Shown: positions 1 through 64,000 of the stretch, in pieces
How positions within the stretch are numbered: position 1 is the stretch's first letter
How the letters are laid out: every line of letters starts with the position of its first letter
Source of the DNA: Alphaproteobacteria bacterium
Lineage (GTDB): Bacteria; Pseudomonadota; Alphaproteobacteria; Rhizobiales; Rhizobiaceae
DNA: 64,000 nucleotides
Assembly (NCBI GenBank): GCA_024742485.1
Contig: JANSYK010000002.1
Coordinates: forward strand, 186,001-250,000
Reading direction: 5' to 3'
Position numbers and translations under genes: made by a program
The notes under the pieces: generated by a model
Told to the model about the DNA's origin: nothing
The model's database searches: none
The model's input: only the letters and a program-made list of their open reading frames with translations

Positions 1-527
1 GTCGATCGCACCTGCCCGACCGTTTCGAGCAACTGGCTCAATCCTTCCAGGGCAAAGAATTCACATTGAAGCGGCACCAGAACCGAGTGCGCGGCAGCCA
101 TGGCATTGACCGTCAAAAGGTTCAAGGAAGGGGGACAATCGATCAGAATGTAGTCATAGGCTCGCGCGGCTTGTACCGAGACCGCCTGTTTCAGCTTGAA
201 AACACGATCGCTCTGGCCGGATATCTCCATTTCAACGCCGAGCAAGTCCATGGTCGATGGAACGATGGACAAATTGGGCACGTCGGTCGGCATCACGACC
301 TCTTGAATACCGGCACTGCCGACCATGAGGTCATAGGAAGACAACTGTCGGTCCTGGCGATCGATGCCAAGTCCCGTACTGGCATTGCCCTGTGGGTCCA
401 GATCGATGATCAGAACCCGTTGACCAATGGCGGCAAGAGCGGTTGCCAGGTTGATCGCCGTCGTTGTCTTGCCGACACCGCCCTTCTGGTTGGCGACCGT
501 TATAATCCGATTTCTATCGCCCAGCAT
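1..527 (-). CDS. parA: Chromosome-partitioning ATPase ParA (C-terminus cut by window edge)
   Basis: Reading leftward from the ATG at 527 gives about 175 codons before the window ends. The deviant Walker A box KGGVGKTT is at residues 15-22, with the signature lysine K15, and the A' box LIIDLDPQ follows at 39-46 with D42. These are the hallmarks of ParA/Soj ATPases, which move ParB-parS complexes apart using nonspecific DNA as a track. An in-frame TGA two codons upstream of the ATG fixes the start. A usual family length of about 260-270 residues means a third of the protein, and probably parB after it, lies left of position 1. The gene follows rsmG in the same direction after 62 bp, and parS sites lie close by, which supports the chromosomal ParA rather than a plasmid copy. 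Confidence 0.95.
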   Translation of the reverse strand, partial: MLGDRNRIITVANQKGGVGKTTTAINLATALAAIGQRVLIIDLDPQGNASTGLGIDRQDRQLSSYDLMVGSAGIQEVVMPTDVPNLSIVPSTMDLLGVEMEISGQSDRVFKLKQAVSVQAARAYDYILIDCPPSLNLLTVNAMAAAHSVLVPLQCEFFALEGLSQLLETVGQVRS

Positions 528-589
528 GTGTCAGCGCCTCGTTCATCGCCATGGCGGTGTTTTTCACTCGGAGAATGGCCGGATTTCAG

Positions 590-1231
590 TCAGTCTCTCG
601 CCACTGTCCGCCTTGACACCTGATCAATCTGCAAGATCACAGAGTCTTCATCAACCCTGCTTCGATGTTCTACCAGATCAAACGCCCAGCTACCACGAGC
701 ATTTTCGATCTCGGCTCGATAATCCCGACCTTTGTGGAACCATGCCGTCGCACCTCGCTCCAGCCAGGGTGACGCCATGCTCAGCAACTGGCCAAGCTCC
801 GCCAGGGCTCTTGCGGAAACCGCATCGTGGCCTGACATAGAACCGGCAGCCTGATCCGCTCTGACGGCATGCACTGTTCCCCGGGCCCCGGTCTCGGACA
901 GTGCCGCCCGCAAAAATGCTGCCTTTTTCTGATTGCTTTCAATAAGGTCAACATGGCCGCCGCCGGTTTCAAGCAGGGCAATGGCGGTCACAACACCGGG
1001 AAATCCACCGCCGCTGCCGAGATCCAGCCAGACATTGGGCCCTGGGTTCAGCGCATAGAGTTGCAGACTGTCTGCGATATGGCGTCGCCAGATGTCCGGA
1101 AGAGTCGATGGAGCGACCAGATTGATGGCTTTTGACCACTTTGTGAAAAGGTCGACAAAATGCTCGAGACGCTCCAGTGTTTCACGTGAAACAGGGTAGA
1201 TCTCCATCAAACCGGAATACACCTTGTTCAT
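590..1231 (-). CDS. rsmG: 16S rRNA (guanine527-N7)-methyltransferase RsmG (GidB)
   Basis: RsmG methylates N7 of G527 in 16S rRNA with S-adenosylmethionine. The protein has the SAM-binding glycine loop [11 protein letters not shown] (residues about 69-79 of 213) and the family N-terminus [12 protein letters not shown]. It sits between mnmG and parA in the order usual for alphaproteobacteria. The start is uncertain: a TTG at 1288 gives 232 residues with an unlikely N-terminus, ATG 1231 gives 213 and ATG 1207 gives 205; none has a strong Shine-Dalgarno, and 1231 best fits family length. The codons for the VSRET motif are also a perfect parS site (1178-1193), so this stretch carries two functions. 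Confidence 0.93.
1178..1193. promoter_or_regulatory. parS centromere site, perfect palindrome, inside rsmG
   Basis: The 16 bases TGTTTCACGTGAAACA match the canonical ParB-binding parS site exactly and are self-complementary. The site lies in the 5' coding part of rsmG, where it specifies Val-Ser-Arg-Glu-Thr. parA is 650 bp away. ParB loads at such sites and spreads. Confidence 0.93.
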
Positions 1232-1310
1232 TTGAGGTCGTGTCACCCTTGCAATGTCAATCGAGCAGCACACCACTCTCCGGTACAATGTGCATCAGCC
1301 GCGCGGCCAG

Positions 1311-3215
1311 TCATGACGCCCACTGTCTCTTTTGCATGGGATCGATGCTGTCGACTTCGCTGCGACGCAGGGCAGCAAGGATAATGGCAATCGCAGCCGG
1401 CGTCATGCCTTCCAGTTTTCCGGCATGGGCTATGGTTCGAGGCCGATGCTGGACGAGCTTCTGTTTCAATTCATTGGACAGACCGGGCAACACTGCAAAA
1501 TCAAACGTTTCGGGTATTGTCCGGTTTTCCTCTTTCTTCTGAATGGCGATGTCACGGTCTTGCCGTTCCAGATAGACTGCATAGGAGGCCTCGATCTCAA
1601 CGGGTTCGGTGACGGCCGTATCGATTTCCCCGAGTTGCGGCCAAATCAGCGCCAGTCGCGCAACATCGGTGTCTGCATAGGACAGAAGCTCGTAGGCCGA
1701 GCGGCGGGCGCCATCCTGATTGACCTTCAGTCCGTGGCGTTTCGCTTCAGTGGAGGTAACTGTCAATTCCTTCAAAAGCCGACGCAATGCATCGATACCA
1801 TTTTTCCACGCCAGGAATCGTTCCGCGCGGGTCCGTTTTGCAAGGCCCGTTTCAATGGCCCATGGTGTCAGTCTCAGATCCGCATTATCGGCGCGCAACG
1901 TCAATCTGTACTCCGCCCGTGATGTGAACATTCGGTAGGGTTCCGTAACACCCCGACTGGTCAGATCATCGATCAGAACACCGATATAGGACTCCGTTCG
2001 GCTAAACAGCTTGGCATCCATGCCACCGCAGGCCCGAGCTGCGTTGATACCCGCAACCATTCCCTGCGCTCCGGCTTCCTCATAGCCCGTCGTACCGTTG
2101 ATTTGTCCAGCGAGAAACAAGCCGGACAGTCTTTTCGTTTCAAGGCTGGCATGGAGTTCGCGCGGATCGATATGATCATATTCGATGGCATAACCCGGTT
2201 GAAGGATGGCGGCGGTTTCCAACCCTGGAATGGTCGCCAGGAACTGTTTTTGAACCGATTCCGGCAAGGACGTCGAAATTCCATTGGGATAGACTGTGTG
2301 ATCATTCAGTCCTTCGGGCTCAAGAAAAATCTGATGCTGTTCACGGTCCTTGAAGCGGACGACCTTGTCTTCAATCGATGGACAATAGCGCGGCCCGGTT
2401 CCCTCAATCTGTCCAGAATACATGGCGGAAAGATGAAGATTGTCTTCTATGATCTGATGCGTCTGTGGCGTGGTGTGCGTGACACCACAGTCCACCTGCG
2501 GATTGGTGATTGCATCCGTCAGAAACGAAAACGGCACCGGATTCGCATCAGCGGATTGCCGGCCAACGTTTGACCAATCGATTGTGCGGCTGTCGAGCCG
2601 AGCCGGTGTTCCGGTTTTTAACCGGCCCAGCGCAAATCCGGCATTGCGCAGGGTATCGGCAAGACCAGTCGCCGGCAATTCCCCCATGCGGCCGGCTGCA
2701 ATTGTCCGTGTGCCAATATGGATCAATCCGCGAAGAAACGTGCCCGTGGTCAGGACAACCGCACCACTGCGCAGGCGTTGTCCATCTGCCAGCACGACCC
2801 CCTCAACGCGACCGGGTGCCATGACAAAATCCTCGACTTCGCCCTCAACAACCGCGAGATTTTCAGTTTCTCCGATCGCTTTCTGCATGGCGTGGCGATA
2901 GAGACTTCTGTCTGCCTGGGTACGGGGACCTCGAACAGCCGGACCCTTGCTGCGATTGAGGAGTCGAAACTGAATCCCGGCGGAATCGGCGACACGTCCC
3001 ATCAAACCGTCGAGAGCATCAATTTCGCGAACGAGATGTCCCTTTCCCAGCCCGCCAATGGCCGGATTGCATGACATGACTCCGATGGTTTCGCGCCGGT
3101 GGGTCACCAATGCTGTCCGTGCCCCCAATCGAGCAGCGGCAGCGGCGGCTTCACATCCAGCGTGTCCTCCGCCGACAACAATCACATCAAAACTGTAACT
3201 TTCAGATCCAGACAT
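1311..3215 (-). CDS. mnmG: tRNA U34 carboxymethylaminomethyl-modification enzyme MnmG (GidA)
   Basis: MnmG is the FAD-dependent partner of MnmE; together they install the (carboxymethyl)aminomethyl group on U34 of certain tRNAs. The FAD dinucleotide fold starts at [12 protein letters not shown] (residues 13-24). Family stretches [17 protein letters not shown] and [17 protein letters not shown], and the C-terminal helical region, are all present. I take the ATG at 3215 (634 residues), which gives the usual short N-terminus; an upstream in-frame ATG at 3251 would add 12 residues ([12 protein letters not shown]) not typical of the family. The gene is transcribed with rsmG and parA, and the gap to mnmE contains parS sites. 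Confidence 0.96.
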
Positions 3216-3273
3216 GGTCAATTCCCGTTTGATGCTTTCAGTTCGCCGCAATGGGTTCTTTTGTCAAGCGGGC

Positions 3274-3289
3274 TGTTTCACGTGAAACA
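3274..3289. promoter_or_regulatory. parS centromere site, perfect palindrome, between mnmG and mnmE
   Basis: A second exact copy of the 16-bp palindrome TGTTTCACGTGAAACA lies in the noncoding gap upstream of mnmG. It is about 2.1 kb from the copy inside rsmG. Being intergenic, it is free of coding constraint, so its perfect conservation points to ParB binding. Confidence 0.93.
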
Positions 3290-3345
3290 ATCGGGTTCGC
3301 GAACCTGTGATGCTGGACCTGTCAACATCATATGGGTCCAACGGG

Positions 3346-3361
3346 TGTTTCACGTGAGTCA
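3346..3361. promoter_or_regulatory. Imperfect parS-like site before the mnmE stop codon
   Basis: TGTTTCACGTGAGTCA matches the parS consensus at 14 of 16 bases; the left half and core are intact and the right arm differs at two positions. It lies 72 bp from the perfect copy at 3274, just beyond the 3' end of mnmE. It may be a weak ParB site in the same cluster. Confidence 0.6.
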
Positions 3362-3370
3362 CGACCCTGA

Positions 3371-4684
3371 CTATTTCCCGACACAGAATTCCCTGAAAAT
3401 GACATCCAGCAGATCCTCAACATCCACCTGACCGGTCAGACGACCCAACATATCACCAGAATGTCGCAATTCCTCCGCCCTAAGTTCTAGAGGGAGATGT
3501 CCTCCCGCAACGGCAGTCCCAAGGTGGGAAAGGCACAATTGGAGATATTCCCGATGTCTCTGGCGCGTTGGAAGGGCAATGGATAGCGAGCCGACGGCAC
3601 CCTCCACACGTTGGGAAATATCACCCAGAAGATCGTCAATCCCGGACTGGTTTTTGGTAGATATGAGAAAATCATGTTGCCCGCCGACGCGGTCGGCACC
3701 AAGATCTGATTTTGTGCCGATCCTCACTATTTTTGTTTGATCCAATCCAGAGACATCAACGGGAATCGGTGCGGCCAAATCCTCCAGTACCAGAACAAGA
3801 TCGGCGTGTTTTGCCGCCGCCAAGGCCCTGCGAATACCTTCCTGTTCGACCAATCCATCAGTCTTCCTCAAACCCGCAGTATCAAGGACCGTGACCGGAT
3901 AGCCACCAAGGTCGAGGTGAAGTTCGAGGACGTCACGGGTTGTGCCAACTTCATCGGAAACAATGGCTATGTCTCTTTTCGCCAGCAAATTCAGGAGGCT
4001 CGACTTCCCGGCATTCGGTGCACCGAGAATGACGATTCGGTATCCATCACGGATGATCTCTCCCGCGGTGTGGCCCTCGATGTGATTTCCGATATCGAGT
4101 TCCAGGCCCAGAAGATCGTCCCAAATCGTGTCACCAACCGATCCCGGGACGTCTTCTTCCTCGGCAAAGTCGAATTCCGCTTCGATCAAAGCCCGTGCCC
4201 GCACCAGTCGGGTACGCCACTCATCATACATTCTGGACAAGGAGCCGGCGGACTGTTCGATCGCCAGGCGACGCTGCATCTCCGTATCGGCCGAAATGAG
4301 ATCCGCCAGGCCCTCGACCTCCGTCAAATCCATCCGTCCATTTTCGAACGCACGACGGGTAAACTCGCCCGGTTCCGCACTGCGGTACCCGTCGAGGCTC
4401 GCCAGGCACGTCATCATTGAAGCGACAACGGCTCTGCCACCGTGCACGTGATATTCGACACAGTCCTCTCCGGTAAAGGAGTACGGAGCTGGAAAAAACA
4501 GAACAAGGGCTCTATCGATGACCGTCCGATCTTGATTCCGAAGGGTGCACAGGGTCGCATGCCGCGATTCCGGCACAAACCCGGCAATAGTTTCGAGTCC
4601 GAATCGAACAGCCGGTCCTGAGACGCGAATGATGGCCACCCCTGCTGGCACCGCACCACTCGACAATGCGAAAATGGTCTCCAT
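3371..4684 (-). CDS. mnmE: tRNA modification GTPase MnmE (TrmE)
   Basis: MnmE is the GTPase half of the MnmEG complex that modifies wobble U34. In the 437-residue product the G1 box GAPNAGKS is at 221-228, the G2 threonines at 248-249, G3 DTAG at 268-271 and G4 TKSD at 324-327. The C-terminus ends CVGK, the conserved Cys motif of the family. The N-terminal folate-binding domain starts METIFALSSG. An open frame extends upstream to 4915 but its extra 77 residues are not family-like; ATG 4684 gives normal length. The gene is divergent from the thioredoxin-domain gene at 4729, leaving only 44 bp for both promoters. Confidence 0.96.
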   Translation of the reverse strand: METIFALSSGAVPAGVAIIRVSGPAVRFGLETIAGFVPESRHATLCTLRNQDRTVIDRALVLFFPAPYSFTGEDCVEYHVHGGRAVVASMMTCLASLDGYRSAEPGEFTRRAFENGRMDLTEVEGLADLISADTEMQRRLAIEQSAGSLSRMYDEWRTRLVRARALIEAEFDFAEEEDVPGSVGDTIWDDLLGLELDIGNHIEGHTAGEIIRDGYRIVILGAPNAGKSSLLNLLAKRDIAIVSDEVGTTRDVLELHLDLGGYPVTVLDTAGLRKTDGLVEQEGIRRALAAAKHADLVLVLEDLAAPIPVDVSGLDQTKIVRIGTKSDLGADRVGGQHDFLISTKNQSGIDDLLGDISQRVEGAVGSLSIALPTRQRHREYLQLCLSHLGTAVAGGHLPLELRAEELRHSGDMLGRLTGQVDVEDLLDVIFREFCVGK

Positions 4685-4728
4685 ATGGTAAACAGCACCT
4701 TTCAAACCAATGCCGCCGGCAGGGCCCC

Positions 4729-6759
4729 ATGACAGAACCACGACTATCAAATGTGCTGGGTGCCTCAGCCAGCCCCTATCTCCAGCAGCACAAGGACAAT
4801 CCCGTGCACTGGCAGGTATGGGGTGAAAGTGCCTTAAACGAGGCAGCTCGATCCGGCAAGCCGATTCTCCTGTCCATCGGCTACGCAGCCTGCCACTGGT
4901 GTCATGTGATGGCACATGAGAGTTTTGAGGATCCCGAAACAGCAGCGGTGATGAATGAATTGTTCATCAACATCAAGGTTGATCGGGAAGAAAGAAGTGA
5001 TATCGACCAGATCTATATGGCTGCTCTTCATGCGATGGGAGAGCAGGGCGGTTGGCCCCTGACAATGTTCCTGAACAGCGACGGCGAGCCATTCTGGGGC
5101 GGCACCTATTTTCCAAATGTTTCCCGATACGGCCGACCGGACTTCATTTCGGTGATGAGAAGCATCGCCCATATCTACGCGGCAGAACCAAGCAAGGTGA
5201 CCAAAAACGCCGCCGCGGTGCGATCCCATCTCGATCGGACCCTTGCGGATGTCGGCACACCATCTGGTCCCCCGACCGATATCATATCGCGCCAGGCAAA
5301 GGGCATCCTCTCTATTGTTGATCGAAAAAATGGCGGCATCGGTCAGGCACCCAAATTTCCCAATGCAAGCATGCTGGAAACATTGTGGCGCCACTGGTGC
5401 ATGAGCGGATCGTCCGACGCGCACGGTGCGGCGCTTCAGTGGCTTCGTGCCATGGTCAATGGGGGTATCTATGATCACCTTGGTGGCGGACTGGCACGCT
5501 ATACGGTCGATGCCGGCTGGCTGGTCCCGCACTTTGAGAAGATGCTTTACGACAATGCCCAGCTGATACGCAGTCTCACCTGGGCTCATGGCAAAACCGG
5601 CAATGATTTGTTTCGAGTCCGAATCGATGAGACCATCACGTGGCTGGTCCGCGAAATGCACCTGCCCGAAGGCGGTTTTGCATCGAGCCTGGATGCCGAT
5701 AGTGAAGGCGAGGAAGGTCGGTTTTACGTATGGAGCAAGGCAGAGATCGAGCAGCTGCTGGGCTGCGACGCCGATGATTTTTGCAAGCACTATGATGTCA
5801 GCGAAGCCGGAAACTGGGAAGGAAAGAACATCCTCAACCGGCTGAACCACCCACCGGGAGCGGATGCCGACCATGAGAAACGCCTGGCCGATGGACGCCG
5901 GAGGTTACTGAACGCCCGTGCAATGAGAATACGTCCCGACCGAGACGACAAGGTACTGGCGGACTGGAACGGCCTGATGATCCGTGCATTGGCGGAGGCC
6001 GGACAACATTTCGAACGGCCGGACTGGACCAATCTTGCTGTGAATGCCTTCGATTTCATCGTCGGATCCATGTCCAACAAGGGCCGACTTGCACATGCCT
6101 GGTGCAATGATGTCACCACCTACCCGGCACTTTCCTCCGATTACGGCACCATGATGGGCGCTGCATTGACGCTGTTCCAGGTGAGTGGGGATAGCCGGTA
6201 TCTCGAACGGGCCGAGCAATGGCTTTCCGTCCTCGATCATCACTATGACGACGGCGCAGGCAGCTACTTCTACACGGCCAACGACAGTGCGGATGTGCTG
6301 TTGCGCACCCGTCATGAACATGACGATGCATCACCATCGGCGAACGCCTCGATCCTTGAGAGCTTGGCGCGGCTGGCACTATTGAACGATGATGCGGCAC
6401 TTTCCGGTCAGGCAACCACGATGGCCTCCGCATTGTGGGGTCGCGTCAAGGACATGCCCATGGCGGCCAGTGGCGCGGTCAACGCGATCGCGACCGTTCA
6501 GGTTCCAAAGAAACTTGTGCTGGTGAATCCGGCTAAGGACTTCATTGAAGTGATAAGATCCGCACCGGATCCATCGCGTATCGACTTGATTGTCGGCGAT
6601 CTGGAAACAGCACACGGCATGATTGGCAGCATCCCGCCAGCAACCAACCACGACTCCGGCAAACAAAAAGGGGCCATGGCGTTTTTGTGCCACGGCCCGG
6701 TATGCCTTCCGCCGATAGACGATGCTCAGGAATTGAAATCAGCACTCAACGGCAGATAG
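4729..6759 (+). CDS. Thioredoxin-domain / glycoside-hydrolase-fold protein (YyaL/SSP411 family)
   Basis: The 676-residue protein starts with a thioredoxin-like domain carrying the motif C55-H-W-C58 (GYAACHWCHVMAHES), followed by a long (alpha/alpha)6-barrel-like part with sequences such as GGIYDHLGGGLARY and HFEKMLYDNAQL. This is the layout of the YyaL/spermatogenesis-associated protein 20 family, widespread in bacteria but without a settled reaction; the second part resembles N-acylglucosamine 2-epimerase folds. ATG 4729 with an AGGG ribosome site is chosen over an in-frame ATG at 4666 that would overlap the start of mnmE. There is no signal peptide, so a cytoplasmic location is likely. A role in redox or sugar chemistry would be a guess. 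Confidence 0.88.
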   Translation: MTEPRLSNVLGASASPYLQQHKDNPVHWQVWGESALNEAARSGKPILLSIGYAACHWCHVMAHESFEDPETAAVMNELFINIKVDREERSDIDQIYMAALHAMGEQGGWPLTMFLNSDGEPFWGGTYFPNVSRYGRPDFISVMRSIAHIYAAEPSKVTKNAAAVRSHLDRTLADVGTPSGPPTDIISRQAKGILSIVDRKNGGIGQAPKFPNASMLETLWRHWCMSGSSDAHGAALQWLRAMVNGGIYDHLGGGLARYTVDAGWLVPHFEKMLYDNAQLIRSLTWAHGKTGNDLFRVRIDETITWLVREMHLPEGGFASSLDADSEGEEGRFYVWSKAEIEQLLGCDADDFCKHYDVSEAGNWEGKNILNRLNHPPGADADHEKRLADGRRRLLNARAMRIRPDRDDKVLADWNGLMIRALAEAGQHFERPDWTNLAVNAFDFIVGSMSNKGRLAHAWCNDVTTYPALSSDYGTMMGAALTLFQVSGDSRYLERAEQWLSVLDHHYDDGAGSYFYTANDSADVLLRTRHEHDDASPSANASILESLARLALLNDDAALSGQATTMASALWGRVKDMPMAASGAVNAIATVQVPKKLVLVNPAKDFIEVIRSAPDPSRIDLIVGDLETAHGMIGSIPPATNHDSGKQKGAMAFLCHGPVCLPPIDDAQELKSALNGR

Positions 6760-6801
6760 AGCAAGTCAGGTTCTGTCGATTCCAGCACAACCTGTGTTGC
6801 C

Positions 6802-8067
6802 TCAGGTATTCATCGAATCGAAAAACTCGGCATTGTTTTTGGTCTGCTTGAGCTTGTCGATCAGGAATTCGATCGCGTCGGTAGTCCCCATTGGCGCCAG
6901 AATGCGCCGCAGCACGAAGATTTTCTGCAGGTCCTGACGCGGTATCAGCAGGTCTTCCTTGCGGGTACCGGATTTGAGGATATCCATCGACGGGTAGATG
7001 CGCTTGTCCGCGACCTTGCGGTCAAGCACGATTTCCGAGTTGCCGGTGCCCTTGAACTCTTCGAAAATGACCTCGTCCATGCGGCTGCCCGTGTCGATCA
7101 GCGCGGTTGCGATGATTGTCAGGGAACCACCTTCCTCGATATTGCGCGCCGCACCGAAGAACCGCTTCGGCCGCTGCAGGGCATTGGCGTCGACACCACC
7201 AGTCAGAACCTTGCCAGATGACGGCACCACCGTGTTGTACGCACGCCCTAGGCGGGTGATGGAATCAAGAAGAATCACGACGTCACGTCCATGTTCCACG
7301 AGGCGCTTGGCCTTCTCGATGACCATCTCAGCCACCTGGACGTGCCGGGATGCCGGTTCGTCGAAGGTTGACGAAACCACTTCACCATTCACCGATCGCT
7401 GCATGTCGGTCACTTCTTCCGGCCGTTCGTCGATCAGCAGGACGATGAGATAACACTCGGGATGATTGGCCGTGACCGAATGCGCAATATTCTGCAGCAG
7501 CACCGTCTTACCGGTTCTGGGCGGCGCAACGATGAGACCACGTTGGCCCTTTCCGAGCGGTGCAACCAGATCGATCACCCGGGCCGACAGATCCTTCGAG
7601 GTCGGATCATCGAATTCCATGTTGAACCGTTCATCGGGATAAAGCGGCGTCAGATTGTCGAAATGGGTCTTGTGGCGGATCTTTTCGGGATCATCAAAAT
7701 TGATCGTGTTGACCTTGAGCAGGGCGAAATAGCGCTCACCATCCTTCGGCCCGCGAATCGGACCTTCAACCGTATCGCCGGTCTTCAGTGAAAACCGCCG
7801 GATTTGAGATGGTGAAATATAAATATCATCCGGCCCGGGCAGGTAGTTCGCATTGGCGGACCGCAGAAAGCCGAAGCCGTCCTGCAATATTTCGACCACG
7901 CCTTCACCGATAATTTCGATATCCTGCGCCGCGAGTTTTTTCAGGATGGCAAACATCAGCTCCTGCTTTCGCATGGTGCTGGCGCCTTCGACTTCCAGAT
8001 TGTCGGCGAACTCGAGAAGTTCGGTCGGCGTTTTGTTCTTGAGCTCTTGAAGCTTCATTTCCTGCAT
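6802..8067 (-). CDS. rho: Transcription termination factor Rho
   Basis: Rho is the hexameric RNA-dependent ATPase that terminates untranslated transcripts. The 421-residue protein has the N-terminal helical domain ([12 protein letters not shown]), the cold-shock-like RNA-binding fold ([16 protein letters not shown], about 55-70), Walker A APPRTGKT at 181-188, Walker [17 protein letters not shown] and the R-loop segment near the C-terminus. Length and sequence are typical of rhizobial Rho. A second ATG three codons in (8058) is possible. It has its own 176-bp leader containing a parS-like site and lies downstream of hemJ in the same direction. Confidence 0.97.
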
Positions 8068-8171
8068 CGGATTTCCAGAATCTTGTCTAGGGATGTTTTG
8101 AAACGAACTATGGGAGAAAAGGACGCCCGGAGGCGGTCACCGCATGCCTGGGGAGGGAGTATCAAGTTCGG

Positions 8172-8187
8172 CGATTCACGTGAAACA
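8172..8187. promoter_or_regulatory. Imperfect parS-like site between rho and hemJ
   Basis: CGATTCACGTGAAACA matches the parS consensus at 14 of 16 bases, with the right arm and core intact. It lies in the noncoding gap upstream of rho, 4.9 kb from the nearest perfect copy and about 2 kb from the predicted origin. Clustered parS sites near the origin are usual, so weak ParB binding is plausible. Confidence 0.55.
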
Positions 8188-8243
8188 CCGAAAAACGCAT
8201 CCGGTGCCAAGCCTGTCGCATATTCTGCGCAAAACGGCAAGCC

Positions 8244-8789
8244 TCAAAAAGGTTTGACGATAACCATCACGACAATGAAGATCATCAGGACCGTCGGAAC
8301 CTCATTGACCAGTCTCCAGTGGCGCGCTGTCTTGTCACGATGGTCGCCGGCGAAACGCCTGAGGGCACCGCCAAAATAACCATGGACCGCTGACAGCGCC
8401 AGCACGGCGAGAATTTTGAGCCACAGCCAGAGGCCGGAAAATCCGAATCCTTCCCAGGCCAGCCAGAGACCAACCACCCAGGTCATCATCATCGCCGGCG
8501 TGATGATGACCTTGTAGAGCCGTGCCTCCATCACCTTCAGCGTTTCCGACGTCTCCGATCCCACCGCAGCATCGCTGTGATAGACAAACAGGCGGGGCAA
8601 ATAGAGCATGCCGGCCATCCACGATATGACCGCAATGACATGCACCGCCTTCAGCCACAGATAGAGCACAGGTGGGTTCCAGACCATCAGGGCACCAACT
8701 GCCACACACATCGCCAGAAGCGCCATACGCGCCCTGCTGGCAGCCTTCCCGCCAATCCCTGTATCGGTCTGTTTCAGATCACCACCCAT
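8244..8789 (-). CDS. hemJ: Protoporphyrinogen IX oxidase HemJ
   Basis: HemJ oxidises protoporphyrinogen IX to protoporphyrin IX in the inner membrane, the penultimate haem step in most alphaproteobacteria. The 181-residue protein shows four hydrophobic segments, with the family motifs LWLKAVHVIAVISWMAGMLY (conserved His), RLYKVIITPAMMMTW, WLKILAVLALSAVHG and a terminal TVLMIFIVVMVIVKP. About 30 N-terminal residues before the first membrane span are more variable. It is transcribed in the same direction as hemE across a 129-bp gap that holds a repeat element, so haem genes cluster at the origin here. Confidence 0.93.
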   Translation of the reverse strand: MGGDLKQTDTGIGGKAASRARMALLAMCVAVGALMVWNPPVLYLWLKAVHVIAVISWMAGMLYLPRLFVYHSDAAVGSETSETLKVMEARLYKVIITPAMMMTWVVGLWLAWEGFGFSGLWLWLKILAVLALSAVHGYFGGALRRFAGDHRDKTARHWRLVNEVPTVLMIFIVVMVIVKPF

Positions 8790-8807
8790 GTCACTGCTCC
8801 CCTCCAG

Positions 8808-8899
8808 ACCGTCTCACGCCTTGTCAGAAACAACGGTCTCGGTCATTGATTGCGTCAATGCACGCAGCTTTGCCGATCCTGCCAAAACCTCAATTGCCT
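8808..8899 (-). repeat. Dispersed intergenic repeat, copy A (3' of hemE)
   Basis: This gap shares an ordered series of blocks with two other gaps (14025-14122 and about 30378-30490): TCACGCCT then CAGA-AC, ATGCA, GCCGAT and CAAAACCT. Against copy B the last 41 bases match at about 30 positions with a single 1-base gap. The strand given is that of the upstream gene hemE, whose stop lies 29 bp from the CAAAACCT block. Confidence 0.65.
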
Positions 8900-8918
8900 T
8901 TACAGTTGTCCCAGTGAA

Positions 8919-9968
8919 TTAGTAACCCTGGCTGGAGCGAACCCGCTCGACAAGCCGCGTCACATGCTGCGGATCGGCCTGCGGCGTGATGCCGTGTCCC
9001 AGATTGAAGATCAGTGGGCCACTGCCGAGTGTTTCGATAATCGCATCGATTCCTTCGTCCAGGGCGGCACCGCCGGCCACAACACGCATCGGATCGAGAT
9101 TGCCCTGGACCGGACCATTCTCCTGCAGCGATTTGGCAAAGGTCAACGGCACTGTCCAGTCAAGACCAATCGCCGTTGCACCCGTTTCCCGCCGGTAATT
9201 GGTCAATTGCGTGCCCGCACCTTTCGCAAAGGCGATGATTCGTGCCTCGGGATGTCTCGATCGGACCGTGTTGATGATCTTTCGGGTCGGACCCACACAG
9301 AACCGTTGAAATTCGGATGGCCCCAACACACCGGCCCATGAATCGAAGATCTGAACGGCATCGGCACCCGCTTCGATCTGTGCACTCAGATACTCGGCGG
9401 ACAAATCGGCCAGCAGGTCGAGCAAGGCATCAAACGCAGCCGGTTCCCGATAGGCGAACAGCCGTGCCGGAGCCTGATCCGGAGTACCGTGGCCGGCAAT
9501 CATGTAGGTGGCAACCGTCCACGGCGCGCCACAAAATCCCAGCAATGTCGTTTCGTCCGGCAGTGATGTGCGCAATCTCTCAACGGTTTCCAGCACCGGT
9601 GACAGATGGTTCAGCAGATTGCTGCCATCCAGACTGGCAATTCCGGCAACATCAATCGGTTTCATCAGTGGCCCGCGACCCTCCTCGAACCGCACATCGC
9701 GATCAAGTGCATCGGGAATGACCAGAATATCGGAAAACAGGATGGCGGCGTCAAAACCATACCGACGAATGGGCTGAAGGGTAACCTCGACTGCCAGTTC
9801 GGGCGTGTAGCACAGGTCCAGAAAACCACCGGCCTTTTTTCGGGTTTCCCGATATTCCGGCAGATATCTGCCTGCCTGTCGCATCAGCCAGACCGGAGGA
9901 GGAAAGACAGTTTCTCCGTCCAGCACTTTCAGCACCTTGCGCTTCTGGACCACGGTTGTTTCCTTCAT
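8919..9968 (-). CDS. hemE: Uroporphyrinogen decarboxylase
   Basis: HemE decarboxylates the four acetate side chains of uroporphyrinogen III to give coproporphyrinogen III. The 349-residue protein has the N-terminal signature [18 protein letters not shown] (24-41) that lines the active site, the segment [13 protein letters not shown] with the catalytic aspartate, and [13 protein letters not shown]. Length is normal. The ATG at 9968 lies next to the predicted replication origin; hemE flanks the origin in Caulobacter and many relatives. Confidence 0.97.
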
Positions 9969-10176
9969 CCATTAAAAAAGAAAAGAGAGTTTAAGAGTCT
10001 TTTGATTCTTAGAGTCGGTGGGTTCCAGGGATTAAACTTTTTCCAACGGTTCTTCATCTTCTTTCTGTTGCGACATCACCGCACAGGCCTCCCGGATTGA
10101 GATCGTGGATATCAGGGATAACGGTAATTTCCAATGCAGAAACAGAAAGTTGATGCGGCACAGCAAGCGACAGATT

Positions 10177-10185
10177 TATGGATAA
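10177..10185 (-). promoter_or_regulatory. DnaA-box-like 9-mer TTATCCATA
   Basis: On the minus strand this reads TTATCCATA, one base away from the strong box TTATCCACA. It sits in the middle of the predicted origin, adjacent to further TTA-rich sequence. Confidence 0.6.
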
Positions 10186-10264
10186 CAAGTGGTTAATTTT
10201 GTAAGATGTGCTGATAAGTCCCCGTCCACAGCATCCCGACAATCCCTATCCCGGAACCCCTGGC

Positions 10265-10273
10265 TGTGGACAA
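10265..10273 (-). promoter_or_regulatory. DnaA-box-like 9-mer TTGTCCACA
   Basis: On the minus strand this reads TTGTCCACA, one mismatch from TTATCCACA with the critical CCACA half intact. It is one of the best boxes in the predicted origin. Confidence 0.6.
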
Positions 10274-10333
10274 GGAAGGGCAATATTCACTACTTGATTG
10301 GATGCCCCATATCCGGCCTGCTTTATGCCGGGT

Positions 10334-10342
10334 TTATCAACA
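10334..10342 (+). promoter_or_regulatory. DnaA-box-like 9-mer TTATCAACA
   Basis: TTATCAACA differs by one base from TTATCCACA and lies 16 bp before the chosen PPSR start codon, at the right edge of the predicted origin. Confidence 0.5.
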
Positions 10343-10358
10343 GCCACCGGAGAATCAT

Positions 10359-11180
10359 GTGGACCGACCGAAAAACTACTTCCACCTGCACATGATCTCC
10401 GATTCGACCGGCGAAACGCTGATTACCGTTGGCCGCGCGGCCGCAGCGCAATTCACCGGGACACGCGCGTTGGAACATGTCTATCCGCTGATCCGAACCC
10501 AAAAGCAGCTCGACCCGATCCTTGATACAATTGACGGTGCACCTGGCATCGTGCTCTTCACGGTGGTTGATCCAGACATATCGGAAAGGATCAAGGAACG
10601 CTGCCGCGAGATGAACATTCCGAGCGTTTCGGTTCTCGATCCGGTATTGGCCCTGTTTCAGTCCTATCTGGGGACACCGTCAAAACATCGGGTCGGAGCG
10701 CAACACTCCTTGAACGCGGAATATTTTCGCCGCATGGAAGCGCTCAATTTCACCATGGAGCATGATGACGGCCAGCTTCCCGCAAATATCGAGGATGCCG
10801 ATATCATTCTGGTCGGCATCAGCAGAACGTCGAAAACACCCACCTCCATCTACCTGGCGAACCGCGGATACAAGACCGCCAACATCCCGATCGTCTACAA
10901 TGTGCCATTGCCGGAGGTCCTCAACGCGGCGGAACATCCACTGATCGTCGGACTGGTGGCCACAGTGGACCGGATTTCCCAGGTGCGCCGCAATCGCGTT
11001 CTTGGCGCCACTCAGGGATTTACCGGTGAGGACTATATCGACCGTGTCGCAATTGCCGAGGAACTCAAATATGCCCGCAACCTGTGCGCACGAAACAACT
11101 GGCCGACCATCGATGTCACGCGCCGCTCAATCGAAGAGACCGCCGCGGCCATCCTTGGTCTTGGCGTAAAGCCGCAATAA
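10359..11180 (+). CDS. Pyruvate, phosphate dikinase regulatory protein (kinase/pyrophosphorylase, DUF299)
   Basis: This family switches pyruvate phosphate dikinase or PEP synthetase off by ADP-dependent threonine phosphorylation and on by phosphate-dependent removal. The 273-residue protein begins [20 protein letters not shown] and carries the P-loop-like motif GISRTSKTP at about 153-161. I place the start at the GTG at 10359, preceded by GGAG six bases upstream, because this matches family length; an earlier GTG at 10266 would add 31 unrelated residues and run through DnaA-like boxes. It leads the operon with maf, aroE, coaE and dnaQ. pckA elsewhere in the window belongs to the same PEP-pyruvate node. 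Confidence 0.93.
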
Positions 11181-11197
11181 AGGAAAAACAGCAGACC

Positions 11198-11797
11198 ATG
11201 GCGCAGAAGATCATCCTTGCCTCGTCCAGCCCGTTTCGACGCACGCTCCTCGAGAATGCGGGCCTGACCTTCTCGGTTCAGGCGGCCAATATCGATGAAC
11301 GCGCTGCCGAAGCACCGCTCCTTGCCGGGGATGTCGGACCGCAGGATATTGCACTTGTCCTGGCCGAGGCAAAGGCCGGTGTGGTCAGTGACACGGACCC
11401 CGATGCCCTGATCATCGGTGCGGACCAGACACTGTCACTCGGCGATGAGTTGCTGCACAAACCGGCCGACATGGATGCGGCAAGAAAACACCTGCTGAAA
11501 CTCTCCGGCAGGACGCACCAGCTCAACAGTGCTGTTGTGCTTGTCCAAAACGGCCGTACCCTCTGGCGCCATGTGGATTCGGCCGACCTGACCATGCGCG
11601 ACCTGAACCCGGGATTTATCGGCCGTTATCTTTCAGCGGTTGGCGACAAGGCTCTTTTGAGTGTGGGGGCCTACCAGCTCGAAGGCCGAGGCATACAATT
11701 GTTTGACACCATCAAGGGCGACTACTTCACCATTATTGGTTTGCCGATATTGCCACTGTTGGATGAACTGCGGCGATTGGAGGCCATTGATGGCTGA
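11198..11797 (+). CDS. maf: Maf-family nucleoside triphosphate pyrophosphatase
   Basis: Maf proteins hydrolyse non-canonical or modified nucleoside triphosphates to monophosphates. The 199-residue product starts [22 protein letters not shown], with the Maf SSSPRR-like motif (here SSSPFRR), and has the conserved [16 protein letters not shown] segment with catalytic acidic residues. AAGGA lies about 13 bases before ATG 11198. The gene starts 17 bp after PPSR and its end overlaps aroE by 8 bp. Which paralogue class (dTTP/UTP or m7GTP) it belongs to cannot be judged safely. Confidence 0.92.
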
Positions 11798-12635
11798 TCT
11801 CCTTCGAGCGTTCGTGACCGGTGATCCGGTCAAGCATTCGCGATCACCGCTCATACACGGCCACTGGCTGAGGGAAATGGGGATCGCCGGATCCTATGAC
11901 GCGATCGAGGTTGCCCGGGAGCATTTTCCGGACTTCATGGCGAAATTGGCCGCCGGCCGGTCCGAATTCGTCGGTGGAAATGTGACCATTCCGCACAAGG
12001 AGGCCGCCTTTGCCGGCGCACGGAAACCCGATGAGATTGCCCGAGAACTGGGTGCTGCGAACACATTGTGGTTCGAAAACGGTGTCCTGGCGGCAACCAA
12101 TACCGACGGTTACGGGTTTGCAACCAACCTGGACAACCGCGCGCCGGGTTGGTCAGGACAACACAGCGCCGTGGTTCTGGGGGCAGGCGGAGCAAGTCGG
12201 GCGATTCTCATGACGTTGAGAGATCGCGGTTTCCGGCAAATCCACATCGTCAACCGCACCATGTCCAGAGCGCAGGCACTGGTCGATCGTTTTGGCAAAC
12301 GGTTTACCGCGCATCCGCTGGACGCCCTGCCGGAGGTCATGAAGGGTGCCCGTCTTTTCGTCAACACCAGTGCCCTTGGCATGGGCGGCTCTCCGGTGCC
12401 GCACATAGAATTCGCACCATTGCATGACGATGCAATCGTGACCGACATTGTCTATACGCCGCTGATGACGCCGCTTTTGTCGATGGCGGCCGAACAGGGT
12501 TTCAAAACCGTCGACGGTTTGGGGATGCTGCTGCATCAGGCGGTGCCGGGATTTGAAAAATGGTTCGGCGTCCGCCCTGTCGTGACCGATCGGTTGCGGG
12601 ACCTGATCATTGCAGATCTGGAGAGCAAAGCATGA
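11790..12635 (+). CDS. aroE: Shikimate dehydrogenase (NADP+)
   Basis: AroE reduces 3-dehydroshikimate to shikimate in aromatic amino-acid synthesis. The 281-residue protein shows the substrate site [14 protein letters not shown] near the N-terminus, [10 protein letters not shown] with the catalytic Lys, the NADP fold [12 protein letters not shown] and the C-terminal [10 protein letters not shown]. The start ATG 11790 follows TTGGAGG and overlaps the end of maf by 8 bp, and the stop overlaps coaE by 4 bp, so translation is probably coupled. Confidence 0.96.
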
Positions 12636-13240
12636 TTGTGATCGGGTTGACCGGGTCGATCGGAATGGGCAAATCGACGGCCGGTGCGATGTTCGCCGAC
12701 CGCGCCATTCCAGTCATCAGCGCAGATGAGATCGTCCATGATCTTTATGCCGGCAGGGCAGCCGATGCCATCGAAGCCGCATTTCCCGGCACAGTGATCG
12801 ATGGCGTGGTCGACCGCAATCGTTTGTCAAAATCTGTCCTCAACAACGAGCAAGCATTCCGGCGGCTGGAATCGATCATACACCCGCTCGTTGCCGAGGA
12901 GCGGGAAGCATTTGTCGAGATGCACCGGGCGGCTGGCCAAAAACTGGTCGTGCTGGACATCCCGCTGCTGTTCGAGGGCAATGGACAGGAGACGGTCGAC
13001 AAGGTCGTTGTCGTCTCCTGCGGTGACGAACTGCAGAAGCAACGGGTCATGAAACGCCCCGGCATGACCGAGGAGAAATTCGAGGCGATCCTTGCGCGGC
13101 AATTGCCCGATGCTCAAAAGCGCGCCCGCGCGGACTATGTTGTTGATACATCCGGATCGTTTGAGCACACGCGTCAGCAGATCGATAAGATCATTGACGA
13201 TCTCGTACCAAATGCGGCCAGCAAAACGGGTCGCAGTTGA
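12632..13240 (+). CDS. coaE: Dephospho-CoA kinase
   Basis: CoaE phosphorylates the 3'-hydroxyl of dephospho-CoA, the last step of coenzyme A synthesis. The 202-residue protein opens [16 protein letters not shown] with the P-loop at residues 8-16, has [11 protein letters not shown] for substrate binding and [11 protein letters not shown]. The ATG shares four bases with the aroE stop. coaA, which starts the same pathway, is also in this window at 26257. Confidence 0.95.
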
Positions 13241-13284
13241 GATTCATTGGTACGACATCCAAATACCAGCAGGGGAGCCGCAGG

Positions 13285-13983
13285 GTGCGAGAAATCATCT
13301 TTGATACGGAAACCACCGGGCTCGACAATCAAAACGACCGGGTGATCGAGATCGGTGGGGTCGAGCTGGTCAACAAATTTCCCTCCGGCCGCAATTTTCA
13401 CGTCTTCATCAACGCCCAGGGTCGCAAAGTTCACCCGGAGGCCCTCGCCGTGCACGGGATCACCGACGAGTTCCTGCAGGACAAACCGACATTCTCCCAG
13501 ATTGTCGGAGATATGGCCGAGATCTTCGATGGTGCCAAGCTTGTGGCCCACAATGCCAATTTCGACATCGGTTTCATCAATGCCGAATATGCCCGGATCG
13601 GACTTCCGCCCGTCGATCCGGCGCGGGTGATCGACACGCTGGCTCTTGCCCGCCGCCGTCACCCCATGGGACCCAATTCACTTGACGCGCTGTGCAAGCG
13701 CTATGGCATCGACAATGCACACCGCACCAAGCATGGCGCACTGCTGGATGCCGAACTGCTTGCCGAGGTCTATATCGAAATGAATGGCGGTCGGCAGGCG
13801 GCCCTGGGTCTGACGCAATCCGGCGAAGGGTCTTCAGCACAGACTGACACAGGCGAAATCGTCGAGACCGGGGTTCGGACCGCGCCGCTCCCGCAACGGA
13901 TCAATGCGGCCGAACGGGAAGCGCATGAAAAGCTGGTCGCCGATCTCGGTGAAAATGCCCTTTGGAAGGCCTATTCCACCTGA
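13285..13983 (+). CDS. dnaQ: DNA polymerase III epsilon subunit (3'-5' proofreading exonuclease)
   Basis: DnaQ proofreads replication as a DEDDh exonuclease. The metal ligands are visible in FDTETTGL (D7, E9), in HNANFDIGF and in HGALLDAELLAEVY. The 232-residue reading starts at GTG 13285, which has AGGGGAG at good spacing and gives the standard N-terminus VREIIFDTETTG; a TTG at 13237 touching coaE would add 16 residues and is less likely. The gene ends the PPSR-maf-aroE-coaE-dnaQ operon beside the origin. Confidence 0.95.
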   Translation: MREIIFDTETTGLDNQNDRVIEIGGVELVNKFPSGRNFHVFINAQGRKVHPEALAVHGITDEFLQDKPTFSQIVGDMAEIFDGAKLVAHNANFDIGFINAEYARIGLPPVDPARVIDTLALARRRHPMGPNSLDALCKRYGIDNAHRTKHGALLDAELLAEVYIEMNGGRQAALGLTQSGEGSSAQTDTGEIVETGVRTAPLPQRINAAEREAHEKLVADLGENALWKAYST

Positions 13984-14024
13984 AACTGAAACGATCACCC
14001 GGGCCGGACTTTAGGCGCGGTCGA

Positions 14025-14122
14025 GACCGTTTCACGCCTCGACAGAGACGTGATAACGGCGCAGGTTTTTGATTTTATTGATGCATTCAGGTTTCGCCGA
14101 TTTCGTCAAAACCTGATGTGCT
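14025..14122 (-). repeat. Dispersed intergenic repeat, copy B (3' of secB)
   Basis: This copy fills most of the gap between the convergent genes dnaQ and secB. It has the shared blocks TCACGCCT (14032-14039), ATGCA (14081-14085), GCCGAT and CAAAACCT (14107-14114), ending at the secB stop codon. It contains an 8-bp inverted repeat, TCAGGTTT at 14087-14094 and AAACCTGA at 14109-14116, able to form a hairpin in the secB mRNA. The layout recalls the short palindromic intergenic repeats of Rhizobiales genomes. Confidence 0.7.
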
Positions 14123-14653
14123 CTAATTGGTGACGGACGGTATTTCGACTTTGCCTTTGGCTTGCTCTTCCGCCATGCGCTGCGCGAACATCTGGGCAAA
14201 ATCGATGGGGTCGATCATCAGCGGCGGAAATCCGCCATTGCGTGATGCGTCACTGATAATCTGGCGCGCGAAAGGAAACAGCAGACGCGGGCATTCGATG
14301 AACAGCAGGGGCAGCATGTGTTCCTGCGGAAAGCCCTGTATGCGAAACACGCCGCCATAAACCAGTTCGACATTGAAAACGATCTTGTCGCCGTCTTTTG
14401 CCTCTGCGTTCAAGGCAAGCACCACGTCATAGTCCGTTTCCGAAAGCGGATTGGCGTTGACGTTGACATTGATGTTGATGGCAGGACCCTTGTCCCGGTT
14501 GGACAGGGATTGCGGTGCATTTGGATTCTCAAAAGACAGGTCTTTGATATATTGAGCAAGCACGTTGAGTGTCGGTGCCGCGCCATTGGCCGCTTCTGCG
14601 CCGCCGGGTGCCGGTGTTTTTGTTTCTTGTTCTGGGCTGGGCTTTTTGGCCAT
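14123..14653 (-). CDS. secB: Protein-export chaperone SecB
   Basis: SecB keeps precursor proteins unfolded and hands them to SecA. The 176-residue protein has a flexible Ala/Pro-rich N-terminus followed by the family core [19 protein letters not shown] and ends with [16 protein letters not shown] 14653 is preceded by GAGGACA; the upstream in-frame ATG at 14707 adds residues unlike the family. secB is convergent with dnaQ and followed by repeat copy B. Confidence 0.95.
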
Positions 14654-14813
14654 CAAACTGTCCTCAAATGGTGAATATGCGACCGAAGCCGGCCTTTTTC
14701 CGGGCACTGGCTACCATTTCGTTCTGCCCCTTACAACCAAAAACGAAAGCGGTTTCATCGCCCGTGACACAGATCTGTTTTCCGGTTGGTGCCTTTGCCG
14801 CCCGATGATCCGG

Positions 14814-15314
14814 TCAGCGGTCCTTTTTCTTGTTCCAGGGCGAATCGGAATCGGGATCCCGCTGAAAATCATCCTCGTCGAGATCGATGGTTGGTGAAGA
14901 CTGCGGCTCGTTGTTCGCTCGATGGGTGGCGCCGCGGCCGACACCGCCGGCCGTGACGATTGAAATCCGGTTTTTCAGGAGTGCCCATCCGGCATCCCGA
15001 ACAGCCGGAATGAACAGCAGGAACCCGATTGTGTCGGTGATGAAACCAGGTGTCAGCAGCAGCACACCGGCAATCAGGATCATAACCCCGTGAACCAGCT
15101 CCCGTCCGGGAACGCGGCCGGCCTCGGTCTCGGTCCGAATCCGTGCCAGCAATCCGAATCCCTGGACCCGCAGCAATATCGAACCGACCACGGCGGTTAC
15201 GAACACCATGGCCAATGTCCAAAGAACACCGATTTCGCGGCCGATAATGACAAAGGCTCCAATTTCCGCCAGCGGCACGATCAGCAGGAGAAACGGTATG
15301 ATGGAAAAAGGCAT
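14814..15314 (-). CDS. fxsA: FxsA family membrane protein
   Basis: FxsA is a small inner-membrane protein; in Escherichia coli excess FxsA relieves phage T7 exclusion by the F plasmid, but its normal role is unknown. The 166-residue protein has hydrophobic segments at about 4-22, 27-46 and 73-100, with LLLIVPLAEIGAFVIIG and LLLTPGFITDTIGFLLFIP as recognisable family stretches, and a charged C-terminal tail. ATG 15314 has AAGGAACC upstream; an in-frame TTG two codons earlier is less likely. It is divergent from the Tim44-like gene, and this fxsA-timA pairing is common in Rhizobiales. Confidence 0.9.
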   Translation of the reverse strand: MPFSIIPFLLLIVPLAEIGAFVIIGREIGVLWTLAMVFVTAVVGSILLRVQGFGLLARIRTETEAGRVPGRELVHGVMILIAGVLLLTPGFITDTIGFLLFIPAVRDAGWALLKNRISIVTAGGVGRGATHRANNEPQSSPTIDLDEDDFQRDPDSDSPWNKKKDR

Positions 15315-15561
15315 GCTCAACGGTTCCTTGGCGGAGTTTGAGTTTCGGGTGCCGCCCGTCTGGCTGCGTGATCAATACACCGGATATAGGGTTTCGGCCA
15401 TATCTTGGGAGTCCGGGTGGCCGCCGCCGTGACAATATGGTGATTCGCCGTCCCGCTTTAAGGTTACCTGCAATCTGGATTTGAATGATGGCCGGCAACG
15501 GACTATATGAGTAGGCGAGAGGCATCGACCTCGTTTTTGATTTCTTACCGGTATCGGGCGC

Positions 15562-16266
15562 ATGGGTTCCTTTGATTTTGTAACCGTCTTTTTTTTCGTG
15601 GCTGCCGTCATCATTTTTCTGCAGCTTCGCAATGTGCTCGGGCGCCGGACAGGCAGCGAAAGACCGCCTTTCGATCCCTATAGTTCCCGTGAGAGCGATC
15701 AGGTTACCGGTGACAATGACGATGGCAAGGTCATTACCCTGCCACGGCGGGACGGTGATCAGCCGGCCGATGACAGCTTCGCGGCCGTCGATGCCTACAG
15801 CGATCCCGGTACCGATCTCAATGGTGGTCTTCGCAGCATTGTGACGGCCGATGCCGACTTCGACCCGCAGACCTTCGCGAGCGGAGCCAAGACAGCCTAT
15901 GAAATGATCGTTGCCGCTTTTGCCGACGGCGATCGCAAAACCCTCAAATCGCTTCTTTCCAAGGAGGTCTATGAGGGTTTCGTGTCCGCGATCAAGGACC
16001 GGGAACAGAAATCCGAAAGCGTCAAATCGACCTTTGTCGGCATCGACAAGGCCGACATTGTGCAGGCCGAGATGAAGGGCACGGAAGCCCATGTCACGAT
16101 GCGCATCGTCAGCCAGCTGATAACAGCGACCTATGACAAGGATGGCGAGGTTGTCGATGGCGATCCCGACAGTGTTGGTGAGGTCAATGACGTATGGACC
16201 TTTGCGCGCGATACCAGGTCACGCGATCCCAATTGGAAGCTGATCGCGACCGAATCGGAAGACTGA
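15562..16266 (+). CDS. Tim44-like (TimA) domain protein
   Basis: The 234-residue protein has one N-terminal membrane span (FVTVFFFVAAVIIFLQL), a charged linker and a C-terminal Tim44-like domain (about 95-230) with FASGAKTAYEMIVAAFADGD and VYEGFVSAIKDRE. Alphaproteobacterial relatives of mitochondrial Tim44 have been called TimA; the bacterial function is not settled, and membrane attachment suggests assembly or export-related work. The gene is preceded by a 247-bp gap shared with fxsA and followed 13 bp later by mltA. Confidence 0.88.
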   Translation: MGSFDFVTVFFFVAAVIIFLQLRNVLGRRTGSERPPFDPYSSRESDQVTGDNDDGKVITLPRRDGDQPADDSFAAVDAYSDPGTDLNGGLRSIVTADADFDPQTFASGAKTAYEMIVAAFADGDRKTLKSLLSKEVYEGFVSAIKDREQKSESVKSTFVGIDKADIVQAEMKGTEAHVTMRIVSQLITATYDKDGEVVDGDPDSVGEVNDVWTFARDTRSRDPNWKLIATESED

Positions 16267-16279
16267 TCGGAACGGCAAA

Positions 16280-17383
16280 ATGGCTCTGTCGCTTGTCCCG
16301 GTTTCGTTTGACCAACTTGCGGGCTGGCAACAGGATGATCCGACGCCCATCATCGAAGGGTTGATGGACTGCGGACGCCATGTGGCCTCCGTCAAAGCCT
16401 ACAAAACCGGATCCATGGGTTTGACTTGCGCGGATCTTGCACCAGCCTACGGATCTGCCGCCGATGAATGTCCGCGGTCGGCGTGCGAAGCGCGGCGCTT
16501 TTTCGAGAGCCATTTCCAGCCATTCCAAATCAGGACTGCTGAAGAAAAGGCAGGTTTTGTAACTGCCTATTATGAACCCGAACTGGAAGTTTCGTCCCGA
16601 CGGTCGGCCAGGTTCTGCCATCCCATATACAAACGACCGCATGATCTGATTGCGCTTGACGACACGAACAGGCCGGCGGGTTTTGATGCATCCCTCGCTT
16701 TCGGCTGGAAGACCGACGGCGGCATCAAGGAGTATCCCGACCGCCGGGCTATCGATCAGGGCTTCCTCGACGGTCGCGGTCTGGAAATTGCCTGGGCGGC
16801 GAGCAGGGCGGATGTTTTTTTCATGCATATTCAGGGATCGGCCCGGCTTTGTTTCGAGGACGGATCCATGCGGCGTGTGACCTATGCCGCCAAGACCGGA
16901 CACCCCTTTACCGCGATAGGCCGCGTTCTGATCGATTGGGGAGAGCAGCACCCGGACCGGGTCACCATGCAAAGTCTGCGGCGATGGCTGATGGATCACC
17001 CCGACCGGGTGGATGCACTCTTGTGGCGGAACCGCTCCTATATCTTCTTTCGGGAAGCGTCGGTGGACGACCCTGACCGAGGACCCGTTGCAGCTGCAAA
17101 GGTACCGCTAATCCCCGGGCGGTCACTGGCCGTCGATCGGTTTATCCATACCTTTGGAATGCCTGTCTTCATTGACGCTGAAAAACTGATCCATCTGTCT
17201 GACCAACCGTTTCGCCGGTTGATGCTCGCACAGGATACGGGCTCAGCGATTGTCGGACCGGCCCGCGGAGATATTTTCACCGGATCCGGGTCCCATGCCG
17301 GCGAATTGGCTGGAAGGGTGAAGCACGAAGCGACCTTTTATGCACTTGTTCCAAACGCGGCGGCCGGGAGGTTTTCACAATGA
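16280..17383 (+). CDS. mltA: Membrane-bound lytic murein transglycosylase A
   Basis: MltA cleaves peptidoglycan glycan strands, leaving 1,6-anhydroMurNAc ends. The 367-residue protein carries the MltA insert domain (VTAYYEPELE, DLIALD) and the C-terminal 3D double-psi barrel with FMHIQGSARL, RNRSYIFFRE and MLAQDTGSAIVGPARGDIF. No convincing signal peptide or lipobox is visible at the N-terminus (MALSLVPVSFDQL), so export cannot be explained from the chosen start. It is translationally coupled to smr by a 4-bp overlap. The anhydro-muropeptides it makes are the substrates that the AmgK/MurU genes at 41333-43625 would recycle. Confidence 0.93.
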   Translation: MALSLVPVSFDQLAGWQQDDPTPIIEGLMDCGRHVASVKAYKTGSMGLTCADLAPAYGSAADECPRSACEARRFFESHFQPFQIRTAEEKAGFVTAYYEPELEVSSRRSARFCHPIYKRPHDLIALDDTNRPAGFDASLAFGWKTDGGIKEYPDRRAIDQGFLDGRGLEIAWAASRADVFFMHIQGSARLCFEDGSMRRVTYAAKTGHPFTAIGRVLIDWGEQHPDRVTMQSLRRWLMDHPDRVDALLWRNRSYIFFREASVDDPDRGPVAAAKVPLIPGRSLAVDRFIHTFGMPVFIDAEKLIHLSDQPFRRLMLAQDTGSAIVGPARGDIFTGSGSHAGELAGRVKHEATFYALVPNAAAGRFSQ

Positions 17384-17940
17384 GCCGCAAGAGCAAACAA
17401 CTCACCAACGAGGACCGGATATTGTGGGGTCAGGTTGCGCGGACAGTGGATGCGCTTCCGGGCCGCATGGAAGACCTGTTGGCAACCAACCCTGATTTGA
17501 CGCCCGATAGAGGGCCCATGAAGCAAGAGACAAAATCGAAACCATCGGCCGGGGTGGCCGCCTTCGACGCGCCGCGAAAGACGATGCGGCAGGCACGCCA
17601 GCGGGACCTCAACCCGATTGATGGACCGGTCCACCGCAAACTGGCCCGCGGCCGTCTTCCACTCGAAGCCAGTCTGGATCTGCACGGCCTGACGCAGAAC
17701 CAGGCTTTCGCCATGTTGCACGGATTTCTGACCCGTGCCCGTCAAAAGGGTCTGCGCCATGTGCTGGTCATCACCGGCAAAGGAACATCCTATGGCTCCG
17801 ATGGTGCGTTGCGGCGAGCTGTGCCGATCTGGCTTCGGGGGCCGGAACTCAAGGATATCGCTTCGGGTTTCAAACCGGCTGCACGCGGTCATGGTGGTGA
17901 CGGTGCACTTTATGTCCGCCTGAGGAAGCTCGAGCGATGA
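17380..17940 (+). CDS. Smr/MutS2 C-terminal domain protein
   Basis: The 186-residue protein ends in an Smr domain (about 95-180), shown by LDLHGLTQNQAF, VLVITGKGTS and the closing GHGGDGALYVRL. Smr domains are nicking or structure-specific nucleases, some acting on mRNA or ribosomes, but stand-alone alphaproteobacterial members lack a defined job. The N-terminal half is basic and probably disordered. Its ATG overlaps the mltA stop by four bases and its stop overlaps the next gene by four bases, making a tight mltA-smr-xre operon. Confidence 0.9.
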   Translation: MSRKSKQLTNEDRILWGQVARTVDALPGRMEDLLATNPDLTPDRGPMKQETKSKPSAGVAAFDAPRKTMRQARQRDLNPIDGPVHRKLARGRLPLEASLDLHGLTQNQAFAMLHGFLTRARQKGLRHVLVITGKGTSYGSDGALRRAVPIWLRGPELKDIASGFKPAARGHGGDGALYVRLRKLER

Positions 17941-18299
17941 CACCGTTTGGACAGGCCGTTCGCCGATTGCGGGCCGAGCGCGGAATCTCGCAAAAATCCA
18001 TGGCTGATTCCATCGGCGTATCGGCAGCGTATCTATCGGCACTCGAGCACGGGCACCGCGGCCAGCCCAGCTGGGAGATGCTGCAGAGGATCATCGGATA
18101 TTTCAACGTTATCTGGGACGATGCGGAAGAGCTACAGCGATTGGCTGGCCTGTCGCATCCGCGCGTAACGATTGATACGTCGGGCCTTTCACCAGAAGCA
18201 ACGGCCCTTGCCAATCAACTGGCATCCAGCATTTCGGATCTCAGTGCGGAGCAGATCGGACAACTTCGGGCGGTTCTGACGAAAGAAAAGTCAGAATAA
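17937..18299 (+). CDS. Small XRE-family helix-turn-helix regulator
   Basis: The 120-residue protein is a Cro/C1-type regulator with the HTH at about 8-60: LRAERGISQKSMADSIGVS followed by AYLSALEHGHRGQPSWEMLQRI. The C-terminal half has no ligand domain that I recognise. It is coupled to smr by an ATGA overlap, and its 3' end overlaps the convergent DUF1402 gene by 9 bp. The target is unknown; its operon suggests cell-wall or stress genes, which is inference only. Confidence 0.88.
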   Translation: MTPFGQAVRRLRAERGISQKSMADSIGVSAAYLSALEHGHRGQPSWEMLQRIIGYFNVIWDDAEELQRLAGLSHPRVTIDTSGLSPEATALANQLASSISDLSAEQIGQLRAVLTKEKSE

Positions 18300-19265
18300 A
18301 GCCCGCAGATCGTCGATCTTGTCATTGACCAGCCAACCGTAATAATTTTCCTGCGGGAGACTGGGTTTTTGGCCCTTGGCCTTGCGCTGGCGGTTTTTGC
18401 GGGCCAGCGTTCGTGCCCGCAGATCGGGGTTCCCGACATTGTAGAGCGTTGCCGTAATGCCGGGATTGTTTGAAATGTCAAATCCGGCAATCGAGCCATA
18501 GACATCGATCGAATGGCGCAGCGCAGCCGCGACATAGGCAAGCGTGATGTCCGGATTCATGATGGCCTTGTAAACATCTTCACCCTTGCGGTGCGAGAGT
18601 TTCCGATGGCCGGAGATGCGATTGACTGCATCGGTGTGCTTGAGCGCCGTCAGTGGGTTGAGCTGACCCAGGCCGAAGGTCTGCCCGGCATAGAAGGGCT
18701 GGAAGAAAACCGCACTGAAGCGATTGTTCGGATATTTCTTGCCGCCCACCCGTTTTCCACGAAAGGTCTTTTCCCAGACGAGTTCCCGGCAGGTCCACAA
18801 TGCGAACGAGCCGGCCAGTGTCTGGCATTCATCGAATTCGCTGCGCTGGATGAAGTCGTCGACATCTTCACCGCCATAGCTGAAATCAATGCCACCCGTG
18901 GCGTAGGCCAGCGCCTTCACGTAATAGGACTGAAGGCGATCATAGGCATCGACATTATAGGTGTGTTCGCCAACCAGCGCTCCGGCAATATGCAGCGGAT
19001 CAATGCCATAGGTTCCCGCGACTTTCGCAATTTTGGAGCGAAGTTTCCTGTCGCGCTTCAGCAGCGCATGGATTTTCTCGTATTTGCGGTCAAAGCTCGA
19101 TTTGGTCTGTTTCGTGCGCTTGACCGATGCGCCGGGGACCGGCGGCTGGCTTGTATTGCGATTGCCTTCCGGAACGGTGATGAGCTTCGCACTCACCGCA
19201 GGTGCGGCAAGCAAGACGAGGCACAGTGTGGCGCAAATCAAATGTGTCAGATGGCGGCGGACCAT
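18291..19265 (-). CDS. DUF1402 family exported protein, lytic-transglycosylase-like
   Basis: The 324-residue protein starts at ATG 19265 with a signal peptide (MVRRHLTHLICATLCLVLL to AVSA). After a basic linker comes a domain with GALVGEHTYNVDAYDRLQ and, later, FGLGQLNPLTAL, plus a terminal NPDITLAYVAAALRHSIDVY. The Glu followed by a G-x-G-Q motif recalls the Slt-type lytic transglycosylase fold, where the Glu is catalytic and GLxQ is conserved. The family is named DUF1402 and has no proven activity; periplasmic location is likely. It lies 138 bp downstream of hslU in the same direction. Confidence 0.82.
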   Translation of the reverse strand: MVRRHLTHLICATLCLVLLAAPAVSAKLITVPEGNRNTSQPPVPGASVKRTKQTKSSFDRKYEKIHALLKRDRKLRSKIAKVAGTYGIDPLHIAGALVGEHTYNVDAYDRLQSYYVKALAYATGGIDFSYGGEDVDDFIQRSEFDECQTLAGSFALWTCRELVWEKTFRGKRVGGKKYPNNRFSAVFFQPFYAGQTFGLGQLNPLTALKHTDAVNRISGHRKLSHRKGEDVYKAIMNPDITLAYVAAALRHSIDVYGSIAGFDISNNPGITATLYNVGNPDLRARTLARKNRQRKAKGQKPSLPQENYYGWLVNDKIDDLRALF

Positions 19266-19403
19266 CCTTCGCTCCCCCAAAAAGAACCGGTTTTCCCGGT
19301 ATTGATCGGGTGGACTCTAGTTTTTTTGCCTGAAATGTCGAGCATCTTGTGGGCCGCCCGGACGCACCGATGATCCCTTCTGGTGATCACCGATGCGCAA
19401 AAG

Positions 19404-20711
19404 TCACAGAATGTAACGGGACAGGTCCGCATCCTTGGCGAGATCGCCGACATGCTTGCGGACATATTCGGCATCCACCACGAACTCCGTGCCGGATTTA
19501 TCCGGAGCCTCGAAGGAAATATCGTCCAGCACGCGCTCCATGACGGTCTGCAGCCGTCTTGCACCGATGTTTTCGACGCTGCCATTGAGTTCGACGGCCA
19601 CATCGGCCAGCGCGTCGATGGCGTCTTCCGTATAGCTCAGGGTTACCTCCTCCGTGGCCATCAGAGCGATATATTGCTTGATCAGGCTGGCCTCGGTTTC
19701 GGTCAATATGCGTCGGAAGTCATCCTTCGTCAGTGCTCTCAACTCAACCCGGATCGGCAAGCGGCCCTGGAGCTCCGGCAGAAGATCAGAGGGCTTCGAG
19801 ACATGAAACGCGCCCGAGGCTATGAACAGAATGTGGTCGGTCTTCACCGGTCCATATTTCGTAGCGACGGTCGTGCCCTCCACCAGCGGCAACAGATCGC
19901 GCTGCACGCCTTCGCGGGAGACACCGGCACCCATGCCGCCGTCGCGGGCGGCGATCTTGTCGATCTCGTCCAGGAAAACGATCCCGTCATTTTGCACGAT
20001 GGTCATCGCTTCCTGCGTGATCTGGTCCTGATCAAGAAGTTTTTCGGACTCGTCATTGATCAGCTGTGCATAGGATTCCTTGACCGTCGTTCGGATTTTC
20101 TTCGAAGACTGACCCATCGCCTTGCCCAGCATGTCGGACAGGTTGAGAACCCCGATATTGGCCCCGGGCATGCCGGGTATTTCGAAATTGGGCATGCCGG
20201 ACCCGGTGTCGGAGATCTCGATTTCGATTTCCTTGTCATCCAGCAGACCGTCGCGCAATTTCTTGCGGAAGGATTCCCGCGTGGCCGGGGAAGCGGTGGA
20301 ACCGACCAGCGCATCGAGAACCCGTTCTTCCGCGTTCAGGTGTGCCTTGGCCTTCACGTCTTCCCGTTTGGTTTCCTTGACCAGGCCAATCCCGATCTCG
20401 ACCAGGTCGCGGATGATCTGCTCCACATCGCGGCCGACATATCCGACCTCCGTGAACTTGGTGGCTTCCACCTTGATGAAGGGTGCGCCTGCGAGTCGCG
20501 CAAGCCGCCGCGATATTTCGGTCTTGCCGACACCGGTCGGCCCGATCATCAGAATATTCTTGGGCATGACTTCATCACGAAGATCACCCTCGAGCTGCTG
20601 GCGTCGCCAGCGGTTGCGCAGGGCAATGGCCACGGCGCGCTTGGCGTCCTTCTGGCCGATGATGAAGCGGTCGAGTTCGGAAACGATCTCGCGCGGAGAA
20701 TAGCTGGTCAT
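19404..20711 (-). CDS. hslU: ATP-dependent protease ATPase subunit HslU (ClpY)
   Basis: HslU unfolds substrates and feeds them to the HslV peptidase. The 435-residue protein begins [20 protein letters not shown], with Walker A GPTGVGKT at 57-64, the pore motif [14 protein letters not shown], Walker [12 protein letters not shown] and the C-terminal DADLSRYIL tail that docks in HslV. ATG 20711 is chosen; a longer frame to 20798 has a non-family extension. Unusually, a membrane-protein gene separates it from hslV in the operon. Confidence 0.97.
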
Positions 20712-20716
20712 GGAAT

Positions 20717-21799
20717 TCAAACCTGTTTCGAAAAGAGGGCGTGGTCCAACCGGTCGAGCGGTGGAACCTGTATGAGGGCGCGGCGGATCGCATGCCATCC
20801 GACACCAAGGCCGATCACGAAAATCGAAATCAGCAGGATCGACAGAAGCTCCGCATTGTTTGCCGTGCGTTCCGATTGCGACATCAGATACCAGAGCGCG
20901 CCGCCGAGATAGGTCAATGCCGCAACCAGGATCGCCCGCCGGTTGATGACCAGGGCAACAAGGGCAAGGGCGGCGAAGAGACCGACCACCAGCAGCGCAG
21001 AGCCGGCGGTTGCACCGCCATCAAGCCCGCCAAAACTCAATCCCGTGATCAGATACATCATCGCGTGGACGATGAGTGGCGCGGCCAGAAGGTGAAGCCA
21101 GAACCCGTAATCAGCTCTCAGCGATTTGCGGTCGGGGTCGATTCGGTCGAACCACATGGCAAGCCCGAACAGAACCAGGCCACTGGCCAGCGCATAGGAA
21201 GCCGGCAATTGCTGAAAATAGATGGGCTCCTGCAGGGACGACAGGCCGACAAAGACATTTGTGACGATCAAAAAGCCGAGCCAGACCACGGCACCCGACA
21301 CCAGAAGCACCGAAAATGGCAGCCGGAACCGGACAAGATAAAGTGATGCCCAGATACAACCGCCAATGGCTGCGCCGTAGAGCGACACGGCATTTTGCAT
21401 TTGCGGATCAAGGGCGCTGGTCAGGCCCTCGACGAACATGGTACTGGCCCACACGGCAAAACCGACAAAGGCAATGGCAGCAAGCATGCTGGGAATCGCG
21501 CGACGAAGGCGTGCTGTCAGCACCTCCGACACCAGCCACATTCCAAGAGCGCAGACCGCCAGACTCAAGGTACTGTAGTCAAACAGATTGGCCGCCATCA
21601 TCGCTGCGGCGATGAACAGCGCGACACCGATCGCCAGGAAGATGTCATTGAAACCGGATATGAAGCGAAACTGCTCCTCTTCTGTGTTGCTTCTCGCAAT
21701 ATCGTCGCCGGTCGCGAGCGCCATCAACGCCGAACGTTGGTCGGCATCGATGATGGCGCGTGAGACAGCCGTGTCGAGATGCTGTTCGGTCAGGTTCAC
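20717..21799 (-). CDS. Polytopic membrane protein of unknown function between hslV and hslU
   Basis: The 360-residue protein has a soluble N-terminus of about 48 residues ([19 protein letters not shown]) and then about ten hydrophobic segments, for example [36 protein letters not shown] and [18 protein letters not shown]. The overall layout resembles DUF2157-type membrane proteins, but I am not certain of the family. Its start overlaps the hslV stop by four bases and its stop is 5 bp from the hslU ATG, so it is cotranscribed and coupled with the HslVU protease. It could share heat-stress regulation, anchor the protease, or simply be a passenger. Confidence 0.8.
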
Positions 21800-22374
21800 T
21801 TGGCGGAACTTTCCATCGTTTCAATGACAATATTGCCATTGGTGTAAACGCAGATATCACCGGCGATTTCCATCGCGCGCCGGGCAATTTCTTCAGCGTT
21901 CCGGTCGGTATCCATCAGCGCCCGCGCTGCTGCATAGGCGTAGTTGCCGCCCGACCCGATCGCCATGGTACCATGTTCAGGTTCCAGAACATCACCGGTT
22001 CCGGTCAGCGCCAGTGTAATGTCGCTGTCGGCGACCAGCATCATGGCCTCTAATCGCCGCAAGTAACGATCGGTACGCCAGTCTTTTGCAAGCTCGACGC
22101 TCGCCCGCATCAATTGCCCCGGATATTGTTCCAGTTTGGTTTCAAGGCGTTCCAGCAAGGTAAAGGCATCAGCCGTTGCACCGGCGAAACCGGCAATGAC
22201 ATCGCTGCCGCCGGTCTTTGACGATCCGAGGCGCCGCACCTTGCGCGCATTGCCCTTCATCACCGTTTGCCCCAGGCTGACCTGGCCATCTCCGGCCATC
22301 ACCACCTGGTCGCCCTTGCGGACCGTGATAATGGTTGTGGCATGCATCACGCCATAGGGGTCGTGTTCACTCAT
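21796..22374 (-). CDS. hslV: ATP-dependent protease peptidase subunit HslV (ClpQ)
   Basis: HslV is the proteasome-like N-terminal nucleophile peptidase of the HslVU complex. The 192-residue reading starts at ATG 22374 (SD AAAGGA eight bases upstream); two other ATGs lie just before it. The propeptide [12 protein letters not shown] would be removed before Thr13 in TTIITVRKG, giving the active-site threonine. Family motifs [20 protein letters not shown] and [15 protein letters not shown] are present. It heads the hslV-membrane protein-hslU operon and is divergent from hisB. Confidence 0.96.
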
Positions 22375-22453
22375 TCTCATCATCCTTTGGCTCTGGATTT
22401 CGGTCCCGACTGGAAAGGCCGTAAACCGCCAATGCGAGGGGATTCGGATTCCC

Positions 22454-22481
22454 TATGTAAGACGGTCCGGCCGGTTTGCAA
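22454..22481 (-). promoter_or_regulatory. Possible hslV promoter (TTGCAA / TACATA)
   Basis: Upstream of hslV the minus strand reads TTGCAA (22481-22476), a 16-base spacer, then TACATA (22459-22454). Spacing suits an alphaproteobacterial promoter, and RpoH control would be expected for hslVU, but neither box is a strong match. The rest of the hslV-hisB gap shows nothing else I can name. Confidence 0.3.
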
Positions 22482-22578
22482 ATCGTTTGGTCAAAATTGT
22501 CGCCCTTGGGGCGCTGTTCTGGATATTTTGTCACGGCCCTGATATGCCACGGCCGAGAACAATCCATGGAGTGTCCGA

Positions 22579-23178
22579 ATGGCTCAGGATCGCACCGGCG
22601 AGGTGTCGCGCAGTACCCGGGAAACCGAGATTTCGGTCAAGGTACGCATTGACGGAAACGGGTCGTCCAATATTGCCACCGGCATCGGCTTTTTTGATCA
22701 CATGCTGGACCAATTGTCCCGCCATTCGCTGATCGACATGGACATCACTGCCAAGGGAGACCTGGATGTTGACGATCACCATACGGTGGAAGATACCGGC
22801 ATAGCCATCGGCCTGGCACTATCGCAGGCCCTGGGCGACCGTCGTGGCATTACCCGCTATGCCTCGCTCGATCTTGCCATGGACGAAACCCTGACCCGGG
22901 CGGCCATCGACATATCCGGCCGGCCATTTCTGGTATGGAATGTTGATTTTCCGCACGCCAAGATCGGCACATTCGACAGTGAATTGTGCCGCGAATTCTT
23001 CCAGGCGCTTGCCCAGAATGCCGGCATGACCTTGCATGTCACCAATCACTATGGGGCAAACGGCCACCACATCGCCGAAACCTGCTTCAAATCTGTTGCG
23101 CGAGCGTTGCGTGTGGCGACCGAAATCGATCCGCGCCAGTCCGAGAGCATTCCGTCGACCAAGGGAACGTTGGGCTGA
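22579..23178 (+). CDS. hisB: Imidazoleglycerol-phosphate dehydratase
   Basis: HisB dehydrates imidazoleglycerol phosphate to imidazole acetol phosphate in histidine synthesis. The 199-residue monofunctional protein has the manganese-binding histidine clusters [13 protein letters not shown] and [13 protein letters not shown], then [16 protein letters not shown] and the terminal [12 protein letters not shown]. It opens the rightward cluster hisB-DUF2628-hisH-hisA-hisF-hisE and is divergent from hslV across 204 bp. The other histidine genes are not in the window. Confidence 0.97.
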
Positions 23179-23181
23179 ACA

Positions 23182-23682
23182 ATGGCCAGTTTTGTGGTTC
23201 TCGCGCCGCCGGATGGTGACGAAACGAATGAAAGGGCTGTTTTCATCCGCGATGGATTTGCGGTATGGGCTCTTTGTTTTCATCTATTCTGGCTGCTCTG
23301 GCACCGTCTCTGGTTCGCGGCGGCGTTGCTTTTTCTGGTCTTTATCGGACTGGGAGCGGCCGTCGACGCCTTTCCGCAATGGGCGCTTTTTTCGGCCGTC
23401 GCCTGGCTGTTTTTGGTCTGGTTCCTGGCGCTTGAAGGCAATGGATTGCGCATTGCAAGGAAAGAGCGGCAGAACTGGCAGATCCAGGCCGTGATCGAGG
23501 CACAAAACATGGCGACGGCTGAAGAGATTTACTATGCCGGGATCACGCAGGCCCAGCCTGCGGCAGTGCGCAGGGACGGTGATGGAGACGGCGAAAAGAA
23601 AACGACGCTGAAACCGCTCCCTGGCAGAACCGAGGAAATGGGTTCGTCACTGGGATTGTTGGGCTTTCAGGAAAGACACTGA
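23182..23682 (+). CDS. DUF2628 domain membrane protein
   Basis: The 166-residue protein has two to three hydrophobic segments between about residues 25 and 90 ([54 protein letters not shown]) and a charged C-terminal tail. DUF2628 members of this type regularly lie between hisB and hisH in Rhizobiales; their function is unknown. It starts 3 bp after hisB and ends 5 bp before hisH, so it is expressed with the histidine operon. The residues EEIYYAGI and the terminal [10 protein letters not shown] look conserved. Confidence 0.82.
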
Positions 23683-23687
23683 TCAGA

Positions 23688-24338
23688 ATGCGAATCGCGA
23701 TCATAGACTATGGCTCCGGCAATTTGCGCTCGGCCGCAAAAGCGTTCGAGCGGGCCGCGCGAGAAACCGGTGTGGCGGCTCAGATCGATGTGACCGCCTT
23801 GCCCGAACTGGTGGCCGGTGCCGACCGCGTTGTGCTCCCGGGGGTTGGAGCCTTTGCCGATTGCCGCAGTGGACTGGCCGGCATCGACGGCATGGACGAA
23901 GCCCTTAGACACGCAGTTGTTCAAAAGGCCCGCCCGTTTCTGGGCATTTGCGTCGGCATGCAGCTCATGGCAACACGGGGGCTGGAGAAAACCACAACCG
24001 ACGGATTTGACTGGATATCCGGAAATGTGAAGCCGATCAGCCCTGCCGACCCGGCTCTGAAAATTCCGCAGATCGGCTGGAACACCTTGATGCTGGTTCG
24101 CGACCATCCGCTGTTTGACGGCATCAAGACCGGACCGGACGGGCTGCATGCCTATTTTGTCCATTCCTATCATCTCGATGCAACCGACCATGATGATGTT
24201 CTTGCGGAGACGGATTATGGTGGCCCGGTGACCGCAGCGGTGGTCCATGACAACCGTGCCGGTACACAGTTTCATCCGGAAAAGAGCCAGGCGCTCGGCC
24301 TGTCGCTGATCGCCAATTTCTTGAGGTGGACGCCATGA
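23688..24338 (+). CDS. hisH: Imidazole glycerol phosphate synthase, glutaminase subunit HisH
   Basis: HisH releases ammonia from glutamine and channels it to HisF. The 216-residue class I amidotransferase has the nucleophile Cys in [10 protein letters not shown] and the His-Glu pair in TQFHPEKSQ, and starts [16 protein letters not shown]. It overlaps hisA by four bases and is one gene away from its partner hisF. Confidence 0.97.
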
Positions 24339-25078
24339 GACTTTATCCGGCAATCGACCTGAAGGATGGTCAGTGCGTTCGTCTCAAGCTTGGCGACATG
24401 GATGAAGCCACCGTCTATAACACCGATCCTGCCGCGCAGGCGCAGAGCTTTGAGCGCCAGGGATTTTCCTGGCTTCACGTGGTCGACCTGAACGGGGCCT
24501 TCGCTGGGCAAAGCGTTAATGGCGCCGCCGTCGAGTCCATTCTTGAAGCAACCTCAAATCCCGTTCAGCTGGGTGGGGGCATTCGGACACTGGACCACAT
24601 CGAGGCATGGCTGGACAAGGGTTTGGCGCGGGTCATTCTGGGGACCGTGGCGGTCCGCGATCCGGATCTGGTGCGGCAGGCCTGCCGTCGTTTTCCCGGC
24701 AGGATCGCTGTGGGAATCGACGCCAAAGGCGGCAAGGTTGCCGTGGAAGGCTGGGCGGAGGCGTCGGATCTCGGTGTGCTGGAACTGGCCCGGAAATTCG
24801 AGGGTGCCGGCGTGGCCGCCATCATTTACACCGATATCGATCGCGACGGCGTGCTGTCCGGCATCAACTGGGAATCCACTCTGGCCCTAGCCGATGCCGT
24901 TGCTATCCCGGTCATTGCCTCCGGAGGACTGGCGTCGATGACCGATATCGTGCGCATGACCATGCCGGACGCAGCCCGGCTGGAAGGCGCGATATCTGGA
25001 CGCGCCCTTTACGATGGGCGGATCGATCCGGATGAAGCCCTGGCGCTGCTGCGTGATGCTGGAGGATCGTCCCAATGA
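24335..25078 (+). CDS. hisA: Phosphoribosylformimino-AICAR-phosphate isomerase HisA
   Basis: HisA isomerises ProFAR to PRFAR as a TIM barrel with two phosphate sites. The 247-residue protein starts [18 protein letters not shown], with the catalytic Asp in AIDLKDG, the second acid in [10 protein letters not shown], and [13 protein letters not shown] and [11 protein letters not shown] as phosphate loops. ATG 24335 overlaps the hisH stop; an ATG three codons upstream is less consistent with the family. Confidence 0.97.
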
Positions 25079-25851
25079 GCCTGAAAGCGCGCGTCATCCC
25101 CTGTCTCGATGTCAAGGACGGCCGGGTGGTCAAAGGTGTCAACTTTGTCGATCTTATTGATGCAGGTGACCCTGTTGAGGCGGCCAGAAAATATGATGAA
25201 GCCGGCGCCGACGAGCTGTGTTTTCTGGACATCACCGCCTCCTCTGACAACAGAGACACGATTTATGATGTCGTGGCGCGCACCGCCGAGCAATGTTTCA
25301 TGCCGCTGACGGTCGGCGGCGGCGTCCGCACGGTGGACGATATTCGCCAATTGCTGCTGGCTGGAGCCGACAAGGTGTCGATCAACACCGCTGCCGTGAG
25401 AAACCCGGAATTCGTCCGCGAGGCGGCGACCAAATTCGGCAATCAGTGCATTGTCGTGGCCATCGATGCCAAACGGGTGTCCCTGGATGGCGAGCCCGAT
25501 CGCTGGGAAATCTTTACCCATGGCGGCCGCGAGGCGACCGGAATCGATGCGGTCGAGTTTGCACGAACGGTCGTCGCCATGGGTGCCGGGGAGATCCTGC
25601 TGACATCGATGGACCGGGATGGCACCAAACAGGGATTCGATCTGCCGTTGACGCGGGCGATCGCTGATGCGGTAACGGTACCGGTGATTGCGTCTGGCGG
25701 GGTCGGAACGCTCGATCACCTTGTCGACGGGGTCCGGGACGGCCATGCAACCGCGGTTCTGGCGGCCTCGATTTTTCATTTCGGGACCTATACGATCAGG
25801 CAGGCAAAGCAGCACATGGCCGATGCCGGAATAGCCATGCGGCTGGACTAG
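25075..25851 (+). CDS. hisF: Imidazole glycerol phosphate synthase, cyclase subunit HisF
   Basis: HisF uses ammonia from HisH to convert PRFAR into imidazoleglycerol phosphate and AICAR. The 258-residue TIM barrel starts with [20 protein letters not shown], has [14 protein letters not shown], the second catalytic Asp in [10 protein letters not shown], and [13 protein letters not shown]. It shares ATGA with the end of hisA. Confidence 0.98.
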
Positions 25852-25936
25852 GGCTCACGGAGAGTCGGGCCAACCCTATCGATCCAACCTTCGTTCCAGG
25901 CGGATCGCAAAACCGGAAATCGATGCGGAGTGACAG

Positions 25937-26260
25937 ATGTCTGAGTTTTCCCTGGCCGATTTGGAAAATATTGTTGCCCGCAGGGCCGATGCTGCACCGG
26001 AAGACTCCTGGACGGCAAAGCTGGTGTCAGCCGGACAGCCCATGGCAGCTCAAAAGCTCGGGGAAGAGGCGGTGGAGGCGGCGATTGCCGCTGTTACCGG
26101 CAACGACGAAAGTCTGAAAGCCGAGGCAGCGGATTTGCTCTATCATCTTCTGGTGGTACTGAAAATCGCCGAAATCCCGCTTGAGGATGTCATGGCGGAG
26201 TTGCAACGGCGCACAGCGCAATCCGGATTGCAGGAAAAGGCGGGTCGCGTGACATCATGA
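25937..26260 (+). CDS. hisE: Phosphoribosyl-ATP pyrophosphatase HisE
   Basis: HisE hydrolyses phosphoribosyl-ATP to phosphoribosyl-AMP. The 107-residue all-alpha MazG-like protein has [13 protein letters not shown] and [13 protein letters not shown], the metal-binding acidic helices of the family. It follows hisF after 85 bp and overlaps coaA by four bases, a neighbour pairing usual in Rhizobiales. Confidence 0.95.
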
Positions 26261-27249
26261 GCAAAGCTGCAACGACACCGCCGGCAGAAGAACTCAATCA
26301 TTTCGAGCCTTCGGACTATTCGCCCTACCGGTTCTTTACGGCCGAACGATGGGCCGAATTTCGTGCCGATACACCTTTGACGCTGACCGAGGACGAGGTG
26401 TCGCGCCTGCGATCGCTGAACGATCCGGTCGATCTCGACGAGGTCCGCCGAATCTATCTTTCGCTATCGCGACTGCTTTATGCCCATGTCGAGGCTTCAC
26501 GGTTGTTGTTCGATCAGCGTCAGCAATTCCTGTCGCTGCCGGAAGCGACGAAAACGCCGTTCATTATCGGAATTGCGGGCTCCGTTGCAGTTGGTAAATC
26601 CACCACCGCCAGGGTTCTCAAGGAATTGCTGACGCGCTGGTCCGGAAAACCGAAGGTCGATCTGGTGACGACCGACGGATTCCTGCACCCCAATGCCTAT
26701 CTGCGAAGCCAGAACCTGATGGACAAGAAGGGCTTTCCCGAAAGCTACGATGTCGGTGCTGTGCTCAAATTTCTTTCCGACATCAAGGCCGGGCGGCCCA
26801 ACGTCAAGGCGCCCTGCTACTCACATCTGACCTATGATGTCATTCCGGATGAATATGTCGAAATAGACCGGCCCGACATTCTGATTTTCGAGGGCATCAA
26901 TGTCCTGCAGGTTCGGGACCTGCCCGAAGACGGCAAGATCATCCCGTTTGTTTCGGATTTTTTCGATTTCTCCATTTACATCGATGCCGCCGAGGAATTG
27001 ATCCATCAATGGTATGTCGCCCGCTTCATGCGGCTGCGCGAAACGGCCTTCAAGAACACCGAATCATTCTTCCATCGCTACTCGACAATTTCTGATGACG
27101 CTGCCATGGCCATTGCCCAGGGCCTCTGGAAAAACATCAATCTGATCAATCTGCACGACAACATCCTGCCGACCCGTCCGCGCGCCAATCTGATCCTGCG
27201 CAAGGGTCCGGACCACCTGATCGAACAGGTTGCATTGCGAAAACTGTAG
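26257..27249 (+). CDS. coaA: Type I pantothenate kinase
   Basis: CoaA phosphorylates pantothenate, the committing step of CoA synthesis. The 330-residue protein starts near [20 protein letters not shown], has the P-loop GSVAVGKS at 108-115, [12 protein letters not shown] and FEGINVLQ, and the C-terminal [12 protein letters not shown]. Its start overlaps the hisE stop (ATGA), so CoA and histidine synthesis are cotranscribed here. Nothing that looks like a terminator follows it. Confidence 0.97.
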
Positions 27250-27623
27250 AACCCGCAAATGGCGTCCGGTGCTGACAGGTCGATTGGTACGAGTTCTCCA
27301 CTACAGATTGAAAGACGCCCCTGGTTTATCGTGTTATCTGTGACGTGTGAGATCTTGGTCTTAACGCGGCATTTACACTGTTCCCCTAGCGTTTCACACG
27401 CATTTGACACAACCGTGAGCGGATAAATGATTTCAGGAAACGGACTGTCGCGACATGCCGCCGGAACACCGGTCCGTTCCCCTGTGTTGCCGACCTTAAA
27501 CGAGGTAAGCGTTCAGCCATTGCTGGAACACCGCTGCAATTTGTGGGCCGGTCACGACGATTCGATCAATCATGTTGGTATCAATCGGCAACCGGGATGT
27601 GAGATCGTGGTGAATTGTTCAAG
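27250..27623. other. 374-bp stretch without a confident gene, upstream of the GT-C gene
   Basis: The stretch follows coaA. At 27361-27375 it reads TTAA, seven bases, TTTA, one mismatch from a CtrA site (TTAA-N7-TTAA). At 27404-27409 there is a TTGACA hexamer, but the best -10 candidate (AATGAT, 27426-27431) is poor. A 66-codon frame at 27427-27627 is described separately. No tRNA, terminator or repeat was recognised. Confidence 0.5.
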
Positions 27624-27627
27624 ATGA
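27427..27627 (+). CDS. Possible 66-codon small gene or leader before the GT-C gene
   Basis: An ATG at 27427 just after GAGCGG opens 66 codons ending in a TGA that overlaps the ATG of the next gene (ATGA at 27624-27627). Such an overlap is the usual sign of coupled translation. The sequence (MISGNGLSRHAAGTPVRSP and so on) has no signal peptide, membrane span or recognisable motif, and random frames of this size are common at this GC content. Treat as a candidate only. Confidence 0.25.
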   Translation: MISGNGLSRHAAGTPVRSPVLPTLNEVSVQPLLEHRCNLWAGHDDSINHVGINRQPGCEIVVNCSR

Positions 27628-29159
27628 CCATTTCCACAGGAATTTCGGGCGCGACGAGCGACTCGCGTGCAAAGAGTCGACTTCTCATCATCCTGAGCAT
27701 CGCCGCAATATCGGCTGTGTCGGTCATGCTCACCAGTCGAACGGGAACCGTTACGGACGTATCCTGGATCATCGGCCTCATTAAGCGAATGGAATCCGGG
27801 CAACGGCTCTATGTCGACATAATGGAGACAAATCCGCCGTTTTCAATCTGGCTATATTACCCGATCGTAAAGGCTGCGAATTGGAGCTCCGTTACACCGG
27901 AACTAGCCATCGCCATCTGCGCCTATTGTGCCGTGATTTTTGGCTTCGGTCTGACGGTATTGATCGCCCACCGCGGCGGGCTCGTTGCCACTCAGGCTCG
28001 CTGGTGGGTGTGGCCTGCGATCTTGGCGACATTGTTGCTTTTGCCTGCCGGCGCCTTCGCCCAGCGTGAGCACATTGGTACGGCATTGCTCCTTCCATTG
28101 CTTGCCGTCATGGCATGGCGACATGGTGAAATGGACCGAAACAGGGTTTCGGTCAGCCTTGCCGTCATTGCCGGTATTGCCGGATCGGTGATGATTGTTG
28201 TCAAACCCCATTGGGCACTGGCGATCGCTCTCCCGGTTTTCTACACGGCGCTTTCCAGACGATCCCTGAGGGTCATATTCACCATTGAGAATTTTATCAT
28301 CGGAGCGGTTGCGCTGACCTACCTGGCAAGTGTGATCATCATCCACCCACAATTCTTCCAGACGATGTATCCGATGCTCAGAGATCTGTATCTCCCAATA
28401 CGGATAGAAAACAGCGCATGGCTGCCGATCGCAACGCCCTTTGTCGTGGCGCTTTCAGTCTGGGCTCTAAGGCGCATCAAAGGGCCGATTTCATCCTTTG
28501 CCGACATCTCTGCCATTGCGGCCGTCGGGTTTTTCATCGCGTTGATGATCCTTGGAAAGGGTTGGTCCTATCATCGGTATCCATCGACCGCGGCCGCGCT
28601 TATTGCTTCAATTATCGCCCTGGACGAGATCTTTCGGATTCAGGCCGGGAAAGGACTGTACAGGTTTGGCTGCGTTGTGTTGGCCGGTCTCGCATTTGCC
28701 CGGCCGATCTATCAAGGCGTAGCTCAGGGCAACAAGGTGGATAGCCCGTTGTTGCATGCTGTTCGAAGCCAGCACCCCGCTCCCCTCATCGGGACTGTCG
28801 GCGCCGATATCGGGCTGGCCTATCCATTCGTTCGCCAGGTCAATGGGCGGTTTGATTCGGCCTATTGCAGCGATTGGGCGGGAGCACATGCTTTCTTGCG
28901 CCTTCGTCGCGCCAATGCGTCCTTGACTGATGCGGAGAAGCGACGGCTGAACTCTTTTCTGGCTGACTACATGGTGATGAAAATCGATGAGTTCCACACG
29001 CGACGTCCCGACATCATCATTGTTCAAAAATCCAGTGCCTGGGTCGAATTTCTCTATGAACAGGCTGGCTTCAGGCAGGTCATGGCCGACTACCAATTGT
29101 TGGCCGAGAATCAGGACGTCAGCATCTGGAACCGGGCGCCAGTGGTTGATCCAATCTGA
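27624..29159 (+). CDS. Polytopic membrane protein, probable GT-C fold glycosyltransferase
   Basis: The 511-residue protein has about nine to eleven membrane spans (RLLIILSIAAISAVSVML near the start) and a soluble C-terminal domain of about 120 residues. The first external loop reads VTDVSWIIGLIKRMESGQ, then RLYVDIMETNPPFSIWLYYP; an acidic residue soon after the first span and a D-x-x-E-x-x-P-P pattern are typical of ArnT/PMT-like GT-C enzymes, which use polyprenyl-linked sugars on the periplasmic face. The exact donor and acceptor are unknown. I prefer ATG 27624 to a TTG at 27615. No polysaccharide genes adjoin it. Confidence 0.6.
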   Translation: MTISTGISGATSDSRAKSRLLIILSIAAISAVSVMLTSRTGTVTDVSWIIGLIKRMESGQRLYVDIMETNPPFSIWLYYPIVKAANWSSVTPELAIAICAYCAVIFGFGLTVLIAHRGGLVATQARWWVWPAILATLLLLPAGAFAQREHIGTALLLPLLAVMAWRHGEMDRNRVSVSLAVIAGIAGSVMIVVKPHWALAIALPVFYTALSRRSLRVIFTIENFIIGAVALTYLASVIIIHPQFFQTMYPMLRDLYLPIRIENSAWLPIATPFVVALSVWALRRIKGPISSFADISAIAAVGFFIALMILGKGWSYHRYPSTAAALIASIIALDEIFRIQAGKGLYRFGCVVLAGLAFARPIYQGVAQGNKVDSPLLHAVRSQHPAPLIGTVGADIGLAYPFVRQVNGRFDSAYCSDWAGAHAFLRLRRANASLTDAEKRRLNSFLADYMVMKIDEFHTRRPDIIIVQKSSAWVEFLYEQAGFRQVMADYQLLAENQDVSIWNRAPVVDPI

Positions 29160-29171
29160 GCACCCAGTGCT

Positions 29172-29789
29172 CTAACCAGCCGGGGTCACCCGCCTAAGCG
29201 TCAGATTGATACGCCCGCCATCCTTCAGCAGTGTCGATGTCGAGGGATAGATGCGGTCGACGCCGTGATAGCGCAGCCGTGATGGGCCGCCGAGGACGAT
29301 GACATCGCCGCTGGCCAGCCTGATCGACTGGGTCTTTCCGCCTCTCTGCGTTCCACCGATCCTGAAAAGGCAGTCATCGCCGATTGATACGGAGACGACC
29401 GGCGCAGCAAATTCGGCCTCGTCGCGATCCTGATGCAGTCCCATTTTTGCCGTGTCGGCATAATAGTTGATGAGACAGGCCTCGGGCGGATGTGGAAAAT
29501 CCGAAACCGCTCGCCACAGGGCAAGCAACCTCTCGGGTATTGCCGGCCAGGCGCGTCTTGTGACCGGGTGAAACGGTTGATAGCGATAGCCATTTTGCTT
29601 GTCGGTGACCCAGCCCAGCGCACCGCAATTGCTCATGCGAACCTGCATCGGCTTGCCCGTTCGCGGCATCACCGGCACAAACAATGGTGCATCCCGGACG
29701 ATCTGTCGAACCGATTCCAGCAGGGCAACCTGCTCCGGCCGGCCGAGACAGGCCGGAAAATAGGTCACACCTTCGGGAAGTCCACTCAT
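29172..29789 (-). CDS. alkB: AlkB-family Fe(II)/2-oxoglutarate dioxygenase (DNA repair)
   Basis: AlkB removes methyl groups from 1-methyladenine and 3-methylcytosine by oxidative demethylation. In the 205-residue protein the iron ligands are H119 and D121 (LHQDRDE) and H175 (RYHGVDRI), and the 2-oxoglutarate arginines are R193 and R199 (GGRINLTLRR). Substrate-loop residues lie in YRYQPFHP. It is convergent with the GT-C gene (12-bp gap), with the BON-LysM gene upstream. No Ada-type regulator is adjacent. Confidence 0.94.
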   Translation of the reverse strand: MSGLPEGVTYFPACLGRPEQVALLESVRQIVRDAPLFVPVMPRTGKPMQVRMSNCGALGWVTDKQNGYRYQPFHPVTRRAWPAIPERLLALWRAVSDFPHPPEACLINYYADTAKMGLHQDRDEAEFAAPVVSVSIGDDCLFRIGGTQRGGKTQSIRLASGDVIVLGGPSRLRYHGVDRIYPSTSTLLKDGGRINLTLRRVTPAG

Positions 29790-29843
29790 CGCACTCCCGG
29801 CGCATTGAGGCCCGGGAATGGCATCATCCAGCTTCCGCCGGGA

Positions 29844-30293
29844 TCATGATTTTGGTGGGATACGCAGAACCTGACCGGGATAGATCTTGTCCGGATGGGT
29901 CAGCATGGGCTGATTGGCCTCAAAGATCATCGTATGCTTGGGTCCGCCACCCTTGCCATAGGCGGCTTCGGCGATCTTCCAGAGCGAATCGCCTTTTTCA
30001 ACCGTATAGAGGACCGGCGTATCGGCATCAGCCGACGCGACCTTCAGATCACTCGCTTCCACACGGGAAATGCCGAGCGTGTTGCCCACCGCCACGACAG
30101 CCTTCTCAAAAATGGATTGATCGTCAACAACGCCGTTCAACACCACCCGGTCTTCAACCACTTCCACCTCAACCTGGTTTGTTCCCAGATCGAGTGAATC
30201 AAGCTCTTTCTTGACCGCCGCTGCTTCCGGTGCGTCGTCATCCCCGATGCCGAGCTTTTTTCCGGCCGATTTGATAAAACTGAAGATACCCAT
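29844..30293 (-). CDS. BON-LysM protein, potassium-binding protein Kbp (YgaU) type
   Basis: The 149-residue protein begins MGIFSFIKSAGKKLGIG, has a BON domain at about 25-85 (VEVVEDRVVLNGVVDDQ) and a C-terminal LysM domain at about 95-148 (YTVEKGDSLWKIAEAAYGKG, NQPMLTHPDKIYPGQVLRIP). This is the layout of E. coli Kbp/YgaU, a cytoplasmic K+-binding protein; it has no signal peptide, consistent with that. The role here is by family analogy. ATG 30293 is preferred to the ATG one codon earlier. Confidence 0.9.
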   Translation of the reverse strand: MGIFSFIKSAGKKLGIGDDDAPEAAAVKKELDSLDLGTNQVEVEVVEDRVVLNGVVDDQSIFEKAVVAVGNTLGISRVEASDLKVASADADTPVLYTVEKGDSLWKIAEAAYGKGGGPKHTMIFEANQPMLTHPDKIYPGQVLRIPPKS

Positions 30294-30377
30294 CATTTAA
30301 CTCCAAATAATCTTGATCGCCGCACATTTACATTTCGCGATAGCGTTGAAAAGGACCGGTGACGAATTAGACTGTGT

Positions 30378-30490
30378 TCATCAACACGCCTCGACCTTTT
30401 CACGATTTGTCAGACACAGGACAACGCTACCGGTCAATGGATTTGCTGGTGCATTCTAGATCTGCCGTGTCTGTCAAAACCTGAATGGAC
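30378..30490 (-). repeat. Dispersed intergenic repeat, copy C (3' of arfB)
   Basis: The copy shares CACGCCTCGAC (30385-30395, 11 of 11 with copy B), GCATTC, GCCG and GTCAAAACCTGA with copy B; the last 48 bases align without gaps at about 32 positions. CAAAACCT (30475-30482) ends eight bases before the arfB stop codon, the same distance as in copy B at secB, and the shared block CTAAT includes the TAG stop itself. The middle is about 16 bp longer than in copy B. Confidence 0.65.
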
Positions 30491-30925
30491 CTAATCAAAA
30501 TCGACTGAACCCCGGTTCTTCTTGATGATCGCGCGGCCGGCCTTCGCTTTGAGACGGCGCTCGACGGATCCCTTTGTCGGTTTTGTCTTGCGCCGCTTGG
30601 GCGGCGGTGGCGCAGCGGCGCTGGCGATCAGAGCTTTCAGGCGGTCACGAGCATCCTGGCGGTTCCGGTCCTGGCTGCGGAACCGATCGGCTTCGATCAA
30701 CAGGACGCCATCCTTGCTCAGGCGCCGCCCGGCGATCGACGCCAGCCTTGCCTTGACCCGTTCCGGCAGCGAAGGCGACGAGCGGGCGTCAAACCGCAGC
30801 TGGACCGAAGTGGAAACCTTGTTGACATTCTGGCCGCCGGGTCCCGATGCGCGAATGAACTGCTCGGTGAGCTCCCAGCCGGCAATGGTGATGGAGCTGT
30901 TGACGTAAAGCGGGTCGCTGGCCAT
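30491..30925 (-). CDS. arfB: Alternative ribosome-rescue factor ArfB (peptidyl-tRNA hydrolase, YaeJ)
   Basis: ArfB hydrolyses peptidyl-tRNA on ribosomes stalled at mRNA ends. The 144-residue protein carries the catalytic GGQ at 30-32 within SGPGGQNVNKVSTSVQLRF and a basic C-terminal tail (KRRKTKPTKGSVERRLKAK) that would lie in the mRNA channel. ATG 30925 is preferred to one three codons upstream. The C-terminal extension after residue 100 separates it from true release factors, which are twice as long. Confidence 0.94.
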   Translation of the reverse strand: MASDPLYVNSSITIAGWELTEQFIRASGPGGQNVNKVSTSVQLRFDARSSPSLPERVKARLASIAGRRLSKDGVLLIEADRFRSQDRNRQDARDRLKALIASAAAPPPPKRRKTKPTKGSVERRLKAKAGRAIIKKNRGSVDFD

Positions 30926-31046
30926 GGCCGGCACTCTTGTTCCTGGCGGTTCGTGACACGGGTGTTTTTGATACTCCGGTCCATATCATGATGCCACCGG
31001 AAATCACCACCCCGGGGCCCATGATGTCTGATCCGTCGAATGCGTG

Positions 31047-32669
31047 TTACTCGGCAGCCTGTGTGATCTGCGGTGCCGCGCCCAGAACATCCGTGTCCAC
31101 ATGGACTTCGAATTTCTCGAAATTGTCGATGAACATATTGACCAGTCGCTTCGCCTGGGCGTCATAGGCCAACGGGTCGGTCCAGGTCGACTGCGGATCG
31201 AGAATTCTGCTGTCCACGCCCTCGACAGCCAGGGGGACCCGAAACCCGAAATGCGGATCGATCCGGAACTCGGCGGAGTTGAGCGACCCATCCAACGCAG
31301 CGCTCAACAGGCGGCGGGTCGCCTTGATCGGCATGCGCGAACCGGTTCCATAGGCACCACCCGTCCAACCGGTATTGACCATCCAGCAGTCGACATCATG
31401 GCGTGCAATCAGATTGCGCAACAGATTGCCGTAAACGGAAGGATGGCGCGGCATGAATGGAGCGCCGAAGCAGGTTGAAAACGTGGCCTGCGGCTCGGTC
31501 ACACCCTTTTCGGTCCCGGCAACCTTCGCTGTATATCCGGAAAGGAAATGATACATGGCCTGGGCAGGCGTGAGCTTGGCGATGGGCGGCATGACGCCGA
31601 ATGCATCGGCTGTCAGCATGATGATATTGCGCGGATGGCCCGCCCGGCCCGTATCGCTGGCATTGGGAATGAAGTGCAACGGGTAGGCACAGCGTGTGTT
31701 TTCGGTCAAGGAGCCGTCATCGAAATCCGGTGCGCGGTCATCACCGAGAACGACATTTTCCAGAACAGTTCCGAATCGCTGCGTCGTGGCAAAAATCTCA
31801 GGCTCGGCTTCCGGTGAAAGGCGAATGGTCTTGGCATAGCATCCCCCCTCGAAATTGAAGATGCCATCGGCGCCCCAGCCATGTTCATCGTCTCCGATAA
31901 GCGTTCGTGCCGGGTCGGCCGAAAGGGTCGTCTTGCCGGTTCCCGAAAGGCCGAAAAACACCGCCGCATCGCCATCCGGACCCAGATTGGCGGAGCAATG
32001 CATCGGCATGACGCCGCGCTCCGGCAGCAGATGGTTCAGCACCGTGAACACGGCCTTCTTCATTTCGCCGGCATAGGATGTACCGCCGATAAGGACCAGG
32101 CCGCGGGTCAGGTCGACGGCGATAATGGTTTCACTGCCGCAGCCATGGCGCGACGGATCCGCGCGAAAACCCGGGAGGTCGATAATGGTCAGTTTCGGCA
32201 CAAAGGCATCGATTTTGTCCACATCCGGCCGGATGAGGAGATTGCGGATGAACAGGGAATGCCACGCGAATTCCGTGATAACCCGGGTCTCCAGCCCATG
32301 GTCTGGATCAGCGCCACCAATCAGATCCTGGACAAACAGGTCCTTGCCCCTCGCATGGGACTGGAAATCGGTAAACAGGGCGTCGAATTGCTCCGCGGAG
32401 ATCGCTTTGTTGTTGTCCCACCAGATGTCCGGCTCTGTTGTCTCGTCGCAAACAACGTATTTGTCCTGCGCGGAGCGCCCCGTGTGATGACCGGTTGTGG
32501 CCCGCAAAGCGCCCCGGTCAGTCAGTTGCGCTTCCTGTCGGCACAGGGACTGTTCATAGAGCGCGGCTTCGCCAAGATTGTAGTAGACGTGACCGGGATC
32601 CTGGAGTCCGGTCGCCTTGACACCGATGGACGGATTGCGCCGTCCGGTTTCCTGTGCTTTTGCCCGCAT
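31047..32669 (-). CDS. pckA: Phosphoenolpyruvate carboxykinase (ATP)
   Basis: PckA converts oxaloacetate and ATP into phosphoenolpyruvate, the first gluconeogenic step from organic acids. The 540-residue protein has the kinase-1 P-loop [11 protein letters not shown] around 240-250, the substrate segments [39 protein letters not shown] and [23 protein letters not shown], and [14 protein letters not shown]. It is divergent from chvI across 349 bp, the arrangement known from Sinorhizobium and Agrobacterium, where the ChvG/ChvI system affects pckA expression. Confidence 0.97.
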
Positions 32670-33018
32670 GGATCTGACCGCCTTTGGATTTGCCCGCTAA
32701 AAATTCGCCGGACCTTAGGGGGTCAATTTTTAAGATTCAACAGCAGCATTTGAAAAAATGTAATAATTACAATATATTAATCGATTTAAAAGATATCCGC
32801 TTTGTTTAAATCGTTTTAAAGTCTGTTGAATTTTCCATTAAAAACAGATTGGCCGGCCCATGCTGTTGCGACAGTGTTATTGGCGAAAATGACAATGCAG
32901 AGTAATTGTGCCACATTTTGTTCCACCTTTGCTCTCATGACACGCTGCGGTTCACGGCCGACAGCCGCGGCTGTCGGGGCACGAAGCGCCCGAGTAGAAT
33001 TTGACGGAGAGAATATCC
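32670..33018. promoter_or_regulatory. Divergent pckA/chvI control region, A+T rich
   Basis: This 349-bp gap is clearly richer in A+T than its surroundings between about 32720 and 32900. It contains the 9-bp inverted repeat at 32782-32813 and must hold both promoters; I could not assign either with confidence. The right end has an SD-like ACGGAGAG before the chvI ATG. Confidence 0.6.
32782..32813. promoter_or_regulatory. Perfect 9-bp inverted repeat between pckA and chvI
   Basis: CGATTTAAA (32782-32790) and TTTAAATCG (32805-32813) are exact reverse complements separated by 14 bases, so the arm centres are 23 bp apart, about two helical turns. A related TCGTTTTAAAG continues on the right. The placement in the divergent region suggests a regulator-binding site, possibly for ChvI or a carbon regulator; that assignment is inference. 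Confidence 0.5.
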
Positions 33019-33726
33019 ATGCAGACAATCGCGCTCGTCGATGACGACCGCAATATCCTCACCTCGGTTTCCATTGCGTTGGAATCGGAAGGATATCGCG
33101 TCGAGACATACACCGATGGTGTTTCCGCGCTGGAGGGGCTTGTGGCGCGTCCACCGCAACTGGCCATATTTGATATCAAGATGCCACGCATGGATGGCAT
33201 GGAACTTTTGCGGCGCATGCGGCAGAAGCTCGATATTCCGGTCATATTTCTGACGTCGAAGGACGAAGAGATTGACGAACTGTTCGGCCTCAAGATGGGT
33301 GCGGACGATTTCATCACGAAGCCGTTTTCCCAGCGTCTGCTGGTGGAGCGCGTAAAGGCCATTTTGCGCCGGGCCTCGGGACGGGAAAATGCCGCACCGG
33401 CCAAACCCGGCATCGCCGAGAGCGCGTCTCTGGAGCGTGGTCAGCTGGTTATGGACCAGGAGCGCCACACATGCACCTGGAAGGATCAGCCCGTAACGCT
33501 GACCGTTACGGAATTCCTCATACTGCACTCCCTTGCCCAGCGTCCCGGCGTCGTCAAAAGCCGCGATTCATTGATGGACGCGGCCTATGACGAACAGGTT
33601 TATGTCGACGACCGGACGATCGACAGCCACATCAAGCGCCTGCGCAAGAAATTCAAGATGGTCGACCGCGAATTTGATATGATCGAAACACTTTACGGGG
33701 TCGGTTACCGGTTCCGGGAAGATTAG
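33019..33726 (+). CDS. chvI: Response regulator ChvI (OmpR family)
   Basis: ChvI is the DNA-binding partner of ChvG and controls envelope, exopolysaccharide and acid-response genes in rhizobia. The 235-residue protein has the receiver acidic pocket D8-D10, phospho-acceptor D52 ([11 protein letters not shown]), K101 (FITKPF) and a winged-helix domain ending [14 protein letters not shown] and [13 protein letters not shown] 33019 follows ACGGAGAG; a TTG at 33001 is less likely. It is 90 bp upstream of chvG and divergent from pckA. Confidence 0.95.
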
Positions 33727-33816
33727 GGTCTGTGGGGTTGAGGATTGTGATGTCGACACAACCCCAACAGAACCCGAAAGCGGACGCGAAATGGTCATCA
33801 CAAACCAGGCCAGGGA

Positions 33817-35607
33817 ATGACGGCAAGTCTCGATCATGATGAGATAAGACAGGCGGAGGCGGTCGTGACCGCAGACCGGCCCAAGCCGCGGACCTGGACC
33901 TATCCGTTCGGCCTGATACGCCGGGCGACGAGTCGGGTGGTTTTTTCCAGCCTGACCCGGCGGATTCTGTTTCTCAATCTCGCCGCGCTTGTGGTCCTCC
34001 TGTCGGGCATCCTGTATCTCAATCAGTTTCGTGAGGGTCTGATCGACGCCCGTGTCGAAAGCCTTCTGACCCAGGGCGAGATTATTGCTGCCGCCATTGC
34101 CGGTTCGGCCAGTGTCGAAACCGATTCCATCACCATCGACCCACAGAAGCTGCTGGAGCTTCAGGCTGGAGAGAGTATCTCTCCCGGTACCGATATCGAC
34201 AATCTGGATTTCCCGATCAATCCCGAACGGGTCGCGCCGGTGTTGCGTCGGCTGATCTCGCCGACCCGAACACGGGCCCGCATCTATGATCGCGATTCGA
34301 ACCTGTTGCTCGATTCCCAAAGTCTCTATTCGCGTGGCCAGATCCTGCGATACGAACTGCCGCCGCTCGAGCAGGAACAATTGCCGCTTGTCGAGCGGAT
34401 GCTGTCGGCTCTGAACCTTTTGATCCAGCGCGCCGATCTGCCGATCTATCAGGAACAGCCCGGTGGCGACGGTTCCATCTACGGTGAAGTCCTGACGGCG
34501 CTGACAGGTGGTCGCAGCGCCGTTGTGCGTGCCACGAAAAGGGGCGAGCTGATCGTGTCCGTTGCTGTTCCGGTGCAGCGCTTCAGGGCCGTGCTAGGTG
34601 TCCTGCTGTTGTCCACCCAGGCCGGCGATATCGACAAGATCGTTCGTGCAGAGCGCCTTGCCATCGTTCGGGTGTTCCTGGTTGCCGCCAGCGTGACAAT
34701 CCTCTTGTCCCTTCTGCTCGCCGGAACCATCGCAAATCCGCTTCATCGCCTTGCCGATGCGGCACAAAGGGTGCGCAAAGGTGTCAGTGTTCGGGAAGAG
34801 ATTCCGGACTTTTCGGCGCGCCAGGACGAGATCGGCAATCTTTCGGTGGCACTGCGCGACATGACCAACGCGCTCTATGATCGCATCGCGGCCATCGAAA
34901 GCTTTGCGGCCGATGTCAGCCACGAGCTGAAGAACCCGCTTACATCGTTGCGCAGCGCTGTCGAGACATTGCCGCGTGCGCGCACCGAAGAGGCCCGGAT
35001 CCGTCTGCTGGACGTCATCCAGCATGATGTGCGCCGCCTGGACAGGCTGATCAGTGACATCTCCGATGCCTCCAGACTGGATGCTGAGCTGGCGCGCCAT
35101 GATGCCAGTGCCGTCGATCTGCGGCATTTGCTGGTAGATCTGGTCGATATTTCCAAACAGATCCGCAAGGGTTCGAAATTGGTCGCAATCGATCTCGAAG
35201 TGCTGGACGACAATGCGCCCAAGGGCGGGTTTGTCGTCACAGGACACGATCTGCGCATCGGGCAGGTTGTCACCAACCTGATCGAAAATGCCCGTTCGTT
35301 CGTGCCGGCGATCGGCGGCCGCATCACGCTGCGCCTCGACGCCGGAAAGGACAGCTGCCTGATTTACGTGGATGACAACGGGCCCGGCATCAGCGCGGAA
35401 AACATCGACACCATTTTTCGGCGCTTTTACACCGACAGGCCCGATGGCGAAGCCTTTGGCCAAAATTCCGGACTTGGGTTGTCCATCAGCCGTCAGATCA
35501 TCGAAGCCCATGGTGGCACTTTGACCGCGGAGAACATCGTGGACGAGCAGTCTGGCGAACGGCTCGGCGCCCGTTTCGTGGTTCAGCTGCCACTCAGCAA
35601 GTCCTGA
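33817..35607 (+). CDS. chvG: Sensor histidine kinase ChvG (ExoS family)
   Basis: The 596-residue kinase has one membrane span at about 50-70 (ILFLNLAALVVLLSGILYL), a periplasmic sensor region of about 210 residues, a second span near 285-305 (VRVFLVAASVTILLSLLLAG), a HAMP domain and the H-box ADVSHELKNPLTSLRS with H369. The N box reads LIENARSF and the G boxes VDDNGPGIS and SGLGLSIS. In rhizobia the periplasmic inhibitor ExoR holds ChvG/ExoS in check; exoR is not in this window. Confidence 0.95.
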   Translation: MTASLDHDEIRQAEAVVTADRPKPRTWTYPFGLIRRATSRVVFSSLTRRILFLNLAALVVLLSGILYLNQFREGLIDARVESLLTQGEIIAAAIAGSASVETDSITIDPQKLLELQAGESISPGTDIDNLDFPINPERVAPVLRRLISPTRTRARIYDRDSNLLLDSQSLYSRGQILRYELPPLEQEQLPLVERMLSALNLLIQRADLPIYQEQPGGDGSIYGEVLTALTGGRSAVVRATKRGELIVSVAVPVQRFRAVLGVLLLSTQAGDIDKIVRAERLAIVRVFLVAASVTILLSLLLAGTIANPLHRLADAAQRVRKGVSVREEIPDFSARQDEIGNLSVALRDMTNALYDRIAAIESFAADVSHELKNPLTSLRSAVETLPRARTEEARIRLLDVIQHDVRRLDRLISDISDASRLDAELARHDASAVDLRHLLVDLVDISKQIRKGSKLVAIDLEVLDDNAPKGGFVVTGHDLRIGQVVTNLIENARSFVPAIGGRITLRLDAGKDSCLIYVDDNGPGISAENIDTIFRRFYTDRPDGEAFGQNSGLGLSISRQIIEAHGGTLTAENIVDEQSGERLGARFVVQLPLSKS

Positions 35608-35650
35608 GTTTTCTCCCCGACCACGGTCAGCCTTCAGTGGAAAGACCCCA

Positions 35651-36130
35651 ATGACAAATCCGTCGAGATCGGCCAATGAAACCACCGGGACGGTGCATGC
35701 AACGGCCCTGGTGGTTGGCGAGACCGGCCTTTTGGTCACCGGTCCGTCGGGAAGTGGCAAAAGCCGACTGGCATTGGCCATGATCCAGGCCGCTCGCGCG
35801 AGGGGGGCTTACGCCACCCTGGTCAGCGATGATCGGGTAAGGCTGCAGGTCTTGGGTTCAAAAGTCATTGCCATTGCACCACTGCGAATTGCCGGCATGA
35901 TCGAGCTGCGTGGATCGGGTATTTTGAAGGTGGACCATCTGCCACGGGCGATCATGCACATGGCCATTTCCGTTGACCTGCCGCAAGAGCATTCGCGTCT
36001 CCCGGCGGCGGATGCCAGATATTCGCCGCAGCCGGGCATAGACCTGCCGCTGGTTCATCTGGTTCCGGGGCATTTGCATGATCCCACGGAACTGATTGAC
36101 GCACTGCTCCAAGACCGGCTCTTGCACTAG
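35651..36130 (+). CDS. hprK: HPr kinase/phosphorylase, short alphaproteobacterial form
   Basis: HprK phosphorylates a serine of HPr and reverses it, tuning PTS phosphate flow. The 159-residue protein is only the catalytic domain: Walker A GPSGSGKS at 31-38, LVSDDRVRL, and AGMIELRGSGIL corresponding to the family signature. The N-terminal domain of Firmicutes HprK is missing, as is usual in alphaproteobacteria. The gene follows chvG by 43 bp and precedes EIIA and HPr, so the envelope-stress system and the PTS lie in one cluster. Confidence 0.93.
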   Translation: MTNPSRSANETTGTVHATALVVGETGLLVTGPSGSGKSRLALAMIQAARARGAYATLVSDDRVRLQVLGSKVIAIAPLRIAGMIELRGSGILKVDHLPRAIMHMAISVDLPQEHSRLPAADARYSPQPGIDLPLVHLVPGHLHDPTELIDALLQDRLLH

Positions 36131-36249
36131 GGCTTCGGTGGCGAGGTGACGGGAGCATGAACCAAACCACCTTCACAAAGTGTGCGGCAACCCTGTAAAA
36201 CCTGTTGAATTGGACGGGCTGCGCAATTATGCGTTAACTTCCGGAATGA

Positions 36250-36269
36250 AACACCGTTCTCTCGGTGTT
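36250..36269 (+). other. Hairpin-forming inverted repeat between hprK and the EIIA gene
   Basis: AACACCG (36250-36256) and CGGTGTT (36263-36269) are exact reverse complements with a six-base loop TTCTCT. No T-run follows, so it is not a standard terminator. It could act as an RNA hairpin in the leader of the EIIA gene or as a protein site. Confidence 0.4.
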
Positions 36270-36331
36270 ATTGCTGGTGTTGGCCGATCCGGGAAAATCC
36301 GGTGACGCCGGGCCGCAGGAGCAGGGTGCAG

Positions 36332-36736
36332 ATGATTGGATTAGTGCTTGTCACCCATGGCAAGCTCGCCGAGGAGTTCCGCAACGCGCTGGAACATGTT
36401 GTGGGACCGCAACAGCGTCTGGAAACCGTGTCGATAGGCCCCGAAGACGACATGGACCAGCGGCGGATGGATATCATCGAGGCCGTATCGAAAGCCGAGG
36501 ATGGTCAGGGTGTCATTATCCTGACCGACATGTTCGGCGGCACCCCGTCCAACCTTTCCATTTCGGTCATGGATGGTGGCCGCATAGAAGTGATTGCCGG
36601 TGTCAACCTGCCCATGCTGATCAAGTTGGCCAGTATCCGAACCGATGGTGACATGGAAAAATCTCTGGCCGAGGCACAGGAAGCCGGTCGCAAATACATC
36701 AATGTGGCAAGTCGGGTTCTCAGCGGAAACAATTGA
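36332..36736 (+). CDS. PTS EIIA component, mannose/fructose family (PtsM/EIIA-Man type)
   Basis: The 134-residue protein is a single EIIA-Man-like domain: MIGLVLVTHGKLAEEF with the phosphorylated H9, then VIILTDMFGGTPSNLSIS and GVNLPMLIKLASIR. In many alphaproteobacteria this protein receives phosphate from HPr but no cognate sugar permease is encoded nearby, and it is thought to serve regulation rather than transport. ATG 36332 matches the usual start; a frame from 36302 would add ten residues. Its stop overlaps the HPr ATG by one base. Confidence 0.93.
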   Translation: MIGLVLVTHGKLAEEFRNALEHVVGPQQRLETVSIGPEDDMDQRRMDIIEAVSKAEDGQGVIILTDMFGGTPSNLSISVMDGGRIEVIAGVNLPMLIKLASIRTDGDMEKSLAEAQEAGRKYINVASRVLSGNN

Positions 36737-37026
36737 TGAGCGAGACTGCGGCAGAGCCCGTTACCCGGCAGCTCGACATCATCAACAAGCGTGGGCTGCA
36801 TGCCCGCGCATCGGCCAAATTCGTTCAGCTTGCAGCGAGTTTCGATGCTGAAATCACCGTGTCCAAGGATGGGTCTTCGGTCGGCGGCACTTCGATCATG
36901 GGCCTGATGATGCTGGCTGCCAGCCCAGGTTGTTGCATAATGGTCTCGGCAACCGGTCCACAGGCCGCAGAGGCGCTCAATGCCCTTGACGCGCTGGTCG
37001 CTGGCCGCTTTGGCGAAGATAACTGA
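36736..37026 (+). CDS. Phosphocarrier protein HPr (NPr-like)
   Basis: The 96-residue protein has the EI phosphorylation site H22 in KRGLHARASAKFV and a serine at about position 53 (GGTSIMGLMMLAAS) where HprK would act. Together with HprK and EIIA it forms a phosphorelay without a sugar-specific EIIBC in this window; the EI (PtsP) and PtsN proteins expected of a nitrogen-type PTS are elsewhere. The ATG at 36736 is preceded by an in-frame TTG which I do not use. Confidence 0.94.
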   Translation: MSETAAEPVTRQLDIINKRGLHARASAKFVQLAASFDAEITVSKDGSSVGGTSIMGLMMLAASPGCCIMVSATGPQAAEALNALDALVAGRFGEDN

Positions 37027-37062
37027 TCGCCGCTGGATCGGCCCGACAGCCCCTGCGGAGCA

Positions 37063-37088
37063 ATCACATAAAGACTTCCTTATATGAT
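37063..37088. promoter_or_regulatory. 26-bp dyad upstream of ahcY, candidate methionine-cycle operator
   Basis: ATCACATAAAGA (37063-37074), a two-base centre, and TCCTTATATGAT (37077-37088) form a dyad in which 10 of 12 arm positions pair. It lies 80 bp before the ahcY start, where a promoter or operator is expected. Proteobacterial ahcY genes can be controlled by the ArsR-family SAH-responsive repressor SahR; linking this dyad to SahR is inference. Confidence 0.5.
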
Positions 37089-37168
37089 GTTGCCCTTTGT
37101 TCGATTGCCTGCTAAACGCGGCTACTTGAACAAGGATGGCTGCTGTTGAGCGCCGATCGGAGAATATG

Positions 37169-38569
37169 ATGAGCACTGAAAAAGACTATATCGTCGCTGA
37201 CATCGGTCTTGCGGATTTTGGTCGTACGGAAATCGAAATCGCCGAAACGGAAATGCCCGGCCTGATGGCCTGCCGGGAAGAATATGGCGCATCGAAGCCC
37301 CTGAAGGGCGCGCGTATCTCCGGATCGCTGCACATGACCATTCAGACGGCTGTGCTGATTGAAACCTTGCAGGCATTGGGCGCCGAGGTCCGCTGGGCGT
37401 CCTGCAACATTTTCTCCACCCAGGATCACGCCGCCGCCGCGATCGCTGCCACCGGAACCCCGGTCTATGCGGTCAAGGGTGAAACGCTGGAGGAATACTG
37501 GACCTACACGGATCAGATTTTCCAATGGTCCGACGGTGGAACCTCCAACATGATCCTCGATGATGGCGGCGACGCCACAATGTACATTTTGATCGGCGCG
37601 CGCGCGGAGGCTGGCGAGGATGTGCTCAGCAATCCGACATCCGAGGAGGAAGAGGTCCTTTTTGCCCAGATCGCAAAACGCTTGAAAGCGACGCCGGGCT
37701 TTTTCACGGCACAGCGTGATGCGATCAAGGGTGTGACGGAAGAAACAACCACCGGTGTGAACCGGCTCTACCAGCTTCAGCAAAAGGGCCAGCTCCCGTT
37801 CCCCGCCATCAACGTCAATGATTCGGTCACCAAGTCGAAATTCGACAACAAATATGGCTGCCGCGAATCACTGGTCGACGGCATTCGCCGTGCAACGGAT
37901 GTCATGATGGCCGGCAAGGTTGCCGTTGTGTGCGGCTATGGCGATGTCGGCAAGGGCTCGGCGGCGTCCCTCAGAGGTGCCGGTGCCCGGGTCAAGATCA
38001 CCGAGATCGATCCCATTTGCGCGTTGCAGGCGGCGATGGATGGTTTCGAGGTGGTGCAGCTTGAAGACGTCACGGCCACCGCGGACATCTTCATCACTAC
38101 GACCGGCAACAAGGATGTCATTCGCATCGAGCACATGCGTGACATGAAGGACATGGCGATCGTTGGCAATATCGGCCATTTCGACAATGAGATTCAAATC
38201 CAGGCCCTGCGCAACATGAAATGGAACAACGTCAAACCGCAAGTTGACATGATCGAGTTCCCCGGTGGAAAGCGCATGATCCTTCTGTCGGAAGGTCGCC
38301 TTCTGAATCTCGGCAATGCCACTGGCCATCCGTCATTCGTCATGTCGGCATCCTTCGCCAATCAGGTGCTGGCGCAGATCGAACTTTTCCTCAAGGGTGA
38401 CGAATATGGCAAGGAAGTCTATGTCCTGCCGAAACACCTGGACGAGAAGGTTGCAAGGTTGCATCTGGACAAGTTGGGCGCCCGTTTGAGCGAGCTTTCC
38501 AAGGAACAGGCAGACTATATTGGTGTTGATTCCCAAGGACCGTTCAAGCCGGAACACTACAGGTACTGA
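37169..38569 (+). CDS. ahcY: S-adenosylhomocysteine hydrolase (adenosylhomocysteinase)
   Basis: AhcY splits S-adenosylhomocysteine into adenosine and homocysteine, relieving product inhibition of methyltransferases. The 466-residue protein has the substrate loop [16 protein letters not shown], the NAD fold [40 protein letters not shown] and ends KPEHYRY, the conserved C-terminal Lys-Tyr. ATG 37169 gives the usual N-terminus [19 protein letters not shown]; a frame from 37136 and an ATG at 37166 are alternatives. A strong terminator follows it at 38599. Confidence 0.97.
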
Positions 38570-38598
38570 TTTTCCAACTTATACCCACAACATATAGT

Positions 38599-38635
38599 GG
38601 CTGCGCCCTTGACATTGGGCGCAGCCTCTTTTTTT
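38599..38635 (+). terminator. Rho-independent terminator after ahcY
   Basis: GGCTGCGCCC (38599-38608), an eight-base loop and GGGCGCAGCC (38617-38626) form a perfect 10-bp GC-rich stem followed by TCTTTTTTT. It is 29 bp past the ahcY stop and is the clearest terminator in the window. Confidence 0.95.
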
Positions 38636-38722
38636 GCCCGCCGCGCCTTCACCATGATTCGCGAACAAGTTATTATAAAGACACAATGATTCGCGTACCC
38701 GCCGGATACAAGGACGGGACGT

Positions 38723-41326
38723 ATGCAGGGCTGTCTTGTCAATGATGCGGCAAAAAAGGAACAAGGCATGCCGGGGACACAGGTCTCTCGAGCGATTAGA
38801 TCAATCCAGGCGACGGGCGGCAAATCGTCGACTGGCCTGACCGAGCGGTTCAGATCGGGATGGTGGCGCACCACGCTCCTCGCGACCACCGCATTGTTGG
38901 GCAATGGCGCCCATGCCTGGTCCCAGGAGAGTGCCTCCCGTGCCCTGTTGGTGCCGGATGACGGTCTGTTTGCCAATTCATTTGAAGTCGTCAATTTTGC
39001 CCTCGTTATCGGGGCGGTGTCCGCAGCGATGATTTCGGCCATCTGGCTGATCCGGGAGCGCGGCAAGATATCCGATGAAAACACCGGCCTGCGCGCCGAT
39101 TTGAGCCAGGCCCACACCGACATTTCCAGGTACGAATCCCTGATCATCGAAAATGATCGTCTTTACGTGATCTGGGACGGTCAATCGCCGGTCCAGTATC
39201 TCGGCAGTCTGCCGGCCCATACCGGCGCGCCGCGGCCCGGTCCGGATTTTCTGGCCTTCGGTCGCTGGCTGGATGCAGCGTCGGCGGCCCGAATCGAACA
39301 TGCGGTCGATTCGCTGCGAACCGATGCCAACAGCTTCGACATTGTTGTCGAGACTCAGCGGGGGCATCTCGCCGAAGCCCAGGGTCGGACATCCGGAGGG
39401 CGCGCATTTGTCAGATTTGCACCGCTGGAGAATGTCCGTGCCGAGCTTGCCGGACTGAAAACCGAGCGAGACCGGCTGGTGGCCGCCATGGAAACCCTCC
39501 AATCCCTGCTCGATGCCGTCGATATGCCGGTATGGCTGCGTGACAATGAGGATCGCATGACCTGGGTCAACCAGGCCTATGTCCACGCGGTCGAGGCGGT
39601 GGATGGCGCCGACGCCATCAACCGGAACCTTGAACTGCTTGGAACCCAGTCACGCCAGAAGATCACGGCGGAGCGCACACTGGACCGGCCCTTTATCGAC
39701 AAATTGTCAACGGTCGTGCGTGGAAACAGAGCCTTTTTCGATGTCACCGATGCCAGCAGTGCCTCCGGCTCTGCGGGCCTGGCCTGTGACATCACCGAGA
39801 TCGAGGCTGTTCGTGAAGAACTGAAACGCACGATCGACAGCCATGCCGAAACGCTGGATCACCTTGCCACGCCGGTGGCGATATTCGATGCCGAACAGCG
39901 CTTGCAGTTTTACAATCACGCTTTCCAGTCCCTGTGGGAACTCGATACGCCGTTTCTTGATGGTCATCCCGAACATGGCGAGTTTCTGGAGCGCCTTCGT
40001 GTCGATGGAAAACTGCCGGAGCCGCCATCCTGGCATGACTGGAAAGACGATGTTCTCTCGGTTTATCACTCCGTTGATCCGCAACCGCATCTGTGGCACC
40101 TGCCTGACGGCCAGACCCTCAATGTTTTCGCCAATATTCATCCGCGCGGTGGCGTAACCTGGGTATTTGAGAACCTGACGGAAAAATATGACCTTGAAAG
40201 CCGCTACAACACGCTGCTCAAGGTTCAGGGCGAAACGATCGACTATCTGTCCGAAGGCGTCTGCGTGTTTGGCGCTGACGGTAAACTGAGGCTGTCAAAC
40301 CCGGCCTTTCGCGCATTGTGGGCGGTTCCGGAAAAATCGGCCATTGCCGGCGTGCACATCAATCAGATTGCGGAAATCTGCAAACCCTCCTTTGACGGGC
40401 CGGACGGATGGGCGCATTTCGCATCGATCATTACCGGCTATGACGAGGAGCGCCGGACCCATGAAGGTCGGCTGGAACTGCAAAGTGGCCTGGTGCTGGA
40501 CTATGCCATCGTACCCCTCCCCAACGCGCTGATGATGCTGACCTTCGTCAATGTCACGGATAGCGCGAAGGTCGAGCGGGCATTGACCGAAAAGAATGAC
40601 GCGCTGCAAAGGGCCGATGCGCTCAAGAACGACTTCGTCAAACATGTGTCCTATGAGTTGCGGTCGCCACTGACGAATATTATCGGTTTCACGGATCTGC
40701 TGAAAACACCTCAGATCGGTGATCTGAACGAACAGCAGGCCGATTATGTCGACCATATTTCGACCTCGTCGTCGCTGCTGTTGACCATCGTCAATGATAT
40801 TCTCGATCTCACCACGGTCGATGCCGGGATCATGCAGCTTGACATGGAACAGATCGATGTGCCGCAACTGATTGACGAAGTTGCCGGACTGATTGACGGA
40901 AGGTTGAAGGAAAATCATCTTTCGCTGGAAGTCGACTTGCCGGACGACATCGGATTTATGGTGGCCGACCAGCAGCGTCTGAAACAGATCCTCTTCAAGC
41001 TGCTCTCCAACGCCGCCAACTACGCGCCGGAACAAACATCGGTGAAACTGGCCTGCAGGCGCGAAAATGACGATGTTGTTTTTTCCGTGTCGGACAATGG
41101 TCCGGGCATTCCGCCGGACGTTCTTGAGACGGTTTTCGAGCGTTTCCAGACACACAGCGCGGCGGGGCGTCGCAGCAGTGGTGCCGGTCTTGGACTTTCC
41201 ATTGTCGACAGTTTCGTCACCCTGCACAATGGCACCGTCGAAGTCACCAGCAATGAGGGCGAGGGTACCACCGTCATTTGTCGCCTCCCGGCAAGTCCCG
41301 TAATACCGTCACAGGCCGCAGAGTAA
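38723..41326 (+). CDS. divL: DivL-type PAS sensor kinase homologue with Tyr in place of the H-box His
   Basis: The 867-residue protein has an N-terminal membrane region (a TTLLATTALLG segment near 51-61 and a span VVNFALVIGAVSAAMISAIWL near 88-108), PAS-like regions between about 140 and 600, and a kinase module: H-box FVKHVSYELRSPLTNI, N box KLLSNAANYAPEQ, G boxes SDNGPGIP and GAGLGLSIV. The residue that should be the phosphorylated His is Tyr644 (codon TAT at 40652). Caulobacter DivL, a cell-cycle regulator acting with CckA and DivK, has the same substitution, which leads me to this name. The start could also be ATG 38768, which has an equally good AAGGA. Confidence 0.82.
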   Translation: MQGCLVNDAAKKEQGMPGTQVSRAIRSIQATGGKSSTGLTERFRSGWWRTTLLATTALLGNGAHAWSQESASRALLVPDDGLFANSFEVVNFALVIGAVSAAMISAIWLIRERGKISDENTGLRADLSQAHTDISRYESLIIENDRLYVIWDGQSPVQYLGSLPAHTGAPRPGPDFLAFGRWLDAASAARIEHAVDSLRTDANSFDIVVETQRGHLAEAQGRTSGGRAFVRFAPLENVRAELAGLKTERDRLVAAMETLQSLLDAVDMPVWLRDNEDRMTWVNQAYVHAVEAVDGADAINRNLELLGTQSRQKITAERTLDRPFIDKLSTVVRGNRAFFDVTDASSASGSAGLACDITEIEAVREELKRTIDSHAETLDHLATPVAIFDAEQRLQFYNHAFQSLWELDTPFLDGHPEHGEFLERLRVDGKLPEPPSWHDWKDDVLSVYHSVDPQPHLWHLPDGQTLNVFANIHPRGGVTWVFENLTEKYDLESRYNTLLKVQGETIDYLSEGVCVFGADGKLRLSNPAFRALWAVPEKSAIAGVHINQIAEICKPSFDGPDGWAHFASIITGYDEERRTHEGRLELQSGLVLDYAIVPLPNALMMLTFVNVTDSAKVERALTEKNDALQRADALKNDFVKHVSYELRSPLTNIIGFTDLLKTPQIGDLNEQQADYVDHISTSSSLLLTIVNDILDLTTVDAGIMQLDMEQIDVPQLIDEVAGLIDGRLKENHLSLEVDLPDDIGFMVADQQRLKQILFKLLSNAANYAPEQTSVKLACRRENDDVVFSVSDNGPGIPPDVLETVFERFQTHSAAGRRSSGAGLGLSIVDSFVTLHNGTVEVTSNEGEGTTVICRLPASPVIPSQAAE

Positions 41327-41332
41327 TCCATC

Positions 41333-42853
41333 GTGGCTGTATTGCCGCGCGATATTTTTCTTGCCGACGAAGATGCAACGATCCGGCTGGGACAGGATCT
41401 GGCTCTGGCCATTCGGCCCGGTGACTGTCTGGCACTTCATGGAGATCTCGGCGCTGGTAAATCCACCCTCGCACGGGCGCTTATCAGATGTGTGGCCGAT
41501 GATTCGGCTCTCGACGTTCCAAGTCCGACATTCACGCTGGTCCAGACATATGACTTGCGGCTCACATTGTCGCATTTCGATCTCTACCGGATTGCAGATC
41601 CTCAGGAATTGTCCGAACTCGGATTGGATGAGGCCCTGGCCGATGGGGCGGTGCTCATGGAGTGGCCCGAACATGCCGGTGACGAAGTCCCTTCGGATGC
41701 CGTCCACATCAGCATCGGCGAAGAAGCGGATGGCCGGCGTGTTGAGATCGAAGGTCCTTCCGAGGCTCTGGAGCGCATTGCACGCAGCTTTCGCATCAGA
41801 ACATTTCTTGACGGCGCCGGTCGGCGCAATGCTCAGCGCCGGTTTCTGCTGGGCGATGCATCGGCCCGCATTTACGAGACCATTCTGTCATCCGGCCGAA
41901 AGCCGGAGCTTCTGATGAACGCACCCCGGCGTGAAATCGGACCTGTTCTGCGCGATGGCAAACGGTATGCCCAGATCGCGCATACGGCCGAGGATATTGC
42001 GCCATTTATCGCCATTGACCACTTGCTCGACAAAATGGGATTTCGTGTGCCCGCCGTCTTGGCACACGATCTGAAAGATGGTCTGGCGCTGATCGAGCAT
42101 CTGGGCGAAGACCGCATTCTCGACGACAAGGATCACCCGATTACCGATCGATGGGAGACCGCGATCGATTGTCTGGTCGCGCTGCACCGGCAGGATATTC
42201 CAGCCACCGTTCCGGTGCCCGACGGAGGGTTCCACACGATTCCGCCCTTTGATGCTGATGCGATGATGGTTGAGGCGGAGCTCTTCTTGGATTGGTACAT
42301 TCCTTTTGTTCGTGGTTCCGCCGCCACGCCCGTTGAGCGGGCATCGTTCGAAACCACCTGGAATGATCTTATCGAAACCGTCGCCAAGGCTGAGGCTGGA
42401 TTGGTTCTGCGAGACTTCCATTCGCCGAATATCGTGTGGCAGAACCACGAGACCGGAGTTCGAAAAATAGGCCTTATCGATTTTCAGGACGCCATGATCG
42501 GACCGCTCGCCTATGATGTCGCGTCACTGGTCCACGACGCCAGGGTCACCATCCGACCCGACTTTGCAGATCATTTGGTCAGGCGCTATGAATCGGCGCG
42601 CAGCGGCCTCGATGAAAACTTCGATCCGGAGCGCTTCCGTAGTGCATTGGCCATTATGCAGGCCCAGCGGGCTACCAAGATTCTCGGAATTTTCATTCGC
42701 TTGCGGGATCGGGACGGAAAGCCAGGCTATCTGCGGCACCTGCCGCGCATGGAATCCTATTTGCGCCAGGCATTGAAACACCCGGTGCTGCATCCCTTGC
42801 AGGAATGCTACACAAAGGTTGGAATCACGCTGAACGAATCAGAACGCAGTTAG
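41333..42853 (+). CDS. tsaE: Fusion of TsaE (tRNA t6A ATPase) and AmgK-like sugar kinase
   Basis: Residues 1 to about 150 form TsaE, the ATPase needed for threonylcarbamoyl-A37 on tRNA, with Walker A GDLGAGKS at 37-44 and SPTFTLVQTYD. Residues about 165-506 form an aminoglycoside-phosphotransferase-type kinase with LVLRDFHSPNIVW and LIDFQDAMIGP, resembling the anomeric MurNAc/GlcNAc kinase AmgK. The start is GTG 41333, seven bases after divL. The following gene is a MurU-like nucleotidyltransferase, AmgK's usual partner in making UDP-MurNAc from recycled cell wall, which supports the kinase assignment. Confidence 0.9.
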   Translation: MAVLPRDIFLADEDATIRLGQDLALAIRPGDCLALHGDLGAGKSTLARALIRCVADDSALDVPSPTFTLVQTYDLRLTLSHFDLYRIADPQELSELGLDEALADGAVLMEWPEHAGDEVPSDAVHISIGEEADGRRVEIEGPSEALERIARSFRIRTFLDGAGRRNAQRRFLLGDASARIYETILSSGRKPELLMNAPRREIGPVLRDGKRYAQIAHTAEDIAPFIAIDHLLDKMGFRVPAVLAHDLKDGLALIEHLGEDRILDDKDHPITDRWETAIDCLVALHRQDIPATVPVPDGGFHTIPPFDADAMMVEAELFLDWYIPFVRGSAATPVERASFETTWNDLIETVAKAEAGLVLRDFHSPNIVWQNHETGVRKIGLIDFQDAMIGPLAYDVASLVHDARVTIRPDFADHLVRRYESARSGLDENFDPERFRSALAIMQAQRATKILGIFIRLRDRDGKPGYLRHLPRMESYLRQALKHPVLHPLQECYTKVGITLNESERS

Positions 42854-42863
42854 GGGCCAACCG

Positions 42864-43625
42864 ATGAGCACCAAGCCTGATACGGCCATGATCCTTGCAG
42901 CCGGATTGGGCATGAGAATGCGTCCGCTCACCGACCGAATGCCCAAGCCGATGGTACCGGTGGGCGGCAAACCGATGATCGACTATGCCCTGGACAGTCT
43001 CCACACCGCGGGCATTGGCAGGGTGGTGGTCAATGTTCACCATATGGCTGACAAGGTTATCGACCATCTGGCACGCCGGTCGGAGCCCGAAACGGTCATC
43101 TCTGATGAAACGAACAGGCTTCTTGATTCCGGCGGCGGGATCGTCAAAGCCCTGCCTCTGCTCGGGGAAAAGCCCTTCTTCATTCTCAATGCCGATACAT
43201 TCTGGTGCGAGCAGGAGGCCACCCATCGCAGCAATCTGAGCGCGCTTGCTGCCGCCTGGAATCCTCAGACGATGGATATTCTGATCATGACGACCGCATT
43301 CGATCAGATCGTCGGCTATGACGGGAACGGTGATTTTCTGTCCGATGAAACAGGACGCCTCCGGCGCTTCGACCAGGGCACAAAACCGCCGCTGGTCTAT
43401 CCGGGTGTCGCAATTCTTCATCCGGCAATCTTCGACGATGCTCCCGAAGGCCCGTTTTCACTCAATGCCTGTTTTGATCGTGCTATTGCCCGGAAACGGC
43501 TGCATGGCATACCGGCAAGCGGGCTCTGGCTGACCGTCGGCACGCCGGAGGCAATCGACGAAGCCGAAGCGGCCATGCATTCCGGCGGGCTGGATGCGCG
43601 TACCGGAACGGACGCTGTCCCATGA
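42864..43625 (+). CDS. Nucleotidyltransferase, MurU-like (MurNAc-1-phosphate uridylyltransferase)
   Basis: The 253-residue protein starts with the nucleotidyltransferase signature ILAAGLGMRMRPLTDRMPKPMVPVGGKPM and contains FFILNADTFWCEQ, with the metal-binding Asp. MurU converts MurNAc-1-phosphate plus UTP into UDP-MurNAc, bypassing de novo synthesis and fosfomycin-sensitive MurA. The assignment rests on family and on following the AmgK-like kinase by 10 bp; a mannose- or glucose-1-phosphate substrate cannot be excluded. Its stop overlaps addB by four bases. Confidence 0.85.
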   Translation: MSTKPDTAMILAAGLGMRMRPLTDRMPKPMVPVGGKPMIDYALDSLHTAGIGRVVVNVHHMADKVIDHLARRSEPETVISDETNRLLDSGGGIVKALPLLGEKPFFILNADTFWCEQEATHRSNLSALAAAWNPQTMDILIMTTAFDQIVGYDGNGDFLSDETGRLRRFDQGTKPPLVYPGVAILHPAIFDDAPEGPFSLNACFDRAIARKRLHGIPASGLWLTVGTPEAIDEAEAAMHSGGLDARTGTDAVP

Positions 43626-46600
43626 CCACGCCACGGCTTTTTGCCATCCCGTCCGGTGTTCCGTTTTTGCATCGGCTGGCGCAAGCCCTTTGCGACGGCA
43701 ACCTGATCGAGGGTTTCGAGTACCGGCCGGACGATCCGCTGGCGCTTTCGACCGCAACAATTTATGTGCCGACGCGGCGTGCTGCCCGTGCCCTGCGGTC
43801 TGAATTCGTTGATCTCCTGCAACGCGAGAGCGCCGTTCTGCCGACCATCCACACGCTTGGCGACAGTGATGAGGATTCGGGTTTTTTCGACGAGGAACGG
43901 CCTGTCCTTCTCGATTTGCCGCCGCCTGTGGGATCGTCTGAACAATTGCTGGAACTGGCCCAACTTATCTCGATTTGGAAACGGAACCTGCCGAGGAGCG
44001 TCTCGGAATTCCATGGAGAAAACCGGTTGATCGCACCCGCCAGTCCTGCCGATGCCGTCTGGCTGGCACGGAGCCTGGCAACATTGCTTGAAGCGATGGA
44101 AACCGAGGAGCGCTCCTGGTCAGAGCTCGATGGGCTGGCCGCCGCCGACTACGCTCAGTGGTGGCAGCTGACACTGGAGTTTTTGAAAATCGCAGGTGAA
44201 TTCTGGCCGGCGCGCCTGGGGGAGCTGGGCTGCACGAGTCAGGCATACCATCGGAACGCGGTGCTGCGGGCTGAAGTGTTGCGCTTGAAATCGGCGCCAC
44301 TGGACGGCCCGGTTATCATTGCCGGATCAACCGGTTCAATACCGGCAACCGCCGAATTGATGGTCACGGTGGCGGAACTCGAGCAAGGTGCGGTTGTGCT
44401 GCCGGGCCTCGACCATCAGCTGCAGGATTCGGCTTGGAACCTGATCGGCGGCCATCCCGAGGCCGAACTTTTTGATCCGGCAATCTGCACCCATCCCCAA
44501 TTCGGTTTTTACACATTGTTGCGCAAATTCGGCGCCGCACGCGCCGATGTGACAATGCTCTCAACGCCGGAACCCGATCTGGAAAAGCGCAATCAGGTGA
44601 TATCAAAGGCTCTGATGCCGGCGGAAGCGACGGCGCAATGGGTGCAGCCGGACCTCCTGATCAAAGACATCACGGATGCCTTTGACGGAGTGGAACTGAT
44701 CGAGGCCGCGGGTGAAAGGGAAGAGGCGTTGGCCATCGCCATCGCCATGCGCCTTGCGGCCGAGCCGACAGGACCGGAACCGGCAAACCAGCCCCATGTT
44801 GCGCTGGTGACACCGGACCGCAACCTGGCCCGCCGGGTAGCCTGTGAATTGCAGCGTTTCGGGATCGCCGCGGACGATTCGGGTGGAACGCAGCTCTCCC
44901 TGACACCTCAGGGAACACTTCTGCAACTGTCCTTGCAGGCAGCCTTTGGCAACCAAAGCGCTGTTGCACTGGTAGCATTGATGAAACATCCGCTGGTTCG
45001 TTTTGGCTTCGATGCCGCAACCATGCGACGCGCGGCCCGCGTGATCGAACGTGTGGCGCTCCGCGGCGGAACGGGTGAAGTGTCCATTGGCGCCTTGTCG
45101 CAGCTCTTTGACCGGCGCCTTGCCGAGCGCCTTGCCGAGAAGCGCCATCAACCGCACTGGCAAAACCGCTTGGCGGAGGCCGATTTCGGGCTGGCCCGTA
45201 CATTGGCGGCCCGGATCGATGCAGCTTTCCAGCCGCTCCTGGAACCGGTAACCGGGATTGAAGCCGAAAGCCGACACTGGGCAGAGTGGAGCGCCCATCT
45301 GATCGAGACCGCCGCCCTGGATGAACAGGGTTCCCTTTCGGCGTTGTGGGACAATGAGGCCGGTCAAAATCTGGCGAACCTGCTGGGCGCGGTCATGGAA
45401 AACCGGTCGGGCTTTTCCTGCGGTCGGGCGGAATGGGCGGATATGGTTCCGGCGCTGATGGCGGGCGACATGGTCAAGCCGCGCGCTGGCGGCCATCCGA
45501 ACATATCGATCTGGGGAACGCTCGAAGCCCGGCTGCAGCACGTCGACACGATGATACTGGCGGGGCTAAACGAAGGCACATGGCCAGCCGCCGCCGCCAG
45601 TGACCCGTTCCTGTCGCGCGCCATGAAGGCGATGATCGGTCTGGATCCACCGGAGCGCCGAATCGGATTGGCGGCCCATGATTTCCAGATGGGACTGGGT
45701 ACACGGCACGTGATTTTGAGCCGTTCGGCCCGGTCACAAAACGCCCCAACGGTGGCGTCACGCTGGTTGCAACGGCTGATGGCCGTGATCGGCAAGGCAG
45801 AAACCGACCGGCTGCGTGCTCGAGGCAATCGATATGTCGAATGGGCAGCGGCGCTCGACACGGCGGAAGACCGCCCCATGGCAAGCCGCCCCGCGCCGAC
45901 GCCCCCAACCGACCTGCAGCCGAAAAGATATTCCTTTTCGGAAGTCAAGACATTGCGGCGTGACCCCTACGCCATTTATGCCAGGCGCATATTGCGCCTC
46001 GACCCACCGGAGCCGCTGATTGCCGACCCAGGTCCGGCCGAACGTGGGACGCTCTATCACCGCATTCTCGAATGCTTTACCCGCGGAACATCGGTTGTGG
46101 GTGGCGACAGCCGTGACGCGCTTCTGGCGATCGCTGATCGGGAATTCGCTGCTGCAAATATCCCCGACCATGTCAGCCTCATTTGGCGTTACCAGTTCTC
46201 CGGCCTCGTTGACGCCTTTGTCGATTGGGAGCGTGCACGGGACCCGGACATCGCAACGCGTTACATGGAACGGCGCGCACGGCTGGTTCTGCCGGATGCC
46301 GGCATCGATGTGACGGGCATCGCCGATCGGATTGACATCCGCCACGACGGAACGGCGGAAATTCTCGACTACAAGACCGGGACGTCGCCAAGCCGCCGGG
46401 TGGCCTGGACACTGCTCGATCCGCAACTGCCCCTGGAAGCGGCCGCTTTGCGCGCCGGGGCCTTCGAAGGCGTTGATCCGGTGGAACCATCAAGTCTCGC
46501 CTATGTGAGATTGCGGCCCGGCGCCAGTTTGAAGGTCGACCGGATCGAGGGCCGGATCAAGGATGCGGACCGTGACAAGTCTCCGTCCGACCTGGCGCAG

Positions 46601-46777
46601 GAGGCGGTCAGCCGGCTGTGTGACCTCGTAGCGGAGCTTGCGGCGGGACGTCTGGGTTTTGCATCCCAGGTCATTCCCGATCCATTGGCGGTTTTCGGCC
46701 GCGAATACGATCATCTGGCACGTGTGCGCGAATGGTCTTCGGCCGATACTGTAGAGGCTGATGGGGGTGATTCATGA
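43622..46777 (+). CDS. addB: Double-strand break repair protein AddB
   Basis: AddB is the nuclease partner of AddA in the RecBCD-like complex that resects double-strand breaks. The 1051-residue protein has an inactive-helicase-like N-terminal half (YVPTRRAARALRSEF, TPDRNLARRVACELQRF) and a C-terminal RecB-type nuclease with GTLYHRILECF, ILDYKTGTSP and surrounding acidic residues. It overlaps murU and addA by four bases each. Length is usual for alphaproteobacterial AddB. Confidence 0.95.
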   Translation: MTTPRLFAIPSGVPFLHRLAQALCDGNLIEGFEYRPDDPLALSTATIYVPTRRAARALRSEFVDLLQRESAVLPTIHTLGDSDEDSGFFDEERPVLLDLPPPVGSSEQLLELAQLISIWKRNLPRSVSEFHGENRLIAPASPADAVWLARSLATLLEAMETEERSWSELDGLAAADYAQWWQLTLEFLKIAGEFWPARLGELGCTSQAYHRNAVLRAEVLRLKSAPLDGPVIIAGSTGSIPATAELMVTVAELEQGAVVLPGLDHQLQDSAWNLIGGHPEAELFDPAICTHPQFGFYTLLRKFGAARADVTMLSTPEPDLEKRNQVISKALMPAEATAQWVQPDLLIKDITDAFDGVELIEAAGEREEALAIAIAMRLAAEPTGPEPANQPHVALVTPDRNLARRVACELQRFGIAADDSGGTQLSLTPQGTLLQLSLQAAFGNQSAVALVALMKHPLVRFGFDAATMRRAARVIERVALRGGTGEVSIGALSQLFDRRLAERLAEKRHQPHWQNRLAEADFGLARTLAARIDAAFQPLLEPVTGIEAESRHWAEWSAHLIETAALDEQGSLSALWDNEAGQNLANLLGAVMENRSGFSCGRAEWADMVPALMAGDMVKPRAGGHPNISIWGTLEARLQHVDTMILAGLNEGTWPAAAASDPFLSRAMKAMIGLDPPERRIGLAAHDFQMGLGTRHVILSRSARSQNAPTVASRWLQRLMAVIGKAETDRLRARGNRYVEWAAALDTAEDRPMASRPAPTPPTDLQPKRYSFSEVKTLRRDPYAIYARRILRLDPPEPLIADPGPAERGTLYHRILECFTRGTSVVGGDSRDALLAIADREFAAANIPDHVSLIWRYQFSGLVDAFVDWERARDPDIATRYMERRARLVLPDAGIDVTGIADRIDIRHDGTAEILDYKTGTSPSRRVAWTLLDPQLPLEAAALRAGAFEGVDPVEPSSLAYVRLRPGASLKVDRIEGRIKDADRDKSPSDLAQEAVSRLCDLVAELAAGRLGFASQVIPDPLAVFGREYDHLARVREWSSADTVEADGGDS

Positions 46778-49700
46778 ACACCGCCGCCACAGATGCAGAT
46801 CGGACCGACCGTCAAACGCTCGACTGGACGACGCGCCAACAGGGACTGGCCTCCGACCCGCTGCGGTCTGCCTGGGTTTCTGCAAATGCGGGGTCCGGAA
46901 AGACCCATGTCCTGTCGCAACGGGTGATCCGGTTGCTTTTGGCAGGATTTCGGCCGTCGGCGATCCTGTGCCTCACCTATACCAAGGCCGCCGCCTCCGA
47001 GATGGCCAACCGGGTATTCGATCGGCTGGCCAAGTGGACGCGGCTTGACGATGGGCAGTTGAGCAACGAGCTCGCGGAACTGGACGGCAAACGGCCCGAT
47101 GCGGAGAGAATTGCATTCGCACGCCAGCTGTTTGCCCGCGCCCTTGAGACGCCTGGCGGTCTGAAGATCCAGACAATACATGCCTTTTGCGAGGCAGTGC
47201 TTCACCAGTTTCCGCTGGAAGCCAACGTAGCCGGCCACTTCGAGGTGATGGACGATACCGCCACGGCCCGTCTTCTGGCGGAGGCGCGGCAGGCGCTTTT
47301 GGAGACGGTCGCGCAGCGATCGGATGAAGCGCTGGTCGAAGCGTTCGAAACCGTTCTCGAACAGGCGGGAGAATGGGGCCTGGATGCTCTGCTGGGTGAA
47401 ATACTGCAAAAACGGCAGGCGATCCGCCGTTTCCTGCAGACAGCCGATGGTCATGGCGGCGTTGACAGCTTGTTGCGCCGGGCGCTTCAGCTTGATCCTC
47501 AGGAAAATGCCGAAACGATTGTCCGGTCGGTCTGGCCCCTTCCGCCGGGATTGGACCTCACCGCCTTTGTTGCGGCGGCTGTCGGCCAAAAGGCCAAAAC
47601 GCCCCGGAACTGGGCTGAAAAACTGTCGGTGATTGCCGGAACAATCGATCCGTTCGAGCGCTATGACTTGCTGAAGGCGGCATTCCTGAAACAGGATGGC
47701 CAGCCGCGCTCGCTACGCAATGCGGTGACGCAGGCCATGCGTGACACTCTGCCGGACGCCGAGGACCAGCTGGTCCGGGTCAGTGCCCATATCTGCGCTG
47801 CCCACGATCGGTTGCAGACTTTGAAGATGATCGCACAGACAGATGCCGCACTCTTTCTGGCACGCCGGCTTGATCGTGATTATGAGCGTCTCAAGCGCAG
47901 GCAGGGCAAGCTCGATTTTGATGATCTGGTGGCGCGTACGGCAAGCCTTCTGGAACGCGAAGGCGCGGGCCCGTGGGTTCATTACAAGCTCGATCGGGGC
48001 ATCGATCATATCCTCGTCGATGAGGCGCAGGACACCAGTCCCGATCAATGGTCGGTGATTGAAAAACTGGCAGATGAGTTTTTCTCCGGAGAATCGGCAC
48101 GCGATCTGTATCGAACACTGTTTGCGGTTGGCGACGAAAAACAGTCCATCTATTCATTCCAGGGTGCGCGACCGGAGCTGTTCATGCAAATGGGGCGCAC
48201 CATGCGCCAGCGGGCCTTTCACGCGCAAAAGCGATTCGAACCGCTCAATCTCCATTTGTCTTTCCGGTCGACACCCGACGTGCTGGCTGCCGTCGACACG
48301 GTGTTCTCGATGGCCGAACACCGAAGGGGTTTGAACTCGGACGATGAACCGATCAGCCACGCGGCATTCCGCGCACGCGAACCTGGTCGTGTCGATGTGT
48401 GGGAGATGATCGGCAAGCAGCGCACGGACGATCACGAAGATTGGAAGGCTCCGTTCGACGCGACGCCGGAAAATGCGCCACCGGCCATATTGGCACGTCG
48501 CGTTGCCGGCACTGTCGCCAGCTGGTTGAGCTCCGACGAAACCATTGTACACAACGGCATGCGGCGGCCGGTCAGCGCCGGTGACATTCTGATTTTAGTG
48601 CGCAAGCGGGATGGATTTGTTGGCGCCCTGATGCGGCAGCTCAAGCGCGCCGGAATTCCGGTTGCCGGGGCAGATCGCTTGAAGCTGACGCAGCATATTG
48701 CGATCGAAGATCTGACGGCCCTTGGTCGCTTCGTCCTGATGCCGGCCGATGATCTTTCGCTGTGCGCGGTTCTCAAGAGCCCGCTGTTTGACTTCGATGA
48801 GGATGATATCTTTTGCCTCGCGGCACAGCGAACGCCTGAGGAGAGTGTTTTCGCGCGCCTGTCGGCTCTGGCGGTGGGAGAAGGTGGCAAATGGGCGGAA
48901 GCCCATACAATCCTGGTTGATCTGTTGGCGCTTGCGGATCGGGTGCCCGTCCATGATTTCTTTGCCCGTTTGCTCGGCCCCGGCGGCGGCAGGGCGAAGT
49001 TTCTCGCGCGTCTGGGAAGCGAGGCCAGCGATATACTTGACGAATTCCTGGCCTTTGCACTGGATCAGGAACAGACCGGCCTGCCCGGTCTTGAAGGATT
49101 TCTGTCGACGCTCGAAGAACAATCACCGGAAATCAAGCGCGAATTGCAGCAGGGACGCGATGAGATCCGAATCATGACTGTTCACGCTGCCAAGGGACTG
49201 GAGGCACCGATTGTATTTCTGGTGGATTCAGGTGGAAAGGCAGCTGAGGCGGCCCATTTGCCGAAACTGCAGGAACTGCCGGTGGACAAGACCGTCGGTG
49301 CCTTGCCGCCGGCCCTGCTGTGGGTGGCTGGAAAATCCAGCGAAAACGCCACAACAAAGGGCCTGAAGAAAGGACTTCTCGACCGTTCCGAAGAAGAGTA
49401 CCGCCGATTGCTCTATGTGGGCATGACGCGCGCCGCCGACCGCCTGGTTCTCTGCGGTTATCACGGCCTGACGGAACCGGCCTATTTCCACTGGCACAAG
49501 ATGGTCGCGGAAACACTTGGCAACAGCGCCAACTGCGCACCTGCGGAATTCAAGGCAGGAGACCAGCAGTGGTCCGGATTTCGGTTTCTCGTGTCGTCAC
49601 CCGATGCGAGGCAGCCGGTCGAAGAGCCATCGGAGTCCGCATCGGCTGCGCGGCCGCTTCCCGATGCACTGACAAGATCTCTTAGAGCACCCACGCAACT

Positions 49701-50325
49701 GCCGCGGCCACTGGCACCGTCGGCGGCCGGTTTGACTATCGATCCGGATCTCGGCCCGCTCTCCAGCCGCTCACCACTGTTTGACGGCCCGTCTGCCGGC
49801 AACCGGTCGATGGAACGCGGCCGAATTGTTCACCGGTTGCTGCAATTGCTGCCTGACCTGCGGGCCGACCAGCGTCGGCGAGCGGCCGAGCGCTATGCTG
49901 ACCGTGCCCTTGCGTCCTGGCCTGCGAAAGATCGGGCCGGAATAGTCGATGCTGTCCTTGGCGTGCTTGACGATGCCGCATTTGCGCCGGTCTTTGCGTC
50001 CGGCAGCCGGGCCGAAGTCTCCGTCATGGGAACATTGATCATTGACGGAGAGCAGCGTGCCCTGTCGGCGCGGCTCGACCGGGTCGCCGTCACGAACGAT
50101 CAGGTTTTCGTTGTCGATTACAAAACGAACCGTGCGCCGCCAGTAACCGTTTCCGACGTTCAAGGGGCCTATATCACCCAGATGGCTCTCTATCGCGCCC
50201 TGCTGCAGCCGCTTTATCCCGAAAAGTCGGTCGAAACGGCTTTGCTCTTCACGGAAACGCCCAGTTTGATCACCATCCCGCCGGACGATTTGACCGCGGC
50301 TTTGCTGGATTTGACGACAAAGTGA
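46774..50325 (+). CDS. addA: Double-strand break repair helicase AddA
   Basis: AddA is the UvrD-family helicase-nuclease of the AddAB complex. The 1183-residue protein has Walker [16 protein letters not shown] at 38-52, motif Ia [10 protein letters not shown], motif [12 protein letters not shown], motif [17 protein letters not shown], motif [20 protein letters not shown] and [14 protein letters not shown], and a C-terminal nuclease [11 protein letters not shown]. It overlaps addB by four bases. Confidence 0.97.
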
Positions 50326-50459
50326 CGGACCGAATTCCCGGTCGGCGGCGATCGGTTCTTGAAATCGGCCGGCGCCTACCAGATATTGGGGCCAACCCAT
50401 GTTCCACCGCAGGTGATTCTTTTTCCGGCGGCGCAGAATTTCACAAAGGAGAATTCGTC

Positions 50460-50780
50460 ATGAGCACCGTGAAGGTCGATACGTCCAATTTCAAGTCGGA
50501 AGTTCTTGAATCCGCCGAGCCTGTCGTCGTGGATTTCTGGGCGGAGTGGTGCGGACCCTGCAAGATGATTGCACCAAGCCTTGAAGAAATCTCGACCGAG
50601 ATGGCGGGCAAGATCAAGGTGGCGAAAGTCAATATTGACGAAAATCCGGATATTGCCGCGCAATATGGCGTGCGGTCCATCCCGACACTTGCCATGTTCA
50701 AGGGTGGCGAAGTGGCCGATATCAAGGTCGGCGCGTCACCAAAATCCGCACTTTCGAGCTGGATATCCGGCGCTGTTTGA
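50460..50780 (+). CDS. trxA: Thioredoxin TrxA
   Basis: The 106-residue protein is a classical thioredoxin: [23 protein letters not shown] with active-site C31 and C34, [15 protein letters not shown] with the cis-proline. AAAGGAG precedes ATG 50460; an open frame extends upstream to addA but its sequence is not thioredoxin-like. Position after addA is typical of Rhizobiales. It is convergent with folC, 12 bp apart. Confidence 0.97.
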
Positions 50781-50792
50781 GCCAGCCCTGAG

Positions 50793-52142
50793 TTAGACGG
50801 GCTCCAGCCCGTTTTGCATCAGCACATCGCCGACAAGATAAAGTGATCCGCAAATCAGGATTCGCGGCGGTGTGTCCATTTCGTCCCAGTCCTCTTTCAG
50901 CAACTGCAGCGCCTGATGCACATCCAGTGCCGGTTGCGCCGAAAGACCGGCCTTTGAGGCCTCTTCTGCCAGCACGACCGGATCGATTCCGGCGTCCGAA
51001 TTGGTCACCGGAACGGTGTAGACATGCCGGGCCATGTCGGAAAACGCATCAAAATACGCCACCGGATCCTTGGTATTGATCATTCCGGCAATCAGAAAAA
51101 GCGGACGCGACTGGCGTTCCTCGAGTTCGGCGAGCATTTCAGCAATGGCCTGCCCGGCACCCGGATTGTGGCCACCATCGATCCAGATTTCCGAGCCGTC
51201 CAGGGCATCGTCATAAAGGCGGCCACCGTTCAGTCGCTGCATGCGGCCAGGCCATTCGGCACTCTGTAAACCGACCTCGAGGTCACTGTCGGCCAGATCG
51301 AAGCCCGCGGCCTTCAGCACACGAATGGCGGCAGCTGCATTGGCCAGCTGATGCCTTCCGGGAAGGTTCGGAAGCGGCAGGTCGGATAGCCCCGTTTCGT
51401 CCTGATAGACGAGCCGGCCATGCTCCTCATGGGCGTAATAGTCCTGTCCGTAGACGGTGACCGGACATCCGAGCCGATCGGCGGTCGCAACGACGACATC
51501 CCTTGCGGCCTCTTCCTGCTGAAAGCCCACGACAACGGGCGATCCGGATTTGATGATACCGGCCTTTTCGGCTGCAATCAGCTCGACCCGGTCACCCAGA
51601 AAGGACTGATGATCGAGTGAGATCGGCATGACCAGACATGCGGCCGGGTGTTTGATGACATTGGTGGCGTCAAACCGCCCGCCCAGACCGACTTCGATCA
51701 GCGCCACATCCGCCGGATGTTCGCTGAACAGGAGAAAGGCAACCGCCGTCAGAATCTCGAAAACGGTGATGGTCTCGCCATCATTGGCGCGCGCCGCGCG
51801 GCGGATGGCCTCGGCAAGAGTTGCATCATCGACCTGTGCGGAACCACCACCGTCCTGTCCGATCCGGTACCGTTCGTGCCAGTCGATCAGATGCGGTGAT
51901 GTGTGCACGTGCACGGACAGTCCCGCCGCTTCCAGCATGGCCCTGCAGAATGCGGTAGCGGAGCCCTTTCCGTTGGTGCCGGCAATATGAATGACTGGCG
52001 GCAACCGGTCCTGGGGATTTCCGAGCCGGTCCAGCAGTCTGCTCACCCGGTCGAGCGACAGATCGTAGCCCTTCGGATGGAGGCCCATCAGATGGTTGAT
52101 TGCGTCAGCCGCGCTCGTCTGTGTCACGATGTTCCGATCCAT
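50793..52142 (-). CDS. folC: Dihydrofolate synthase / folylpolyglutamate synthase
   Basis: FolC attaches glutamate to dihydropteroate and extends folate polyglutamates. The 449-residue Mur-ligase-fold protein has P-loop [29 protein letters not shown], and the second-domain [13 protein letters not shown]. The start is placed at ATG 52142, overlapping the accD end by 38 bp; GTG 52127, with GGATCGGA upstream, is a real alternative. Confidence 0.94.
50797..50815 (+). terminator. Possible trxA terminator within the folC 3' end
   Basis: ACGGGCT (50797-50803), two bases and AGCCCGT (50806-50812) form a tight hairpin followed by TTT. It lies 17 bp past the trxA stop and inside the last codons of the convergent folC gene. 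The tiny loop and short T-run make it modest. Confidence 0.4.
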
Positions 52143-53115
52143 CCGGGTTGTCTGAAGATGCGGCGTCAGCCGCAACCAATTCCTCAGTCTGGCTGTCGTC
52201 CACGGGTTCCGCTTCAGCTTCCGTATCGGAGGCAACCGGTTCAGGGGCGCTGTCCTCCGGATCGGCCGGTTGTTTCATCAGGATTTTCAGGAGCCGGGCC
52301 AGTGTATCGGGCAGATCGAGACGGCTGACCACCATGTCGATCATGCCGTGTTCCATCAGGTATTCCGATGTCTGAAAGCCCTCGGGCAGCTGCTGGTGAA
52401 TGGTTTGCGCTATCACCCGTTTGCCGGCGAATCCGATTTCAGCGCCGGGTTCGGCAATGTGGATATCACCCAGCATCGCATAGGAGGCGGACACACCTCC
52501 GGTCGTCGGGTTGGTCAGAACCACAATATAGGGAAGACCCGCCTCCTTCAGCATTTCCACCGCCACGGTCGTGCGGGGAAGTTGCATCAGCGAAAGTATG
52601 CCTTCCTGCATGCGGGCGCCGCCGGAGGCCGGGAACATGACGAGCGGACATTTGTTTTCGATCGCCACTTCGAAGGCCTTGATAATCGCTTCGCCGGCAG
52701 CAACACCAAGGGAGCCGGCGATAAATGCGAAATCATGGGCACAGGCGACCAGCCGCACGCCCTTGACCGTTCCAATTCCCGCGATGATCGAATCGTCCAG
52801 GCCGGTTTTCGCCCTGATGTCGCGCAACCGGTCGGCATATTTCTTGGAATCGCGAAACTTGAGAGGGTCCTGAACCGCATCCGGCCGGGGCAATTCCTCG
52901 AACACGCCGTCATCGAACAGGTAGCGCAATTTGGCATGGGCGGAGATTTTCATGTGATGCCCGGAATTCGGGATCACCCACATATTCTCCTCAAGATCGG
53001 TGTGAAACACCATTTCCCCGGTTTCCGGGCATTTGATCCAGAGGTTTTCCGGAACATCCCTGCGTCCGAGCATCGAGTTGATTTTTGGCCGAACAAAGCT
53101 GGTTATCCAGTTCAC
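52105..53115 (-). CDS. accD: Acetyl-CoA carboxylase carboxyltransferase subunit beta
   Basis: AccD with AccA transfers the carboxyl group from biotin to acetyl-CoA. The 336-residue protein has the carboxyltransferase core: [37 protein letters not shown]. The N-terminal region that is a four-Cys zinc ribbon in E. coli reads [25 protein letters not shown] with only one cysteine, so the zinc site is probably lost. The C-terminus is a 50-residue acidic tail ([15 protein letters not shown]). It lies between folC and trpA, as in other alphaproteobacteria. Confidence 0.96.
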
Positions 53116-53182
53116 TGGCTGTTACTCCCGGTCGACTGTGCCTGACGAGGACCAGCCTCGCATTTTACCTAATGTGGGATTT

Positions 53183-54022
53183 TTATTCGGCTGCTGCAAG
53201 GCGGGCCGAACGCACACCGGATGCCAGGGACTGGACGAGATCGGTGACCCCTGCGACCGTCTGACCGGTTGCGGCGCCAGAATCATCCAGGGAACCGGCA
53301 ACGGCGTTGACGATCGCGGTTCCGACGACGACACCGTCGGCCGAAGCGCCGATCGCCCTTGCGTGCTCGCTGGTCTTGACCCCGAAGCCGACACAGACCG
53401 GCAGCTTTGTGTGGCCCTTGATGCGATTGACGGCTGCACCGACCTTGTCCGTATCCGGCAGTGCGGAACCCGTAATGCCGGTCATCGAAACGTAGTAGAC
53501 GAACCCCGATGTGTTGTTCAGGACAGTTGGCAGGCGTTTGTCATCAGTGGTCGGCGTTGCAAGTCGGATGAAATTGATGCCGCGATCAAGCGCCGGAATG
53601 CACAATTCATCGTCCATTTCCGGCGGCAGATCGACCACGATGAGGCCGTCAACGCCCGACGCCAGTGCGTCCTCCAGGAAACGGTCGACACCATAGATGT
53701 ATATCGGGTTGTAGTAGCCCATCATGACGATTGGTGTGTCGGTATCCGTCTGACGGAAATCCTTCGCCATCTGAAGCGTTTTGGCCAGTGTCTGCCCGCC
53801 CTTCAACGCGCGCAGACCGGCCGCCTGGATCGACGGGCCGTCGGCCATCGGATCGGAAAACGGCATACCCAGCTCGATAATGTCGGCGCCTGCGCCGGGC
53901 AGCGCTTTCATGATTGCCAGCGACGACTGATAATCGGGATCGCCGCCCATGAAATAGGTGACCAGCGCCGGCCGGTTCTGTTCGGCCAGCTTTGAGAAAC
54001 ATTCGTCCATCCGTGCGGTCAT
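53183..54022 (-). CDS. trpA: Tryptophan synthase alpha chain
   Basis: TrpA releases indole from indole-3-glycerol phosphate and passes it to TrpB. The 279-residue TIM barrel has the catalytic Glu in [18 protein letters not shown], the catalytic Asp in LIVVDLPPE, and [11 protein letters not shown] and [15 protein letters not shown] as phosphate loops. ATG 54022 overlaps the trpB stop by four bases. Confidence 0.97.
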
Positions 54023-55245
54023 GATGACAGCTCCACGCCAAGATGTTTGGCAGCCGTGAAGACATCCTTGTCGCCGCGGCCACACAGATTCATCACGATG
54101 ATGTCGTCCCTGCTCATATCAGGTGCTCTCTTGATGACTTCGGCCAGCGCGTGCGATGGCTCGAGGGCCGGAATGATTCCCTCCAATCGGGTCAGCATCT
54201 GAAACGCATCCAGGGCTTCATGGTCCAGAATGGGCACATACTCGACCCGCCCACTGTCGTTCAGCCAGGAATGTTCCGGGCCAATGCCGGGATAGTCGAG
54301 CCCGGCGGAGATGGAGTGGCCCTCTTCGATCTGTCCGTCGCCATCCTGCAGCAGGTAGGTCCGATTCCCGTGCAGCACGCCGGGCGCTCCGGCTGTGAGC
54401 GAGGCGCAATGTTCCTTCGTATCAAGTCCCTTGCCGCCCGCTTCGACACCAACGATCCGCACGTCTTTGTCGTCAAGGAAAGGGTGAAACAGACCAATGG
54501 CGTTGGAGCCACCGCCGACAGAAGCGACGAGAAGATCCGGCAGCCGGCCTTCTACCGCGAGCATCTGTTCCTTGGTTTCCTGTCCGATGACCGATTGAAA
54601 ATCGCGCACCATTTCAGGATAGGGATGCGGGCCTGCGGCTGTGCCGATCAGATAATAGGTGTTGTCGACATTGGTCACCCAGTCGCGCAGCGCTTCGTTC
54701 ATCGCATCCTTGAGGGTTCCGTTTCCGGCACTGACGGGGATGACTTCCGCGCCCAGCAGTTTCATCCGAAAGACATTCGGCGACTGCCGTTCCACGTCGG
54801 TCGCGCCCATGTAGACAACACAGGGCAGGCCGAAACGGGCGGCAACCGTCGCGGCAGCCACGCCGTGCTGGCCGGCGCCGGTTTCGGCAATGATACGGGT
54901 CTTGCCCATTCGCTTTGCCAGCAGGATTTGACCCAGGCAGTTATTGATCTTGTGCGAGCCGGTGTGGTTGAGCTCGTCGCGTTTGAAATAGACCTTCGCG
55001 CCACCCAGCTCCTCGGTCAGCCGTTCGGCAAAGTAGAGCGGGCTTGGCCGACCGGTATAATGCGCATTCAGGCCATCCAGTTCGGCCTTGTAGGTCGGGT
55101 CGGACTTGGCATGATCCCAGGCGTCCTGAAGATCGAGGATCAGCGGCATCAGTGTTTCGGCGACAAATCGACCGCCGAAAATTCCGAACCGGCCCTCTTC
55201 GTCGGGACCTGCCCGATAGGAATTGGGATTGACAGATGTGTTCAC
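54019..55245 (-). CDS. trpB: Tryptophan synthase beta chain
   Basis: TrpB joins indole and serine using pyridoxal phosphate. The 408-residue protein has the Schiff-base lysine in [16 protein letters not shown], the phosphate-binding VGGGSNAIG, and [10 protein letters not shown] at the N-terminus. It starts 26 bp after trpF and is coupled to trpA. Confidence 0.98.
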
Positions 55246-55271
55246 GTGAGACTCCTGATGTGCCGATTGGG

Positions 55272-55922
55272 TCAGGCTGCTTTCGCCGCATTGACGGCCC
55301 TGAAGAACCCGTCAATCAAACCGATATCCTTGATGCCCGGCGCCCGTTCGACCCCGGATGATATGTCGATGGCTTTCGCGCCGGTCAGCTTGAGGGCCGT
55401 GCCGATATTGTCCGCATTCAGGCCACCGGAGAGCATGTAGTCGACGGTGTCGTCAAGCGCCGAAAGCAGGGTCCAGTCAAAGGCCACGCCATTGCCGCCG
55501 GGGACTTCCGCGCCCGCTGGTGGTTTCGCATCGAACAGGAATCGGTCGGCGATGCCCTGATAGGGTTTGATGGTGTCCAGATCGCCTGCCTCGCGCACCG
55601 CAAAGGCCTTCATAACCGGCAATCCGAACCGCTCCTTGACAGCTTTTACGCGCTCCGGGCTCTCGCTGCCATGCAACTGCAGCATGTCCGGATCCATTAT
55701 CGAAACGATCGTTTCCAGCGTGTCATCATCCGCGTTGACCGAAACCGCAACGGCCTTTGCCCTCCTGCGAGCGGCTACGCGCAGGCTGGCGGCATCCTCC
55801 GGTGCAATGTGACGCGGGCTCTTGGCAAAGAAGATGAATCCGACATGATCCGCGCCGTCATCCAGCGCAGTATGCAACGCCTCCGGCGTTGTCAGTCCAC
55901 AAATCTTGACCGAGAGTTCCAT
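55272..55922 (-). CDS. trpF: Phosphoribosylanthranilate isomerase
   Basis: TrpF isomerises N-(5'-phosphoribosyl)anthranilate. The 216-residue TIM barrel has the catalytic Cys in [11 protein letters not shown] and the catalytic Asp in FLFDAKPP, with GGLNADNIG and [11 protein letters not shown] as phosphate loops. It heads the leftward trpF-trpB-trpA-accD-folC set. The remaining trp genes are outside the window. Confidence 0.97.
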
Positions 55923-56012
55923 GGGCTGCTCGTCGCATGAAATTCAGGAAGAGTCGAGTATCTACCGTTGCTTTTTCGCCCCCGATTGCGGCGGCAAAGA
56001 GATTGATGCGGT

Positions 56013-56771
56013 TTATGGATAGAAGTCGATCGCATGGAGAGCTGAACCGTGCTTCTTGAGCCACGACTTGGCATCATCGGTCCGTGGACACAGGTGCCGG
56101 CACAGCGTCCAGAAGCGTGGCCCGTGATTCATTTCCTTCAGATGGGCAACTTCATGAGCAGCCAGGTAATCGAGAACATAGTCGGGCGCCATCACGATGC
56201 GCCATGAAAATGACAGGCGTCCTCCAGCCGAGCACGATCCCCACCGGCTCTTTGTGTCCTTGACCTGGATCGAAGCGGCCTGGCGATCAAGATCGGCACT
56301 GTGGCGCGCGACCGCCTGTTCCAGATCTGATTTGGCCTGTTTCTTCAGATAGTCGATCACACGCCTGCCGAGATGTTCCGGGGCGCCGCCGACCAGGAGC
56401 ACGGTTTCTCCATCGACCACTTTCGCTTCGCTGACACCGCGCACCCGACCGGTCCGCTCGATCCGGTGTGGAATGTCCCGAATCGGAATCAATCCGCCCT
56501 CTTCGACGGTGGCCGGTTTGGGAAGCGCCCTGAGCTTGTTGGTCAGCCAGCCGTGGTGCCGGTGCAGGAATCGATCGATTTCCGGGTCTGTGACACCGGT
56601 CGGCACGGACATTTTCAGCGCCTTCCCACCCGGCTCGATGCGCAACGTCATACGTGTTGCCCGGCCGTTCTCCCGAATGACAAGCGGCAATCGGCGCCCG
56701 GCAACGGCAATGTCCCGTCCCCTGGGGCCCCGGTGGCCGGATGCTCTCTTTGGCTTCTTCAGTCCGAACAT
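56013..56771 (-). CDS. YgjP-like (M48/SprT-type) metallopeptidase domain protein
   Basis: The 252-residue protein has the zinc-protease motif HEVAHLKEMNHGPRFW near residue 209, preceded by KSRWGSCSAGGRLSFSWRIVMAP, together the signature of the DUF45/YgjP family. No signal peptide is visible and the N-terminus is basic (MFGLKKPKRASGHRG), so it is probably cytoplasmic. Substrates are unknown. It lies 90 bp downstream of the trpF start, in the same direction. Confidence 0.88.
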   Translation of the reverse strand: MFGLKKPKRASGHRGPRGRDIAVAGRRLPLVIRENGRATRMTLRIEPGGKALKMSVPTGVTDPEIDRFLHRHHGWLTNKLRALPKPATVEEGGLIPIRDIPHRIERTGRVRGVSEAKVVDGETVLLVGGAPEHLGRRVIDYLKKQAKSDLEQAVARHSADLDRQAASIQVKDTKSRWGSCSAGGRLSFSWRIVMAPDYVLDYLAAHEVAHLKEMNHGPRFWTLCRHLCPRTDDAKSWLKKHGSALHAIDFYP

Positions 56772-56901
56772 GAAAACGCTTTAGATCACTTCAGGCCTAA
56801 ATGAAACCGGTTCTGTTTGTGGTCGGCGGCGTGATCGGCAAGGAAGGAGCGCAGTGCGATGCCGGAGGAATCTTGCGAGCATCATGACGCCGCGGGCAGA
56901 C

Positions 56902-56927
56902 AAAAAAACGGCGCCCTGGGGGCGCCG
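56902..56927 (-). terminator. Rho-independent terminator after the DUF2852 gene
   Basis: On the minus strand the stem is CGGCGCCC, a three-base loop, GGGCGCCG (arms 56920-56927 and 56909-56916), followed by a run of seven T (A on the plus strand at 56902-56908). It lies 34 bp past the DUF2852 stop and fits a leftward terminator. Confidence 0.9.
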
Positions 56928-56960
56928 CAATCATCGTGACTGGAAGTTGGGAGGAGGTGT

Positions 56961-57377
56961 TCAGTCCAGATCACTGTCCGAAGACCGGTCTCGTGCGGTC
57001 TGTCGTTTGGCCATGAACTTGTCAAACTCTTTCTGGTCCTTGGCCCGGCGAAGTTCACGAACATAGTCGTCAAACTCCTCGCGTGCCTCATCGAGCTTGC
57101 GCCGTTCTTCGGCAAGGCGCTTCAGTTCAGCATCGCGCCAGTCGTCGAATGCAACATTGCCCGTCCGCGAATAACCGCTGCGCTTCGAGCGCCGGCATCC
57201 GGAGAACATGTCATCCGTGGCTTTGTTGACATCGCGTTTGAAGCCGTCGAGTCGATCACCCCAGATGATATAGGCAAGCATTGCAAGGCCCAGAGGCCAG
57301 AATACGACAAAGCCGAGCACCATCATGGCGATGGTAAGCGGTGTCCAGGCAGGACGTAACATTGCGGTATTGGTCAT
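56961..57377 (-). CDS. DUF2852 family membrane-anchored protein
   Basis: The 138-residue protein has one hydrophobic span at about 15-40 (TIAMMVLGFVVFWPLGLAMLAYIIWG), a short loop, and a charged coiled-coil-like C-terminal half (KRLAEERRKLDEAREEFDDYVRELRRAKDQ). This is the DUF2852 layout, common in Rhizobiales and of unknown role. It has its own terminator and lies alone between the trp block and the sulfatase cassette. Confidence 0.85.
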   Translation of the reverse strand: MTNTAMLRPAWTPLTIAMMVLGFVVFWPLGLAMLAYIIWGDRLDGFKRDVNKATDDMFSGCRRSKRSGYSRTGNVAFDDWRDAELKRLAEERRKLDEAREEFDDYVRELRRAKDQKEFDKFMAKRQTARDRSSDSDLD

Positions 57378-57548
57378 CGATAAGCCCTTATGTGAAGGAA
57401 ACGACAGACATTGTCGTCCACGCTGATGATGTGGGGGGCAAACCGGCTTGATTCAAGAAATTGCGGAGAAAAAATTTCCCAACCATATGATTTCAATAGG
57501 AATATTTTATTCACCACGGTGCGCATGCAAAGGCGCCCATAGGGCCGG

Positions 57549-58463
57549 TCAGATAACATCCAAACGATAGAATCGCGTCGCATTTGCGAAAAGGACCGCG
57601 TGCCCGATCTCGGCATTTCGTTCCCCGAGTATCTCGGTGAGGACGTCGATTTGCCGCGCGGCGCCGGTATTCACTTTCTCGACTGGGAGGTTCGAGCCAT
57701 ACATCAGCCGATCCGGGCCAAAAACCTCCAAAGCTTGATCGATCAATGGCTGAAGCCGCTCCAATGACCAATCCAGATCGATTGTCCAGAGACCGGAGAG
57801 CTTCATATGCACTGATCGACAATCGGCCAGTGCCGCAATGCCCGCATGCCACAGGTCCGCGTTTCCGGGAACCGAAGGCTCGATTTGTGCGAGGTGATTG
57901 ATGGCAATGGACAGGTCAGGGATGGATTCGGCAAGTTGAGCGACCTCCGGAAGCTGTTCCGGCACCACGACAAGGTCGAGGCTGAGTCCCATGGTGGCCA
58001 GGGTGGCCGCGCTTTTGCGAAACGCCGGCTCGCTCAGGATGCCGGGTCTTGTTGCCATGCGCCAGCGGCCGCCACGGTCCCAGGCGATCAGGGCGCGGAC
58101 ACCGCGCAGGCGTTTGAATTGCATATGTCGTTTGATCTGTTTGCCAGCGTCCATTCGGGTCAGATCAACCTCAGCGACAATCGCAGATGGACAACCGTCT
58201 GTGTCAGCGAGGTCCTGTAGCCAGGCGGTTTCAGCGATTGGATCCACGGCGCCGCAATTGGCCTGCACATGCACGCTGCCGACAAGGTTCAGATCTTCAA
58301 AGTCAGCCCGGTAGTCGACGGGAAGATAGTCCCGCTTGATGGCGCTGTGATCTCCAAAGCGGCGCGGCGGTGCATCAGGCGCAAGCCAGCGATAGGGGAA
58401 ACGGGAGAGATCCCAAAGGTGATGGTGCGAATCGACAATGGGGAAAGCCGGACCGTTGTTCAT
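57549..58463 (-). CDS. Amidohydrolase-2 family lactonase (sugar 1,4/1,5-lactonase type)
   Basis: The 304-residue TIM-barrel protein begins with the metal motif FPIVDSHHHLWDL, and has HVQANCG, HMKLSGLW and the late GPDRLMYGSNLP with the catalytic Asp. Members with this N-terminus and size include L-fucono- and L-rhamnono-lactonases, which open sugar lactones made by NAD(P)-dependent sugar dehydrogenases. It is the last gene of the leftward operon and overlaps the sulfatase by four bases. The substrate is inferred from neighbours, not proven; 2-pyrone-4,6-dicarboxylate hydrolase-type activity is another possibility. Confidence 0.8.
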   Translation of the reverse strand: MNNGPAFPIVDSHHHLWDLSRFPYRWLAPDAPPRRFGDHSAIKRDYLPVDYRADFEDLNLVGSVHVQANCGAVDPIAETAWLQDLADTDGCPSAIVAEVDLTRMDAGKQIKRHMQFKRLRGVRALIAWDRGGRWRMATRPGILSEPAFRKSAATLATMGLSLDLVVVPEQLPEVAQLAESIPDLSIAINHLAQIEPSVPGNADLWHAGIAALADCRSVHMKLSGLWTIDLDWSLERLQPLIDQALEVFGPDRLMYGSNLPVEKVNTGAARQIDVLTEILGERNAEIGHAVLFANATRFYRLDVI

Positions 58464-59887
58464 TCGAAGGTTCCGTGCCCTTCGACGGTCGCGATCAGAG
58501 CGCGTTCTCTCTGATGCATTCTGACCCGGGCATCAATGGCGTCCGGGTCCCAGTCTGCCAGAACCTTGGGCTTCAACTCCGCGATGATGCGTTTCGTTTC
58601 GGTCGCGGTCGCGAGGTTTACCTTCTCGTCGCGATCGGCTTCCAGATCATAAAGTTCATCTGGTTCACCGTGATAGTATACGTATTTCCATCGACCCCGC
58701 CGGATCATCCGGATCGGGCGGGCGGCGGCGTGGCCGCAATATTCAGAGATCACCGTGCGGTCCGGTTCTTCGTGCCCGAACAGCACGTTCGAGATGTCCT
58801 TGCCGTCGGCCTGTTCGAAGAACACATCGGCGGTCCGTGGTGGCTCGGCGAGACCAGCGAGTGTAACGCCGAGGTCCATGAGAGACACCGGCGTTTGTGT
58901 TCTGTTGCCTTTCTCGATCCGGTCCGGCCAGCGCAGGATCAGCGGCACACGAACGGAGTCCTCGAAAAAACAACACTTCCACCAGAGCCCGTGCTCACCC
59001 GCCATGTCGCCATGATCCGAGACATATCCGAACAGCGGCGGGGAATCGGACAAGCCTTCGGCAGTATCGACAGCGTCCATGAGCTGCCCGAGCATCCCGT
59101 CAAGCCACGTCACGAGTGCATAGAACGCCGCGCGCCCGCGTCGGGTTTGCTCGGGATCGATGCCGTTCAGGTCGAAATACCCTCTCAGCCGTTTGTGAAA
59201 CGGGTGTTGGGCGTCCAGTTCGGCCTGGGTAATGTGCGGCATGTCGACATTGTCAGGCCAATAGCGATCGAAATGCTCCGGCGCACGCAGGGGGAAATGG
59301 GGCGCGTTGAACGAAACGCAAAGAAACACCGGTGGGCGATCACCTCTGGGAGGCAGTTCCGCGATGAATTTCAGGGCCGCAGCCAACACCTCTTCGTCTT
59401 GTTCGATGTGCGGCGTTCGGCCTTTTCCCGCATTCAACAGCCGCTCGCGCGCCTTAGCGCGGGGTGCATCAGGAATGTCCCAATCATTGGTGTCGATCCA
59501 GGTCCCGCAGACGCGGCTGTCGTCGACAAGGCGGGTTGAGAAACCATGCATCTGATCAGCGCCGATGAAATGCATCTTGCCGATCAGTACGGTGTCGTAG
59601 CCTGCAGCGCGCATCACGTGGCTGAGCGTGGGCACATCGCTTCTCAGCGGCGCGCCATTGTCCCAGGTTTCGGTCCGGGTTGGATAGCGACCGGTCAGAA
59701 ATGCCATCCGCGACGGCACACAGATTGGTGAAGCGCAATAGGCCGCATCGAAGGTCAGGCCGTTGGCGGCCAATCGCTCCATATTGGGGGTGTGGACAAT
59801 CGGGTGCCCGTAGGCGCCCGAGAATCGGGGCGAATGCTCATCCGACATGACCAGAATGATATCCGGTCTCTCCCGAGGATCGGTCAT
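58460..59887 (-). CDS. Type I sulfatase (formylglycine-dependent, cytoplasmic-looking)
   Basis: The 475-residue protein has the sulfatase signature C-V-P-S-R at 56-60 followed by MAFLTGRYP; Cys56 must be converted to formylglycine by a maturase not present in this window. The metal-site start reads PDIILVMSDEHSPRFSG (D16) and later LFGYVSDHGDMAGEHGLWWK. No signal peptide precedes the catalytic domain, unlike most polysaccharide sulfatases. It starts at ATG 59887, touching the SDR stop, and overlaps the lactonase gene, so desulfation is probably a step of the same pathway. The substrate could be a sulfated monosaccharide or another small sulfate ester. Confidence 0.88.
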   Translation of the reverse strand: MTDPRERPDIILVMSDEHSPRFSGAYGHPIVHTPNMERLAANGLTFDAAYCASPICVPSRMAFLTGRYPTRTETWDNGAPLRSDVPTLSHVMRAAGYDTVLIGKMHFIGADQMHGFSTRLVDDSRVCGTWIDTNDWDIPDAPRAKARERLLNAGKGRTPHIEQDEEVLAAALKFIAELPPRGDRPPVFLCVSFNAPHFPLRAPEHFDRYWPDNVDMPHITQAELDAQHPFHKRLRGYFDLNGIDPEQTRRGRAAFYALVTWLDGMLGQLMDAVDTAEGLSDSPPLFGYVSDHGDMAGEHGLWWKCCFFEDSVRVPLILRWPDRIEKGNRTQTPVSLMDLGVTLAGLAEPPRTADVFFEQADGKDISNVLFGHEEPDRTVISEYCGHAAARPIRMIRRGRWKYVYYHGEPDELYDLEADRDEKVNLATATETKRIIAELKPKVLADWDPDAIDARVRMHQRERALIATVEGHGTFE

Positions 59888-60627
59888 CAGTAGGTTGCTC
59901 TCCCGCCGGAAAGGTCGAAGACAGCGCCGGTCGTGAAGCTGTTTTCCCGGCTGGCCAGCCAACAGATCATGGCCGCCGCCTCGGACAATTCCAGAAAGCG
60001 TCCGCGCGGAATCTTCGACAGCATGAAGTCGATATGGTCCTGGCTCATCTGGTCGAAGATGCGGGTGCGTGCGGCGGCCGGCGTTACACAGTTGACGGCA
60101 ATGTCCCTGTCGGCAAGCTCCTTGCCAAGGGATTTTGTCAGGCCGATGACGGCGGCTTTTGAGCTTGAATAGGCGCTTGCATTGGGATTGCCCTCCTTCC
60201 CGGCAACCGACGCAATATTGACGATCCGCCCGTACGATTGTTCGACCATCGTCGGAACGACGGCCCGGTTGACGTGGAATGTGCCGAGCAGGTTGATTTC
60301 CGTAATGCGACGAAACTCGTCGACCGGATAGTCTGAAAGTGGTGCGTTCGATCCGGCGATTCCGGCGGAATTGACGCAGATATCGGCTCGGCCGGCGAGG
60401 TCAAGCGTCCGCGCCATCGCTGCGGATACAGCGTCCCAGTCGGATACGTCGACCGCGCAGGCAATGGTGTCGCCGCCGATTTCTAGGGCGGCTTGTTCTG
60501 CAAGGTGTTTGTCGAGATCCCAGATCACGATCCGCGCCCCATCTTTGGCCATTCTGTCCGCAACCGCGCGGCCAATGCCTTGCGCGCCACCGGTCACGAT
60601 TGCCACCTGATCGGAAAATGTCGTCAT
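59887..60627 (-). CDS. Short-chain dehydrogenase/reductase, probable sugar dehydrogenase
   Basis: The 246-residue classical SDR has the cofactor motif TGGAQGIGRAVA, NSAGIAGS, catalytic Ser in IVNIASVAGKEG and the YSSSK motif (AYSSSKAAVIGLT). Asp at the end of the second strand (VIWDLDKH) suggests NAD rather than NADP. Related enzymes oxidise sugars such as L-fucose to lactones, which would feed the downstream lactonase. The ATG overlaps the end of the Gfo/Idh gene. Confidence 0.88.
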   Translation of the reverse strand: MTTFSDQVAIVTGGAQGIGRAVADRMAKDGARIVIWDLDKHLAEQAALEIGGDTIACAVDVSDWDAVSAAMARTLDLAGRADICVNSAGIAGSNAPLSDYPVDEFRRITEINLLGTFHVNRAVVPTMVEQSYGRIVNIASVAGKEGNPNASAYSSSKAAVIGLTKSLGKELADRDIAVNCVTPAAARTRIFDQMSQDHIDFMLSKIPRGRFLELSEAAAMICWLASRENSFTTGAVFDLSGGRATY

Positions 60628-61685
60628 GATCCGTTTGCCTTCCAGTGGTTGCCGCGTATCTGCTGTTCATTGCCGTGTGTCCGCGCCGAGGCCATGAGCG
60701 CGTGCAGTGTCTCGACCGCGCGTGCGCCGACATGGCCGGGGCTGTTGTTGGCACCCCCTCCAAGTGCAATCTCGACCAGTCTGGTCGCTGGACCTTCACA
60801 GCTATATGTCCATGCGCCAGACGGAACACTGGCCGTCTCGCTTTGCCCATCCGGCAGTTTTAGGGTCAGCCTTTCGGTTTCAATGTCCAGAAGGACCGAT
60901 CCCTTGGTTCCATAAAGTCGGATATCCACTTCGAACCCGTGCCCTGTTGGAATGGCGCAACTTCCGGAAAGCACGCCAGTCGCCCCATTCTTGAATTGAA
61001 CGATCGCAGCGTCATGCAAGTCGATGCCGGACGTTGCGTCACTGGTCATTGCGCGAACTGTCGAAGCACGAAGGTCCGTCAGCCAATAAAGCAGCCCAAG
61101 CGCATGGCTCAATTGTCCGTGCGCGTATCCGCCGCCGCTTTCCGGTGCCTCCCACGTGGTCCTGTCGGGCTGGATGGCGACGTGTCTGAACTGTCCCAGC
61201 GACCCGCCGGTGAAAATCGCCCGCGTGAAGGAGGCCATGTGACAGACGACATGCTCGACCTGACCGATCTGCGCGACCATCTCGCGCATGGCCTCCAGGC
61301 CGGGCTTGTAATTCCATCCATAGGCCACGAGCAGCTCTCGACCGGCTCGGTCGGCGGTTGCCACCAGATCCCAGGCTTCATCCGGGTTCAGTGTCATGGG
61401 TTTCTCGACCAGGACATGACATCCCTTTTCCAGAAACGCGCGGGCCTGTTCGTAGTGCAGATCGTGGGGTGACGAAATCACGGCAATATCGATATCCCGC
61501 GCCAATACATCGCGCCAGTTCTCGGTCGCAAATGCAAAACCGAATTCGTCTGCGATCAATTTCAGCTCTTTGGCGCCGAGGCGACAGACGCTGTCCAGCG
61601 TCACCGCATTGTGGGCCGCCAGAACGGGAATATGCATGCGGTAGGCAAAATGACCGGCGCCGATGACGGCGGCTTTGAGTGTCAT
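60624..61685 (-). CDS. Gfo/Idh/MocA family oxidoreductase
   Basis: The 353-residue protein has the N-terminal Rossmann fold AAVIGAGHFAYRMHIPVL, the family motif HVLVEKPMTLN with the catalytic Lys, and a C-terminal alpha/beta dimer domain containing GGGYAHGQLSHALGL with a conserved His. Enzymes of this family oxidise or epimerise sugars and cyclitols using NAD(P). It is coupled to lacI and to the SDR by four-base overlaps. The precise reaction cannot be read from the sequence. Confidence 0.88.
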   Translation of the reverse strand: MTLKAAVIGAGHFAYRMHIPVLAAHNAVTLDSVCRLGAKELKLIADEFGFAFATENWRDVLARDIDIAVISSPHDLHYEQARAFLEKGCHVLVEKPMTLNPDEAWDLVATADRAGRELLVAYGWNYKPGLEAMREMVAQIGQVEHVVCHMASFTRAIFTGGSLGQFRHVAIQPDRTTWEAPESGGGYAHGQLSHALGLLYWLTDLRASTVRAMTSDATSGIDLHDAAIVQFKNGATGVLSGSCAIPTGHGFEVDIRLYGTKGSVLLDIETERLTLKLPDGQSETASVPSGAWTYSCEGPATRLVEIALGGGANNSPGHVGARAVETLHALMASARTHGNEQQIRGNHWKANGS

Positions 61686-62698
61686 GCGCTCTTCCTGATT
61701 TTCAATTCGTAGCCGATATCGGCAGCACGTTCATCGATCGGTTCATCCTGTAGGCGTTGCATCACCATCCGGGCGGCACACTCACCGATCTCGGTTGCCC
61801 GGATCTTGATTGTTGTCATCGGGACCGGCAACAAAGCTGACGCGCTCAAATCACCGAATCCGGCAATAGCAACATCTGCCGGAATCCGGATACCTTCCGA
61901 CAGGCAAGCGAACATCGCCCCTTGTGCCGGAAGCTCTGCCTGGAAAAACACCGCGTCGGGCGGCCTGCGTCGGCGCATCAGCGACATCATCAATTCTCCG
62001 CCGCTCTGGATTGTCGTCGGGTTTGGGACAGCCAGAACGTTTTCTTCTGGCGTCGGCAGACCTGCCTCCTTCATAGCGTGCAGGAAGCCCGCATGGCGGT
62101 CGCTGGCCTGATCATTGTTCTCGAACGCACCACCAACCATCGCGATTTCGCGATATCCCCTGCCGATCAGATAACGGGTCATGTCGACAGCGGCGTCGAA
62201 ATTGCTGTAGCCGATCGAGAGGTCGATTGCCTCGTCGCGAAGGTTCCAGGTCTCGATGACTGGACCACTGAATTTCCGCAGCAACGCCCGGCAAGCGTCC
62301 GCGTGCGTGAAGCCCGTCACGATGATCGCATCCGCCTGTCGGGCGATGAACGTCCTGACGGCTTCGTGTTCATGCTCGACGGATCGACCGCTGACGCCAA
62401 GCAGCATTTGCAGATCGTTGGCACGAAGCACACTCGCAATGCCCTCCGAGAAATCGGCAAACAGTGAACTGGTCAGAACCGGGACAACAACGCCGACCAT
62501 GTCCGATCTCTGTGACGTCAACGACCGGGCGGCGAGGTTTGGAACATATCCCAATTCGTCAATTGTACGATGGATGAGGGCCCGTGTATCGGGATGCACC
62601 GTCTCCGGTCGCCGAAGCGCGCGGGACACGGTGATGAGAGATACGCCAGACGCTTTCGAGACATCTTTGAGTGTGACCCTTGTCCTGGCTGGCGGCAT
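61682..62698 (-). CDS. LacI-family transcriptional regulator of the sulfatase locus
   Basis: The 338-residue protein has the LacI HTH at about 8-30 (VTLKDVSKASGVSLITVSRAL) and hinge helix VPNLAARSLTSQR, then a periplasmic-binding-protein-like sensor domain (DMVGVVVPVLTSSLFADFSEGI). It is the first gene of the leftward operon and divergent from the ABC-transporter binding protein. Two LacI-type operators lie in the gap, so it most likely represses both units until its sugar ligand binds. Confidence 0.93.
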   Translation of the reverse strand: MPPARTRVTLKDVSKASGVSLITVSRALRRPETVHPDTRALIHRTIDELGYVPNLAARSLTSQRSDMVGVVVPVLTSSLFADFSEGIASVLRANDLQMLLGVSGRSVEHEHEAVRTFIARQADAIIVTGFTHADACRALLRKFSGPVIETWNLRDEAIDLSIGYSNFDAAVDMTRYLIGRGYREIAMVGGAFENNDQASDRHAGFLHAMKEAGLPTPEENVLAVPNPTTIQSGGELMMSLMRRRRPPDAVFFQAELPAQGAMFACLSEGIRIPADVAIAGFGDLSASALLPVPMTTIKIRATEIGECAARMVMQRLQDEPIDERAADIGYELKIRKSA

Positions 62699-62775
62699 AT
62701 TTCGTTCCTTGATCGGTCTTTGTGGTGTGTCTCTGAAGGCGGACGTTCTTCAGGTTCTGGCATTTCTTGTTTGCT

Positions 62776-62795
62776 ATTGACATACGAGTATCATT
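62776..62795. promoter_or_regulatory. LacI-type operator O1, overlapping a promoter -35
   Basis: ATTGACATACGAGTATCATT has a central CG and pairs at 6 of 10 arm positions. It matches O2 (62819-62838) at 17 of the inner 19 positions. It covers the TTGACA -35 box of the rightward promoter. Confidence 0.7.
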
Positions 62796-62804
62796 CCAGA
62801 TAAC
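62777..62804 (+). promoter_or_regulatory. Promoter of the ABC transporter binding-protein gene
   Basis: TTGACA (62777-62782), a 16-base spacer and GATAAC (62799-62804) make a plausible sigma-70 promoter directed to the right. It lies about 80 bp before the binding-protein ATG and is overlapped by operator O1. Confidence 0.55.
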
Positions 62805-62818
62805 GTCCGGCAAGTGCA

Positions 62819-62838
62819 AATGACATACGAGTGTCATT
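62819..62838. promoter_or_regulatory. LacI-type operator O2
   Basis: AATGACATACGAGTGTCATT has seven perfectly paired bases at each end (AATGACA / TGTCATT), a central CG, and 8 of 10 arm positions pair overall. Its centre is 43 bp from that of O1, about four helical turns, so two dimers could bind the same face or form a loop. Confidence 0.8.
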
Positions 62839-62884
62839 GCGATTTCGGCAATCAGCCGATTCACACCGCAGGGAGGATTGAGAG

Positions 62885-64000
62885 ATGCCTAACGTGTTCA
62901 ATAGACGAGAGTTCCTGTCCGCAACGACGGCCCTGGGAGCAGCCGCAATGATTCCGGCAGGCCCGGCGCAGGCTGCGTCAGGGGAGCTGTCGGTTTGGAA
63001 ATTTGGTGGTACGACGGCCGAGGTCGAGACGTGGGCTGCCCGCAACGACGGCTTTACGGCCGCAAATCCGGATGTTGGCTTGAATTACTCCTATTTCAAC
63101 GGCCAAATCCGCCGCCAGAAGCTGCTCGCAGGTTTTCAAACCAACCGTTTGGCTGATGTCGTGATCGCCTTTGGGCAGGATATTCCGGAGTTTGCGGGTT
63201 TTGGCATGATTCAACCGCTGGATGACATCGCCGGTGACCGAATGGCGGGCTGGAAAGAGCGCCTTGTGCCGGAAGTCATGGCCTCGGGCATGCATGACGG
63301 TAAGCTCTATGGCCTGCCGACCTATGTGGACATGGCCAGCTTCCTTGCGATCAACACGGATGCGATGGCTGAAGCCGGCTTCGACAGGCCGCCGGAGACC
63401 TGGTCGGAAGTCCGCGAATATGCCAAGGCCATGACCAAGCCCGATCGACCGGGCATCGCGTTCCCGGCGACGACGGCACCTGTCGACATCAACATCTTCG
63501 AGGGTATTGCCTATGCCAATGGCGGTAGGGTTTTCGACGAATCGACCGGCAAGGTGACACTCAACGGTCCCGGCATGACTGATGCCTTGCAGCTTTATGT
63601 CGACCTCATCGCAGATGGATCGACGCCGCCGCCCACTTCGCTGACCGAGACCTTCTTCCGCGACACCGCGCAGCTCTTTGCGCAGGGCCGCAGCGCGATG
63701 TGGATCGGGCTTTCCTGGCTCAATACACCATGGGGCACGCCGGAAGGCTTGAACTGGACAGGGGTTCCTTTCCCGCGGCCCGACACGGTCACCGGCAAAT
63801 TTCCTCCGGTGAGTGCGATCATGGACCCGACGGCGATCCTCATGGTGTCGTCGCGTGCCAAGAATCCGGAAGCGGCAGTGGAATATATCGACTTCTGGTC
63901 GCAGAACGACCAGTTGAAAATCTGGGGCGGCAATCCGGAGATCGCGCGCATTCCCGCCGGAAAGGTGGCCTGGGGCGAGGCTGGCCTGGCAGAGGCTTGG
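62885..64000 (+). CDS. Tat-exported sugar ABC transporter substrate-binding protein (C-terminus cut by window edge)
   Basis: The frame runs 372 codons from ATG 62885 (GGGAGG upstream) to the end of the window without a stop. The N-terminus NRREFLSATTALGAAAMIPA to PAQAAS is a twin-arginine signal (R7-R8, RRxFL), so the protein would be exported folded. The mature part is a family-1 solute-binding protein: LSVWKFGG, GKLYGLPTYVDMASFLAINTDA and FAQGRSAMWIGLSW. Usual length is about 410-430 residues, so most is visible. Permease and ATPase genes should follow to the right. Confidence 0.92.
   Translation, partial: MPNVFNRREFLSATTALGAAAMIPAGPAQAASGELSVWKFGGTTAEVETWAARNDGFTAANPDVGLNYSYFNGQIRRQKLLAGFQTNRLADVVIAFGQDIPEFAGFGMIQPLDDIAGDRMAGWKERLVPEVMASGMHDGKLYGLPTYVDMASFLAINTDAMAEAGFDRPPETWSEVREYAKAMTKPDRPGIAFPATTAPVDINIFEGIAYANGGRVFDESTGKVTLNGPGMTDALQLYVDLIADGSTPPPTSLTETFFRDTAQLFAQGRSAMWIGLSWLNTPWGTPEGLNWTGVPFPRPDTVTGKFPPVSAIMDPTAILMVSSRAKNPEAAVEYIDFWSQNDQLKIWGGNPEIARIPAGKVAWGEAGLAEAW

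Follow-up and report, generated by a model that had tools for sequence, protein, structure and literature searches.

What would the compact gene set at the right end of this DNA serve to take up and break down, and what part does the sulfatase gene embedded in it play? Judged by the families to which its products belong, the set could combine a predicted sulfated-sugar importer with cytoplasmic desulfation and sugar breakdown, perhaps acting on L-rhamnose sulfate. Within the 64,000-nucleotide stretch that was analysed, hereafter the window, five genes lie on the minus strand in the order LacI-family regulator (61682..62698; PF00356 and PF13377), Gfo/Idh/MocA oxidoreductase (60624..61685; PF01408, 87 bits), SDR (59887..60627), sulfatase (58460..59887; PF00884, 144 bits) and an Amidohydro_2 amidohydrolase (57549..58463; PF04909, 112.6 bits), with overlaps of 4, 4, 1 and 4 bases at the successive junctions. 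Divergent from them, on the plus strand, the solute-binding protein gene of an ABC sugar importer (PF01547, 113.7 bits) starts at 62885, continues past the window end at 64000 and stops 201 bases beyond it (L009:86-1402); its product has a Tat-type start, MPNVFNRREFLSATTALG, whose twin-arginine motif was read by eye. All six genes score well above the cut-off of their top Pfam family, and the divergent arrangement is the one that the initial annotation had described. That annotation had also suggested looking to the right of 64000 for permeases and catabolic genes, and these are indeed present: two permeases, two enolase-superfamily enzymes, a UgpC-type ATPase, a RhaM-family mutarotase and a DHDPS-family protein.

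The same gene order recurs in other genomes at protein identities of 51-91%, so the arrangement is not due to chance. Orthologous loci occur in three species of another genus (g74), the amidohydrolase is present in 5/5 full loci, and the LacI orthologues of the four other full loci are 61-73% identical. Two operator-like palindromes, TTGACATACGAGTATCAT at 62777..62794 and ATGACATACGAGTGTCAT at 62820..62837 (both given as on the plus strand), are the only sites in the window with four or fewer mismatches. Both lie between the LacI and binding-protein genes, and the pair, with its spacing of 43 bp, is kept in 5/5 full loci. The individual parts are of known kinds; for their combination no description was found among the titles and abstract openings listed from the open-licence literature, in line with the earlier remark that this exact gene set was not known to have been characterised.

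From gene content and order, operator-like sites, family membership, conservation and the pattern of gene gain and loss, we infer the regulation, every reaction and the sugar. The reading that we favour, with a confidence slightly better than even, is that of a LacI-controlled divergent operon pair for the import of a sulfated 6-deoxy-L-sugar, most likely L-rhamnose sulfate as a monosaccharide or short rhamnoside. Uptake of the sulfated sugar would fall to the binding protein, the two permeases and the UgpC-type ATPase, the formylglycine sulfatase would strip the sulfate in the cytoplasm, and the RhaM-family mutarotase would supply the right anomer. Oxidation at C1 by the Gfo/Idh protein would then give a lactone, to be opened by the amidohydrolase, and one or both enolase-superfamily dehydratases would convert the aldonate into a 2-keto-3-deoxy acid. 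Two fates of this acid are conceivable: the SDR may oxidise it at C4, with subsequent cleavage by a hydrolase whose gene lies outside the locus, or the DHDPS-family enzyme may take it. One locus thus holds a candidate for nearly every step, which favours this reading, as do the counterparts of the locus in the three g74 species and the operator-like pair in 5/5 full loci. Comparison among genomes supports import, cytoplasmic desulfation and non-phosphorylative oxidation via a lactone; import, desulfation and the lactone step had been put forward by the initial annotation.

The sulfatase carries the motif CVPSR at C56, that is, the C-x-P-S-R signature of type I (formylglycine) sulfatases. No signal peptide is seen by eye, the Pfam domain begins at residue 8, and we regard the enzyme as probably cytoplasmic. 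A gene of the formylglycine-generating enzyme (FGE) family (PF03781) occurs in 4/4 carrier genomes, the best match of each scoring 239-256 bits, which also counts in favour of L-rhamnose sulfate import. The best solved relatives are choline sulfatases, with 6fny as the top PDB entry, and the protein aligns with this BetC (SmCS) over most of its length, including the CxPxR region, so that a locus for choline-O-sulfate has to be considered. However, the score against the BetC model TIGR03417 is 372 bits, under the cut-off of 433, and the alignment stops at query residue 466 and chain residue 472 with nine query residues left; the segment with residues 499-507 is therefore absent. In SmCS the segment with Leu499, Asp500, Leu502 and Arg507 shapes the pocket entrance, and the C-terminal tail to which it belongs, reported as essential, completes the pocket of the neighbouring subunit (PMC5870055). 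Moreover, the same genome has a separate true betC (884 bits) adjoining betA (871 bits), and the neighbours of the window sulfatase gene are of sugar type. On the grounds of the sub-threshold score, the missing tail and the genuine betC-betA pair, we rejected choline sulfatase as its identity, which is almost certainly wrong.

Does the importer belong with the sulfatase? Four genomes carry the sulfatase inside the locus. Chelativorans and Microvirga have it together with the same importer, in stretches that also contain an FGE gene, and an orthologue of the window binding protein (66% identical) adjoins the Microvirga sulfatase. No Gfo/Idh, SDR or lactonase of the window type was seen in the Chelativorans and Microvirga stretches that were read. 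Near the Microvirga sulfatase lies a GH78 alpha-L-rhamnosidase without a signal peptide at its annotated start, and no fucosidase is annotated in that stretch, the gene table of which is incomplete. The pairing of sulfatase with importer, and the rhamnosidase, speak for L-rhamnose sulfate; alpha- and beta-galactosidases in the same Microvirga stretch, which also has a second sulfatase-importer set, speak against it, as does the finding of PF17389 (alpha-L-rhamnosidase) in 0/4 carrier genomes. A 52-kb plasmid of Jannaschia sp. M317 bears the same locus without the sulfatase, adjoining a rhaS-rhaM gene set, and this neighbourhood again favours rhamnose. The plasmid-borne binding protein and permeases share 78-84% identity with their counterparts in the window genome and so may bind a non-sulfated ligand, which weighs against our reading. 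The main ligand might accordingly be non-sulfated or another L-sugar, perhaps a pentose (L-arabinose or L-lyxose, for example), with the sulfatase as an optional addition that widens the range; the pentonate enzymes among the named relatives of the SDR (see below) would fit this. Yet the window sulfatase gene overlaps both of its neighbours, by 1 and 4 bases, and the enzyme sits inside the locus in four genomes and beside the same importer in two further lineages, so that we consider this proposal improbable.

The next question is which oxidoreductase would form the lactone. In the known bacterial non-phosphorylative L-rhamnose pathway the 1-dehydrogenase is an SDR, and the initial annotation had taken the SDR type, together with that of the lactonase, as a hint of fucose and had let a dehydrogenase make the lactone. 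The named solved relatives do not bear this out. The closest solved sequence is 9jve (145/243 identical, 60%), and among the top three solved relatives 9jve and 9kq1 bear the title (L-)2-keto-3-deoxypentonate 4-dehydrogenase, one of them with the "L-", while the third has no name; a Foldseek search with the predicted SDR model, which is too poor to interpret (mean pLDDT 47.6, two-row alignment), served only to read the titles of chains already at the top by sequence. Either 9jve or 9kq1 may be the L-KDP enzyme of H. huttiense, which also accepts L-2-keto-3-deoxyrhamnonate (L-KDR) in vitro and is not the fuconate-type one: this organism has one enzyme for L-KDP/L-KDR and another for D-KDP/L-KDF, both strictly stereoselective (PMC6336799). 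The SDR gene is reduced to a remnant of about 100 bp in two loci (L011 and L056) and is lost in 2/3 g74 species, where the Gfo/Idh gene is retained. In Shinella a 42% identical Gfo/Idh-type gene touches a RhaM-family gene; in another cluster (G075, L103) it is an SDR of the window type that adjoins the RhaM gene, and there it could fit a 1-dehydrogenase. Taken together, the SDR (59887..60627) probably acts after the dehydratase, as a predicted 2-keto-3-deoxy-aldonate 4-dehydrogenase, and the Gfo/Idh protein is the likelier 1-dehydrogenase; because of the titles of its relatives and its loss where Gfo/Idh is kept, the SDR as lactone-forming enzyme was set aside, though not disproven.

The remaining enzymes are related to known ones at varying distance. 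The amidohydrolase, a predicted aldonolactonase, scores 102 bits against the L-fucono-1,5-lactonase model NF052480 (cut-off 400), which suggests a distant relation only. The first dehydratase scores best to RhamD (NF011968; 241 bits, under the cut-off of 393), and in 5/5 orthologues Asn replaces a Glu that we take to be the third metal ligand. Its RhamD likeness, like the SDR type, argues for L-rhamnose; the sub-threshold score and the ligand change argue against it, as does the unexplained need for two dehydratases. The second scores 58 bits against the same RhamD model, and its predicted structure (mean pLDDT 41.5, two-row alignment) is too poor to interpret. In the DHDPS-family protein Gln takes the place of the Tyr of the aldolases, a feature shared with L-KDA dehydratase and a further point against our reading. 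A single-sequence search placed DapA-type chains first and L-2-keto-3-deoxyarabonate dehydratase 12th, and a profile search placed the latter, with which the protein shares QD-x-P and K-x-E, at ranks 2 and 3 of 101; because of these shared motifs a plain aldolase was rejected. The mutarotase matches PF05336, the RhaM family, to which the L-fucose mutarotase also belongs, with 66 bits (cut-off 23.4), but reaches only 47 bits against the rhamnose equivalog TIGR02625 (99.6). No FAH-family gene for a diketo-acid hydrolase is found among the locus genes of the window genome, a 67% identical copy lying elsewhere (L068). These last two points also count against L-rhamnose sulfate. The Jannaschia locus has an extra hydrolase closest to 2,4-didehydro-3-deoxy-L-rhamnonate hydrolase (392 bits, cut-off 500), a point in favour of our reading. 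The hydrolase of the possibly fucose-type G075 cluster, however, reaches 435 bits with the rhamnonate-hydrolase model NF053535; this model is a weak marker that does not separate rhamnose from fucose, again to the detriment of our reading.

L-fucose sulfate or that of a related sugar, handled by a fucose-type non-phosphorylative pathway, was the initial guess. It would account for an amidohydrolase of the L-fuconolactonase family and for the hydrolase model that fits both sugars, and an L-fucose mutarotase is known, from the title of a reference in PMC11199699. Against it, the lactonase match is distant, the SDR has 2-keto-3-deoxypentonate enzymes as its named relatives (one with "L-" in its title), the two H. 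huttiense enzymes, for L-KDP/L-KDR and D-KDP/L-KDF, are strictly stereoselective (PMC6336799), and the L-KDFDH structure 8XWK is not among the best 60 of 652 chains in the SDR sequence search. The first dehydratase has its best score with RhamD, and the Microvirga stretch, as far as its incomplete gene table goes, has a rhamnosidase and no annotated fucosidase. The rhamnose-type markers (RhaM-family mutarotase, RhamD-like dehydratase and the alpha-L-rhamnosidase near the Microvirga sulfatase) thus appear to outweigh those for fucose, although several are common to both pathways; we regard the fucose guess as unlikely and a rhamnose-type sugar as likelier, without this being settled.

Why, then, would this genome need such a pathway at all? 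Another RhamD-type locus, on C44, encodes a RhamD of 447 bits, above the cut-off of 393, a RhaS-like binding protein (277 bits, cut-off 342) and a 73% identical paralogue of the window SDR. The company that this paralogue keeps favours a rhamnose-type sugar, but with such a locus present there would be little need of further genes for plain rhamnose, which counts against our reading. If the Gfo/Idh protein, lactonase and altered dehydratase acted on the sulfated sugar and the sulfated aldonate, with the sulfatase acting late, this would account for the presence of a second pathway that has diverged, alongside the other rhamnose-type locus, and the metal-ligand change in 5/5 orthologues would be as expected. 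Nevertheless, the 52-kb Jannaschia plasmid bears this core but no sulfatase, and the Microvirga and Chelativorans stretches pair sulfatase and importer without the window-type Gfo/Idh, SDR and lactonase, so that such late desulfation seems improbable. It is also conceivable, and we hold this only tentatively, that the pathway is a hitherto undescribed one, dedicated to a sulfated 6-deoxy-L-hexose other than plain L-rhamnose. Its core enzymes (the Gfo/Idh 1-dehydrogenase, the Asn-ligand dehydratase, the second dehydratase and the dehydratase-like DHDPS-family enzyme) would have diverged towards another stereoisomer or sulfated intermediates, and this would be the reason for keeping the locus beside another rhamnose-type one.

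Among known systems, the Bifidobacterium ats cluster for N-acetylglucosamine-6-sulfate imports first and desulfates inside, as proposed here, but differs in maturase type and sugar pathway. With the non-phosphorylative L-rhamnose pathway of Azotobacter and Sphingomonas the locus shares lactonase-, RhamD- and mutarotase-family genes, an SDR probably of the L-KDP/L-KDR 4-dehydrogenase type and, in the Jannaschia version, a rhamnonate-type diketo hydrolase; it differs in its Gfo/Idh as likely 1-dehydrogenase, second enolase-superfamily enzyme, Gln-type DHDPS enzyme, embedded sulfatase and Glu-to-Asn dehydratase (PMC3870299). The non-phosphorylative L-fucose pathway (FucM/A/B/C and L-KDFDH) follows the same logic with an L-fuconolactonase-family amidohydrolase, whereas the window SDR is nearest to 2-keto-3-deoxypentonate 4-dehydrogenases and the dehydratase is RhamD-like (PMC11199699). 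Verrucomicrobiota target sulfated fucose and rhamnose, as proposed for this locus, but through microcompartments, a lactaldehyde route and polysaccharide-cleaving loci, whereas the locus would rely on ABC import and non-phosphorylative breakdown; the sulfated deoxy-sugars of algal polysaccharides are a large carbon pool (PMC8857213).

The defined gene set, the operator-like pair and the natural sulfatase-plus and sulfatase-minus pair, this genome and the Jannaschia plasmid, offer testable material. If our reading is true, BetC-like sulfatases of one branch, which automatic annotation might label as choline sulfatases, would gain a substrate class, and a route in which import precedes desulfation in the cytosol would show how bacteria can take up sulfated sugars freed by others.

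The gene set described in the initial annotation was recovered, with its end-to-end overlaps and its divergence from the binding-protein gene, in a genome of 6.87 Mb, where the window corresponds to G000:C102:186001-250000. The LacI, Gfo/Idh, SDR, sulfatase and Amidohydro_2 genes follow one another on the minus strand with overlaps of 4, 4, 1 and 4 bases, and the divergent binding-protein gene, at 62885, has a start that reads by eye as twin-arginine. All six genes score well above the cut-off of their respective best Pfam families; the sulfatase carries CVPSR at residue 56 and shows no signal peptide on visual inspection. The proposed search to the right of 64000 was also productive. In the flanking stretch L009 (window position = L009 position + 62799), the plus strand continues with the remainder of the binding-protein gene (to L009:1402), two permeases (L009:1432-2319 and 2295-3173), a first dehydratase, namely, an enolase-superfamily enzyme resembling L-rhamnonate dehydratase (RhamD; 3170-4330), a UgpC-type ATPase (4337-5401), a second enolase-superfamily enzyme, a putative dehydratase (5398-6561), a RhaM-family mutarotase (6558-6890) and a DHDPS-family enzyme (6887-7774).

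The transport operon ends, oddly, with a plus-strand gene for a binding-protein-like product without evident signal peptide, presumably a cytoplasmic one (L009:7790-8941, window-equivalent 70589-71740); past L009:8941 come a putative PHB depolymerase ORF and gyrB, both named by eye. A 31% identical relative (L102:239-1417) opens another sugar-acid cluster of this genome (L102:239-13438; G000:C102:1826238-1839437), which includes an ABC importer, two enolase-superfamily enzymes, a RhaM-family gene, an RraA-like gene (by eye), an SDR and an amidohydrolase; the window sulfatase has no match in the L102 stretch.

Two palindromes with a central CG, at 62777-62794 and 62820-62837, lie between the divergent genes, and are the only sites in the window matching ATGATACTCGTATGTCAT with up to four mismatches. 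Since a pair with this 43-bp spacing occurs in the divergent region of all five full loci, with at most three mismatches in L010, L011 and L056 (three species of one other genus) and in a Jannaschia plasmid, the pattern points to both operons being under LacI control through predicted binding. L010 has one extra three-mismatch site some 13 kb off; the Chelativorans MAG locus L012 has a single operator-like site, and a search of the Microvirga stretch L060 found none.

Enzyme roles were assigned here from families, and for the sulfatase the alternative to weigh was choline sulfatase, as its nearest solved chains have this function. It scores 372 against the choline sulfatase family model, below the cut-off of 433, and ends before the C-terminal segment that shapes the pocket entrance in the choline sulfatase SmCS, a tail reported to be essential, chiefly for choline sulfate (PMC5870055). 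Moreover, a true betC (884 bits) adjoins the choline dehydrogenase gene betA (871 bits) elsewhere in the genome (L083:7051-10360, G000:C120). On these grounds choline sulfatase was rejected. Two further sulfatases, in tandem and 35-37% identical to that of the window, are located at L082:8162-11141 (G000:C154). Import and cytoplasmic desulfation of some sulfated sugar is, in our judgement, the probable function of the locus.

Close sulfatase homologs (E ≤ 1e-110; E ≤ 1e-100 in the kin set) were found in one of 61 kin-set genomes, the own genome alone, and in none of its seven congeners there. With up to four candidates scored per genome, they occur in 4 of the 397 genomes sampled from the order and, of the 385 sampled from the class, in one (the own genome). 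The three other carriers within the order, Rhizobiales bacterium IMCC20636 (G075, L010), a MAG (G150, L011) and G115 (L056), encode proteins 58-91% identical to those of the window. A contig scan returned 40 loci, three of which (L010, L011 and L012) have a sulfatase more than 55% identical. This patchy spread suggests horizontal transfer of the locus.

The SDR gene is present in G000, the own genome, and in G075, and is cut down to a remnant of about 100 bp, with its neighbors kept, in L011 (~9880-10000) and L056 (~15240-15340), two of the three species of the other genus. Thus, SDR loss is tolerated there, with Gfo/Idh retained; both genomes have SDR paralogs elsewhere (58-61% identical). 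On the plasmid of Jannaschia sp. M317 the locus is present (51-85% protein identity), the sulfatase is missing between SDR and amidohydrolase, and no sulfatase match at E ≤ 1e-30 was found across the 52-kb plasmid. This locus adjoins annotated rhaM and rhaS and has an additional fumarylacetoacetate-hydrolase-family gene, scoring 392 bits (cut-off 500) with the 2,4-didehydro-3-deoxy-L-rhamnonate hydrolase model. The latter marker is weak, because this model also scores 435 bits with the hydrolase from a G075 cluster (L086) that, by its resemblance, may be fucose-type.

The Microvirga ossetica plasmid encodes the sulfatase (57% identical), binding protein (66%), permeases (68-70%) and LacI (51%), and no Gfo/Idh, SDR or lactonase is annotated in the incomplete gene table of its 29-kb stretch. 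The same sulfatase and importer are found in L012, near a formylglycine-generating enzyme (FGE), a second sulfatase, and different enolase-superfamily and DHDPS genes. Sulfatase and importer therefore recur as a pair, separate from the remaining core. Close to the Microvirga sulfatase are an FGE and a GH78 alpha-L-rhamnosidase, the latter without signal peptide at its annotated start; galactosidases of both the alpha and the beta type are encoded in the stretch too, as is another sulfatase-importer set, so rhamnose is not the sole possible target. On a plasmid of Chelativorans sp. AA-79, a cluster flanked on one side by transposition genes (L062:3474-15944) combines sulfatase, FGE, importer, RhaM, Gfo/Idh, SDR and FAH-hydrolase; its sulfatase is just 31% identical to that of the window.

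As for the catabolic enzymes, the first dehydratase scores 241 bits against RhamD (cut-off 393), and its five orthologs all have GNFAF versus GEH in all three comparison proteins, the Asn being at what we take to be the position of the third metal ligand. The putative second dehydratase is nearest to 1rvk/4hcd. L-2-keto-3-deoxyarabonate dehydratases ranked second and third of 101 sequences in a profile search with the DHDPS-family protein, and just 12th, after DapA-type chains, in a single-sequence search; the protein and these dehydratases share QD-x-P at the position of the aldolase Tyr-Asn. The mutarotase matches PF05336 (66 bits) but scores 47 for the rhamnose equivalog, below the cut-off of 99.6. 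The best PDB sequences for the SDR are 9jve (60% identity, 145/243), 9kq1 and 6d9y, titled 2-keto-3-deoxypentonate 4-dehydrogenase, L-2-keto-3-deoxypentonate 4-dehydrogenase and an unnamed SDR, respectively, in a search with a poor SDR model whose scores were not used. An H. huttiense SDR takes L-KDP and L-KDR, with L-KDP as physiological substrate in that species according to the authors of the study, and is distinct from the D-KDP/L-KDF enzyme, both being strictly stereoselective (PMC6336799). The closest SDR paralog in the own genome (73% identical) belongs to a rhamnose-type non-phosphorylative locus (L101:2993-6161 and L085:8127-14595, G000:C44), with a RhamD above cut-off (447 versus 393). 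The amidohydrolase there, of the lactonase family, scores 96 (cut-off 400) and the RhaS-like binding protein 277 (cut-off 342); genes for an aldo/keto reductase and a RhaM-family protein are also present.

An L-rhamnose-type substrate is favored by the mutarotase family, the RhamD-like dehydratase, the L-KDP/L-KDR-type SDR with its RhamD-linked paralog, the rhamnosidase near the sister sulfatase and rhaS-rhaM beside the Jannaschia locus. A weaker sign, as a raw count, comes from Poribacteria: of the 26 loci whose sulfatase is 36-40% identical, 19 have a RhamD-like match within the fetched stretch, several stretches being short, and in 14 (L013, L017-L019, L021, L022, L027, L028, L030-L033, L038 and L039) it lies 2.5-2.8 kb after the sulfatase. 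Against it stand the other RhamD-type locus of the genome, the divergence of the dehydratase, the weakness of the hydrolase and rhamnosidase markers, and PF17389, found in none of the four carrier genomes. L-rhamnose itself is a tentative assignment, to which we give slightly less than an even chance.

Among the open-licence literature matches listed, no description of this gene combination was found. Rhamnose regulons have been surveyed (PMC3870299), and in the available text of that survey the word-start 'sulfat' occurs once, in a gel recipe. Use of sulfated fucose and rhamnose has been described via microcompartments (PMC8857213), unlike the locus of the window. Every enzyme belongs to a known family, and we regard the locus as a version of the non-phosphorylative route for deoxy-sugars, with a sulfatase and its importer as additions.
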